Shown here piece by piece: positions 1-64,000 of a DNA stretch of 64,000 bases; position 1 is the stretch's first letter, and every line of letters starts with the position of its first letter. This stretch comes from Norana najaformis (taxonomy: Eukaryota; Annelida; Clitellata; Crassiclitellata; Hormogastridae). Position numbers and translations under genes: made by a program. The stretch lies in the NCBI GenBank assembly GCA_964023275.1, contig OZ029916.1, positions 15,182,607 to 15,246,606 of the forward strand, given 5' to 3'. A model generated the notes under the pieces. The model worked only from the letters and a program-made list of their open reading frames with translations. It did not search any database and had not been told where the DNA came from.

Positions 1-3000
1 TGTGAAATGTCAGTTATCAGCGCGAGTGCTGAGAGTAAAATAACTGATAGAATTTCGATTGTTTTTGAAAGCGCGAACATTTTCGGCTTCCTGATTAGAT
101 ACAGACAGGATGTTCCAAACACCGGCCAGCGATCCGAAAGGCCCAATGACCCGTTTTAGTCTTAGTTGCTGACATGAAAACATCGATGATGATCATTAAT
201 ATCAATGTTGATCAAACCTAATCTAGTGTAATCTAATCTAGTAAACTTCCATAGCGCCTGGAGAAAACAAAAGCCGCTGCAACAGGTAAATCCCGTCAAG
301 TTTTGGCTGAGCAAAATTGCGACAGAAGCCAACGACACTGAAGAACTAAATTGCGATTGCTAAACTTTGGAGGATGTACCTGATTTATTTATTTATTAAA
401 TTTTTTAAATTTATTTATGTGACCAGATATGGCGTCAGAGGCAATCTGCTTTACGTTGATCATGCCGATTCTTACCATTGCGTCATAGTTCAACCAAACG
501 ACATCCTCGAAACAAGTGACGCTACGTTGCGGGCAAGTCCCGCCGAACGAGACTACATTACATTACTAGATTACATTACTGGTTTAACGACATCTTTATG
601 ATCGCCTCCTGTTTATCTTCTTCTGGTCGGTTTGCTTCTCTTCTTATGTTCTTTACCTGACTTTGGCGGCGTGCGGCGGGGAGGTGTGTGTACAGGTGTA
701 AGTGCGATTAATTAAGTGTATACTGTGCGCACATATTGTCACGACTCTGTCGGCTCTAGAGTGGCGTCCAGAATCGTGAAGTTGATTTCACTCGAGCCGA
801 AAGGGAATTTTCCTAGATTAAATGAAAGTAACGACGGAAATCTAGATAGGCCTACAACCACGAGAATCACTGTAACCAGTCCTTATATACAGTTCCACCT
901 AACAGCCTACACGATTTTATGACTTTATGGCATATCACAGATGCCCTCTGTTAACGTTCTATTCGTAGGGCGACGATCGTTCATTAGGCCGTCGAGCGCC
1001 GTTCGTGTCGGTCGGTGGGTGACCACCAGATGGCCGCCGCATCGTTGACCCAGATCCGTTAGACCGAACAGGGAGGTTCGTCGAGTGCGTGACGAAAGGC
1101 GTCCATTTGACGTTGCGGTCGCCAGGTGTCGCCGTCCTTCCGGGGGCTCTCCGCATCGTCATCATCTGGACTGGCTGCTGCGATAGTGGCGAATCGAGAG
1201 GAATCTGACACGGTCGTGACACATATGATGTCTATAACACATGTAGGATGGATTAGATGTGGCTGGTCTACAAATGAAGACATATGATCGACACATACTG
1301 GCAGTGAGCCCATGGACTTTCCTGATCGTCAATTCCACTGCTTTATCTTAGTGGCGCTATTGCAACTACGGGTGTTCATTAGATTAAATGAGCACCAATC
1401 ATTTTGAAAAAAACCACATTTAAGCATTATATTTGGGCCTGCAATATAGACTTCTGAATTGTTCATTTTCTTCGACTATTTTTTAACAACCTTTAAGCAG
1501 GGCCGGCGAACTAGGCGACCCTTTTGGGAGGCACAAGTCTGGGGCAGCATAAAGGCGTTCATGCATCGCAGAACTTACGTCATTCAGTACTTTACTACTA
1601 GCACTTGAACTATCAGATAATAGGCTCTTTATTCAGTAATTATTTCAGTCAAAGAAATGTTAACCCAGCTCAAAGCCTTAAAGGAATGCTTTCAATATGC
1701 CATCCGTTAACAGTTTCACATGAGGAACATGAGATTTGAACCCAAGTCAGAGCTCAAAAGAGATATTCGACTATGATAAGTCACCACTATATGGACCACT
1801 AATGGAACCCAGTATGATGCAGCAAAGACATTAATAAGCTATGGCCCACAAAGATTTAAAAATGTGTCTATTAAAGATGTGGTTTAATTCAAACAGAACA
1901 AATAATAATAATAATAATACTAATGATGATGATGATGATGACGATAATGAAGATAATTTGTGCTACACTAAGCTAACGAATATTATATTATGTATTTTGT
2001 TATCCATGAATACACGCTGTTTCCTTTGTTGAAAAATTTTAAATCTCAGAAAGTATTGTTTACAAATCAAACATGGTCTTTTGAGCGTCAGTGACTATGA
2101 AGTCTTGTCACTTTGCCAGAAGAATAATGGTTCTGGCTAATTTCTAAAAGTCATAAGACAAGGAAGCCTTTAGCAAATTTGGGCTCATAATAAAGCTTAA
2201 AAGACACTATCAGTCTAAAAACGAATATTTCCATAGCCAACTGCCTCTTGCACAGTATCTACCACCTCGAGGACATCGACCAAGTTAATTTAAGAACTTA
2301 TTTGTTCTTGAACTTATTTTCTCCGAAGGCTGTTTCCGTGTTTTCTCCGATTCACCTCTTTGTTTTCGACCTGATTCACCCTGAATTTCGCATACACACC
2401 TATTTTGCTTAGCAGCGACCAATGATGCCTTGAGCATTTGCAGTGACGCTGTAGAAGTTGCCGGATTAGATGTTTAAGGTTAGATCTAAATGTTGTGACA
2501 GTTTAAATCAAATCTCTTGTTCAAATTACGGGTTACTATTTTTATTCTACGTTCGTTACTTAACATTTGCTTCAACTTCAATATATCGGCCATTGTTTCA
2601 ACCACTGCTTCGGGCCATAATTTGCTTGAGTGCTGGAGAACGGTAACGTTAAGTTACCTTTACCTAACAACTCTAGTTGAGAATCTTTTGTTAGGGGTCT
2701 GCTTTTCACTGGTGACTCTTCTAGTTATCTGAGTGCAGTTTATTAATGGATGAAAGTTCTGATCTTAGTGACTTTTAGTATTGTTGAGGGCAGCACAGAG
2801 AGCGCCTCTGATTAGTTTCATTTGAAGAGGCGCTATATAAATTTCTGCTTACGATTACAATTTCCTGTGTTTTAATGAGCGAAAAGACCATATTATCGTT
2901 ATACCGTCAAGTATGGAGATTGAAGTTGCTAATGAAACATTGTGCGACGCAATACGTTGCCCACTGGTTTAGCGATCGTCTAGCAACGCAGTTTTCAGGT

Positions 3001-3555
3001 TCGAGCCTGCCATATTAGACGATCACTAGACGTTCACTGAGTATAGACTAGAGCAAGTCCTCGTCCCCGTTATGTCTTGTCATCACCCGGAGACGCTATA
3101 CACATAAGAATTTAAATAACAAGGAGAAAATAATGCACAATAACAAAACAATCGATCGATTTACAGTTAAATTATTAATTCTTGAAATATAGCAATATAC
3201 TCGCTACATGCATTATACAATTGCTTTGCAGTTTATCCGATGCTTAAAGACGAAAGTGCACTAAAGAGATACAAATAAATCACACTATAACCTTAAGATA
3301 AATGCATAAAATCATGGCAAATCATAGCCATAGTGCAATAGAAACAGACAAACAAATATAGGCCTACAAAGCACAAAGCATTAGCATGTTACACGGCCGA
3401 CCGTATGCTAATAGTTCCTATGGTAACCCAACACTAGTAACAACGGGATGTCAACACGCGTTTGAGCGTTAAAACGTTAAGTTATCTTCACCTAATAACT
3501 TCTCTTGTGGCAAACGTAATAGTCACGTCGACAAGCTTAACTCTGGTATTCGTGT
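1..3555. other. Non-coding left edge
   Basis: I see no supported gene here. It contains a short (AAT)n-(GAT)n simple repeat at about 1895-1945, a fragment with the dispersed CTTCCATAGCGCC motif near 220-275, a GGCGCTATATAAAT tail motif near 2826, and a weak tRNA-like stretch (GGTTCGAGCC box-B-like) near 2960-3020. The ORFs are short and without recognisable domains. Confidence 0.5.
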
Positions 3556-7435
<3,880 letters not shown>

Positions 7436-8852
7436 ATTCTCTGCAAGGATATAAATTAAACAAAATGGAGCCTACTGTAACCTGCAATCTTTGCTTCAAA
7501 AGAATTAATTGAGTCATAAATTCAGAGCGATATTTTATACGGGTTTTACTAATTTAATTTGACTAATTTTAATAAAATAAATGAAATAAAATATACGGTA
7601 AAATGCCCCGTGGAACAAGGATGTTAAGCTAAACGTTTGACGTGTGACGGAAAAGATAGCGAAAAGAGTTCGTTACATTGAGACTTTTGACGATGCTGGT
7701 TCGCAATCGTAAACTCGAAATTTCTAAAACGCTACTTAAAAGCTAAGAGCAGGGCACCAGCTTATTCTGGTTGAACTGTTGGCGCTTTTATCTTCAGTGT
7801 TTCTGCCAATATGAAATGCTTCAAAGCTCTGTTCCCTAGAAGTCCACTATTTCGCCTTTTCAAGCTGTGCTGTCTCTAAATTCACCAGATGACTTGAGTT
7901 CCTTACAAGTTAACTCCCAGGCAAATAATTTATATACTGCAATCCGTACAGATGTTGCGTAATGGCGTAAAATTAGGGCTATACGCGTTATTCCCCGCAT
8001 CAATGCCACATCCACGTGTTAGGATTATTTTTATTTACAGGTGGTAGGCGTATATAAGAAGAAACTGTGGGCGAAACGGGGTATGAATAGACGAAGTCTT
8101 AGCGTTGCAGAGAAAACAGGTTCAATGTCTTGCTCTTGGTAAATGTTTGGCAGCAGGAGGAGCTGCGTAGCCTAAGATCAATAATAGCGTAACCGCCATC
8201 TAGGCCGTAGTTGCGCGTCGCTCTATTCGTCTGCTAAAGAGTAAAGGAGCGTGAAGAATGGTTGCCAACCGCTGTTTGCATCCGTCTCAGGCCCAGCATT
8301 TTCCCCGGATGTCTACGAAAGACCGTATGATCATTCATGTATGGCGGAAATTACGCAGTCTGCTAATAAAACTTTAAGAAATAGGATCAAAGAACTTTCA
8401 GGTGAAAACAAACGAGAACTGTTTGGTATTATGGGTGGGGGCAGAGTCGAAGCGATAAGTACGAAAATGATCGCCTACATAATCGATTATTCCAAGCATA
8501 CATTTTCAGATTCTGTCAATACTGTTCAACAATGTTCCTCACCAGTTAGTAAAAATAAACGCGGATGATCCGCTGAACTGCAGAACATACAGCCACCTAA
8601 GATGAGATTCTTGTGTTAGGATTCTTATCGGATTCTTACGGTACTTGTAAGTCATTACATGTCAAAACATTTGCCTATTAATCAGAAATCATTTTCATAC
8701 TAATCCTTGTTAATTTTATAAGCTATACATCAAATGGAAATTTCATGATATTTGACTCCAACTCATCTAGAATTAAATAAATAAAAATGCGTTATGCCGA
8801 TGGCTGTATTGATGACAGACTTGTTTCTCCCACAGACACAGAGTTACATGTA

Positions 8853-9168
8853 ATTGTAATCGTAACCGTAATTCCGATATTTCTAAAGCGCCCAACGAAA
8901 GCCGCGCCGCGGGGACCAGCTTATTCACAGGCGCTCAGTCAAAACAAAATCGATAGGCAAAAGGTTCCGATTCCAGGTCAAGATCCAAAAGTCAGACGGA
9001 GAGACAGCGTGGCAGATACGGGAGGTGGTGTTTGGGGTTGAAGAGGAGAGAGAGAGATAAGAGGAAGAAGGGGTGTGAGGATAGGATCTGTGAAATTGGA
9101 ATGTTTGGAGTTTTGAGTAAAAGGCCGAAGCAGAAATTGCAAGCGGTGGAGTTAACTGGGGAGGGGCA
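8853..9168 (+). repeat. Dispersed repeat family A, copy 1
   Basis: This is clearly homologous to 45546-45853. Shared blocks, in the same order, include AGCGCCCAACGA, AGCTTATTCACAGG, GCTCAGTCAAAACAAAATCG, the GGTTCCAGGTCGAGATCC-like stretch and the downstream purine-rich GGTGGTGTTTGG segment. A shorter degenerate copy (ACCAGCTTATTC) lies near 7694-7775. It is non-coding and its superfamily is not identified. Confidence 0.8.
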
Positions 9169-9941
9169 ACATAATTATGGCTCTAAGAAGAACTGAACTC
9201 TGAATTATTCTTTGAAGAATCTATTTATATAGTAGGCCTATGACGTCAAATATGTGGGCCCTAACGTTATTTAGTTTCTAACGCGTTTGATCAAGAGAAT
9301 ATACAAACAATTTGTGTCGGAAAAAACGTATCAAGTATTCTAAGGCCTAAAATGGAGTAGGCCTACGTCACAAAAGCCTAAGAAGCTATCTGGACACAGA
9401 TCTGGGCCGACAAATAGGTCTGATTTGGATGAGGTGGGGTGCGATAGCTTAAAACTGAAACGGGACCACAATAGCTGATATCCGGTTGCACCGCCTTTCT
9501 GCATGACTGACTTGCAACTAGTGGGCTTCGTCGTAATCGAAGCCTGTGCTTCGTCGTCACGGTTCACTGCAGATGACGTATCACTTCGCGGTATCTGTTT
9601 GGCTGGAACTAGTCTTTAGTCTTTTTTTCCAGTGATAGGCTAAACATGTGAAAACATGCAACGCTTGACTGCACTGTGTCGGTTACCAATTCGCCTCTGG
9701 TTGACAGAAGCACTGATTGCAGGTGAGTCACTCTATATTCTGGGATGATCTTGGGTGCGTGAAGCGGACTTTACATTATTACATTACATTACATTACATA
9801 CTTGCGCCCCTAACCTCAATACGGGCCTATTATGTGACGGCCAATTATTTAGCCATTTTCCGCGACAAAGGGTTTGAACTCCTGGGAAGGCGATCTGTAT
9901 TCAGATGTGGATGCAAGTGAATGAACTGGACTGGACATATT

Positions 9942-10100
9942 CAGTGGCGTAGCTAGCCTTCCGAGGGCCCGTGCGCAAACTGAACCTTGGCTATTTCGCT
10001 TTAAGTATTTGAGCAACCGGGCCTTGGCCCCTTGTGGGCCCAGGCGGGCCATGGCCTCATGTGCTTTGCACAACCTGCACAATCTATTGCTAGGCCTCTG
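9942..10100. mobile_element. hAT-type MITE, copy 1
   Basis: A 159 bp element starts CAGTGGCGTAGCTAG and ends TTGCTAGGCCTCTG. It is flanked by a perfect 8 bp target-site duplication GACATATT (9934-9941 and 10101-10108). Ends of the CAGNG type and an 8 bp duplication are hallmarks of hAT superfamily insertions. It is too short to code for a transposase, so it is non-autonomous. A related copy lies at 45867-46031. Confidence 0.9.
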
Positions 10101-10309
10101 GACATATTCTTCGTGCAGGTTCGCCAATGATGCAATTCCCCTCGTTTCGTCGCCCTCTGTTTTTGGGGTGATTGCAACGAAGGTTAGGTGCATTTGCTCA
10201 GTGGGCTCCACTTGTTAATGCTTAGTAGAAGGCTATAAGTCTAATATGGGCCACACTGGACTACAGCTTACAAGCACAAAATAATGATCATGGTCTGCTC
10301 TTGGTCTGT

Positions 10310-10790
10310 GAATGTCCTCAGATCGCCTCCGATTAAATTATAACAAGACCCAGTTTATTTGGCTTGGTGGCCGTGCTCAGATTGCCAAGATTGATATCTT
10401 GACCCTACACCAGAGGTTTCCAGATATCCTGTTCTCTTCCAGAGTCTGTGATCTGTCCTGGACCAGGAACTATTTTTGACTGATACTGTAAAGAGTGTCT
10501 GCTGCTCATGTTTTGACCACCTGCATCAGCTAAGTACCATCCACTGCTCACTGTCCTTCTATGCTGTTACTACTCTAATTAATTCATGCCCTTATCTGTA
10601 CCAGGGTGAACTTTGGTAATTTTATCTTTGCTAGCCTTTCTCTAGCTAATATCTCGAAGCTCCAATCTGTACTTAATGCTGCTGCCAATCTGATTGGAGA
10701 TGTCTCTAGGCAAGGTCCGTTGTGTAGGACATTTACACTGGCTGCCATATTACCACCAAAAACAACTGCACCATATCTGTAACACACACA
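10310..10790 (+). pseudogene. Decayed LINE reverse-transcriptase C-terminal region
   Basis: Conceptual translation across several frames gives the pattern KTQFIWLGGRAQIAKID, then ...RFPDILFSSRVCDL, a LDQEL-like remnant, and HLHWLPY near 10732-10750. This is the conserved order in CR1/L2-type LINE ORF2 proteins between the reverse-transcriptase palm and the C-terminus. Stops and frameshifts interrupt it throughout, so it is a dead fragment. Confidence 0.7.
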
Positions 10791-10827
10791 CACACACACT
10801 ATCTCAGCTATACCCCATCAAACTTCC

Positions 10828-11172
10828 CTCTAAATTCCAGTGGTCTTTGTCATCACAAATATCACAAATTTGCAAACAAAAGTTACATACTCATCCTCAT
10901 CTCAAACCAAACACATACTCATGATGTTGTTTTTGGTAGTGATATGGGTGAGCAGTATGGTGTTTGATACACTTCAGTTTGAGATGGGGACGAGTAGGTC
11001 ACTGGTTTGCGAACTTTCATTGCTATGGATATGTTGTGGCTGTTTTTGTTAGTAACATGGGTGAGTAGTATGGTGTTTGGTGCACTTTGGTTTGTGATGG
11101 GAATGTGTATGTAACTTTTGCTTGCAAACTTGCAATATTTCTTACCATAAAGACCAATGGAATTTAAGGGGC
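10828..11172. repeat. Compound inverted/direct repeat
   Basis: An arm at 10828-10925 (AAATTCCAGTGGTCTTTG ... CAAAAGTTACATAC) is repeated in inverse orientation at 11075-11172. A further related direct copy (ATGGGTGAGCAGTATGGTGTTTG) lies at 10940-11020, matching ATGGGTGAGTAGTATGGTGTTTG at 11057-11079. The structure can fold into a long hairpin. It may be a foldback or MITE-like element, but no target duplication was defined. Confidence 0.65.
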
Positions 11173-12274
11173 AGGATTATGGGTCAAATTCAGGGCTAGC
11201 TCACAGCTCTCATTTTGCTGGGGACAAAGTATGTCATTTTCTCTCACTAATATTTGGGTGACAAACAGTACTTCCCAGGATTAGTAGGACTGCGAATATG
11301 AATGTTATGGTCGAATATGAATTTGATATCCAACCTGAAAGACATGCATTAAGACTTGCTTAATTTTTACTCGTCTATCAAGGCAAAAAGACCAGGAAAA
11401 CCTGAAGAGCGTTACACATGTCATGTATATTTTATCTTCACTCCTAAGAGGTTATCACAGTAACCGTTTCTTAATGATCAAAATGACATGTTGCAAAATC
11501 TTGGTCAAAAAGAGATCCTTACAAAGTAAATTCACATTTCATTAATATAAATGAGCATTTCAATATTAAAGGATAACCACGTGGATTTTCTTCAACTTAC
11601 ACAAGTCTTTTTCTTCAACTATAAGTATTACATTAAATTACTGTTAAAAGTTAGTTTGCATGCAGAAAAAAATCAATGAATATGCCAATAAATTATGCAC
11701 AACGTTTGTATTTCAGTGTGTCACTCTTTCTGTAAAAGAGATGCCTGCTCACACAGTAACTGACAGGACAACATAGCAAATCCTTTCCAGGTCCTTAGTA
11801 ACCCAGCCCACAGTGTTGGCCCAAAGTCACAAGTTGTCAACCCAATTAGCATGCTGCATTGCGTCAAAGAACCTGCTGCCAATAAAAAAATGCTTGTAGT
11901 TTACGATTTATAAAACCTGCTCAGATCTGTGCAGGAATCACCAACTACTAACAGATTCTTTACTTTTGGAAGACAGTGTTTAGGCCAACAACTGCTTTTA
12001 ATATCATCATTAATAAAAAATTTGCCACTGCAAGCTATAATCATGCCAAAACTTATCAGCTTATTATCAAGATGCTCACACTGCTGGGCATTGTTGACAC
12101 TATGGTGATTATATTTACCAAAATTACATTTCTCCTACTTAATTAAACAGCGACTTCTCACATTTACATGCTAAATGTAGGTGTGTATTAACTGAAAATT
12201 TTCATAGTTGTACAATTCAATTCTTGTTGTATAATTAATTAATCAGTCGTCATCAAATGTATTCAAAATGCCAT

Positions 12275-12280
12275 TTTATT
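12275..12280 (-). terminator. Candidate polyadenylation signal of FRMD4
   Basis: AATAAA on the minus strand, about 150 bases past the FRMD4 stop codon. This is the first canonical hexamer I find downstream. Its use is inferred only. Confidence 0.4.
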
Positions 12281-12430
12281 TTGCTCAATGGCCCACTAAA
12301 ATTATGGTCCATACTTTGACTAATCTAGTTTACCTAACATGGTCTCAGTGACGGAAGCCTCAAAGCCAAGACAAGCTTGCGCAAAAAAGTAAATTTGATT
12401 GCCGTCTGAGACAGTAATGATCAGGCAACA

Positions 12431-15400
12431 TCAGAGAAGCCTAACTTGCTGAAGGCAAGATTCATGCAACTCTGGACTAACATGAAGAGAGGCAGGCAGT
12501 GGGTGGCTGGTGCAACTAAAATCAGTGGCAGCATGCATTGAATGGCTTCTTGCATGATGGGATGATTTTACTCCACGATTTCCAGTAACATCTTTGTCAC
12601 TTGATGGAGCATGTTTAGCAAATACTGATCCAGCAACTGAATTGTTATTCCTTTTGGACATTCTACCACGTGAAACAGAATATGATCGGACTAACGCCAC
12701 ATCTGCACCTGGGTTCTGTCTGCGATAGCGAGAGGAGCAGACAAATGAGGTTTCAGCTGTTGGTGGCATGTTGGTAAAATTCTCATGGTTAGAGGCCTTG
12801 CCAGAATTGAGTGCTATCACTTTATCATTCTGATAACCAGAGGGTGCATCTTGTGATCTGTGGTGATGTTGTCTGTTGTTAAGGGGCGAGAAATGTCTTC
12901 GTGTAGTTTTAGGAGTTTGTGATGACGTCTGCAGGTGGTGGCTACAGTTTTCTCTCAGACAGCGAGAACACTGTCTACATTGTTTTACTGTAGCATAAGA
13001 ATGGCAAGCACAGTGCTCTCTTGCAGCATACGGGCAACAACTACAGTGTTCTTTCATATCACAAGAACATCTGCTGCTGCATTCCTTTGTAGCACAAGAA
13101 CAGCTACTGAAATGCTCTCTTGAGTGTTCACTTTTAGCAGAAGATAACACAGTTTTGCAACAGTTGTCACATAATTCCACCTTTGGCTGAGATTGGAACG
13201 TATGCATGCTTGGCTCTTCCTCACCAGCAAGATCAGGGAAGATACTGAGGGATGGGTCCAGAGGCAGGACACTGTCAGTGAAAAGCTCATGGCATTCCAG
13301 ACAACCACTTGATAAGTTTCTGTCCAAGTGAACTGCTCCAGCTCCCCCTGATGTATGAGTGGCCCTCTTGTAGGCACCTTCAAGGCTGGCATGTTTCGAG
13401 GGCCACCTGCTCGAGCAACGATCAGAGCAACCACCAGGTGCTAGCAGTAAACTGAGGTTACTCGAGCTGTCGTAGCTGGTCGTCTGGTGTGTCCTGATGC
13501 TGTAGAGGGCCATGTTGGTAGCTGAACCCAAGTCCATTGGGTGACAAGCAGAAAGCAATGGAAAACCACTTGAAGCAGCAGGACCAACAACACTATGTCT
13601 ACAAAAGACAGTGTCATGTCTCATTAAGATAAACAAGACAAATTTACCTGGGTACATGCAGTTTCCTGAACATTAGGGTGGAGCTTAAGATATAAGAAAA
13701 AAATTAAAATTTGATTTTTGAAAGTCTTACCTCCTAAAAGTGTTACTTTTAAGCTAAAAACCTTAGAGAAAAATTCAGAATAAAAAATATTTATATTTAG
13801 AAGTAGCTCAAGTGTCTCAAAGTTGATGAAGTTTGTGAAAGTTACGGTGACCCGACAAAAGCGCGCAGGACAAATGCGCGCCGACAAAAGCGTGTGCCGT
13901 CACTTTCGCGCAAGACAAATGTGCACCGACATTAGCGCGCATACAAGAACGCATAGAGCCATACGAGAAAATTTACTATTTAATCTTCTGCACTTTGTGG
14001 CGTTCCGGATCTGAAGCATGGTTGTGTTCAGATATCACAGTCCTTGCATCTTCTGTCGTCACGTTAATTCGCCATTTACAATCGCGTTTAAGGCATATGC
14101 ACTGCCATCAGAATTTTCTCGGTCTTTTCTGTATCGACATCCGTCAGCGATGATAAGCTCTTTAGCCTTCTGCGACTCAGTCTTCCCCATGGTTAAACAA
14201 GATTATTAAATTTCTGAAGATTTTACACGGTGTATTTGGTACTTATAGTTTTCTTTGTTTATTCTGCGCAAATACCAACTTTGAAGTCTCTTCTTTGAAG
14301 CCTTCTGCGACTCAGTCTCCTCCATGGTTAAACAAGATAATTCAATGTCTGAAGATTTTACATGGTGTATTTGGTATTTATAGTTTTCTTTGTTTATTCT
14401 GTGCAAATGTGAGCCTTGAAGTCTCCTCACTCGAAGCAATAATTTCAACTATTACTTTCTTTCTACAATTATTTTCACATCTAAGTGGAGGCAACTATTA
14501 CGTTCACATCATAATATTGTGTATTATTCATTGCTATACAGTATATATAAAGTTGCCGTCTTTATTCTCAACAAACGAAGTGTTAAAGCGTTTGACCTTT
14601 GAAGTTGTTCTTATCAAAGGGTTAATAATAGTCTATACTGCACTCTTTCGACAGCGCACATTTGACGGGGCTTATTCTACAGCGCTCAATTGACGGCGCG
14701 CATTTGTCGGCACGCTTTTGTCGTGCGCGCTAAGGATGGGGTGCCGAAATTTACTGATTTACAAGTGATTTGCTGATTAACTGTTATTTCAAATTCACAC
14801 TTCATTAGCAATATCTTCTTATCGAAGCAGTATGAATTACAGATTGTGTGTGTTGTGATCTTAATTTGCGATTAGGGCCTTTGTCTTTTGCTGACTGCCT
14901 TGCCAAAAGGTTTGGCATGATCACTGACCACTTTCAGTGCTGAAACCATGTCTGCAGCCTGCTTGCAAGTCATCATGTTCCTCCCACATCACAGGATCAA
15001 CTGCAACAAGTCCTACTGGAAGCTCCATCATTTTGAACAGTGACATTTACTTTGTTGTTACAAAACCTTCTAAACTCTTGTTCTGGATTGAACACTTAGC
15101 TGCTTGATGTAATTTTGTTCTTGATGTGGATCTCCATTTTGCATGGCACTCACTATCAGCCTCTTTGTTGATGGACTGACCTGACTTTCGAAGAAAGCCA
15201 AGCGAACAACTTTTGGGGACAAATACCGCAAGCACTTGGTTGATGCTGCCTTCCTTAATATCCATCACAAAACTTGCCACATCATCTGTTGCAATTCCTG
15301 CTTCATATTTTTCAGTGTCTAAGAATCCCCGGATTCTTGAAAGCACTTAAAGAGGGCGACTTCTGGCAAAGATGTTGATCCCATGCATATTCAGAAGACT

Positions 15401-17475
15401 TTACCAATGAACAGTCAGCCAGTAATAGATGCTCTTTAACAAGCTTTATACATACGGCTTTCCCAGGCAAGGGATTAAGAAGAACACACAGCAACCCTAG
15501 AAAGTTTTGAACCATCTGAAGCTTTTTAGATTAAAAGAGGATAGAACATATAACACCACATTTGCATAGTCTAATCAAGAACCAACAAGTGCACAAGCCA
15601 CCGTTTTAGCCAAGTCATCAGTCAGAGAATGCCTGACGTGATGTAATGCCCTGATGTGATGTAGAAACAAGAGTAGAGTATTGTCAGCACAGCAATAAGA
15701 TAGGAACGACAAAAACAAACTACACACATGTATTATGCATGCATGTAAACAGACAAATGGGCAAACTGAAGATTGGCTTATTAAGTTTAAGGTTACATGC
15801 TTGAATTCTAAAGCCAAGAATACCATACATTGCTACCACCATATTGTCCTCCTAGACGGTTGCATTCTTCTGATACTGGCTCGTTGCTAGAACCAAGGTT
15901 CAGGACAAATGAAGTGCTTTCAACTGCTGCACTTCTTGTATATGGAATCGTCAACCACAAAAGGTTTGATTTGCCAACTTGCTTTCGTCGTTTAAAGAGA
16001 GACGGTGAAGGACAATCCAGTAATTTTAAATTGTTGACCATTATTTGAAAAGATAAATAGGTGTGTTGTACGCAGTGCATTTAATGATTAAACTTGATGG
16101 ATCAGTTGAGTCAGAACAAATATTCCAAAAGTTTCAGACTATGCACATAATCCTAGATTATAGTCATTAAATTCATAGCATAAGACAAACTCAACTTGTA
16201 AATTTGACTTTGTAATAAAATAAACAGCTAGAGACAGATATAAGTAGCCATCTCGACACGACCACGCAAAACTAGTTATGAACAAATGATAAGGTAGCCG
16301 AACTACTCTTAGAGACTTAGGCTAAGTAGAAATCAAACACCTACCGGTTTAATTTTGAGCAAGCGAACAAACCCTGAGACCGTGACTGTACACTTGGCAA
16401 GACAGATGTGTTTGATTTAGCCCAAAGACATTGGACTTGTCCAGCATCATGATCAGAAACAACAGCATTTGCCAAGTCCGGTGAACTGCATGCTGTTGGC
16501 ACCTAGACAACCACAAGCACAGATAAACTAAAACACACAAAACTGTATCAGCTTATTCATCGTTGCATCACTAGTAGTTCACTCTGGCCTTGGCCATGGG
16601 TGAACATTAATTTTCACCTCAGTTTCAGATTTACTGACTTTGTGTGCATAATAAGTGCTTTAATTAAATAAGCAGGGCAAAATCAAGTGCATCAAATGAA
16701 CCTAGTCAACAGTATCCTTCTGTAATAAGAGAAGAGCAAGCAGCAGAAGTTAGAGACTGATCCAATGCAACAGCAAACTGAATGTGATTAGCCTGACTGA
16801 AGCAATTTTCAACTGTCACTAATGCACTAGAACAAGAATTTTACTGAAGTTAACTCTGTTTCTAGAATGGCATCAGCTTCATGCAATATTGGTGACTTTT
16901 CCAGTTATATGTGCATTATTCGTTTTGTTCCTTATGAACTCTGACATCAATTAGTAAAAAGTGCCTTCAGAGGTATTTAAAAAGCACTATACAATTTTTC
17001 ATTTACAGACATACATACATATCTACCTGTATTTTGTGGATACGTTCAATGGAACGTTCTTTGAATGTACAAAACTGTGGCTCTAGAAAAAGAAAGACAA
17101 GCGTTTAGTCCCAATAGTTTTAAAAATATTCAATGAACAACAACAAAAACAATTATGTAAAAGCCTTTCTGTGAACATTATACAAAGGATAAATATTCAA
17201 ACTTTATATTTAATTATTTCAATCTAACACATTTGGCCCCATTTTTGTATAGTTATGACTAAATTAAACAAGGTTCCATCAGTATGATTTAAAAACCTGA
17301 CACCTAAGGTAACTAAGATCAACTGGAAAAGCTGTTAATAGTATTTTTGAATGTAAACCGATATGAACTGGTAAAAGTTTAACAAAAATCCACTGTTAAC
17401 TGACAGACCATTCTGAAGAAGTGGCTTTCCTGCTAACTGACAATAGTGCTTCAGTTTCTTCTCTATGCTTTTTAG
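12431..17475 (-). CDS. FRMD4: FRMD4 exons 17-21 (C-terminal disordered tail)
   Basis: Exon 17 (17475-17409) encodes LKSIEKKLKHYCQLAGKPLL, aligning with the family LQEIENAINENRIKSGKKP helix. Exon 18 (17082-17027) and exon 19 (16502-16345) have good acceptors but low conservation. Exon 20 is a 45 nt micro-exon (15977-15933; WQIKPFVVDDSIYKK), supported by an IKP motif as in the vertebrate SPIKPKMW segment and by phase; its donor AA|GTGCAG is weak. Exon 21 (13598-12431) encodes the last 388 residues, including the Cys-rich repeat at 777-857 and a basic RSYSVSRGRMSKR segment. The stop is at 12433-12431. Confidence 0.7.
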
Positions 17476-20400
17476 CTGCAGTAAAAAACAAATCAATTAC
17501 AAAGTCTTCACAGAGAATGCCATTTTTTACGAATACACTGGAAACCAACTAACATTACTAGAATTATTAGAAATTTTCAAAAAACCTGATAACATGCAAC
17601 ATTTGAGAAACTTGGTAACTAGAACAAAAATTAATATGTAGTTAATTGATTGCTACCACAATTGATGGCAAACAAAAAACAATCAATAGAGCAAAGGCAA
17701 AAAGTTTAAGACTGAAATCCTGCATAAGTTATCATGTGGCCCATTATTATTATCATTATTAAAACATTATATTATTATTAATTAGAAACAGCGCCAGCGT
17801 TTAATGCACAAGACATCAACCAATGGGGCACAAAATTCATGCCACAGTCAGGTATATATCCAGGAAGTCAGTCCACTGAAACAATAAAATCCCAAAGGCA
17901 AAGGTAACACACTTGCTAACATGATTCTACAGAAACTCCCCACAAAAGGATCTTTTAGGTACAGGACAAACACGTATTCACAATAATCCAGCAGCAGAAC
18001 ACCTTTCTTAAATTTCTAACTACTATGTTCTCCCTCTTCATACAGTAAGTTAAACTCCCACGCTCCATAGCAGAAGAGGTCAATGCAACTTTAAGGTTCA
18101 TGAACCAGCAGTGGTCAAATCCCAAAGTCCAGGACTTGAAGCCAGTGCACCACAGGACTTTCACTGGTATTAAATTACACTGCTTGGTGACAGACAAGTG
18201 CGTGTGACCAACCTACCCATGGTTGCTACACAAAATCTGTCCAGCAGGCTCAAACCATTGATCATTAGCTTTTAGACCAAGCACACAGACCACCACGCCC
18301 CGTAATACCAGGCGGCCATTCTGCCCTCTTTGGTGCTTTGCACTCATCTGACATGGACATTACCTTTGGACCAAGGGAATGAATTTGAATGACACAGAAT
18401 AAGGCTTTTGCTATCCTACTGCTTGTGCCCAAGTAGTAGTTGCAGGCTGCAGTGTTGCAGCTCACTGTCTTAAGACTCACCTATTTATTTCCAGGTGGCT
18501 CAAATGCCATGAAGGCAAGTGAGTAGTTTCCTCTGTAAGAGGCTTATATTAATACTATACAATGCACAGAATAAATGAGAAAAGTTGCATGTCAGTTCTG
18601 AAATCTTTTGAGCTTCCTGAGGACTTGCCTTCTTCAACGCTTTGTGATGCAACTGCTGTCTTGACTTAAAAACCTGTTGGTCAACCATCACATCGTTGAC
18701 CAGATTCTGATATGCAGATGTTATTCTCTTCTGCATCCTAAAATCCTCTTCCAGCTTTTCCAGCATCACCTCAGTCTAAACACAGTCATAGGTTATCACT
18801 GTTTTAAGAAAACCTCATTTAAAAGAACACCCTTGCACTGTATTTCGTACTTACTGTTTTGTCTGTCTAGGGGAAAACTCATTTCAGAATAGCCATATCC
18901 ATGATGTGACACCATATCTTCCTGTCCTGGGATTTTTTCTATGTAGTGTGCACTGCGCAACCCAAAGACCATGTCATTCCGAATGCTTTTCTAAATTTCT
19001 GGTCCACATGGTTCTGGGTCTATTGCATGGTCTCTTCCAGTCCTTGAGGTCTTGATTTATTACAGCCTGTTTGGCTCTCCTAGGGTCCTCCTCATGTGGG
19101 ACTTGTATGACAGCACTTAATGATGCCATTGTTAACACAGAATTAAAACAATGCTCAGTAAAGCAGTCCTTTGAGAACCATGAATTTTAAATTCTACCAG
19201 CACTAACCACCTGCTCCACTGCAGATGTCATGGCACACAAAACAATTTCCCTTTAACCAGAACTTTAACAGCACCGCTATCCACCAACCACCCATTGCTA
19301 GTTCACGCTTGCTATAAAGGGCTTGTAATAAAAAGCACACATTGGGCATAGCAATAGAACTATGTAGCAGATGGCACTTGCTATGTTTGGAAGGCAATAC
19401 CAATGGATGTAATGTGCCCTAAGTGAAGTACAAAGCAGCAATGTAGAGTGTAGAACCTATCAAGTGATGAGCATTTCTAACATGATGAACTGGACATTTC
19501 TCCAGTTTATCCTCAACAAAAAACTCCTATCAGTGGAAAACTCAGCAGTTTTATAGCAATCATCAGTTGGTGAGGAGATAGACAAATTTATTGTCAATGA
19601 GGTTCGGGTTTATGTAAGCTCACATCACAGCCTGTAGTATAAGGAAGTAATATAATGCACATTTGTTAACATGCCATATGTCCATCAACTGAGCGAGGAA
19701 TGGTGGTATAGGGTCATTGAGGAAGATGACAAGGACTCTTAGTGCCAAGACATTTATTTACCAAAGGTTTCAAGATGAGTGTTTAAAAATGAACCCGAAA
19801 TCTTGGATGATGAAATATTCCCTGACAGCATTAGAGGAAATATTTGTTTAGCTGCTTACCAAATCTCTGTCTTCACTGATGCATGATTTTGTTAAGACAG
19901 TCTCAGCTGGCAAAGTAACTTTTGAATCTTTAAGATCATCTGGGACATCATCAGGCAAGCATCCAGTAATAGCCTGTGTTTACAATCAATTATCAAATGC
20001 ATGTATCTTAGTTTGGTGGATGCATATGTATACATGTATTTACCAGCATGTACGTATTTTTTGGTATGTACATGTATGTATGTAAACATGTCTGCAGGTA
20101 TCAAGGAAATGAAAGAGCACAGTAAATAATTCATTAACAGCATTTACCTGAACTAAAAATCACACTTTCTATCAAATCACACAAATCACGCTTTCTTCTA
20201 CTTTTTAGTTGTTTCTGCAACTCATGTAATGACCTTTTGCTTTCTGTCACAATGTCCTTTTTTAAATGCCAAAGGCAATGCCTGTCACTATTTATCATAA
20301 AAGCACTCTGTAAGTACAGTCTTCTGTATAAAACTAAATTCTGAAACAATTATCTCAATCAGACCTAGAAGTAGAAGTTACTAACCGCTTCTCTAAGACA

Positions 20401-23400
20401 CATTTCTCTAAGAGATTTAAGTTTCTCTTGCAGCTCTTCCTCAAGAGCTTTCTTTCGATCTTTCAAGGCATAGAAAAGTTCCCTTTTTGCTAATTTGCCA
20501 GGAAGTAGAGGGACAAAATTAGCTGAAAGCAACCACAAAAAATCTCTATCGTTATAATCCAGACTTCACACGCATAGTGAAATCAGCAAGCTAAAATGGT
20601 CGAACAACACTGAGGATCATGATTAAAGCAAGTACCAGCATTGGTGAATTTTCTCTCCTTACAGTTTATCAAACTGAGAAGAAAAACACATTGATGGCAT
20701 CAAGAATTCAAACAGAATGAACCAAAATTTGAAACTTCCATAGTAAAACATAATGAAATGGAAGTTAAGCTTTTCACAACTTTCATGCAAGTCCAAATTT
20801 TATCAAACTTCACTAGAGTCCTGGAAATTGTAATCTATTACATTGCTGTCTAATGTCTTTACAATTGTTCAATATTGTTTTGAAACTCATCCTCATCAGT
20901 TATAAATTGAACAATTTCTGTTCTGACTATAATTATTGCTATTTGAAAATGAACACTTTCATCCTGAATGATGGTATTGAGAAAATTACAGGATTAATAG
21001 TGCAACATGTCTGCAAACCATAATAATTAGTATACCCATCCGTGAAAATAAATTTTTAAATATTGAAAAAAAATGTTCCTGCTAATGATAGTGCAAGTAA
21101 GCAAGACTAGAAGTGCATCTTGGTAGAAATCTTTACCATCCGCAGTGGATGCTGACCGGCTACAAGTGTGGTGCCCACGTTTGATCTTTCTTGACTGCCT
21201 TGCGCCCTCAAAATTTTCATCAATAAAATCACCTGCTGTTTCATGCATTGTTCTTGCTACAGCCAACTGCAAGAATAACAACAAAGAAAAAACACTGACC
21301 AATGCCAAGCACCACAGACTCACAACTGCTAAAGACTTTATCAATTACTGTCAAGCACAATGAGGATAAACAATGCCAAGTGTGGCTAGTGTGGCTTGGA
21401 TGGGTGACCAGCAGCGAAACAGCTGACCAACTGGGCCAACTCAGCTTCCCATAACTCCAGGATCAGCATAAGAGTACTGACACACATTAGAAGATTTTTA
21501 AAATGCCATGTTGTTGGATTGCTAGGAGGTCACTCAAAATATTCTTCGGCTCAAGATCACTCTTTTGCAGATTTTCTGTGTGTGGAAATGTGTATGCAAG
21601 TGTTTTACTGTACAGTTACCTAAAAGTGGTAAATGTATTGGATATGCAAGTAGCCCTTTAGTAAACTTAAAAAAATAATTGCTCACCTTAGATTTTTTAC
21701 AGTCCAGGTAGAACTGGTGCTGAGCTATGGCCATTGACCACATAGTTTTCGTCAGTTGTCCACTTTCCGTGGTCCAAGAGTGGACATTGAAGTTGCTTGG
21801 AAAAAATGCCCGACGAGCTATAGAAGCACTGGAAAAAAGCGAAAAACCAATAAATAAGCAGCAATGTTAACACAAAACATTGGCCGGCTTATAAAACCAA
21901 AATCCAGCATATGCCCAGTCGATTTACCACAGCTGCTGATTTCATTCTCCTCTTATAATAAAATCATCAATATTTTTTCACTACAGAGCTAGGTTTCTAT
22001 GGCTTTATTATCTTTTTTCACAGCTTTAAATAAACAACTCGAATGATCCTATTTTAATCTAATGACTTCTGAAACTCCATAAACACATTTCGCATTGCCA
22101 TTAAAGTATGATATGCTCAGCAGACAACAAAACAGACATTTGTAAAACAACTTCGCACCGTTTCGCATTGTGAACTTCAACGGAGAACTTTCGATCCCGG
22201 AAGTATAGATTCTCCAGCTGATTCCATGGAAAAACCTAGTCGGCAAAATTTAAAATTAATTAAATCAAGAAACAAATGAAAACACAAACTGTAACAGTGA
22301 GTAAAAGTTTAGGAAATTCATGAACAAACTTAGCTAAGAATAAGATCAGTTATTTGAGCACCCCTGTTGAGATTATTCCCTAAGAGGCGCTTTATAAATC
22401 TTAAATTACGATTACAATTTTGTGAGTCAGAATTAGCCTTTGAAAACACAGAAGGCAATTCTGTCTTAAAGGTAGTTCATATTAAAACAGATTAAATCCT
22501 TTTCGCTAATTAAAGTCAACAATAAAAAGCATTCAGCCCAACAGATCACATGACAAATAAAAACTTACCCTGCGTGGAACTTTCTTATCATCAAAGTCAT
22601 AAAGTGAAATGCCTTTGCAACTGATCCCTAGAAACCATGGAAGACCACTTCTATCCTAAAAACAAGAAATGGCGAGATAACAACAATTCAAACATACCAT
22701 TAATGCCTTAATGTCCTCCTGTATCCATAACTGGCCAGGCACAAAACAAGACTGAACAACAAAGAAGTTTTCATAGCCGAATGATGACATAATTTGTATC
22801 AACAATCCAACAGTCATCCTAAAAAGATACATCTGCAGTGATCAAAAGCATCGATCTAGGAAAATCTTTAACACCAGGTGGCTTGTTTATACCTTATTGA
22901 CAGATTTTTTGTTTTTCACAGCTACATTTACTTATTATTTGGATATTCTTTTGGATACTGTGCTTGGGCTTACCGGATTTACGACAGTGAACATTTCGAT
23001 CTGGATTCATTTAAGCCTTACAAACTTTGGACTTGAGCTGGTGCCTGGCATGACATGGAACTCCCCCATGAATCTACAGTTCTGCTGAGGCTACTCAACC
23101 GTGATGGCTTGATGGTGATAGGTGTGGTAAGAAATATGTTGCATGAGCTGCATGTATGGCGTCTGGATTCCCAGAAAGGTGGCCCATCAACACAGTTGCC
23201 CAGCCCTGCCTGTTCTCTGGAACAAAACTCAACAGGCCAGCTGCAAAACTTGAACGATGATAAGAACAAGCTGGCTGTGCAGTGCAACAGGCTGGATTGT
23301 GAACTGAGGCATGGCATGCCTAGATTCTCAGCAGCAGACATGATGCGATAGCCAGTACAGTCACCAGCCATGATATGGATGTCTTCATTGTGGCTGAGAT

Positions 23401-26400
23401 ATGGCATCAATCAGCCTTGGATGTTGCATTAATGACAGTTGGCTCCTAAAGGCTATTACATTGTAGTTTTGCCAGGTGATAATTCTGACTTGCTTACATC
23501 TTGCTCAGGCAGTGGAATGGCTGTCTTCCATAGGGAATATCTGCATGCGAATTGTGTTGAACTTAATGCGACTCTTACCATCTCTGAGGTCTTACTCAGT
23601 TCCTTTGGAACAAAACGTGGGCCAATTACCATCATCGCCATTAACCAAATGGATCTTGGCCACCACCTATGACATTCATTAGGGAGCTCACAACTCTCCC
23701 TGAAAACCTGGTCACATACAGTAGCCAACTGGTCATGACTGGTGACCTTAATATCCACTCAGAGGATCCAGGTTGCCCTTGGGCCAATCAGTTGAGAAAG
23801 TTCATCACTAGCTTCGCTACAAAGTAACACGTCACCGTACCCACACATGCCAATGGCGGCTGTCTCGATTTGGTCATTACCTGAAATGGCTTCAGCTTAG
23901 TCACAGTCACCCATGAGCCTCCATCAGTTTATGAACACAGCATGCCGACCTACAATATTCTATTCCACTACCGGTATTCCTGACTGGGAATCCTTCCACA
24001 GAGCTCGCCTGACATTCCTATTTGCTGGCTATGTGCAGAGGCCAATCTTTCCTGGCTTGAGTCTAACTGTTCCACTCAAGTCGTAATCAGCTAGCTGAAA
24101 TAATTTCGCATATTTCAGAATATGTGCGACAGATGCCACATTGACTTCCAATTGCCATGCAAATATCCAAGATCATCCTGATGGCATGTGCCTCACTTGT
24201 TAGCACTGCCCTGACATACGTCAAGGAGTTCTGTTTTCCAAGATCCAATACGAGTCCGAGTCCGCTGTGTTTGCGATCATGCTCTGCATCCCGTGGAGAT
24301 ATGCAGGTGCTGTGCTTCCTCACTTACACCCACACCAATAGTGCTTTCTCATGTGTTGGACGATCTCATGGAACAGTCTGCCAATGCATTTACGTCCTGT
24401 TGCGTTTGACTCGGTCCAGCAAACTTTTTAAAACTGCCTTAAAACGCAGACCAGTCAGACAGTCATGTGTGCAGTACTTAATATGTGCTATATTAAGTGT
24501 CCTGATACATACATATAAACATACTATTAAAATTCCCTTTAATGAATCAGTGTCTTTGAGAGGTTTTCAAAATGCAGTATATAAATGCTCACATACACAA
24601 ACACATTCTATTCAGTGTTATTCCCCGAACAAATAACACCAAATACCACATCAAAGTGAATACAATGGATCATGACGGCAGAGTTTTTTTCATCAACAAG
24701 AAAAAATATGGCCACCGTTAACTAACCTTAACCTCATAGTAATGAATGCCATACATAGGCAGATGCTCAACGATAGACATGTAACTAAAAATAAAACAAG
24801 TAAGATTACTAGAAAGAAGAAAGAAAGTAAAACATCAGCTAAAACAACATCACTTAGCAGAAAAATTAGATTCAAACCAAAAGTTCAAAAGCAAACTCAA
24901 ACAAAAGACTACAACTGAAATCTGAATGATGATAAAACAGTGTTTTAAGCACTTCACTAGCTCATATGATCCAGCTAACTCTTGAACATAGTGATACAAT
25001 GGCAGTAGCAGCAAGACATTTACTTTGCAAAGACTTCATAACTAAAGACATAATAAGTTATAAGATGTAACAACACTTCTAATTATTCATTTTTAGGTTG
25101 ATCATTAATATAGCTGTTGGTAAGATATTAAGCTTTCTTCTTCTCCTTGTGATTACCACAGCTAAACAGAAATCAACAAATTAAACTAAACCAAATTCTT
25201 AAATAACAATATAGTCAGTAGAAATAAATAAAAAAACCAAGAGAATAAATTAAATATATATTCAATAAAACACATGTTCACAGAAGGCCATCTGAAGCAA
25301 AAGTGAAACACGTTACTTAAGAAATTACTACTTTGCACGATAACTTGAAGAACTGCTCACCAGACGATTGATGATCCTTTGGTATGACCCTTTAAGTTCC
25401 TGTAGATGGTTAGAACCCTGTCTTCACTGGAAACAAGAGAAGATCCATTCATAAATACATCCAAATTATCAATAATATTTTGTTGGTCTCTGCTACTTTA
25501 TTGCCTGAAAAAACTATAATGAACAGCAAGAATAAAATAGAAATATCTCTGAAAAATGGTTATATAGGGCCATGAAATGAAATTTCATTAATGCTGGTGC
25601 ATAAGGCAGGGCGGCATAACAAGCACAGCCGGTGCATAGGGTGCAAGTCAGTGCATGGGGCAGGCCTACAAATCTGTTCAGGGGCACAGGTTGAGGCATG
25701 TTGTGCACAGCACAGGGCAGTGCATGGGGAGCAGAGGTTGACACCAGGGAACAGGTTGTTGTCAACATGAGACCCTGGTAAATAATTGACAAATAAATGC
25801 GAAACTGTAATATAATTTAATTCAATTTCACTTCTTCACTCCTTTGAAGTTGATAGTAAGTCAGTGGAAAGTAAGTGCTGCCTTAATTATTAATAATAAA
25901 TGCTTTAGTACAATGTAATAATAAGCATGACTTACCAATAGGAGATGGAAGGAAATTCCTTCAGAGTTTCTGTTGGGAATACTGATAAATTCTTTAAATG
26001 TGCTTTTGCAGTTTCTTCACTAAAATCATAAATCAATATTTCTTCATTTACTCATACAATATCCTAAATGTCTGCACTAATTACGTCCAAAACAGTGTGG
26101 TACACTCTTGAGCTGGAGCTAAATGCAGCAAAAGCTAATTACAGCTGAAACCAAATGACACACAAGAACTCCAACCCACAACAATTTTCAAGACAGAATA
26201 AAGTCAAACCAGAAGCAAAGCAAGAAAGAAAGGTAAACTGGCCAAAAAGACCCCGTAAGACTCCTACTTACTTGACAAAGTTTCCATTTGTTGCTTGTAG
26301 GACAAAAGCTGCCAGCATAAAAATATTGTCGCTGTCGCAGTTGATTTTACCCTAAAACAGCAGCAAAAAGTATTTGATGACACAAAGGCAAAACAATTTT

Positions 26401-29400
26401 AAAAGTGATGACTATAAAAAATTAAAATGAAGGATACAATTTATGAATTTCAAAGGCACCATGGAAGAGGTCTTTGCCAAAATGAAGCTGAAACCTAAAC
26501 TAACCTAATCACAACAATAAACCTAAACTAACCTAATCACAACAATCACACATGAACGTCAGTTTATCACCTCTTGAATGGCTTGTCTGGATTGGAGGTA
26601 GAACAGTTCAACTGTTGCATTGTCTTTGAGGTAGGATATGCTTTCCACAAAAAACCTGCATTCCAATCAACACAACAGATAACACTCAAACTAATTTACT
26701 AAACACTTTGATGAAAAGCTGATCTACCAAAACAACTGATTTAAAAGCTCAGTAATAAAGAACAATTGTTTATTAATTATTTTTTGTTATTATTCATTCC
26801 ACAGAAACCGATTTGGTATGGCTACAGTAACGGTATCATATTTTGTTACAATTTTCACAAGAGAAAAACTGTTTCCTTTTACCTTACGGCGAGATATACA
26901 ACAAGTGGACCAGCAGATTTAAGAAAGCTGTGGTCTAAAACACGACGATCCAGCTGCAACCAATGGCTCTGGCCGCTGCAAAATCAGAAGAAAACCATAT
27001 AAACCACATCCCACTTCAATGCGTGCATCAGCAAACAAAAACACTGACAAACTTAGCAGGTATACCTGAACAAAAAGCAGACTATATACACTGAACCAAT
27101 AGCGGTTTGTGGGAAAGACAGCCAGGCAGCCAGCCAGAAAAGCCAAGAGACATGTACCGGTAATCTGGTATTATCCTTAGTTTAGTACCATTAGTATACC
27201 CACTCATACATACACACACTATTGTTAAACAAAGCTACCAAATTTCTTTAAAGGGATTAGATATGTTCACAGGAGCAGAATCTTCATTTACTATCTGAGC
27301 TATGAATTCAGTTAATGAACTAATTGATCAAATTAATGTTCAAGTCCTGCTGCCAAACTACACCTGGATCTGTCAAGAGAGGAGTCTAATTTTGTTTTGG
27401 AAGGCAGCAAGTAACTTCTTTTGTTTTTACAATTAATGATTTTAACTGCTGCAGTAACTTACAAAGAGTCACTGAAATGCAGACCAAAATATTCCTTCTC
27501 TTTCAGACTGAAGTGCGAGGCAGCCAAGTCGAGTAGCTCTCCAGCGTAGAGCTTCGGCTTTGAAACACAAACAAACACCCCAGTTATGCACCAAAGTAAG
27601 CAAGGAAATCCATACAATGACTACACAGACAGACAGTGAACCGTTTTGTAAAAGAGTGTTAGCATGAGCAAGGGGTTCAACTGTTACTTACCCCCTATTC
27701 ATCTATGGAACTACACCACCACTGTAAGGTAAAAGAAATAATCCTCCAATAAACCCCATCATTGATCAGTGTGCCAGCTAAATCCACTACCTGCCCTTAC
27801 CTTCACAAAACTCTGCAGGCACAGAAAAAACAGGCAGATAGAACTAAGTCGATACATTATTGGCTCCAGATAGAGAGGCAACATGTAAAAGGGTGAATAC
27901 AATAATCCTTTTCCATGTATTCAGATAGAGAGGCAACATGTAAATGGGTGAATACAATAACCCTTTTCCATGTATTCAGTAGAGGCTTTGAGATGAAGTA
28001 TTATTCCAAAGGTTAATTTAATTAAAAGCAGCTGGACAGTAAGTAATCAACCTAGAATAATGAGGAATGTATTCATCAGTTGACTACTCCAGTACAATTA
28101 GGACAGTGAAAGAATTCCTTTTCTTCTTCATTTATTTCTACATTTCTTACAATTATTTCTCTTGTGTAGTTCTTCTGGGTCTCTTCCACCTGGGATTCCT
28201 ATTTCCCTACAAGAAATAAATATTCTACGAGTGCCTGAAATTCACGACCGAGGTGTGTTTCTATCACTGGGGTCTCAAGTTGTTAAAATTATACAGCCCT
28301 GTTACTTTTACCTGATGCAACTTTGATCTCTCACCCATGATGCAGTCATTCTGCTCATCCTCTTCTCTGTTCACTTGTCCTATCACAAAGGGGCTATTGC
28401 AAGTCATTCCTCTGATCTCTTCCTCGTCACCTTTATAACTCCTTATAGTCAATGTTATCCTCTATTTTTTGCCATGTGCACAGTAGCCTACTGAGAATAA
28501 CAGGGAAAATATGCCAGAAGCTGTGACAATGAGCAAACTTTAACTTTTAAGTAACCTGAATGCTCACCACAAAATGTGTGTCCTAGAAAACTGTTGTGCA
28601 TACAATCCTCAAAAGTCATGCATGAATGAATGTGCACGGCTTAGAGGAAACACTGCTTATAGTCTGTTCCATGTGCAACCTCTTGCCTTAATCTTCAGCT
28701 TCCTCCAAAATCTCCAATCACTGCCCAGGTATTGCCTTCAGAATAAGACTGATCATCTTTTCCAACTCAGGTCCAGTTTAAAGTTGCCATCCTAGTGCAT
28801 AAAATGCACTTAAGGTCTAGCACCGAGTTACTCTGTTGACTTGTGCATTCCAGTCACACTTATCTACCAGGTCAAACTTACCATCAGCTTCTACCTAGCC
28901 AGTTTGTCACATCATTGCAAAGAAGCAAAAAACATTACAAAGAAGCAAAAAACATTGCAAAGAAGCAAAAAAGATTTTTATGTTTCTGTGCCTTTTCATA
29001 GCCTGGTTTACATAAGTGGAATTCACTACCACCAGCTTGGCTGGACCTTTATTTCTTTCTCTTGCATCATTTCACAAACAACTGAAGACACTTTTCCCAG
29101 CTACCTTCACTTTTGAGTTGAATTCAGTAATTAACTCATACATCATCTGCCACTGGTTGGAGTCAAGGCATCAATAATCAAAAAGCAAACAAATGAACAA
29201 AAACATCCAAAACACTTGTAGCAGTAGTCTGTTGCTCAAGGTCCTCACTGAGTTATAAGCTCCAGAGTGGCTCAACTTCAACTAACAGAGGAACATTCAA
29301 CCAACTGGCCATCAAGTGGCACTTAATTAACAACTCAGTAGCATGGGAATCCCATGACCTAACTGAGACAAAGTATCAACTAAAACCACCTGAAACTCCT

Positions 29401-32400
29401 TTTTCATCATTGCCTTCTTATTGGTACCATTGTCGTTATCGTCATTGTCATCATCATCACCATCATCATCATCATTGCCATCACTATCATTATCATCATC
29501 ACCACCACCATCATCTGAGAGGTTCTTAAAAGATGCTATATAAATACATAAATATCTACATACATCAACGTCCATCCATCCATTTCAGACAGCAGCAGAA
29601 ACCATATAACTTAAAGAGTGCCAAACAGAACCCTGGATTCCAATATTAATGCATATATTGGTACATTTACTATCAAAGCCAGACCGCAATCAACATGCAG
29701 GAGACTGGAAATAACATTATTTACACTTTAATCTGTAGGACAGTCTCACAGAACTTTCTTAAGTACATGAACAATTTTTTTTGTATGCACTACACAAAGA
29801 CTAAAATATCATATATATATATATATATATATATACTTTTATACCAAGTACATACATATAAGAAAAATCATACATATTACATGCAAACATTCATAGTTTT
29901 CTGTGTTGGAATTTTTATTTATGAATTCTCTCTAAAAGAATTGGCTAAGAGTCCAGATCAAAAAGTCTTCTTTTGACATAGTTTTCACTGCTTCAACAAA
30001 TCATTCCAGGTTAGCTATAAGCTGATACATATTTTCTTGAGATCAGGATCTCAACAAATCATCCAAAACCAAACATATCAAGCTCTGAATCCGTATGAGG
30101 TCTATTTATAATATATGGTATTATGTGCCAAAGTAAAAGCCTAATAAACAAGTTACGTTTAGCCACAAGACTCTTAAAACCAGATCGATATCTCTGAGCA
30201 CAATTGAAAATGCACAGACAGCAAATTAGCATTTACCTTTATCTTACCCCTTGCTTACCACTTGGCTGCCATGCCATGCTACAATCTAGAATACACGAAT
30301 GCATGTGCACGAGGATGCCAAGTTTTGGCACAGAAACGATGCACTGTATCCCACTTGTATACAATGACTAAATTAATCTGACAGGAGGAAGAACAGCAGA
30401 AAGACAAGAAGGAGGAGGATGCCACAACTGGATCATTGAAGCAGACGACTGGACCAGATGACTGGTTCAGTTCTTATGTCAACTGACCCAGCCATATAAA
30501 CTCACCATGTTTTCTCCTCTATACAGTGGAAAGGTCACAAAAAGTTAATGGAGTTTTTCTGAACTCTTGACATTTATGTGCGGCATGGCAGTGTATCAGA
30601 AACATGTTTGGTTAATGATCACAGTTCATACAGTTGCCAGTTCAACTCCGTGTGAAGACTCTGGGCAAGCTGTTTGCACACATCGTGCCTGTCACCAAGC
30701 AGTATAATTTACCGGCATAAGCTGGGAAGCAAATGGCAAGTCCTGCGATGCACTGGCCCCGTGTCCAGAACCCTGGGATTCATCTACTGCCGGCTCAAGG
30801 GCCTAAAGCAAAGGAAATGAGCACCTTCCCTGTGTCTCATATGTGGGATATGGGATACTTTTTCACTTTACCCAAGAAGCCCATATGTCACATCAGTTTA
30901 ACCGTTAGGCACAAAGACATCAGAAATTCATGACTGGAAACAAAAATCTGCCAGGAAAAGTAAGCCAATTAATGAAATCATTGATCCTTCTCTTCAAGAT
31001 GACACTAACAAGATGGTTTGTTTGAAATCACTGAAAATTTTAAGTTTCTCACAACTTTCAAATAACACTGGCCAACACATAATTTGTTGCCTCAAATGTT
31101 AGAACTGTTTCTGGGTATATTTGACTTGCTGATTCCAGAAAAGGCACCAGTTTTCTCCCAGCAGGTCTAGTTTTCGAGATATAGAACATTATGCCATATA
31201 CCAGTCCTTGCCTCTGCTCGCCCATAAAACATAAGGCTATAGCTATAATTATGTAGTGCTCAATTTATTATGTGATACACTAAATAAACATAATAATACA
31301 AATACTTAAAAGAAAATGGTAGTACCTGAAACTGTACTTATATGATACCAAACAGAACAAGTTTGTTAAAAAAATTTCAAGTCATTCGACACCGAAGAAG
31401 CTCCTTTTGTACGATTTCCGAGTGTGGCATCTGCCGGAACAATCGCGCATAATATTCCAGCAATAGTCTGCCATCATGTGTGCATCCCATCTTCCTTGAT
31501 ATCGATTTTCCATTGTTTTGATGTCTTGGTGAAATCTTTCACCTTGCTCTTCGCTGAAGTCACCAAGATTCTCTGGAAAGCGATCTAAGTGACTGTGGAG
31601 ATAATAGACTTTAATGCTCATGTTGCAGCCAAGCTTGTTGAAATGAAGAAGCATATCCTCTACTAGTTGTGCATAATTGTCTGCCTTCTTGTTGCCAAGA
31701 AAATTTTTAGTTACAAGAACAAAGGAAGACCAGGCACAAGATTCGATTTCATTCATTGATGGTATGAAAAGTGGGTCATTCATAAGTTGCCTGATCTGTG
31801 GACCATCGAAGATTCCAGCCTTCAATTTTTCCATTGTAATTCCTGGTAACTTGTGTACTATGTATTCGAAGCATGAACCTTCTTTATTCAAAGCCCTGAC
31901 AAATTGTTTCATCAGGCCTAGCTTTATATGTAGTGGTGGCAGTATGATCCTATCTCGTGCCACCAAAGATTCCTTGATTACATTTTGAGCTCCAACCACC
32001 ATGTCTTTCCTCGAAGGCCAATCTTTTTTTGTCCAATGTTCATGCTTGGCTCTACTGTCCCAAAGACACAAAAAGCAGGGATACTTTGTGTAGCCACTTT
32101 GTTGACCAAGGAGGAAATTTACCATCTTCAAGTCTACACAAATTACCCATTGATGTTCTTTGTATTTTATCTTTTCCAGTACTAAAGAGATGGCATTGTA
32201 CTCTTCTTTCATCCTGGTGGAGTGACCGATTGGAATAGAACCAAATTTGTTGCCGTTATTTAAAAGCACACATTTCAGACTACGTTTTGAACTGTCGATA
32301 AAAAGACGCCACTCATCTGGGCTGTAATCCGACAGACCAATTTTCTTCAATAAGTTGCTGATGTCATTACAGAATACTAGGTTGTTGTCTTCGGTAAAGA

Positions 32401-35400
32401 ATGGCAGCAAATCCTTTTCTCTGTTTCTATAAATTGTAATTTTCGTTCCAGGCTGAAGTGCATTCTTTTCCTTTAGTCTGGACGCAAACAATTCAGAGGA
32501 TTCTTTGGAAAGATTTAAGTCCCTGATCAGATCACTCAACTCTTTTTGGTCAAAACGTTCACTGTGTGAAGTTGATTGGAAATCACTGTCACTGCCCCCA
32601 CTTTCTTCACTTTCGTCATCTTGTCCGATATTGGACATGCAAGTGTCATCGTCTGAGAGCTGAGGTAGTTCGCGAAAAGGTGGAACTGGTACAATATCCG
32701 AATGCTGAACAGGTCTCCTGGCTGAAGGTATATCAGGGTAAGACAACTTGTGACGATTATTTCGATTGATGCCTATGATATTAACCATACAAAAGTAACA
32801 GTCGTCGAAGTGGTTTATCTGTTCCCTCCAAACCATCGGTACACCAAATTTCAGGCAGCTTCTCTTTCCAATTGTCCAGTGGCGCAATTGTTCAATACAA
32901 GTTTTGCATACTGTATGAGGAGCCCATTGCTTATCTTGATCTCCAAGTTTGACACCAAAATAACCTACATATGCTCTTTTTACAAACTCAGAAATCGGTT
33001 TCCTGTTTGCTTTTAGTGTGTATTCCCCACAAATGTAGCAGAATATGTCTGGATGGTTAATGCAGCTCCGTCTGGAAGTAGCCATAACCTTAAGGATGTT
33101 CGCATCTGAGGAATTAAATGCTAACCTAAAAATATATAGTAAGAACATGTAGTTATTTAATGCTCACATTCACAGATTGTTCTTGCGACCAACTCTTAAT
33201 ATGCCCTAAGACAACTGCGGCTGCTCTAGCTTTCAGGAGGCGGTTTATATAGGCTATAAATGCTGACTTCAGCATAATCTATTTACATAGTTCGAAACCA
33301 TGAAACGCTGTATAAGCACAAATAAATTCTAAATGAGGCCATGAATTTAGTGCTGAGTAAGCTGTAGGCTACGGAAGTTATTTCGTTGAATCAGCAATAC
33401 TTCAGCACGCGGCAAGATATGCTGATTTTACATTATAAGGATGTAGGCATTATATGAATCAGCAAGAATTATAATTAGCCATAAATAAAGCTTATTATGA
33501 CATTTTAGTTTTGCCAAAGACATCGTTTAAAGAGTGGACTGGGTTTTCTTTACAAAATCGACGATATCTCAGAAACTAGACCTGATGCACTCAATCCAAT
33601 GACATTTTCTGAATCAGCGCCCAAAATTACCCCAAGAACAGGTCTAAAACCGAAGGCAACAAGAAAAAAATTTTTTTCTGTTGGCCAGTGTAATCAGTGT
33701 TTCAACTTCACTTTCTTACAGCTTCAGAATAAGTCACCAAGTGGCCGCCATCCAGTTCTCTCCCCTTACATGCAAGATTCATGATATAAGAACAAAGAGT
33801 GAAGAACTGATTCACTGCTGCAGACAGTTACCTGAATGAGTAAGTCAAATTTTCGTCCGTCCAGCAACACAATCTTTGTTTTACGTCCTTCACTCATCTG
33901 AAAAAGGTTCATGACATTTTTATGGCAGAAAAATTCATCTCCTTATTTATCTCTAACATAAATGAGTAACATAGTAAAACTTATTTCATTCAAGGTGATC
34001 TCTCATCTGCAAAGTTGCAAAGGACAAATGGAGTCAAAACAGCCAATCTGGCAAATGAAAGACACAGGTGATCTGACTTGACAAGGAAAGAACCTGACTA
34101 AGGGCACATCGCATAAGACTGCTGGGGACGTAGTTCCTGCTTGACTTGGAGTACATTATGTTGTCGGCCTTGAACAAGAGTGGGCAGATGGAGTAAAGTA
34201 GCGGAATGCTCAGAGTTTGTTTATAGAGTAACAAATGGTGGACAGTTATTTAAATTTAATGGGAAGCTCTTACTGGGCACTCTGTATGAAAGTGCCTTGC
34301 ATACAATATGACCACTAAACAGATTAAGGAAAACAAAGAGAATGTTTCACATCACAACAATCAATAAATGCCAGTTTTCACATTTACAACATTCCGGAGT
34401 GGAGTGGACTGAGGTGACCTGTCCCAGCATAAAAAGATTACCCAGCACATACACAATTAGTTCAACCCGATTGCTCTTGTTCCACTTCGACATACAGTAT
34501 GAGTAGTCTCAGTCAAGCCCAAACCATGTTCCAAAGCGATAATAGAAAACGCCCTAATGCTAACTGGTTGATCAAAATAGCAGCTTTTGCCCCAAGTGTT
34601 TCATTCTTTAGAACCTTGTTCTTATTCTAAACATGCTGGTAGGTCAGAAATTCAACTTGGTGCTCAAAACTAAGTTTTAAATTTGGGCTATTTGAGAAAA
34701 TTTGACTATGCCACCAAACTTAGACTGGTAGGCAGCCTATCTCACAGGTATAGAGTTCCTAAAAGTGTTAATTTGATATCCATATACATACACCAGTATA
34801 CATGCTATAAATTTCTAATAATTCTATTAAACTAGGCTGTCTACTTCAAGTGGGCGATTGCTTGCGTATCAGCAAATCCTGGTGCATTATGGGTAACGGT
34901 AGTCACCGCCCTGAAAGACGGTCACAGTTGTTGGATTGCGGTTGCCCAGTCTGTCCAGTTGGCACTTTAATTCCGTCAACAACAGAAACAAGCAGGTCTC
35001 TAAGGACGACTGCTCTACGTCTAATGATTTACTGGATTTAAGGAGGCAGATGAAAGTCTCCTGAACAATGAACAATTATCTTGCTGCTCTGCTTCTTAAT
35101 ATTAAAATGTTCAAGTTTAAAAAGATCTAGGTGCAACACAACTGAGTCTAGGCTGCATTATGAAGCTTTGAAGGAAAAGACAGCGGATAGTGGCATTTTC
35201 CCTGGCAAGCACATGAGAACATGTTCAGCTTAATATTTGTTCCTCTCCTTTCTAAACAACAAAGCGACACAGAATATATATACTCTGCCTTCCCACTTAA
35301 CAGACCACTTTGTTCAGTGATACACTAGCAAATAACTGTAACAAAATGATGATAATATTTCATGGCTAGATACAAACCACCAAATAACAGAAAGAGCATA

Positions 35401-38400
35401 AGAGAAGATTCACAGCAGCTATTATCCTCCCTTCTCAATCGCTTTAAAAACTTCAGCAACAGAAAAAAGGCAGCCCAAACCGAAGTCCACGTGCTTTCTA
35501 ACCCATGTTCTCTTCACCCATGAACTTCACCGTCATCATCACAGAAACAAGTAGGCCTTGGGTTTTGTAATGATTTATTTCAGGCATCACTAAACATGTA
35601 TAGGCACTAACAAACAGATGCAAATGTGTTCCCAGGTGCCTTCAGAGAAGCCTGCTGCTTTTTTCCTGAGGGAAGCCCCTGGCCTGATAGGCAAACACAT
35701 GGTGCCTCTTATCCAGCAATAAATATCGGGCCCTACAACGAGGCAAGGAGGTCTAGATACTATCTAGACTTCCTTGGACTAGGCTATATCTGAGTACTGA
35801 TAACAAGAAGGTACATTTCCAGAGGGAGTGAGAAATCTGTGGCTTAAATAAGAATACAGGACCAAAATTAAGACGGAGTCAACAAAAATTTTAGATTCAA
35901 AGCAGGAAGCAGAAAAATTACATTCTCGATTTAAATAGCAGTAGAAAACCACCATTTATATTCTTATAATGCATTTTTGAAAGCAATATGTCAGAAAAAA
36001 CAACAAATCTTCAATTTTTTTACTTGTTTTGTTTCACATTAAATCAAATGCTTCATCAAAACATGACAAGCATTTCTTGTACCCTAAAGTTTATTCAGTA
36101 CCCAGAAGCAAGCAAATTCCCAAAAACCCATTTTTTTTAAATCACTGACCATTGCATCACTAAATGTCTAATAAGCCTTCCTCTAGCCTCTATCTTCAAA
36201 GTGGTGCTATATAAATGTTCAACTATATCACAATAAATGTTAGAGACAAGGATTTATTTATTTTATAGCCACAGTCCAAAACATTTGCAACATATTTTAG
36301 TGCAAATAATTTTAGGTTAAAATAGTTTCTCAAAAGTTGTTGCACAGGTCTGTTAAAATGAACTCACTTTGTTTGACTGTCTTTAAACACTTTGGCTACA
36401 AAAGATTAGTGTTCGTTCTTGCATAAAGTTTAACAGTTAAGCCTCATAAATCAGACCTCAACCTTTACAGTCTGCAAACCTGGAGCAAGTAAACTTCAAC
36501 AGTCCTGCACATATAAATAAACACACCTTGATATTTGAGGCCATTTTACAATCCACTCAGCCACCAGGTTCTACCAGCGCCATAGGCCTTAAAATCGGAT
36601 GTTTATTTTATCAACTGCCTCACACTGGGTAATGGTGAATGATGCTACCCACAGCCCAAGACAGTTAAGTGATAGACCACGGATCTTAAAAGACTCTTAG
36701 CCTATCTAAAGTCACACAGTGGATATCTAGTAAAAAAGACATTAAGTGGAAATCACTTAAATCAAATTTATGACAGCATGAGGCAGAGACCAGAAGTCAT
36801 GAGAAAGAAAACTAAATTCAAAACAGAGATGGCCTTTGAGAGATGTTGCCTTCAAACTATTTCGTTTGGGATTCAGTCGCTGTGTGGCAGGTGAAATGAG
36901 CTTAATATAGTGGCCCCATGCAAACTGCATCAATCAGAGTTCAATTCAACTAATAACTGCGTCCCAAAGATCTCTCCACCTGTGACCATAGCTCTAAGAG
37001 TAAAACGTTGCATAACTAATGTGCAATTACTCTTAAATTAGGTGCATGTGGCTAATTGAACTGAAAGGGATATTTCAACTGCTACATCATAAACCTGAGA
37101 CTTGGACACTCACTCACCAAGGACCTGGATTCGCAAAACTCATTGCCTTTCAGCAGTGGTGTCTGAGGAGGAGAATCCTGCACATTCCCTATATGGCTCA
37201 TGTCACCAAAGCGTAGGTCAGATGATACATGATGCACATCCCGCTGTCAGAGAAGATCCAAACCAGGAGGCTCTGGCTGTTTGGACAACTCCCACATTGC
37301 AGCAGGGAACAGGACCATGTCAGAGCTATACGTGCCATGATAGCTGCTCCCACAAGTGGTTGGAAGAGACCAGTTGGATGCCGTCACCACATATGGACAA
37401 GGGTGGTGGAGTCCGACCTGCATCCTCTGAATTTCAGCCTTCACACGGCCTGGAGTGGAGCTCAGAACAGAGATGGCTTGCTGGCAGCATGTTGTGGAAA
37501 TGGCTATGCTCTGGGGCAGGCCTTAGATAATGACATCACAAACCCTTGTGACCACATCAGTACACAATGACCTCTCAAAATGCCTCAATAAAAGACAATA
37601 CCCGGTATTACTATAATACCACTGCTCTTAATAAGAGTAATGTCTGTTACAGTTAGAAAGCACACAGACATAAATTGTCTAGATAATACTTGAAAGTCAG
37701 TGCAGTCTCCAGTCAATGCACTTGGTTAACCAGAAAAAAGTGACTGATTTTAACCCACAAAGACAGTGCTCAGTTATTACTAATGTTATTTGAAAAAAGT
37801 TGTTAAAGAGATTTGCTTGATCTTTAATAGAAGTCAATGCTGATATCTCATATGATGAAAGTGCCATGAATAGCATCTGAAGCACTGAATAACCCCAGAA
37901 TGCTACTGAAGAAGAATTAGGTTTTCCTTAGTTTCTTATCACTGGTGACCAAGCATAGGCCTTTCTGATTTATAGTGTCATAAGTTCCACTGGCCAAGGA
38001 AACAAAGCAGTAAGTGGACAAAATGGTGTAACACTAAGCCAACTTTCACCAACTTTTGTCGGGCTGCATCTTCAGCACTAGCTCAGGGACAGTATACGCC
38101 TGCCAGTATCAACTACAGTCACATTCCACTGCACAGACACATGCCCCTCCCAATTCAAGGAAAAAGTGAACATGTGCTATTGAATGCCCGATGGGGCAAC
38201 AGCAGTACCTGCTCTAAAGACTAATTAATGTCTGTTACATTTAGAAAGCACAAAATAATACCAACAATATTAACTGTTATTATTATGCTGTTAAAATTTG
38301 TTAAACTTACAGTCAAATAGGTGAGTGCAGCAGAGGACTGGTCAGAAGTCCAGTGGTAATGCAGTTAAATATCTAAATGATTGAAAACTAGTAGAATGAA

Positions 38401-38936
38401 GTAGCAGGTTTTCAAATATCTCCCTGATGAAAAGAATTCGACCTTCAGAGTGAGACTGTTAGTTTATTTCATTCTTTAAGCCAGCACCTTGGACAGCCAC
38501 TGACAGTTCAACATCAGAAATCAGTCACAAACAACGTACCTAAGAATGCAAGCGAAAAGGAAGGATTCTCAAAGTAACCAGTGGCTGAAGGTAACAAAGT
38601 ACTTAATTCATACCGGTCAGTTCAAATTTGACCTGAAATTCTACAGGAAGCAGCCAATGCAGATTACAAAGTTTATTCTAGGAGGTACACACATACCATG
38701 AAACTTTGGATGCATCACAAATTGTCTGTCAGCATTCTGAGGGCAACTAGAAAATGAACTACTTTAAAGCAGAACTAAATGAAAAAGCAATGAGAAGTGA
38801 AAATAAAGTGACATACCATTTGCAGTTCAAACAGTTTGACCAACATGCGAACAGAACTGATGGAGCCAGACTTCATTGCCCGGAGTTTAGTTGTTAAGCG
38901 ATTCTCAGAGGAAGAACCAACTAACTCAGTAGCCAT
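12431..38936 (-). CDS. FRMD4: FERM-domain scaffold protein, FRMD4A/FRMD4B orthologue (21 coding exons, 1,024 aa)
   Basis: Coding exons (minus strand) are 38936-38817, 33897-33832, 27557-27463, 26975-26883, 26655-26571, 26351-26272, 26019-25936, 25426-25361, 24784-24727, 22655-22569, 22235-22159, 21828-21687, 21266-21137, 20522-20386, 19973-19860, 18775-18629, 17475-17409, 17082-17027, 16502-16345, 15977-15933 and 13598-12431. They total 3,075 nt with all phases matching. The length equals that of human FRMD4A/B (about 1,035 aa). Residues about 43-350 are the FERM domain, about 395-530 the helical CUPID-type region, and the rest a disordered tail. In vertebrates this family connects cytohesin ARF-GEFs and ARF6 with PAR-3 at epithelial junctions. 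An in-frame TAG 18 nt upstream supports the ATG. Exons 17-20 are the least certain. The tail is poorly conserved and carries an unusual Cys-rich repeat. Confidence 0.9.
12935..13177 (-). repeat. In-frame Cys-rich 33 bp (11-residue) repeat within FRMD4
   Basis: Within residues 777-857 of the predicted FRMD4 protein there are 17 cysteines in 81 residues. The clearest part is about five tandem 11-residue units of form C-x-C/Y-A-x-(K/R)-E-(H/C)-C-x-x, for example CSCDMKEHCSC followed by CPYAAREHCAC. The underlying DNA is a diverged 33 bp tandem repeat. Vertebrate FRMD4A has only a short CSSC-containing stretch in a roughly comparable part of its tail. Confidence 0.8.
14059..14190 (-). pseudogene. 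Truncated FLYWCH-like N-terminus inside the MULE derivative
   Basis: A 43-residue ORF starts MGKTESQKAKELIIADGCRY and continues RKDRENSDGSAYAL. The spacing of a glycine-aromatic turn, then RKD and SDGSAY, resembles the first strands of FLYWCH zinc fingers found in animal MULE transposases. The expected following W-x-C and later Cys/His are missing, and the frame stops. I read it as a broken relic; the resemblance is short and this call is tentative. Confidence 0.35.
14166..14436. repeat. Two-copy tandem duplication, unit about 135 bp
   Basis: Unit 1 (14166-14299) and unit 2 (14300-14436) both begin GCCTTCTGCGACTCAGTC and share GGTTAAACAAGAT and TTATAGTTTTCTTTGTTTAT. They duplicate the internal region of the MULE derivative, including the small ORF start. 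Confidence 0.85.
18629..21266 (-). CDS. FRMD4: FRMD4 exons 13-16 (linker and coiled-coil/CUPID region)
   Basis: Exon 13 (21266-21137) is a basic linker. Exon 14 (20522-20386) encodes a charged helix, LKDRKKALEEELQEKLKSLR, followed by EMCLREA. This aligns with the family helix before the LREAELTGKLP motif. Exon 15 (19973-19860) continues with ITGCLPDDVPDD, the counterpart of LTGKLPVEYPL. Exon 16 (18775-18629) encodes LEKLEEDFRMQKRITSAYQN... and ends HHKALKK. Exon 16 ends at AAG|GCAAGT, a GC donor. No GT donor in the vicinity keeps the family alignment. In vertebrates this region binds cytohesins (family knowledge). Confidence 0.85.
18880..19140 (-). pseudogene. LINE ORF2 C-terminal remnant
   Basis: The minus-strand translation reads EEDPRRAKQAVINQDLKDW, KRPCNRPRTMWTRNLEK, then a stop, and CTLHRKNPRTGRYG. 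The W-K-R-P-x-x-R-P-R-T-x-W-x-R-x-L-E-K pattern is the hallmark C-terminus of many LINE ORF2 proteins. It has no intact frame and sits in FRMD4 intron 15. Confidence 0.65.
21687..27557 (-). CDS. FRMD4: FRMD4 exons 3-12 (FERM lobes F1-F3)
   Basis: Ten exons of 58-142 nt encode the bulk of the FERM domain. Diagnostic family segments are LLDLAASHFSLKEKEYFGL (exon 3), WLQLDRRVLDHSF (exon 4), ESISYLKDNATVELFYL (exon 5), EFPSISY plus CEDRVL across exons 7/8, YMSIVEHLPMYGIHYYEVK (exon 9), GLPWFLGISCKGISLYDFDD (exon 10), NQLENLYFRDRKFSVEVH (exon 11) and WSMAIAQHQFYLD (exon 12). These match the FRMD4 family rather than ezrin/moesin or FRMD3/5. All donors are GT and most introns are 0.2-0.6 kb, except intron 9 (2.1 kb, containing a LINE remnant). 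Confidence 0.92.
23300..24060 (+). pseudogene. LINE endonuclease-domain remnant
   Basis: Frames interrupted by stops encode, in order, AEIWHQSALD-like, APKGYYIVV, PGDNSDL, GMAVFHREYLHANCVELNAT, SFGTKRGPITIIAI, a TGDLNIH core (near 23735-23760) and HANGGCLDLVIT (near 23848-23880). This order, with TGDLNIH as the catalytic core segment, is typical of the apurinic-like endonuclease domain of CR1/L2/Jockey-type LINEs. It lies in FRMD4 intron 9 in antisense orientation to the gene. Confidence 0.75.
27869..27978. repeat. Two-copy tandem duplication, unit 55 bp
   Basis: The unit beginning GATAGAGAGGCAACATGTAA occurs twice with only two or three differences (27869-27923 and 27924-27978). It lies in FRMD4 intron 2 and has no coding content. 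Confidence 0.95.
29445..29515. repeat. (TCA/TCATCA)n trinucleotide tract
   Basis: An imperfect TCA-rich trinucleotide repeat in FRMD4 intron 2. It gives an apparent poly-Asp frame on the minus strand that is not a gene. Confidence 0.85.
31066..31182 (+). repeat. Left terminal inverted repeat of the 2.6 kb transposon
   Basis: It starts CACTGGCCAACAC and ends around CTAGTTTTCGAGATAT. The outer 12 bp pair perfectly with the right end, while the inner part is only roughly two-thirds identical by eye. Confidence 0.7.
31382..33085 (-). CDS. Transposon-encoded zinc-binding putative transposase, intronless
   Basis: An intact frame gives 567 aa from the preferred ATG at 33085 (588 aa from the upstream ATG at 33148). 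Three CxxC pairs, C16/C19, C60/C63 and C96/C99, frame an N-terminal zinc module. About residues 150-185 are acidic. Later segments are FIDSSKRSLKCVLL (about 261-275), VICVDLKMVNFLLG (about 318-331), a PCFLC...KHEHW Cys/His cluster (about 338-352), LPPLHIKLGLMK, LHSHLDRFPENLGD and EEQGERFHQDIK (about 514-525). I recognise this architecture from many uncharacterised, repeated proteins in cnidarian, arthropod and mollusc genomes. FID, CVD and EEQGE could be the DDE residues of an RNase-H-like transposase (inference). The frame is unbroken although nearby LINEs are ruined. Confidence 0.75.
   Translation of the reverse strand: MATSRRSCINHPDIFCYICGEYTLKANRKPISEFVKRAYVGYFGVKLGDQDKQWAPHTVCKTCIEQLRHWTIGKRSCLKFGVPMVWREQINHFDDCYFCMVNIIGINRNNRHKLSYPDIPSARRPVQHSDIVPVPPFRELPQLSDDDTCMSNIGQDDESEESGGSDSDFQSTSHSERFDQKELSDLIRDLNLSKESSELFASRLKEKNALQPGTKITIYRNREKDLLPFFTEDNNLVFCNDISNLLKKIGLSDYSPDEWRLFIDSSKRSLKCVLLNNGNKFGSIPIGHSTRMKEEYNAISLVLEKIKYKEHQWVICVDLKMVNFLLGQQSGYTKYPCFLCLWDSRAKHEHWTKKDWPSRKDMVVGAQNVIKESLVARDRIILPPLHIKLGLMKQFVRALNKEGSCFEYIVHKLPGITMEKLKAGIFDGPQIRQLMNDPLFIPSMNEIESCAWSSFVLVTKNFLGNKKADNYAQLVEDMLLHFNKLGCNMSIKVYYLHSHLDRFPENLGDFSEEQGERFHQDIKTMENRYQGRWDAHMMADYCWNIMRDCSGRCHTRKSYKRSFFGVE
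33563..33690 (-). repeat. Right terminal inverted repeat of the 2.6 kb transposon
   Basis: Begins GATATCTCAGAAACTAGACC and ends TGTTGGCCAGTG. It matches the left arm in inverse order. Confidence 0.7.
33832..38936 (-). CDS. FRMD4: FRMD4 exons 1-2 (N-terminus)
   Basis: Exon 1 (38936-38817) encodes 40 residues ending ...FELQM. Exon 2 (33897-33832) begins with a second Met, MSEGRKTKIVLLDGRKFDLL, after a strong CTTTTTCAG acceptor. The Met-Met junction mirrors FRMD4A, where a short variable leader is followed by MTEGR..., so the splice position is conserved. Exon 2 could also serve as a start for a shorter isoform, as in FRMD4B-type proteins (inference). Intron 1 is 4.9 kb. Confidence 0.85.
37102..37570 (+). 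pseudogene. LINE ORF2 C-terminal remnant
   Basis: Two overlapping frames together encode RRILHIPYMAH-like, MIHDAHPAVREDPN / EKIQTRRLWLFGQLPHCSRE, HVRAIRAMIAAPTSGWKRPV, TRVVESDLHPLNFSLHTAW and QNRDGLLA...NGYALGQAL. The order G-W-K-R-P-V-G-R, W-T-R-V-V-E-x-D-L and N-F-S-L-H-T-A-W is typical of LINE ORF2 tails. Frameshifts make it a pseudogene, lying in FRMD4 intron 1. Confidence 0.75.
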
Positions 38937-41040
38937 GATTCTTAAATGTTGCTAAGAATGTCTCAAAACAGCTACTGAATATGCTTTCTGTTTAAACAGT
39001 CAGTAACTGCATACAGGTACATGCTATCTCAACATATATTCAGTTTAATCTGATTCTAAGGGCAGATTGTCAGAATAATTTTCCATTTGTAGTTCACAGA
39101 CAATTCTCAAAAGTTAGTGATGTTTCACAGCCAACAAACCAGCACACGGTGCACTATATAAGAACATTCCAGTCTTCGGATTCATACTAAAAAAAGTCAA
39201 GAGAATACATAGCTGTCTGCTTTGTTCATCATGTTACACATCATGACAACATCTTTTATAATGTTACAAGCATTTATGCTTATCTGTTACATACATCTGC
39301 CAATGCATGATATTAAGACTTGCGTAAAACTTCCGGATATTGTCATGATCATGATTTATCTCAATATCTGTGTAGTCATGAACTTATCCCATAACACTGA
39401 AGAAAGACTGATAAACACGTGTGCAGCTAAGCACTCGTACAAAAACGCTAATCCTAAAATGCAGCAGTGACCCAAAATACTGGGCAACCCTGGCAGTACT
39501 CGATTCTTGTCCTAGAACTGCCAAGAGGCCAAACAAACTGCATCTAATTCAGTCTCAGTTCAGCTGGTTCTGCTCAGACTCATCAGCCCTACAGACAAAC
39601 TGATCTCAATTACTGCAGGTCAGTTGTTGTTCCTGCCAGCATTGCTACCTCCGGGGCCTGCATCCATCCACCAGTACACTTCTGTGCTGCTGAGAATTTT
39701 AATAAACGACACGTGTGTCCGCTTTATACGTGAAGCATCAGAGATTTCTGGAATGCCTCAGTGACCGCATGCAGAAACAAACACTTTGAGGCAACATCCT
39801 TTGCCGAATTCCACTTGAGAACACAGCTCCGCAGCCCATGACTTGTGAAAGCCGCAAAAGTAATCATGTGGTTCTAACTAACAAACAGAGCATTGTCGTT
39901 CCTAAGATGCACGCACTTCTTGGCAGCCTGCACTGACCTACTGTATTTCAACTGACAGCTTTGCTCTGAAAAATACATTAAGCATTCAAGCTAAAATAAA
40001 AATAACTGCTTAGCAATTTCAAAAATTATATACTATGTCATTTCTTAGACGCTTGACACACAATTCCAAGAAAACTAAACAACAAGAATCAATGCAAAGC
40101 TGCGACTGCTGACTACTGGTAATTCAGGATTTCCATAAAGTAACTCATGTGATTTTACGCAACTGATTTTTTTATGTAACTCTTATGCTTACAATAAAAT
40201 CATGTTACACAACTTTCCTTCTAATTAAATTTCATAAGAAACTTTGTTCTTGCTGTGGTTTTCAACAAAGGCCATTGCAACCAGGTTGCGAAAATCCAAA
40301 AACTTTAACACATGTAAAGCTGAATAGGACTGAGCAGCATTTGTGCCATGGCTTTGCAACTGGATGCATTTGGACAACATGGCCCAATTGGTACCTGTTG
40401 CGAAGATAAAGAGAGACAGACAGCGACAGGAAGGAGAGAGCAGAGAAAGAGACAGATAGAAAAGAAAGAGAGAGGACGAGAGACAGACGTCAGCTGCACA
40501 GTGTTTGTGCATCCCTGACAGAAGCCAATCAACAAGGCCCGTCTGTCTGTGGCACTAGAACATCGGCCGCCATTCAGGCAACCAGAGCAAATGTAAAATC
40601 CCCAGACGCCAAATGAAATACTTCAGCAGCAGCCGGTGAAGCAGGGTTTTCCAGGCAAACCGAGCATCTGCCTAATGCGTCTGCAGAGTGCAAATCTTAG
40701 GACTGAAGAGGAGTTTGGCGCCAGGCCTTATCAGAACCCGGCAACAGAAATAGAAGACACACTACTGATGACTTAAAACACCACTACGAAAATCTAATGA
40801 ATGCCATCTCTTGTTTGCATCTTGAAATCAAGCACGGAGAAGTGACATCAGATTTTTGTGCATGTACTTATATATCTGGCCATTCGTATATCTGGCCATC
40901 TGGAACCTCTACAAGGATGAAACATGGCTGGGTAAAATTTGAAGGTTTGTTGCAGTTGCTTCTAGTGAAAAACTTTGGATTTTCAATTGGAGATCATTCC
41001 AGAAGGACGACCCAGTGCACAAGAAAGTTCCTGAGTTATC

Positions 41041-41210
41041 TAATCTAATCTAAGCTTATGACTTCTATAGCACCATTAACAAGGCATCAATCGACGGCTG
41101 CTTCAAGCTGTTGTATAAGAGCCAAGACTCATAGGTTTCACAGCAATCGATGGCTGGCTGGTAATATGCTGTCCAAGTACATCAAGATGAAAGAGTGAAC
41201 TACTGACCTT
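41041..41210 (+). repeat. Dispersed SINE-like repeat family B
   Basis: Opens TAATCTAATCTAAGCTTATG then ACTTCTATAGCACC, AAGGCATCAATCGACGGCTG and CTTCAAG. The same ordered blocks recur at 46540-46690 and, more diverged, at 55024-55140. A fragment lies near 224-275. It is non-coding, and the end boundaries are approximate. Confidence 0.65.
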
Positions 41211-42686
41211 CCAACTCTGCAGAGAAGCGTAGCTCATTTAAAAGCTGTATGTTTCTGATTGGCTAAAACATGCAAACTAAAGCGCAGGTTCAGATTACAT
41301 TACCACTGTTGGCAAAATCTTATAGTAAAACTCTGCACAGCTTTCTTTTCTTGCCTTTCAACAAAGGCAGGTGACCAGTCTTCCTCATTTATGTCTTTCC
41401 TACCAAGCACAGACTTTTTATGCATTCACTTGTTTCTGTATTCACTGGAGGGCACAGACCATGCAGAATTTTTCAAATATAGTTCTGCCCTTTTGAGGTC
41501 AGACAGTCATGATTTAGTGCTTCTGAAGTTATTGAAACTGATAAGAGAATTAATAAGATTGCAGCCATCACTCCATAGGATATGGGGCTGCCAACAATTT
41601 AACAACCCTTCACATATTACTCTCTGCAGTTTAGGCATGAAAATCAGGATAATATACTCCAAATATGAACAGCATATTTGTCCAAAGAGCACGTTCATCA
41701 AACCTTTGTTTAAAAACATTAATTCAGGTTCATTATTACATGCAGATTTTACATGTACAAATAATCTGTGCAGAAGTTGAAAGCATTTATGAATATGCAC
41801 TGATCAGCGTAAAAGTGCATATGCATTTGCCTCCTTTGTGCCAACATGAGTAAAACTGGTCCTGATGTACATTTTGTTTCAACATTTTGTTTCAGATATT
41901 TGCCTTGAATGAAATCTACTCAGATGTTGGATATCTTAAAATTAATGCCTCTGAATAGAAATAGTATTCCAAATCAATTGACCAAAGACATAATACTTGA
42001 CACAAACCTTGACTTTTGATCATTTCTTCAAGGTAAGTAAATTTGACAACTTGTATCGAGAAAGGTAAAAATGGCTGAAGATCATTCACTATCACTATCC
42101 TCATCAACAATTTATAACTATCGGCATAAGAACCACCAAATTTGCATCATTTCATCAATACCGATACTACCATATTAAAAATAAACATCAACGATCAAAT
42201 TACAAATTGCAAACTGTCTCGATATAATTCTCACCTTCCACAACAGAATCGACACATCATCTTTTGCATCTTGAATTAGCTTCTGCTACGTAAACTGCAG
42301 ATGCTAAGGAAAACCCAATCCAGGTAACAACATACCTGCACCAGCACGCTTATTATTTCACTGGAAGAACGGCCAGCAAAATTCACTCATTGTTATCACA
42401 CATCAAATTGGTCTGCTGGAGGGAATTCAAGGTACCCTGAGATCCATAATTTCTTGCATTACTCACAAGCAAAGATAGGCAAGACCAAAATGGAGAAACT
42501 CTCATGCAGACATTCTGCTATAGCATTACCGGTAAACAAACATTTAGCTACATTTGAATACAGTGTTAACAAACACAGCTGAAGCAGCTCAATTAGAGAG
42601 AGAACTGGAACAAAGGAAAGTCAATAAGCTGTTGTATGCACGATTGCAAACGTTACATCTCGGTACATTAGTTAACTCCTCAGTAC

Positions 42687-42867
42687 CAATGCAACTACGC
42701 AAATGAGATAACTCAACACAAATAAATAAACTGTTAATGACACTCCAAAACTGTGCCAGTTGAACAGGGTTGTCTACTGAAGAATATGCTTCACCAAGAT
42801 CTGTAAGAAGTTTTTGTAAAGCAAATATAATTTTTGTGCCCATCTCATCTGGTTCCACACCAAACAG
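42687..42867 (-). CDS. Candidate exon of an unrecognised gene
   Basis: After an acceptor (TATAGATTGCAG) a frame reads LFGVEPDEMGTKIIFALQKL and then LTDLGEAYSSVDNPVQLAQF, WSVINSLFICVE. It looks like an amphipathic helical repeat protein and has normal coding composition. A donor at CATTG|GTACTG (42687) is plausible. The open frame continues to 42589. I found no partner exons on either side and do not recognise the family, so this may be a real exon of an unfinished gene model or a retained fragment. Confidence 0.35.
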
Positions 42868-45545
42868 CTGCAATCTATATTACCGGGTAGATGTTGCAGC
42901 TCATCTGATTTATTTGAGCCTGTTACCCAGAAAACAAGCATAAGTGTAAAGACTTATCCACAACTGCTTGACTGCCTTTCCATATTTCAGACAGAAGCAG
43001 AGGTTTGTGTCTTCTTTTCAGAGCTAAAGCCATTTTTATTTTTACAAACATGTATTTGGTGATCTGACGGAGTCTAGATTATTAAATTCTAAGTCTCAGC
43101 ATGGCAAGGGGCAGATGCAGGTGGCAATCTGTCCATGCCCCATTTTATTTATGAAGGGGAATGGCCTCCAAACCAGTTTGACCAAGGGATGCCTGCTGAA
43201 AACAGGTTGTAAAAAATCGTGAGAAAGTTCAGGTTCTTAAAATCTGAGGAAATAATACAAGTTAAAAGAATTTGTTGAAAAGCCAAGAAATTTGTAAAAA
43301 GGAAGACAAACTTTAGAAAATGGAAAGAAAGGGGATGATTGTGCTGTGCCATAGAAGATTTTAAAAAGTTGTAGATTACTTTAAAATCGTTAGGAGATTC
43401 GAAGCCTTGAAAAGGCAGTAAAACCCAAATTTGTCGAAGAAAAGTTGTAATGACTAAAAACAGTCCCTCATAAATTTTTCACCACAGTAAATCTGGCCCC
43501 TACCTCAACTTCTGGGTCCTCTACTGAAGCATGGAAGATTAGTTGGGTCAGCAATGATATTCTCAAAAGATTCACCTATAAATTACTAATTTATAGCAAG
43601 AAGGAACTAATTGAATATATTCCCCTGCCTTTATTCTATAGCTGGCTAAAAGCACTTGTTTATAGCAATACAGACATTTCTAACATATTACTTAGCAGAT
43701 TTCTTCAATCAATGCAATGTTGGTATGTAGCTATACATTCACACAATGTCCTCTAAGTACTCTTGAAGATGAAAAAGTAGAAAAGTGACACAAGACTGGT
43801 GTCATACAAATCAATTCCAACAGGTGGAAATCCAAGAAGCTTCTTTTAGGCACCATACAGCACTGCCTTAAATGTACGTGGATTCTTGTTATTAATTTAC
43901 ATTAAATAAAATAAGATGCATTTTGGTAATTTCAGTGTTTTCACAACCATCAAAACAACAGGTCAAGCAGGTTCAACTAAGCCATCACATGCATGTTCAT
44001 ATTCCAGATCATTTGTAAATATAATAAGTAACTTTCAGGATCTGATACACCTAATTAACTTGTTCATAATTTCAAGAAATCAGTAGTACAAATATAAGCA
44101 ATTTTTAGATAGTTGCTACTTTGTACCTCACATTACAATCTGTAAGTAGACTTCAAACAATTAAACTAATCACATAAGGACCATTCAGAGAACTTTCGGC
44201 TATACCTTTCTTTCGTATTTATAACATGTTTTGTCAAAACATAACACTGTGCGTTTTGGTTAGTTCCAGAGCATCCGGTTCATTGTTAGCCAAGTTCAGT
44301 GCAAAGCGTCCGCCTTCAGTGGTTTTGGAGCATATCATTTAAAACTTCTGTTGAGAAGTTGACTTTTAAATGATAAATTATGCACAGATGACTGGATGTT
44401 GGCCAGGGTTAATATTGCCCGGGCAATAATGTCTTGATCAAGACTGGGGTAGTTAGTCAAAAAACTCTTTAGTGGGGCAATGGAGTCAGAAGTGAAGCCC
44501 TGGCTGCTGAAAATTTCACAGCATATTACTCACAAAATTGACTTTTTAAAATTTTATTGAAAATTCATTTCATTACATAAATAGCTGGAAGGAATTTAAA
44601 CTGTACCCCGGCATGTATTCCCAGCCTCAAATTTCACAGCCAGACTGAGGAGTTTAATGTTTGACCTGGGCAGGTCGAAGTGACAAGACACCAAGGCAGC
44701 CAACAATTCTAGTGAATGTTTTCGTGCAAACATCTTAAACATTCCCATTAAATGTTTTACTTATAACTTTTGGGTAATTGGCATATAAATGATTCCTAGG
44801 GGTTCAAACCAACACCACAGCACGAATTTTTAATCAGTATCAGTGGGTAGCTATCTTTTTCAACAGCTTTCAATCATAATTCAACGCTTCAACACCGTCG
44901 CCTTTCGCATTACCTTCTCTCTGCCAGAGCCGGATGAGACGTAGCCATTCCAGATGCTCAATACTGTTTTCGGACTAATTTTTTCACCACTTGAGGGATT
45001 ATACCTACCTCGGGTAAAAATAATAATAATAACAATAATAATAATAGTAGTAGTAATAGTAATAATAATAATAATAACTTCTGAAAAAATCATTAAGCTC
45101 TCCAAAACTGTTTGAGGTGGAACCCTCGCCATCGACGATTTATTTTTTCACGTACTTTCTGCATTTCTATAGAAAAATTTACTTTTAAAGCGAAATTTTG
45201 GGGCTTCAGCCCCTTAGCCCCATAGCCGCCATTGCTATCATGCACATGGTTAAACTTCGTATAATTTGTAAACATGTAAGAAACGTTTAGATTCTCACTT
45301 CTCTGCTTACCTTACGTTAAGTTAAAAGAAATTAGCTGCGCAAATATTTACAATTCTTCTGATGACCGTTTGTTTGTACTACACGCGACGGCCTGTGCGT
45401 AAACTTTACGTCGTTTTAAACCAATACCTATGAGGCGCCTCCAGAGAACTTCCGGTTACGCCTCCATAGTTTTCTATTAAAACAAAACACCGTTGAGCTC
45501 AGTAAGTAAGTTAGTAACACCAAAGTGCTCTGCTTTGTTCGCCAT

Positions 45546-45853
45546 ACGTAATCGTAATCTCAAGATACCTTATCTCAATACAGCGCCCAACGATAGTTAA
45601 GTCGCAGGAACAAGCTTATTCACAGGTGCTCAGTCAAAACAAAATCGATTTAAAAGAAGAATTCGGTTCCAGGTCGAGATCCAAGAGTCAGGCAGGCAGG
45701 CTACGGTGGGTGGTGTTTGGAATTGGTTCTACAGGACAGATAGGGGAAGAGGAGGAATCAGAATAGGATCTGCGGAAGAGAGTGTTTCCAGTTTTGAGTG
45801 GAAGACCTGGGCAGAGATTGCAAGGAGAGAAGTGATAGTGAGTGGTGGTGAAA
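45546..45853 (+). repeat. Dispersed repeat family A, copy 2
   Basis: Homologous to 8853-9168 with the same block order (GCGCCCAACGA, AAGCTTATTCACAGG, GCTCAGTCAAAACAAAATCG, GTTCCAGGTCGAGATCC). It ends just before the hAT MITE at 45867. Confidence 0.8.
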
Positions 45854-45866
45854 GATCTCACCCGAT

Positions 45867-46031
45867 CAGTGGCGTAGCTAGCCTTCCGAGGGCCCCTGTG
45901 CAAACTGAACTTTGGCTATTTTGCTTTAAGTAATTGAGCAACCGGGCTTTGGCCGTGGCGGCCCAGGCGGGCCTTCGCATCGTGGGCCATTGTGCTTTGT
46001 ACAACATGCACAATTCATTGCTACGCCCCTG
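45867..46031. mobile_element. hAT-type MITE, copy 2
   Basis: A 165 bp element starts CAGTGGCGTAGCTAGCC and ends GCTACGCCCCTG. It has a perfect 8 bp target duplication CACCCGAT (45859-45866 and 46032-46039). It is collinear with copy 1 at 9942-10100, sharing GCCTTCCGAGGGCCC, CTTTAAGTA and GAGCAACCGGGC. This copy keeps the inverted ends better than copy 1. Confidence 0.92.
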
Positions 46032-46539
46032 CACCCGATCAATTCATTGCAAAATGAACAGGGTCGAAGCCTACGATCGCTATATTTTAAAAGCCGTGTA
46101 CATTTTCTTTTATGGTTTGTTTGAATGTCTAACAGCTTCGCACATAGCAGGTAGGCTGTCACGCCAGCAGCGCAGTAGAGTCAAGGGCCATGTACTTAAG
46201 TAGGCCACTAAATAGAAAGTATGCCATATACAGATCTACCCCAGCCACTTGACCCTACTCCAACCTTCCTTCTGCACAAAGCTGTTAGACATTCGTTGAT
46301 GAGTTTTGCTCCCTTTCCTTGTACAGTTCTGCATTTCATCGCTGGCCAAAGGATTTCAAAGTAATAGGATAGGTACTGGTTTTAAATCACCTCAAAACAA
46401 ACAGGGGCCTACTGGTTTTGAATAACTCTTTAAGCAAGTACTGTAGGCTACTGGTTTTAAGTCACCCTAAAGCAAGTACTGGCTTCAGAACACCCCTAAA
46501 GTAAAGTTGGATTCTGTAATATTCTGAACCAGTATTAAT

Positions 46540-46690
46540 AACGAGCTAATCTAATGACTTCTATAGCGATGTTATCATTATGCCCAAGGCATCGGTCGAT
46601 GGTCGCTTCAAGTCAGAAAACGCAATCAAAAATCATAATGAGTTGGAGAAGTCAGTTCGAAATCCCGATACGTCAGAGCAACCAGAAACC
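46540..46690 (+). repeat. SINE-like repeat family B, second copy
   Basis: Blocks GCTAATCTAATGACTTCTAT, AAGGCATCGGTCGATGG and CGCTTCAAG align with 41041-41210. A downstream AGTTCGAAATCCCGA resembles a tRNA box B, so a tRNA-derived SINE is possible (inference). Confidence 0.6.
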
Positions 46691-46719
46691 AGGCTACTGT
46701 GGGGGAATCAATAACACTA

Positions 46720-46905
46720 ACAACAACAACAACAATATTAATAATAATAACAATAAAATTAAATAATAGTAATAATATTATTATTATTTTTATTATTATA
46801 TTGTTATTATATTATTAGCATTGTTATTATTGTTGTTATTATTGTTATTTTTATTGTTATTTTTATTGTTATTTTTATTGTTATTTTAATAATAATATTA
46901 ATAAA
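46720..46905. repeat. AT-rich trinucleotide and TTATTG repeat tract
   Basis: AAC/AAT repeats on the left and TTATTATTG / TTTTTATTGTTA repeats on the right, nearly complementary, so the tract can fold back on itself. Confidence 0.85.
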
Positions 46906-46989
46906 AGCAAACAACTTTGCAGTTCCAAGGGCTGCCGCATAGGCCTACCTCTCACACAGGCAGGTCAGAGTAGGCGTAGGCCTACTCGG

Positions 46990-47440
46990 TGGATGTGAGG
47001 TTGCAGTACACGCGGCTAGGATTCTCAAACGCTTTCAACAGCTTTTGCAGAGACTGTATCCACTCTGCAACGGGTGGCGTCTCTCCAGAACTAGGCGTAG
47101 TTCCCTTTTGCCATATGATGCGATGGTAGAAGCTTTAGAATTCCGCTTTTGCCAGTTTACTCGTCTGTCACCGGTCGGCCTGCAACAGGGTGATCCGCTA
47201 GGTCGGCTCGATCCGCTCCTCTTTTGCCTCCCACTGCAGCTAGTCTTGAAGAATCTATCGTCCCCGCTAGTTTTATAATAGGCCTACTTACAGTAGAAAA
47301 CCTTACCCTCGAAGTATAAGCATCTATTGTGACTGAGTACGTTGCAACCACTGAGCGAGAATGTGGTTTGCTAGGGCTGCGACTTAATCGATCCAAATGC
47401 GAGATGATCCTGCACTCCCCACTTTATTGGTAACTAGTGA
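46990..47440 (+). pseudogene. LINE reverse-transcriptase remnant
   Basis: Fragments in shifting frames encode FSNAFNSFCRDCIHSA, VGLQQGDPLG, LLFCLPLQLVLKNLSSPLV and, further on, ECGLLGLRLNRSKCEMIL (about 47350-47410). These correspond to reverse-transcriptase blocks around the D-x-SNAFN and QQGDPLG motifs and the later NxxKCE segment. The catalytic YLDD-like stretch between them is lost. Pseudogene. Confidence 0.75.
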
Positions 47441-48085
47441 AAACCTCAACGAGTTCTTAACATTTAGGCCTGAAACGGCCACCTTGGTCATTAGATTAGA
47501 TAGATTCGACATAATATTATGGCGAATACTGGGCCAGCGTTTGTGATTTTGCGACATTGAATATACGTTGTCCCAATGTTGGTGTGTTCGCTATAAGAAG
47601 CAATGGCACCGCTACTCAATTTGATGATACTATGATGATTGACTGGCCGTAGGCCTAAGCATTCATTTTGTGCCGTGTTAAAATGTAAAGTATTTCGAGT
47701 TCGTTACTAAATATCAGGTCAGGAACACTTCTTACTAGTTTTCTGTAAGATGTGCTATATAAATGTGCAATTACTACTACGATTACGATCCTTTAACAAT
47801 ATTTAACATAAATATCGTTTAACATTTTTCTTATTATTGATTGTAATAAAAACAGGTTAGTTATCATTTCACACGAAAGGCATCTCTTTATTTTGATATT
47901 GATTTTGTACTTAATCAGCAGGCCCGCTACAGACAATATCCCCCACAGCTTTATTCACAATGTAGGTTCGTTTTACCACTGGTGACGAACTGTGGACACA
48001 TTGTGTGCTCGACAAAAGCGGCTGTCAGTGTCTGCAGTTGGCTACTTAACTTGGGCCGATACGCAATGAGACACGGACAAAATAT

Positions 48086-48152
48086 GTGGCACGGTGGCCG
48101 AAAGGCTAGCACATCGGTTTTTAGTTGCCTATCCGGTCTAAGTTCGAATAAT
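48086..48152 (+). repeat. tRNA-derived SINE head (candidate)
   Basis: GTGGCACGGTGGCCGAAAGG, then CTAGCACATCGG, resembles an A-box region. GGTCTAAGTTCGAATA is a weak box B about 35 bases later. The spacing matches a tRNA-like promoter, but no complete cloverleaf forms, so this is not called a tRNA gene. Confidence 0.45.
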
Positions 48153-48599
48153 GGCCTGATGAGTTAGGCCATTATTCGAATTAACCAATTTATTGGTTAG
48201 GCTAAGGAATGGTCTGATGCTGGCGATCGGTTGTTAATTGGAGGGTAGAACTGCGCTGGGCCAATCTTATTGGCCGAACTTTGGACGGAATTTTCATAAG
48301 CTGTGGGCCGATGTCGTATGTTCAACCATTCGCCGGGGTGACCATGGTGTCAACCCAACATTGACCCAATGTGCTCGTGCTGACTGGGATGAGCCAGCAG
48401 TGAAGCTTAAAGTTTTACAGCCATTAAGTTCAGATGGGAAACGATTTATATTGACCCGTAATAAATTCAAAACCTATGAACCGACTGACCTGAAAGTTCA
48501 TAGGGGTAATTACCAATAAATAGTTACCAGATGATTATACCTATTTTGATACCCTCAACAGCACAGATTTTGATTGGGTCACTACAACCTGCATCTATG

Positions 48600-48972
48600 C
48601 CATTGTTAAGCATGTACGATAAAAACTCTCAGACTACTGATAATGAGTTCTCGATGAGTTTTTTAACCTAGCAAAGCCTTCGATACAGTTCACCATCGCA
48701 TCCTACTGAAAAAAAGATCGAAAACTGTGGGTATCCGGGGTATTCCACTTTGCTGGTTTAAAAGTTAGCCTATATTGATCATAAACAGCTATGCAATTGA
48801 GTTTTGTCACAAGTTAGATCTATTCGGTGTGGGATTTCACAAGGGAACTTTGTTTCCGTTGTCGTTTTTACTTATTAATGATCTTCCTCACTTACCTTGC
48901 TTGCTTCATTTTATTCTCTTTGCAGATGATGCTAATATTGGCGTAATGTCCTACACTTTTTTAAACAAATGA
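48600..48972 (+). pseudogene. LINE reverse-transcriptase remnant with FADD box
   Basis: A broken frame gives LAKPFDTVHHRILLKK, a GIRGIPLCWFKS-like piece, and then an open part reading VGFHKGTLFPLSFLLINDLP, HLPCLLHFILFADDANIGV. The (Y)INDLP and FADD boxes are the reverse-transcriptase palm of CR1/Jockey-type LINEs. FADD is retained, but stops upstream show it is inactive. It differs in type from the 46990-47440 fragment. Confidence 0.8.
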
Positions 48973-50766
48973 ATCGCACATGTTTTGAAAACCTAGAAGG
49001 AAGGAATAGGTAAATCGAATCACTGGAAAATCGAAAGTCCAGGATGTCACAAAATGCACCGTAGACTTGTGTTCACGGTGTACATTTGTAGCAGCAATGG
49101 GAGGGAACAAGACCTAGGCCTACATCATGAGCACTAGCGAAATGCAGAGAGGAAATGGTTATTCAGTGCATGGGACTCTTAACCAATGAGGGACGGTTCC
49201 TCTTCCTCCATACCAACAGCAGCCTAATTGTGTCTGAAATTACAACGGCAAGAGAGGTGAGAAGAGGAAGAGCCTGGCTAACTCGCTTTAAACTTTGAAA
49301 AGGTGACGGGTGGCGAAAGTTGGTAAGCTGAATTATATTTCCGCGATCACGGACAGTAATTGGCAACATGTGCATGCATTGCAGACACTACAAGATCGAC
49401 AAAATCCATTTGTATAGTCGCTGAAAATGACATACGTTACAGAAAAGATCGTGTTTTGTGTCCTTATGTTAGAATTTCTAGGGGTCTTCCATATAGGACG
49501 TCTGCTAAAAGTTTACTTACTTTGAACCCCTCCTTTTCCTTTGTCCGCATTTTTCAGTATTTTGCATTACCCTTCCCATTCCCTTATGCGGACGTTCGCA
49601 TGCCAAAGGAGTACCAAGGCCTAGATTAGGCAACCAATTGATCTTGTATGGCTAACTCTGCTGCGGATGGGGTACTTTGATACTGCCGCGTAAGAACTCA
49701 ATTAGATCTAATGCAGTAAAGAGAGTGCCTGCTCTCTGAATGAAGTTGGTGTTTAAGGCACAGGCGTTACTGAAATAACTGTGTGTACCAAATTTTGATG
49801 AGTAAGTCCGCATTGGGCGTAACCCCTCTCATTGTCCGCATTTGGGTGACCCCTCATCCCCCCTCTTCGCCGATGTCCTTAATGGACGACCCCTATCACT
49901 CGAAAACAACAACTGCATATGTCCATACAAAAATATTAAGAATACAGAACATTCAAGTGTAACCTTACCATGCAAATACCCGGTTAATGAAGTAACCGGA
50001 GAAACGGTCAACGGGTGCGTCACTTTCCCAGTGATGGGAACAGATTAATGTTACTGCAGGATGCATTGCAGTAATTGGTTAGTGCATTAATCAAAGCAGC
50101 ACATTATAATTAGGACAAAACAACATTTCAAACGATGTCCTGATACATCGTTGTTAAACTAGTCATCTGCAGTGTTGATCGTGCAATTAATTGCTCCCGC
50201 ATCTTGGTTTTTTTGGGTGCTGAAGAAATCGAGAGATTCATGTCAGCACAGTTCTCGTTTCTTGAAGCGCTATTTCAGTGGCACTAAAGACGCTAGAGAA
50301 TTCAGAATTCATTTAGTGAGTAAGGCACAAAAAAGTAGATTATCAGTGGGGGTTCAAAAGGCCTCGTGGACGTACGCTCTAAGCTTGGTGATCTTAGGCT
50401 TTTCCTTATAATTTTTGCTATCATTACATGTGAAAAAGACTCCACTATTACTTTGCCACTAAATTCGAATCCTGGATTCGCCACTGATTTCAATGACTAA
50501 AGGTCAAGTAATCCTCGGAACGATTTAAGACAAGTCAGATAGAGGCAGGAGGAATACCCGAAACTCGTCTTCTGCAGTCTCGACTGTCGTTAACAGCACC
50601 TTTTCACAATCTCATTTATCGTTCTTCATATCAACACTGCAGTGGCTTTGTAATCGGCTGATGCATTTTCACTTTTATGAGCACTGGCGTTTAAATCGTA
50701 CGATGTGTTTCATTTTGAGGAGCAATGGCTTTGTAATCGGTGGGTTTTCATTTCGATGCTATACGT

Positions 50767-51374
50767 TCAGTTAGCAATCGCTCTGTCCAGGTCAGCCAAA
50801 GCTGCCAATTTTTTGTACAGTTCGAACGTTTCCCTTTTGTCGAGTGCTCCGGATGTTGTGCCATTTAGTCCGTTCTGGCGCCTCGTGATCATTTCGTAGA
50901 GTTGGCGCCTTTGCGGAGTCAGTGTCATGTCGATCTCAATGCACTTGGTCACAATAACTGCCGACTTCTTATACATGTCGTCCGAGCCCATGATGGGCAC
51001 CGTACGCTCACTGCGAGCCCGGGATGTCAAGACAACTTTGCCATCGGATATGTCCATGTCAACCTGTTCGGAGACTTTGTCAAAGTCCAGTAAAGCTGAT
51101 GCGGAGTACTGTTCGGCGCCCAGTCCAGCTGCCTCGCGTCTTCTGAGCTCGTCGGCAGGCAGGCTGTTGAGAATTTCGTCCTCGAGGCGGTCGACTTTGA
51201 TCGTCTGCTTGACGGAACTCGACGTGCCGACCATGAGACTCCGAATATTGAGATTGGAGATGCTGTCCATGTCGAGAGTTGCGCTATGTCCCGAAGTAAA
51301 TAACGAACCGCCGCCACCTGATTGGCTGTGATGTTGTTTGACGAACGATGACGTCATTTTCGCACTTGTCTGAC
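50767..51374 (-). CDS. Terminal exon of the 1,803 aa protein gene
   Basis: Acceptor TTTGTCCATAG|GTCAG, phase 1 entry, then [17 protein letters not shown] and about 185 further residues to the stop. The composition is the same Ser/Arg/Asp-rich type as exon 1, with helical C-terminal segments. The frame also has an internal ATG (MTSSF, 51355) that would allow it to be an independent gene; the shared phase and orientation favour the spliced model. Confidence 0.65.
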
Positions 51375-53698
51375 CTATGGACAAATACGATAAAACATCA
51401 GAAGAAACTGTCGAAATAAGATGCGGCCACTGATTCTCCGAGTTCCTCGGCAACATTTACAAGGCTTGCTTTTGTGCTTGATTACAATGTTACTTACTTA
51501 CTTACTTATATGCCTGTTTCCTATTTATAGACTTATTCATTTCGACCTATATATGACTGCTGAAGTGGCCAATTGGTTTTCGAGTTAGTAGGGTGGTACT
51601 AGGGCGTTACTGTGTTTCGCAGGTTGCAACCGTGTGTGCTCTGCATCAGTGCAGTGTTGATCGCGCAGTGTTGATATACCTGCATATACATACCTACATT
51701 CATCAACACATATACATACATACATACATACATACATACATACATACATACATAACATACATACATAACATACATACATACGTACATAACATACATACAT
51801 ACATACATAACATACATACATAACATACATACATACGTACATAACATACATACATACATAGGCCCACATACAAGACCACACAATAGGGCTATCATGTGAT
51901 GTGAAGAACTAAGGCCTTACGTACACATAACTTTAATAACCGGTGCGTCCTACTTGTCTTTGTTTGTTCTATGGCAACAGAAAATCTGTTATAGTTGATA
52001 ATAGAAGTCTTGTGATTGCTTGTACTTATAGGCTCTACCTTCTAAAATCCGTATAGGCTCATGCAGGCAGCTTTTTGTATGCGATGTTGACGTTGCTTCG
52101 AAATGTTAACCAAAGGATTTCAAAACAACGACGCTTTTGACTCTATAGGATCTCTGCTATGCGTTTTGTTACTCGGCTTCGGCCTTTTACGGTGTTTTGT
52201 ACACGAGTTTACAACCATGTTCAGGCCCTTAGCCCTATAGCCGGCATTATTTGGTTTGGCAGAGTTTTGTCCTAGGCTACATGCAACGGCAGACAAATAC
52301 AATGCCAGCCAACTTCTACAACGACACGGTCATAGTTATGTTGTTTTGCATATGCTATGCATGGTCGCCTTTGCATCAAAACTGTGTTTGCACAAAACAC
52401 ACATGCAGCGCTGTTCATGCAGGTATTGAGTTTGAAATTAGTGCAAGGTCTGTTCTATATGTTTAGGCCTACGTGGTATTTGTGCCACGTAGGCCTAAGT
52501 GTTGGGGGCAGATACAAAAGAACTGAAAGACTCATAGGTAAAGTAAAGTAGGGTAAGATTATAACTAATTATCCCAACAAAAAGTCACAAGAGACGCTGG
52601 GCATGCAAGGGGTTGAGACATAGTTCGTCTGAAGCACAAGAATGGTACAATTCACTAACTGGACGGCGGCCTCTGTGCTTAGGGCTACGGCTCAACATCG
52701 AACTGCGAATTCGAACCTTGGAAACACGGTTAGAGGCAGACGCCGCATCAGCCACAGTGCCACCCACTCGCTCTCCTCACACAAGAAAAAGAAAAGAACA
52801 GAGAAAAAGCGGACAGAACGCGATAAGCTGCATCTTCAGAGGCTCTTCGAAATGCATGTAAGCAATTAGTAAGTTTTTACGAGTATTTAAGGACATCTAA
52901 TGGCTGCCAGATCGACTTTACTTTACCCTGTGAGAACTGAACTGCGCCAAAGCGCCTGCGTGCTATCGTGTTCTAAAGTCATCAGGACAGCGCATAGCTT
53001 CACGCATGAGGGCACAGCGCTATTGTTAAGTCCAACACATTTAGCCTGTCGATGAATATGGCAATCTTAAACGCGGCTATAATGCTCTCTGGCAAGCATT
53101 TAAATACCTGCCTGCCTGTCTGCCTGTCTGCCTGCCTACCTACTTACATACAGACATACATACAAGCATAAGTACATACATACATGCATAAATACATATC
53201 TACACCTACCTATCTTCCTACATACATACACATACATATATACATATATGCATACGTGCATGCATAAACAGAAGTAGAGGTATGTAAGTGTGTATTCATG
53301 TATCAGAACACTTAATATAGCGCATTTAATACTTCACAAAGGGGCTACATAAGGTAACACACTTACTTAAATGCCTCAATAGAAATTCTTTAGAAGGTGA
53401 CCTAGAAGCCCAAGATGTTTCGCTTGACCACACGACCAAAGGAATTCAGCGAAAAGGCTTCTTTATTAGCCCCCCCCCCCCCCAAGTAGTCATGTTGGTG
53501 TCAATGCCCTTGGTTATCCTTCCCCTCATCTGAATGGGCGCAAGTGGGCAGAGGGTATTTCACAGACACTCACACATCCAAGTACTAACTTCACATACAC
53601 ACATCTATGTCACGCATAGGCCTACGACATCGTAGGCTTACATACATATATGATTGCATGCGAATATACATACATACATGCATCCCTACACAAAAGCA

Positions 53699-53732
<34 letters not shown>

Positions 53733-53751
53733 TGCTTTTGTGTAGGGATGC

Positions 53752-53800
<49 letters not shown>

Positions 53801-53805
53801 ATATA

Positions 53806-53843
<38 letters not shown>

Positions 53844-56597
53844 CATATAGACATACACACATCGCCAGTGACGAATGCATACAAATAATAGATGCGTGCA
53901 TTTCTGATGCCAATTGTTTCAGATGAACAGAAGAAGCCTGGCTACTTACCACCGGATGAGCGATCCCTTCTCTGTTTTAGCCAGTAATCTGCGTTTCAAA
54001 AGAAAACAGACGAAATGACAAAATTTATAAAATCACAAGAAACTTTGAAACACTTGTAACTGTTCAAAGATCAGGCATGCAAGTTGATCGATGGATTGAT
54101 TGAATGAAACAGTAATGAAAGATAGAAAGAAGGCGGTAAGAAAGGTAAAGAATTAAACGAAAGAAGGAAAGACGAAATGGTAGAAGGGAGGAAGCTAGCA
54201 AACAAGAAAAGATGGTTGGATGGATGGATATATGGACTGATTGAGCAAAAGACGAATTATAGGAAGGAAGGAAGGAAGGAAGGAAGGAAGGAAGAAAATA
54301 AAGTAGAAAGGAAAAACAAGGAAGGTTAATTGCTTCGTTGGTTGGCTTCCCGACCAATTAATCAGTTGACTGATTTCATGGAAGAAAGACAACCCAAGGA
54401 GTAAGTAAGATTAAAAAATGGGTGGATGGATGAACGGATTGATCGATGCATTATGAATGACATTTAAATGACACAGCACAGACGTATGCAGACAGATACA
54501 GACAGAGACAGACGTACAGACGAAGGTACAGACAGACAGACCAGCGTGACTGCAGACATTCCTTTCCTCAGTGGCAGATGAGTGTCATATGACTTAAGCG
54601 ACTTTATAATAGTGACAGTAAATTTACAGGTTTATGTAGACCTGACATTAGGCATTTTATTGGTCTGAGATATGTTTGTAGCAAACGAGACTACATATAT
54701 AACTATGTAGTTGCTACTGATGCAGCTCTACGTCTCCATGTATGCTGCTTTCATCCGTTAAGACGACTTAGAGAATGTCATATGACGATGACGTGTCACC
54801 GAGGACTTGGTGAATGTAATGTCATCTCTATACATGGGCTGCAGCCACTCATTATTACAACGACTAGGTGAAACGATTATTATGCTATGCCATCTGTAGA
54901 TGCCCCTGGGCACATTATTAGCTCACAAATGGACTAACAACAAAGCCTTAGAAACTGCCGCTTAACACAGGAAATTCTGAAAGGCGCATAGGTTACAAAT
55001 TAATGTTTTCAACCTCTGCTATGGTCGGAAGACTTCTATAGCGCCGCTATTGTTAATGCATAAGACATCTGTCGGTGTTCGCATCTAAATCAAAGCCACA
55101 TGCCTGCCATGCTATTGGGTCATTCCTATCGAAACCCAGTCAGAGTCCATAAAGACATGGGATCGGAATATGCGATCTTTGACTGAAAGTCTTTAACTGT
55201 CAACGGAAGACCAATGCAGACTCTGTAAAGCAAACTGTTCTAGAAGAGAGTTCAGAGTGAGTTTAAGATAAGTAAATGCCAAAAACCGTCTTTTCTGCAG
55301 AGCAGTAAGTGTTAGGCAGTCAGAGGATGTGGTCAGTCAGTGGTCAGATTCATGAGTCCGACACAGAATGGATGAAACAGAGTAGTTGTGTTGCTATGGC
55401 AACAGGCGATGCATAAGACAACAATGAGCTCACATCATCTTTCGACAACAGGTGTCCAGTAATAAATTAGAAAAGTATTGACTTTAATTTTTGCTCTATT
55501 ACATGATTGTGTCATTTCTATTTCTGCCTGTAAACCGTCTTGAAATTAATCACTTGAAGCATTCGCACATGCAAACCGCACGGAAAAGTCATTCAGATCG
55601 TTTGGTATAACGCTGCTTGAACGCTGAGAAGGACTACACCTCTGAGCGCAATTGATGTTTGATAAACCTGTGTAGATTTCAGTTCTCTCTGGAGATGACC
55701 TACTGTTTACCATGAGTTGCAAGTGGACCGCTTTGAGTTTTGCTAGACCATTAACTAAGATCATATGGAAGCTTCTATCATAAGGTATCAAGTGATGGCC
55801 GTGTCAAAGGGAAGTTGATGCCCGTAAGCATAATCAACCGTAGAGGAACTTGGTAGAGTTCGAGATGTCAGAGGTACCAGCAGATGAGACCTGATGGACC
55901 CGATGAGTACATTGATAAAGATGAGACTTGAGTTCAAACCTGAATAGCATCAAACTATCATCTACATAAAAACGACATACAACTTTTATTTCTTTAAACT
56001 CTGATATTTGCTAACTTCCTCTGTTGGATATTCAGAATCGCACTGTCAGCCCTTCAGGCATAGGCCAAGACCTTGTGCCAGCCTTCAGTTCCACCGTCTA
56101 CTGTCTTCGGCATTAGTCAGTCTTCAGGTAGCCGCCTCTTATTAGTTTCTCTTGAAAAGGCGCTATACAAATTTACAATAGCAACTGCATCTTCATAAGC
56201 AGTCCACAGAGGCTGGTCCTGAGGTTTAAGGATCTTTGCTTAGAGCGCAAACACGACATCATCATCAGTCACACAGCAGCGAAACCTTCAACACAAGGTC
56301 CTAGCGATGACCGGATGTCAACATAATTAGGTGTAGAACGGTTTTTGAGAAGTTTCGAGATTAGATTAGATTTGGCTCATAATCTGCAACCAGACAGGCG
56401 TAGACATAAATGGCGCTTCATAAAAACTGTAAAGATGGCCCCATTAGTGCAGATAGAACCAGATCTGTGACAAGGGCACTGAAGTTATTTGTTATAAAAA
56501 AATGGAATATTTGTGAAGAGACGCCCTGAGTTAACATCGCATGACAAATAAAAGTTTACCCGGACAGCCAACCTTTAAATCACATACATGTGTGTTT

Positions 56598-56689
<92 letters not shown>

Positions 56690-59600
56690 ACATGTTTTTA
56701 TATAAATACTTGTGCTTAATACTTGAAAAATGCGAAGATATGCAGATGCATGCATGTATGACCATCGTATTTTAACTTGCAATCTGTAGGCAAGTCAATA
56801 AACTTTAGCGGACAATGGCTATTCACGATTACTATCTTCTGAAAGACATTTACTTCTTCACAAGCTATTTCTTTCTTTGTCATCGAAGCCTTTCATTTAA
56901 AACGCCTTCCTTCCTGCCTTTCTCTACACATACCTTTCTATTACACTCCCTCTCGCCCTCTCTACCTATCCGCCTATCAATCAATCAATCAATCTGTCTG
57001 CATATTAGTGAGTCAGTCAGTGAGTCAGTCAGTGAGTCAGTCAGTGAGTCAGTCAGTGAGTCAGTGAGTCAGTGCATCAGTGCATCAGTCAGTCAGTCAG
57101 TCAGTCAGTCAGTCAGTCAGTCAGTGCATCAGTGTCAGTCAGTCAGTCAGTCAGTCAGTCAGTCAGTCAGTCAGTCAGTCAGTCAGTCAGTGATCAATCG
57201 ATCCATACATCCATGCATCCAACCAACCAACCATCTATCCAACCATCCAATCATCCAACCAACCATCCATCCATCCATCCAACCATCCAACCATCCAACC
57301 AACCATCCATCCATCCATCCATCCAACCATCCAATCATCCAACCAACCATCCATCCATCCATCCAACCATCCAACCATCCAACCATCCATCCATCCAACC
57401 ATCCAACCAACCATCCATCCATCCAACCATCCAACCAACCATCAATCTATCCATCCGTCCATCCGTCCGTCCGTCCGTCCGTCCGTCCGTCCGTCCGTCC
57501 GTCCGTCCGTCCGTCCGTCCGTCCGTCCGTCCGTCCGTCCATCCATCCATCCATCCACAGTTCACAATTTAATTCTTATACATGAAGTATCTACAATTAT
57601 TATATCGTTTTGTATCACAGTAGTTTACCTCTGTTAACTTTCACTTCTGTGTTAAAGTCTTCCTCGTTGTATGGATCGTGTATCTTATTTTGTTCTTTGC
57701 CATCTGATGAAGTGGATCTGGCGAATTGACTGGTTCTTGTCATGGACATACCAGACATCGATCCACCTCCATTCATGATTAAGGAACCAGAAGCTTCGCC
57801 ATTCTGCATTTGTCCCAAATATCCACGATGATCAAGAAACGCCTTCGATCTGTCTTTCTGGCCTTCTCTTTCTCTGGTCACCAAAACGTCTCTGTCGAAA
57901 TCATCTCTATAGCCAGAACCTTCACGACGATTTATGGTGTTGGTGGTTGTGGTTGTGATTTTCGTGTTGCCGTGTGACAGTGATTCAAATTCCAACTGGT
58001 CTGGAATATTATAGTCTGTTGGCCGGTTGATGTCCGAGATCGCAGATGCCTGATCGCCAGTTCGTTGTGCTCTCATAATCCCCTTACTGATCCTGCCTCT
58101 ATCGACCTTCACCCTGGTCTGCGAACTTTCGGGTTCATTAATTTCCGCTGGAACTAAATCCGTCAGGAAGTTGTCTACGTTGTCCTCATCGTCGGATTTG
58201 TTCAAGTCCGGATTGCTGGAGTAGACCGGATTTTCCTTGCGCAGCCTATACTTTCCGTGAAACATGTTGTTGTTTTCTTCGATGACTGTGGCATCGTCAT
58301 CGTCGTCCGTTTCAACGACGTCTATGACCTGTGGGGGATTCGTCGTATCGAAGGTGTTCTTTATCAGCATGCTTCCGCGCACGATGTTGGGCAGCTTATC
58401 GGAATGCTTGCTTCTAGTTGAGCCATCAGGTTCTTCGACCGCCGATCTTCCCATCACGTCAACGCTTTTGCCGAGGTCTATGACGAAAGACTCTTCTCCG
58501 CCAGTTATTACGCGCTGCGATCCAGAGACGCGCGGAACTACATATCGATCGTCAATCGACTCCGAGGAGACGGTTTCTTTTATCGTGGTTCCTCCGCCCT
58601 GCAGTTCCAGGTGGAAGGCGACCTGGTTTTGAGATGTGTGGCCAAGTGATGATTGTTGATTTGACGAATGACGGATAGATGATGGAGGTCTCATCGATTG
58701 ACTGGATAAGCCAAGATCATCTTCCGTAAGCAGCCAACTGGTCCGCGGGACGTTCGATAGACTGCTTTGTGAATGTCTCGGGACAGATCTTATCGCAGTG
58801 TCGACCAGTTCGTAAGTTTGCACGGCACTTCCCGGCCTACTCATGCTCATGATCGGTCGAATGCTCATCGTGATGTGATAGATATTGCCCGTCTTCTGTG
58901 CATCTCTAAGTTCCGGGTCAACACCTATAACCTCAGCAATATCTGGACTTATGACGTTAACCGATCTCAGGTAGGAACTGCCGGCGGGGCTGGTAGGTGG
59001 GTAGGCCAGCTGGGGGTTGTATATGACGTTGGGATAGCTTGCAGGGCTCGAATTCAGAGCCGACCGAGGCCTTGAACCATTCTGGACGTTTATAAAACCA
59101 GCCACAGGAGTAGCGGATCGGGCCACAGGAGTAGCGGATCGGGATAGATTGGTTTTTGATGTGGTGCGGGAAACACTTATTCGTCCGGTGATGGGAGTAA
59201 CGTTTCGATACGACATTTGAACTGCACTATCTGGGCGAACGCGAGTGGTCGGCGGAACACTTGGCGAGCGGGTGACCTCGGATGCCAGAATCGGTCTTGA
59301 GGAAGAGCGAGGGTAAGTGATGAGACCCGTCACAGGAGTAGACGACTTGGTCACATGGCTCTCCCTGTGGATATACTCCGGCTCGCTGTAAATTGCTGGG
59401 TCCTCGGTGTCGCTTTCGACACTCAGCCTCGATACGTGTCGCTTCATCCTACGTCGCATCACGGACGATCGATGCCCGGCGTTGTCTTCCTGGTCCGTCA
59501 AGGAAGAATCAGTGACCTGTCGCGATGGTCTTCTCTGCCTCGATCTTCTTCTATTCTGTTCATAGAGCCCCGTGCGCCCTCTTTCGCTGTCTGTCAAGGA

Positions 59601-62393
59601 GCGCCGGGAGTTGAAGGAGACGTCTCGATCTGGAGAGATTTGTATCATCAAGCCTCTGCTGTTTCCTTCTGGTGCTCTTCCAACGTCCTGATCGTGTGGA
59701 TGTGTCCAGACTGGCGACAGAGCAGTCTTCGCTTCTGGAGATTCGTCTGACGAAAAGCTAATGTGCACGCCCGATTCACTCGTGACCTGACGATCAAACG
59801 ACCGCGAGCGATCTCTAAAACTGTCGACATTTGGAACATCGGAAGCGAAGTTTTTTCGTGGTGCAGGTTGTGGATATCCTTCAGAATCATCGCTGAACTC
59901 TCTTCCCGACTCTCCACGGCCAATTCCGTTTTGGACGGTTGTCTCAAAGTCGTTCATCGGAGCAATGCGCCGTATATGGTCTCGACCCGTGATGACGACC
60001 TTGCGTCCTGCAGTCGGTTGTTGGGACTGAAGCGGACGATGAGACGAAGAAGCGAAGCTCTGCGTCTCTGGTGTTGTCTTGGAACGCTGACTTTCTAACG
60101 GTACGTAGCTCTCCGATGAATTCTCGTTCGATATCTTGTGATTTATTTTCGACCTTCCGCCGAACTTTGCTCTCTGACGGCCCGAATAGTCGCTACCGTC
60201 TGTCAGCTGAGCCTCGTTCTGGTCGTCCAGAATTCCATCTCGTACGTTCCTTTCCAAGACGACGATGTCCCTGTCAGCCCTGTTCGGCTCCTCTTCGGGC
60301 AGCGGTCTTGCTGGAGTGCGTTTAATTCTATCGGCGTTGTTCATGCGATGGCGAAGGGGTCTTTGCTCGCTGTCTTCAGCGGAAACGCTGCTGGAATACT
60401 CCGGCTCATCCAGTTCTGGCTGATCTTGCCTCTCAGCAACTGTGTATTTTTTCTCAACCGGAAGTGGCCTCGTGTCGTTTGACTTGGTGTCATTGTCTTC
60501 AGTCAGATGCAACGTCACAACATGTCTCCCAATATTTTCCTGATCGTCGGTTGTAGAATCGTTGTCATCTTGTATTTTAGGCTCATCGTCTCGCCTAATG
60601 GCTGCGTCTTCTAAGTTGTAACTCAGCCCGGTTTCACTGCCGTCTGTAATCTCAACGGACACGGATGTACCTTCTGTAGTGGACCTGCCAGCTCTCTGAG
60701 TGCTGGCTACGGAGCTCAATAGTGCAGAAGGCTCGCCATCGAGAGTTGCATCTGTCTCGTCCGATTCTGATTGTGTCGATCTCTGATCGATGTTATTATC
60801 CACAGACTTATCGATGCTCTGCGCAGTATAGGTCGAAGTCATAGGAATGGTATTCGTGGTGGTCGTTGTCTCGCGTATTTCAAGAGCAGGTGAATCTTCC
60901 CTCTCTGACGACATGTCATCGTCTTCCGAGAGACCACCTGCTCGGCTGCCGTCTCCTGAATTTGTACTCGGCTCAGCTGTGCCACGATTTCTGATGTCCT
61001 GAAGCAAGTTCATGCTCATCTTATGCTTCTGTTGCATCCTGGCATCGTCCTCACTTTCTGTGGTCATGTTAGCTTCACTTTCTGATGGTCGATCTATCCC
61101 TTCCACCGCATACTTAAACTTCTTTGACTGAGCTCTGTCTTCGGACTGGTTGCTCGCCCTGGATGGCTGTCGTTCCAAGGATGAAACCGACGCAGCATCC
61201 ATTGATCGCCCGGTGAGCGGAACATTTCGAATCGCCAATTCACTTGCAAGTCTGTTCACCTTTCCCTGGGTGATAACATCTCGCAGGTCGGAGGGCGTCG
61301 TTGATCGCTGGCTTCGCGCTTCTGATGCGCGTCCCTCGAGAGTGCTCTGCCTTGACTCAGCCGGAGTCACAACATCCCGAAGGTCCCTCGACAGCGTACT
61401 CGTCCGGGACTCCACGAGAGTATCGTTATCAGACGAGTCGGTCTTCTCGATTCCTTTTCGTCCTCGGACGAGCGATGCGGCGGCACTGGTCGAAATTGGT
61501 GACGTCGTCCCACTGCCACCTAAGACGGCAGCCATTTTAGCCATGAAACTTTTGTCTTTCACCTTAGAGTTGCTGGCGTCGATTTCAGCCGGGGAATATC
61601 TCGGAAGCGAGTGGGAAATGACTTCGCTGTCCTGATCCGAACCATATCCACTTCGCCTGCCGCTGTTAAGATGACTTCCATGATCGATGTCTGTTTCGGT
61701 CTCACTCTGTGAGAGGTCAGCCAACGACCTCGCTCCTCTCAGGTCGCCAGTGAGTCCGACTCCACCAGCGCTTGTCAGAGTGCTCGTAGAAGAGGCGGAG
61801 GAGAGCGAGTTCCACTGACCGTTTCGGGAAGCCTGCTTTCCAGTGCTTTCCAGTGTACTAGAAACAGACGACGAAGCCTTTGCGCTGCTTTTTCCAGCTG
61901 GATCCATGCTTACCAAGTGGGAAAACCCGTTTTGTTTGCTCCCAGATCCACTTATACTGCCTTCGCTGGATAGTTTCCTTGTCAGAGTGTTGGCCAGATT
62001 GGCCTTGAAGTCTGCATTGCGGAGACTGTCCGACGTAATTGCAGGGACAGCGTTTGAAGAGGTCGCAGTCTTCTTCTGGAAAGTCCCTCGCTGTCGAGAC
62101 GTATCGCTTTTGCTATAGTTACTTCCAGCTTTGGCACTTGTCGATGGCACTCCCTCGAAATCCTCGTATATATTATACGTCATTTCTTCCGACCGGGCCA
62201 TGGTCTTGGACGCGCTTGGGTTGCGAAAGACGGACAGCGATCGCGTCGATTTAAGCGAGTCATTTTTTCCCATACTCGGGTAATTGCTATCCAAAGTCCC
62301 ATCGTAATTATCTTCAATGTCAGAACGGCGGTAGTCCAACGTATCGCCGTTATGTTCGGCATCAACCGTTAACAAGTTTTTGGTAGCAGCCAT
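50767..62393 (-). CDS. Large Ser-rich, probably disordered protein of unknown family (3 exons, 1,803 aa)
   Basis: Exons are 62393-57629, 53988-53950 and 51374-50767; all phases match (5,412 nt with stop). Upstream of the ATG an in-frame TGA at 62432-62430 supports the start. The first exon alone encodes 1,588 residues rich in Ser, Thr, Arg and Asp, with no membrane helix or globular domain I recognise. Visible features are a YNIYEDFEG tyrosine motif near residue 75, an Arg-rich segment near 950-965 ([12 protein letters not shown]), TP(V/I)(T/A)G repeats at about 1018-1115, and an acidic run ([17 protein letters not shown]) near 1357-1373. The 202-residue C-terminal exon has amphipathic helices, for example [16 protein letters not shown] and [21 protein letters not shown] cytoskeletal or signalling scaffold is a guess from composition only. 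Confidence 0.75.
51709..51864. repeat. (ACAT)n microsatellite
   Basis: An ACAT tetranucleotide array broken regularly by a single-base slip (ATAACATACAT). It is about 330 bases beyond the terminal exon acceptor, in the second intron of the 1,803 aa gene. Confidence 0.95.
53674..53757. repeat. Perfect 84 bp palindrome with TA core
   Basis: The arms contain CATGCATCCCTACACAAAAG and CATTC, followed by a symmetrical (TA)n core and the exact inverse. It has no spacer, so it could extrude as a cruciform. A further (TA)n tract follows to about 53840. It lies about 190 bases past the micro-exon donor. Confidence 0.9.
53950..53988 (-). CDS. 39 nt micro-exon
   Basis: Lies between acceptor GAAACGCAG and donor GGTG|GTAAGT. 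It encodes [13 protein letters not shown] across its junctions and preserves frame from exon 1 (phase 1 in, phase 1 out). Because its length is a multiple of three it could be skipped without a frameshift, so it may be a cassette exon. Evidence is splice sites and phase only. Confidence 0.6.
54240..54300. repeat. (GGAA)n microsatellite
   Basis: Short GGAA tetranucleotide array inside a wider purine-rich stretch (about 54100-54320). Confidence 0.9.
55024..55140 (+). repeat. SINE-like repeat family B, diverged copy
   Basis: GGAAGACTTCTATAGCGCCG, ATAAGACATCTGTCGGTG and TCGAAACCC match blocks of the family at 41041 and 46540. It is in the first intron of the 1,803 aa gene. Confidence 0.5.
56598..56692. 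repeat. (CA)n microsatellite
   Basis: A CA dinucleotide run of about 90 bases, flanked by ACATGTGTGT and ACACACATGT, which are complementary to each other. Confidence 0.97.
57005..57556. repeat. Compound tetranucleotide satellite
   Basis: Three adjoining blocks: (TCAG)n at about 57005-57192, (CCAT/CCAA)n at about 57200-57455 and (CCGT)n at about 57456-57540. It ends about 75 bases before the donor of exon 1 of the 1,803 aa gene. The open frames across it (Ser-Val-Ser-Gln, His-Pro-Ser-Ile and the like) come from the repeat. Confidence 0.95.
57629..62393 (-). CDS. Exon 1 of the 1,803 aa protein gene
   Basis: A 4,765 nt single coding exon. The frame runs to a stop at 57615, but AACAGAG|GTAAAC at 57629 is a good donor and leads in phase 1 to downstream exons that continue on the same strand. 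If unspliced, the protein would end four codons later (1,592 aa). Such a long, purely low-complexity but codon-biased exon is typical of intrinsically disordered animal scaffolds. Confidence 0.8.
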
Positions 62394-64000
62394 GACAACG
62401 ATCAGAGAAAACTTGGGATTTACTAGCCTTCAAATTATAGCTTATCTAACGAAAATCGCATTCCTATGCGTTTAATAATAACTTCGCTTAATCGAATAGA
62501 TTTCTGCGCATGAAAAGACTCGTTCGACGAAGGTGTCTGAGCTGTCGCCTGAAGACAGAAAGCTGGCATGAGTTCCGATGGTCTGACGCAGTAGACGTGT
62601 CATTCAAGTCGATGACATTAAGCTTTGCCAAGTGATCTGCGGGAGGCGTTGGCGTGGCCACCTACTGCGCAAACTCCTCAAGTCGCGATCAATCAACACA
62701 ACGTCATCGATGAAGGAAAAGATCTCATCTGCGCATGTCCAATGACTCGACGTAAGTTCATCGTTTCACTGAGTGATATCCTCTTGTAGCTTTCGCGTTT
62801 ACTGTAATGGCATCTACGTTCAAACTGAAGTGATACCGCACCGCACTACAGCTTCTTCAGTTTCTAAGCGTTTGTTTACTTATAGCGTAAAAATAACTTC
62901 ATCAAACGGCAAATTTATAATATGAAAGACAGAAGCTAGCGTTTCAAATGAAGAAATATCTCGGCTTCTCTCTCAATGTCAATTTCACAGAGAAGATCTT
63001 CGTCTTGAGCTTTCGAGAACTGAACGAGAACTTAAAGTTGAAAAGACGCCACACAGACGGCGCATACACCTCAGGGAGCATGTGCTCACCTGTTCGTTGA
63101 CTCGGCCAGCTCTATGCTTCAAGTAGAATACTGTGTTCACGAACTGTGACCATGCAGAAGGCGATCACAAGCTACGCTTCAGTAAGTTGGAACAAGATTG
63201 TAAATAAGGGCTGACACGCATGCCTTTGCATATAGTCATCGCGTATAGAAGATTCGGTCTCCATCTTTCCCAAGTAAACACTTGAGTTCCCTTGTTAAGA
63301 GGACCATTGAATAGTGAATTCTAGTTATGCAGAGTCAATAACGGGCCTAGCAGGCCTATGTGGGGAGACGGTGAAAGAAAATAGGCACTGCATTTTTGTT
63401 ATCTGTAGGCCTATGCTTTTATAAGGCTTACAAGTCCTAGGTCTGCGAGTAGCCACACAGTATAAAGTCGTTTACAGTACACAATGAGCACACTCTGCCA
63501 AAGCAGACACACGTGTAATATATTCAGGCCTATACAGATAGGCCTATCTGTGTCATCTAACAAGTATATGCATCACCGACAGTGCATATATCCGGAGGTA
63601 TATATCCATGCACGGAATACATAAAATCATGAAGCAATGCAACTATGTATAAATATAACAATTGTTATATTGTTGTATATATATATATATACTATGTAAT
63701 TCTGCACTGCGTGATTATATAGGTTACATGCATATTCGGTATTCACAGGCTGCATTGCAACTCTGGCTTTTCAGGCTCCATTTAAATCTAACTGTACATC
63801 ATATTTAATGGCAGAATATAGGTCAATGGACCTGTTGAAAGATTCGACGCTTTAATAATAGACCAGATGGGTATAATCGACAGTCTGTAGGCCTACATCT
63901 ATAAACGTTCCTATTCAAACATACACACTAGGTGCAATTTATAGGTATACCCGGTAGGAAAAGGAGGAATTTCTCCTCCCTGGTCCAGGCCACGGACCCC
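62394..64000. other. Non-coding right edge, 5' flank of the 1,803 aa gene
   Basis: No coding frame that I can support. It should include the 5' untranslated region and promoter of the gene starting at 62393, but I see no canonical TATA element at a fixed distance. It contains three TAGGCCTA palindromes and a short (TA)n near 63676-63692. Confidence 0.5.

Follow-up and report, generated by a model that had tools for sequence, protein, structure and literature searches.

The window analysed here, a stretch of 64,000 nucleotides from the annelid Norana najaformis (contig OZ029916.1), contains a complete transposon of 2,625 bp at 31066..33690 (genome position C4:15213672-15216296), assigned to the minus strand after its open reading frame and delimited by its ends and flanks. 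The end downstream of the reading frame is formed by the terminal inverted repeat CACTGGCCAACA (31066..31077, plus strand), and the upstream end by its exact complement (33679..33690, minus strand). Comparison of the flanks identifies the target-site duplication TAA on both sides of the element (31063..31065 and 33691..33693, neither with a strand), with an A preceding the left copy and a T following the right one. Perfect 12-bp inverted pairs with a spacing of 0.5-8 kb were collected window-wide (n=163); the 3-bp flanks were equal in two of them, the transposon and one (GT)n microsatellite. Alignment further delimits a subterminal inverted region, with a left arm of ~128 bp (31066..31193, plus strand) that includes the block from AGGTCTAGTTT to GAGATAT, and a right arm of ~138 bp (33553..33690, minus strand). 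The inverted similarity of the outer 150 bp reaches a local score of 40, whereas 500 random window pairs score no higher than 19. With the first 12 bp removed, it still scores 38, and 1000 Markov shuffles do not exceed 20. Hence, the perfect 12-bp inverted ends, the TAA flanks and the extended inverted similarity reported in the preliminary description are all borne out.

The element is located ~140 bp into an intron of a FERM-domain gene, and its reading frame runs in the sense of this gene. The host exon just upstream (33897-33832, minus strand), recognised by its splice signals, and the next one, from 27557 onward, are spliced in phase, and joined they match Pfam FERM_N with an E value of 2.6e-11, in line with the proposed location in a host-gene intron.

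One uninterrupted frame of 588 amino acids (33148-31382) lies between the ends. The ATG at 33085 is a likelier start than that at 33148 and yields a transposase of 567 amino acids (31382..33085, minus strand). The frame had been described as uninterrupted and centred; it is open, but it leaves 605 bp to its right and 316 bp to its left. A transcript would be predicted to begin near the sequence TATATAAA, ~160 bp upstream of the transposase ATG, and to end near an AATAAA. Searches of the window with Rfam and for tRNAs found no feature.

All motifs of the transposase are given on the minus strand. The N-terminal Cys-rich region (32789..33043) comprises the three CxxC pairs CYIC, CKTC and CYFC and is a candidate 'Chapa' zinc domain; its match to zf-AD is weak (E 0.0043, below the Pfam cut-off). 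The order of the motifs suggests a candidate catalytic triad, in a putative RNase H-like fold, of D264 in FIDSS (32288..32302), D318 in VICVD (32132..32146) and E516 in SEEQGERFH (31529..31555). The position of the putative first Asp is occupied by Glu in copy C1:8305 and by Asp in both remaining copies read. Direct reading of the sequence reveals the C(2)C motif PCFLC with C337 and C340 (32057..32080), the LH motif PPLHIK with PPLH at residues 383-386 (31922..31939), and the H(4)H site (31583..31609). At the latter, situated between the second D and the E, the window copy departs from the motif, carrying Tyr at position 494 (Y494-x4-H499), while the motif is intact (H494-x4-H499) in all three other copies read. 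A 21-mer that contains the Tyr codon was located 11 times in the genome, the site in the window among them. Because the H(4)H site has Tyr in place of its first His, the window copy may be defective, and it probably does not encode a fully working enzyme. The term 'intact' used for the element thus applies to the open frame and not to this key residue. A fold model of the transposase computed from the single sequence had a pLDDT of 35, too low to be informative.

A Pfam scan of the transposase, run to E 10 with filters that remove most matches above 0.1, returned only two sub-threshold zinc-finger matches; DUF1280 (PF06918) of the Chapaev family, Transposase_21 (PF02992) of EnSpm/CACTA and, up to E 10, a Harbinger-type transposase domain were absent. 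Likewise, NCBIfam and PHROGs yielded no family match, a PDB search yielded no match, and there were no relatives beyond the host in viral_contigs or phages. Eleven motif matches in genome_contigs and two in viral_contigs proved upon translation to be due to chance, and the motif EEQGERFHQD was not found in the PMC literature text.

The preliminary description had proposed that other loci in the assembly should share the ends, the duplications and empty sites, and the assembly bears this out, with loci that share the ends in large numbers. In the 608-Mb genome, the exact end sequence occurs 2856 times (1561+1295), in comparison to 25 occurrences (13+12) of the reversed control, and the nearly identical copies of the family number on the order of a thousand. 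A second full copy (C1:8305-10929) resides in unrelated flanks and differs from the window copy by 25 substitutions and 3 small gaps; homology between the two ends at the element termini plus the common ATAA and TAAT, and the continuation past the ends that had been envisaged as a refutation is absent. The copies read are young, with sequence identities of 98-99.9%; between copies 3 and 4, identity amounts to 99.87% in each of two 1.5-kb halves. Among the best 77 of 6404 candidates, which were the genomic matches scored and include that of the window, 76 have a stop-free frame. Between copies 1 and 2, 10 of the 13 coding differences change the protein, close to the 77% expected by chance, which therefore indicates neutral copies and not a selected host gene. 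The single long open frame, which has the same orientation as the host gene, might suggest a host gene or a domesticated transposase retained for a local function. This reading is virtually precluded by the neutral change, together with a copy number on the order of a thousand and the mobile-element flanks of the copies.

For the analysis of target sites, 29 copies were chosen for exact ends and therefore add no support with regard to the CAC...GTG termini. Their flanking 3-mers are equal in 27 cases (22/24 and 5/5), as compared to 144 of 552 swapped pairs, whereas equal 4-mers were seen in 0/24 and equal 5-mers in 1/24. Duplications of Transib are 5 bp in length. The two unequal pairs read CTA/TTA and TTA/TAA; one pair within a tandem array (L095, L096), also unequal (TAC/TTA), was left uncounted. 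The 27 duplications are TAA (11), TTA (9), TTT (3), ATA (2), GTA (1) and TAG (1). The expectation that each locus carries a TAA or TTA duplication consequently holds for the 20 of type TWA, but not for the 7 other 3-mers or the 2 unequal pairs among the 29. The target is preferentially preceded by A and followed by T, a context seen in 25/29 copies with 4 departures, and 24/29 combine it with equal 3-mers. Moreover, two paralogous relatives (L015 and L034) of one target, that occupied by copy C1:7783817, are empty and contain TTT only once; the alignments are ungapped across the join, with 111/139 and 102/132 identical positions. The equal 3-mers and the two unoccupied relatives corroborate a DNA transposon that generates a 3-bp duplication.

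In our assessment, the element probably belongs, as one copy among many, to a family of autonomous cut-and-paste transposons of Chapaev3 type, within the CMC/CMCT group. This kinship is suggested by the match of motifs, ends and target to the published description. The hallmarks of Chapaev3, as given in the accessible part of PMC4079192, are CAC/GTG ends, a TWA duplication between A and T, the motifs C(2)C, LH and H(4)H, and a mostly single-exon transposase; the A..T context and the TWA duplication are stated there for every Chapaev3 examined. The window element has the termini 5'-CAC ... GTG-3', the 3-bp TWA duplication, the A..T insertion, C(2)C and LH; empty relatives of one target were found, and H(4)H is present at the level of the family. 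The same excerpts describe Merrow, Garfield and Conan with these ends, TWA flanked by A/T, C(2)C, LH and H(4)H, and with a similar size (transposase of ~560 amino acids, 2.3-2.5 kb). Merrow and Garfield have two exons, whereas the Norana family has one open frame, with a tiny 5' intron possible. Compared by description and not by sequence, the family differs from these published Chapaev3 elements in that 7/27 duplications are not TWA and 4/29 copies deviate from the A..T context (PMC4079192). The CMCT motif plan is also that of Chapaev and RAG1/Transib, and the Cys-rich N-terminus may equal the 'Chapa' domain of the respective papers (PMC3985635 and PMC4411706, as far as accessible). DUF1280 corresponds to the Chapaev family in these sources (PMC3985635, PMC4411706), and the transposase, unlike Chapaev, lacks a match to it; Chapaev duplications comprise 3-4 bp according to the excerpted PMC4079192. 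Chapaev elements are listed in a fly and an octopus in the available sections of PMC3630058 and PMC13282606, respectively. The superfamily had been considered unassigned, and the link between protein and termini a novelty; since the published Chapaev3 hallmarks match the family, the former view finds no support and this link is not new in principle. The family is new and its kind already known, and it stands out by its youth and copy number.

Duplications of TWA are also typical of PIF/Harbinger, and the TAA/TTA duplications would suit such an element. The ends are however CAC/GTG, C(2)C and H(4)H are ordered as in CMCT, and no Harbinger match appeared in the Pfam scan up to E 10, and we consider this assignment exceedingly improbable. 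An EnSpm/CACTA element proper would account for the CAC ends and the 3-bp duplication, and 5'-CAC..GTG-3' termini with 3-bp duplications are indeed described for EnSpm in the accessible text of PMC12730594. There, EnSpm/CACTA, Mirage, Plavaka, ESTA and Lanisha likewise have, in the interval from D2 to E, the motifs C(2)C and H(3-4)H in common with our family, which differs from ESTA in that the latter duplicates TA (PMC12730594). Unlike EnSpm/CACTA, the transposase matches neither Transposase_21 nor another Pfam transposase model, and it is Chapaev3 for which TWA between A and T and a gene of one short exon are reported (PMC4079192, in part), which renders this reading very unlikely. Less remote, though still improbable, is a separate undescribed CMCT lineage, sister to or outside Chapaev3, with common CAC/GTG ends and 3-bp duplications. 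It would be compatible with the lack of a DUF1280 or other Pfam transposase match and with a target looser than that of published Chapaev3 (7/27 non-TWA), and several divergent CMCT lineages carry the same motifs (PMC12730594, excerpt). In contrast, the A|TWA|T preference, LH, the single exon and the size suit the Chapaev3 description (PMC4079192, accessible part). There is a similarly slight chance that the family represents a deep CMCT lineage apart from the described Chapaev3, self-sufficient and active at present, with a target looser than A|TWA|T and in the midst of a burst.

For the favoured Chapaev3 assignment, we envisage that the single-exon gene gives rise to a transposase with a Cys-rich N-terminal region and a catalytic domain (D, D, C(2)C, LH, H(4)H, E). 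By analogy, the N-terminal region would bind the element ends, the enzyme would cut at CAC/GTG, and the cut ends would be joined to a target opened with a 3-bp stagger, in most cases A|TWA|T, giving rise to the duplicated 3-mer. Such cut-and-paste chemistry would apply to the family as a whole, which may be active at present, and other copies may supply the enzyme that moves the window copy. The preliminary description placed the protein among uncharacterised, highly repeated proteins of many invertebrates; for one protein putatively of this kind, exact termini, a target rule, empty sites and a copy number on the order of a thousand are now established. The near-identity of the copies, many with open frames, makes the family well suited to an assay of activity. 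It also bears on the enzymes ancestral to the vertebrate V(D)J recombinase; if the reading as an active deep CMCT lineage were true, a working transposase of the group ancestral to RAG1 would be available from a natural source. The genome (608 Mb) also carries ~1,300 sites of the related motif HSHLDFFP.

The stretch from 31066 to 33690 of the window is, with near certainty, a DNA transposon. The element is 2,625 bp in length and, as claimed in the preliminary description, terminates in 12-bp perfect inverted repeats, is flanked by TAA on either side and carries one uninterrupted open frame, which lies on the minus strand and encodes 588 aa from the first ATG or 567 aa from the second ATG at 33085. 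An A precedes the left TAA and a T follows the right one. The inverted similarity, previously put at about 120 bp, reaches past the 12 bp across the outer 130-140 bp (score 38 versus at most 20 in 1000 Markov shuffles). In addition, TATATAAA is located ~160 bp upstream of the ATG at 33085 and AATAAA is present within the element 3′ of the stop codon, signals that are suggestive of a self-contained gene. Directly before the second ATG we observed a candidate tiny 5′ intron (33086-33160; GTGAGC ... TTTTTAG), reminiscent of the two exons in some families of Chapaev3, a published DNA transposon kind of the CMC/CMCT group.

The proposed location in a host-gene intron was borne out as well: the flanking minus-strand exons, 33897-33832 and from 27557, splice in phase and jointly match FERM_N (E 2.6e-11). 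The element thus lies within a 6.3-kb intron between FERM exons, in the same sense as the host gene, which may be FRMD4-like. Upstream of the FERM exons, a 1,592-aa open frame (57615-62393, minus strand) probably corresponds to a large host-gene exon; a Pfam scan of this frame up to E 1 yielded zero matches. The window further contains a 36-bp tandem repeat (3572-4016; 12.4 copies) with more than one frame open on both strands, and a SINE-like dispersed repeat of ~300 bp (8851-9153 and 45523-45843) resembling stretches in many sampled host loci.

The host genome comprises 608,420,607 bases in 17 contigs, the window corresponding to C4:15182607-15246606; contigs C5 and C3 both begin with telomere-type CCCTAA/TTAGGG repeats. 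Blind sampling of 26 host segments, 10 kb each (260 kb in total), recovered a second copy of equal length at C1:8305-10929 (copy 2), which differs from the window copy (copy 1) by 25 substitutions and three gaps (1, 3 and 2 bp) and has identical ends. Its flanks read A-TAA..TAA-T, and beyond these they bear no relation to those of copy 1, so that homology does not extend past the ends; beyond copy 2, the sample gave no protein match (next best E 3.4). Genome-wide, the exact 12-bp end occurs at 1561 forward and 1295 reverse places, whereas the reversed pattern gave 13 and 12 hits; other loci are thus confirmed to share these termini. Tandem arrays like that at C1:4020208-4029858 may add to the excess of forward ends. 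A protein search yielded 6404 first-look candidates, the best 77 of which, including the window copy, were scored and proved 99-100% identical; 76 are stop-free and one contains a TGA, a proportion that does not give the open fraction of the whole family because these are the best-scoring candidates.

The 3-bp duplication likewise recurs at other loci. Among 100 listed places, 37 neighbouring plus/minus end pairs on C1 were counted by eye, one within a tandem array; 28 of these pairs and the window copy were used, leaving out the array pair L095/L096 (unequal 3-mers TAC/TTA). The flanking 3-mers are equal in 27 of the 29 copies (22/24 and 5/5), as compared to 144/552 swapped pairs, while equal 4-mers were found in 0/24 and equal 5-mers in 1/24. 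As two loci share near flanks, indicating a duplicated locus, 26 of 28 independent loci have equal 3-mers. These are TAA (11), TTA (9), TTT (3), ATA (2), GTA (1) and TAG (1); the unequal pairs are CTA/TTA and TTA/TAA. A before and T after are present in 25/29 copies (20/24 and 5/5), together with equal 3-mers in 24/29.

Empty sites were sought by comparing the joined flanks of 24 copies with ~345 kb of host sequence, where none was found for the window copy. Copy C1:7783817 lies within a dispersed repeat, two members of which cross the join ungapped with a single TTT (L015, 111/139 identical; L034, 102/132); the alignment of a further member, L027, has a single gap, located away from the join. 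Copy C1:7808604, whose near flanks are the same, also matches these members. The remaining matches, being gapped, shorter, short of the join or in simple repeats, were not used. Hence, unoccupied relatives of one target exist, though as paralogous sites and not as the empty-site alleles envisaged earlier.

The transposase (567-aa numbering) contains CYIC, CKTC and CYFC in its N-terminal 99 residues, followed by FID264, VICVD318, C337-x2-C340, LH at 385-386, position 494-x4-H499 and SEEQGE516RFH. Residue 494 is Tyr in the window copy; His, the residue expected before other copies were read, was found in all three of these (copy 2 and copies 3 and 4 at C1:886204 and C1:1019856). Genome-wide, 11 places carry the Tyr form. 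Residue 264 is Glu in copy 2 and Asp in copies 1, 3 and 4. Given Tyr494 in copy 1 and Glu264 in copy 2, a key residue is doubtful in no fewer than two individual copies, the family plan being whole. Whereas the superfamily had been described as unassigned, Chapaev3 appears to be the best filing, made by structure and motifs rather than by tree or fold. The data give good support for a family of this already known kind, putatively a new one.

Each 1.5-kb half of copy 3 matches that of copy 4 at 99.87% identity, and the divergence of both from copy 2 amounts to 0.6-1.3%; relative to the window copy, the halves of copies 2-4 show 98.4-99.3% identity. Ten of 13 coding differences between copies 1 and 2 are non-synonymous (77% expected without selection). 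This pattern fits recently dispersed copies in neutral drift. Youth and copy number recommend the family for an activity test.

The motif HSHLDFFP, in several codon forms, is present at 1,296 places in the host genome (616+680; control 1+0), including C1:5421941, 9588451 and 22930398 in the genome-wide search. Since the family described here reads HSHLDRFP and lacks HSHLDFFP, at least one further large sister family, its kinship resting on this motif, probably resides in the same genome. At L045, a C1 stretch, two element ends lie 17 bp apart (C1:909014 and 909031), one copy being inserted in A-TAA-T within the left end of another; the element thus holds a target for itself. At C1:4020208-4029858 (L092-L096), four plus-strand ends spaced 2.3-2.4 kb are followed by one minus-strand end; at two junctions an element end abuts identical foreign sequence, and both outermost flanks are TTA. 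This arrangement resembles a composite tandem array constructed on element ends.
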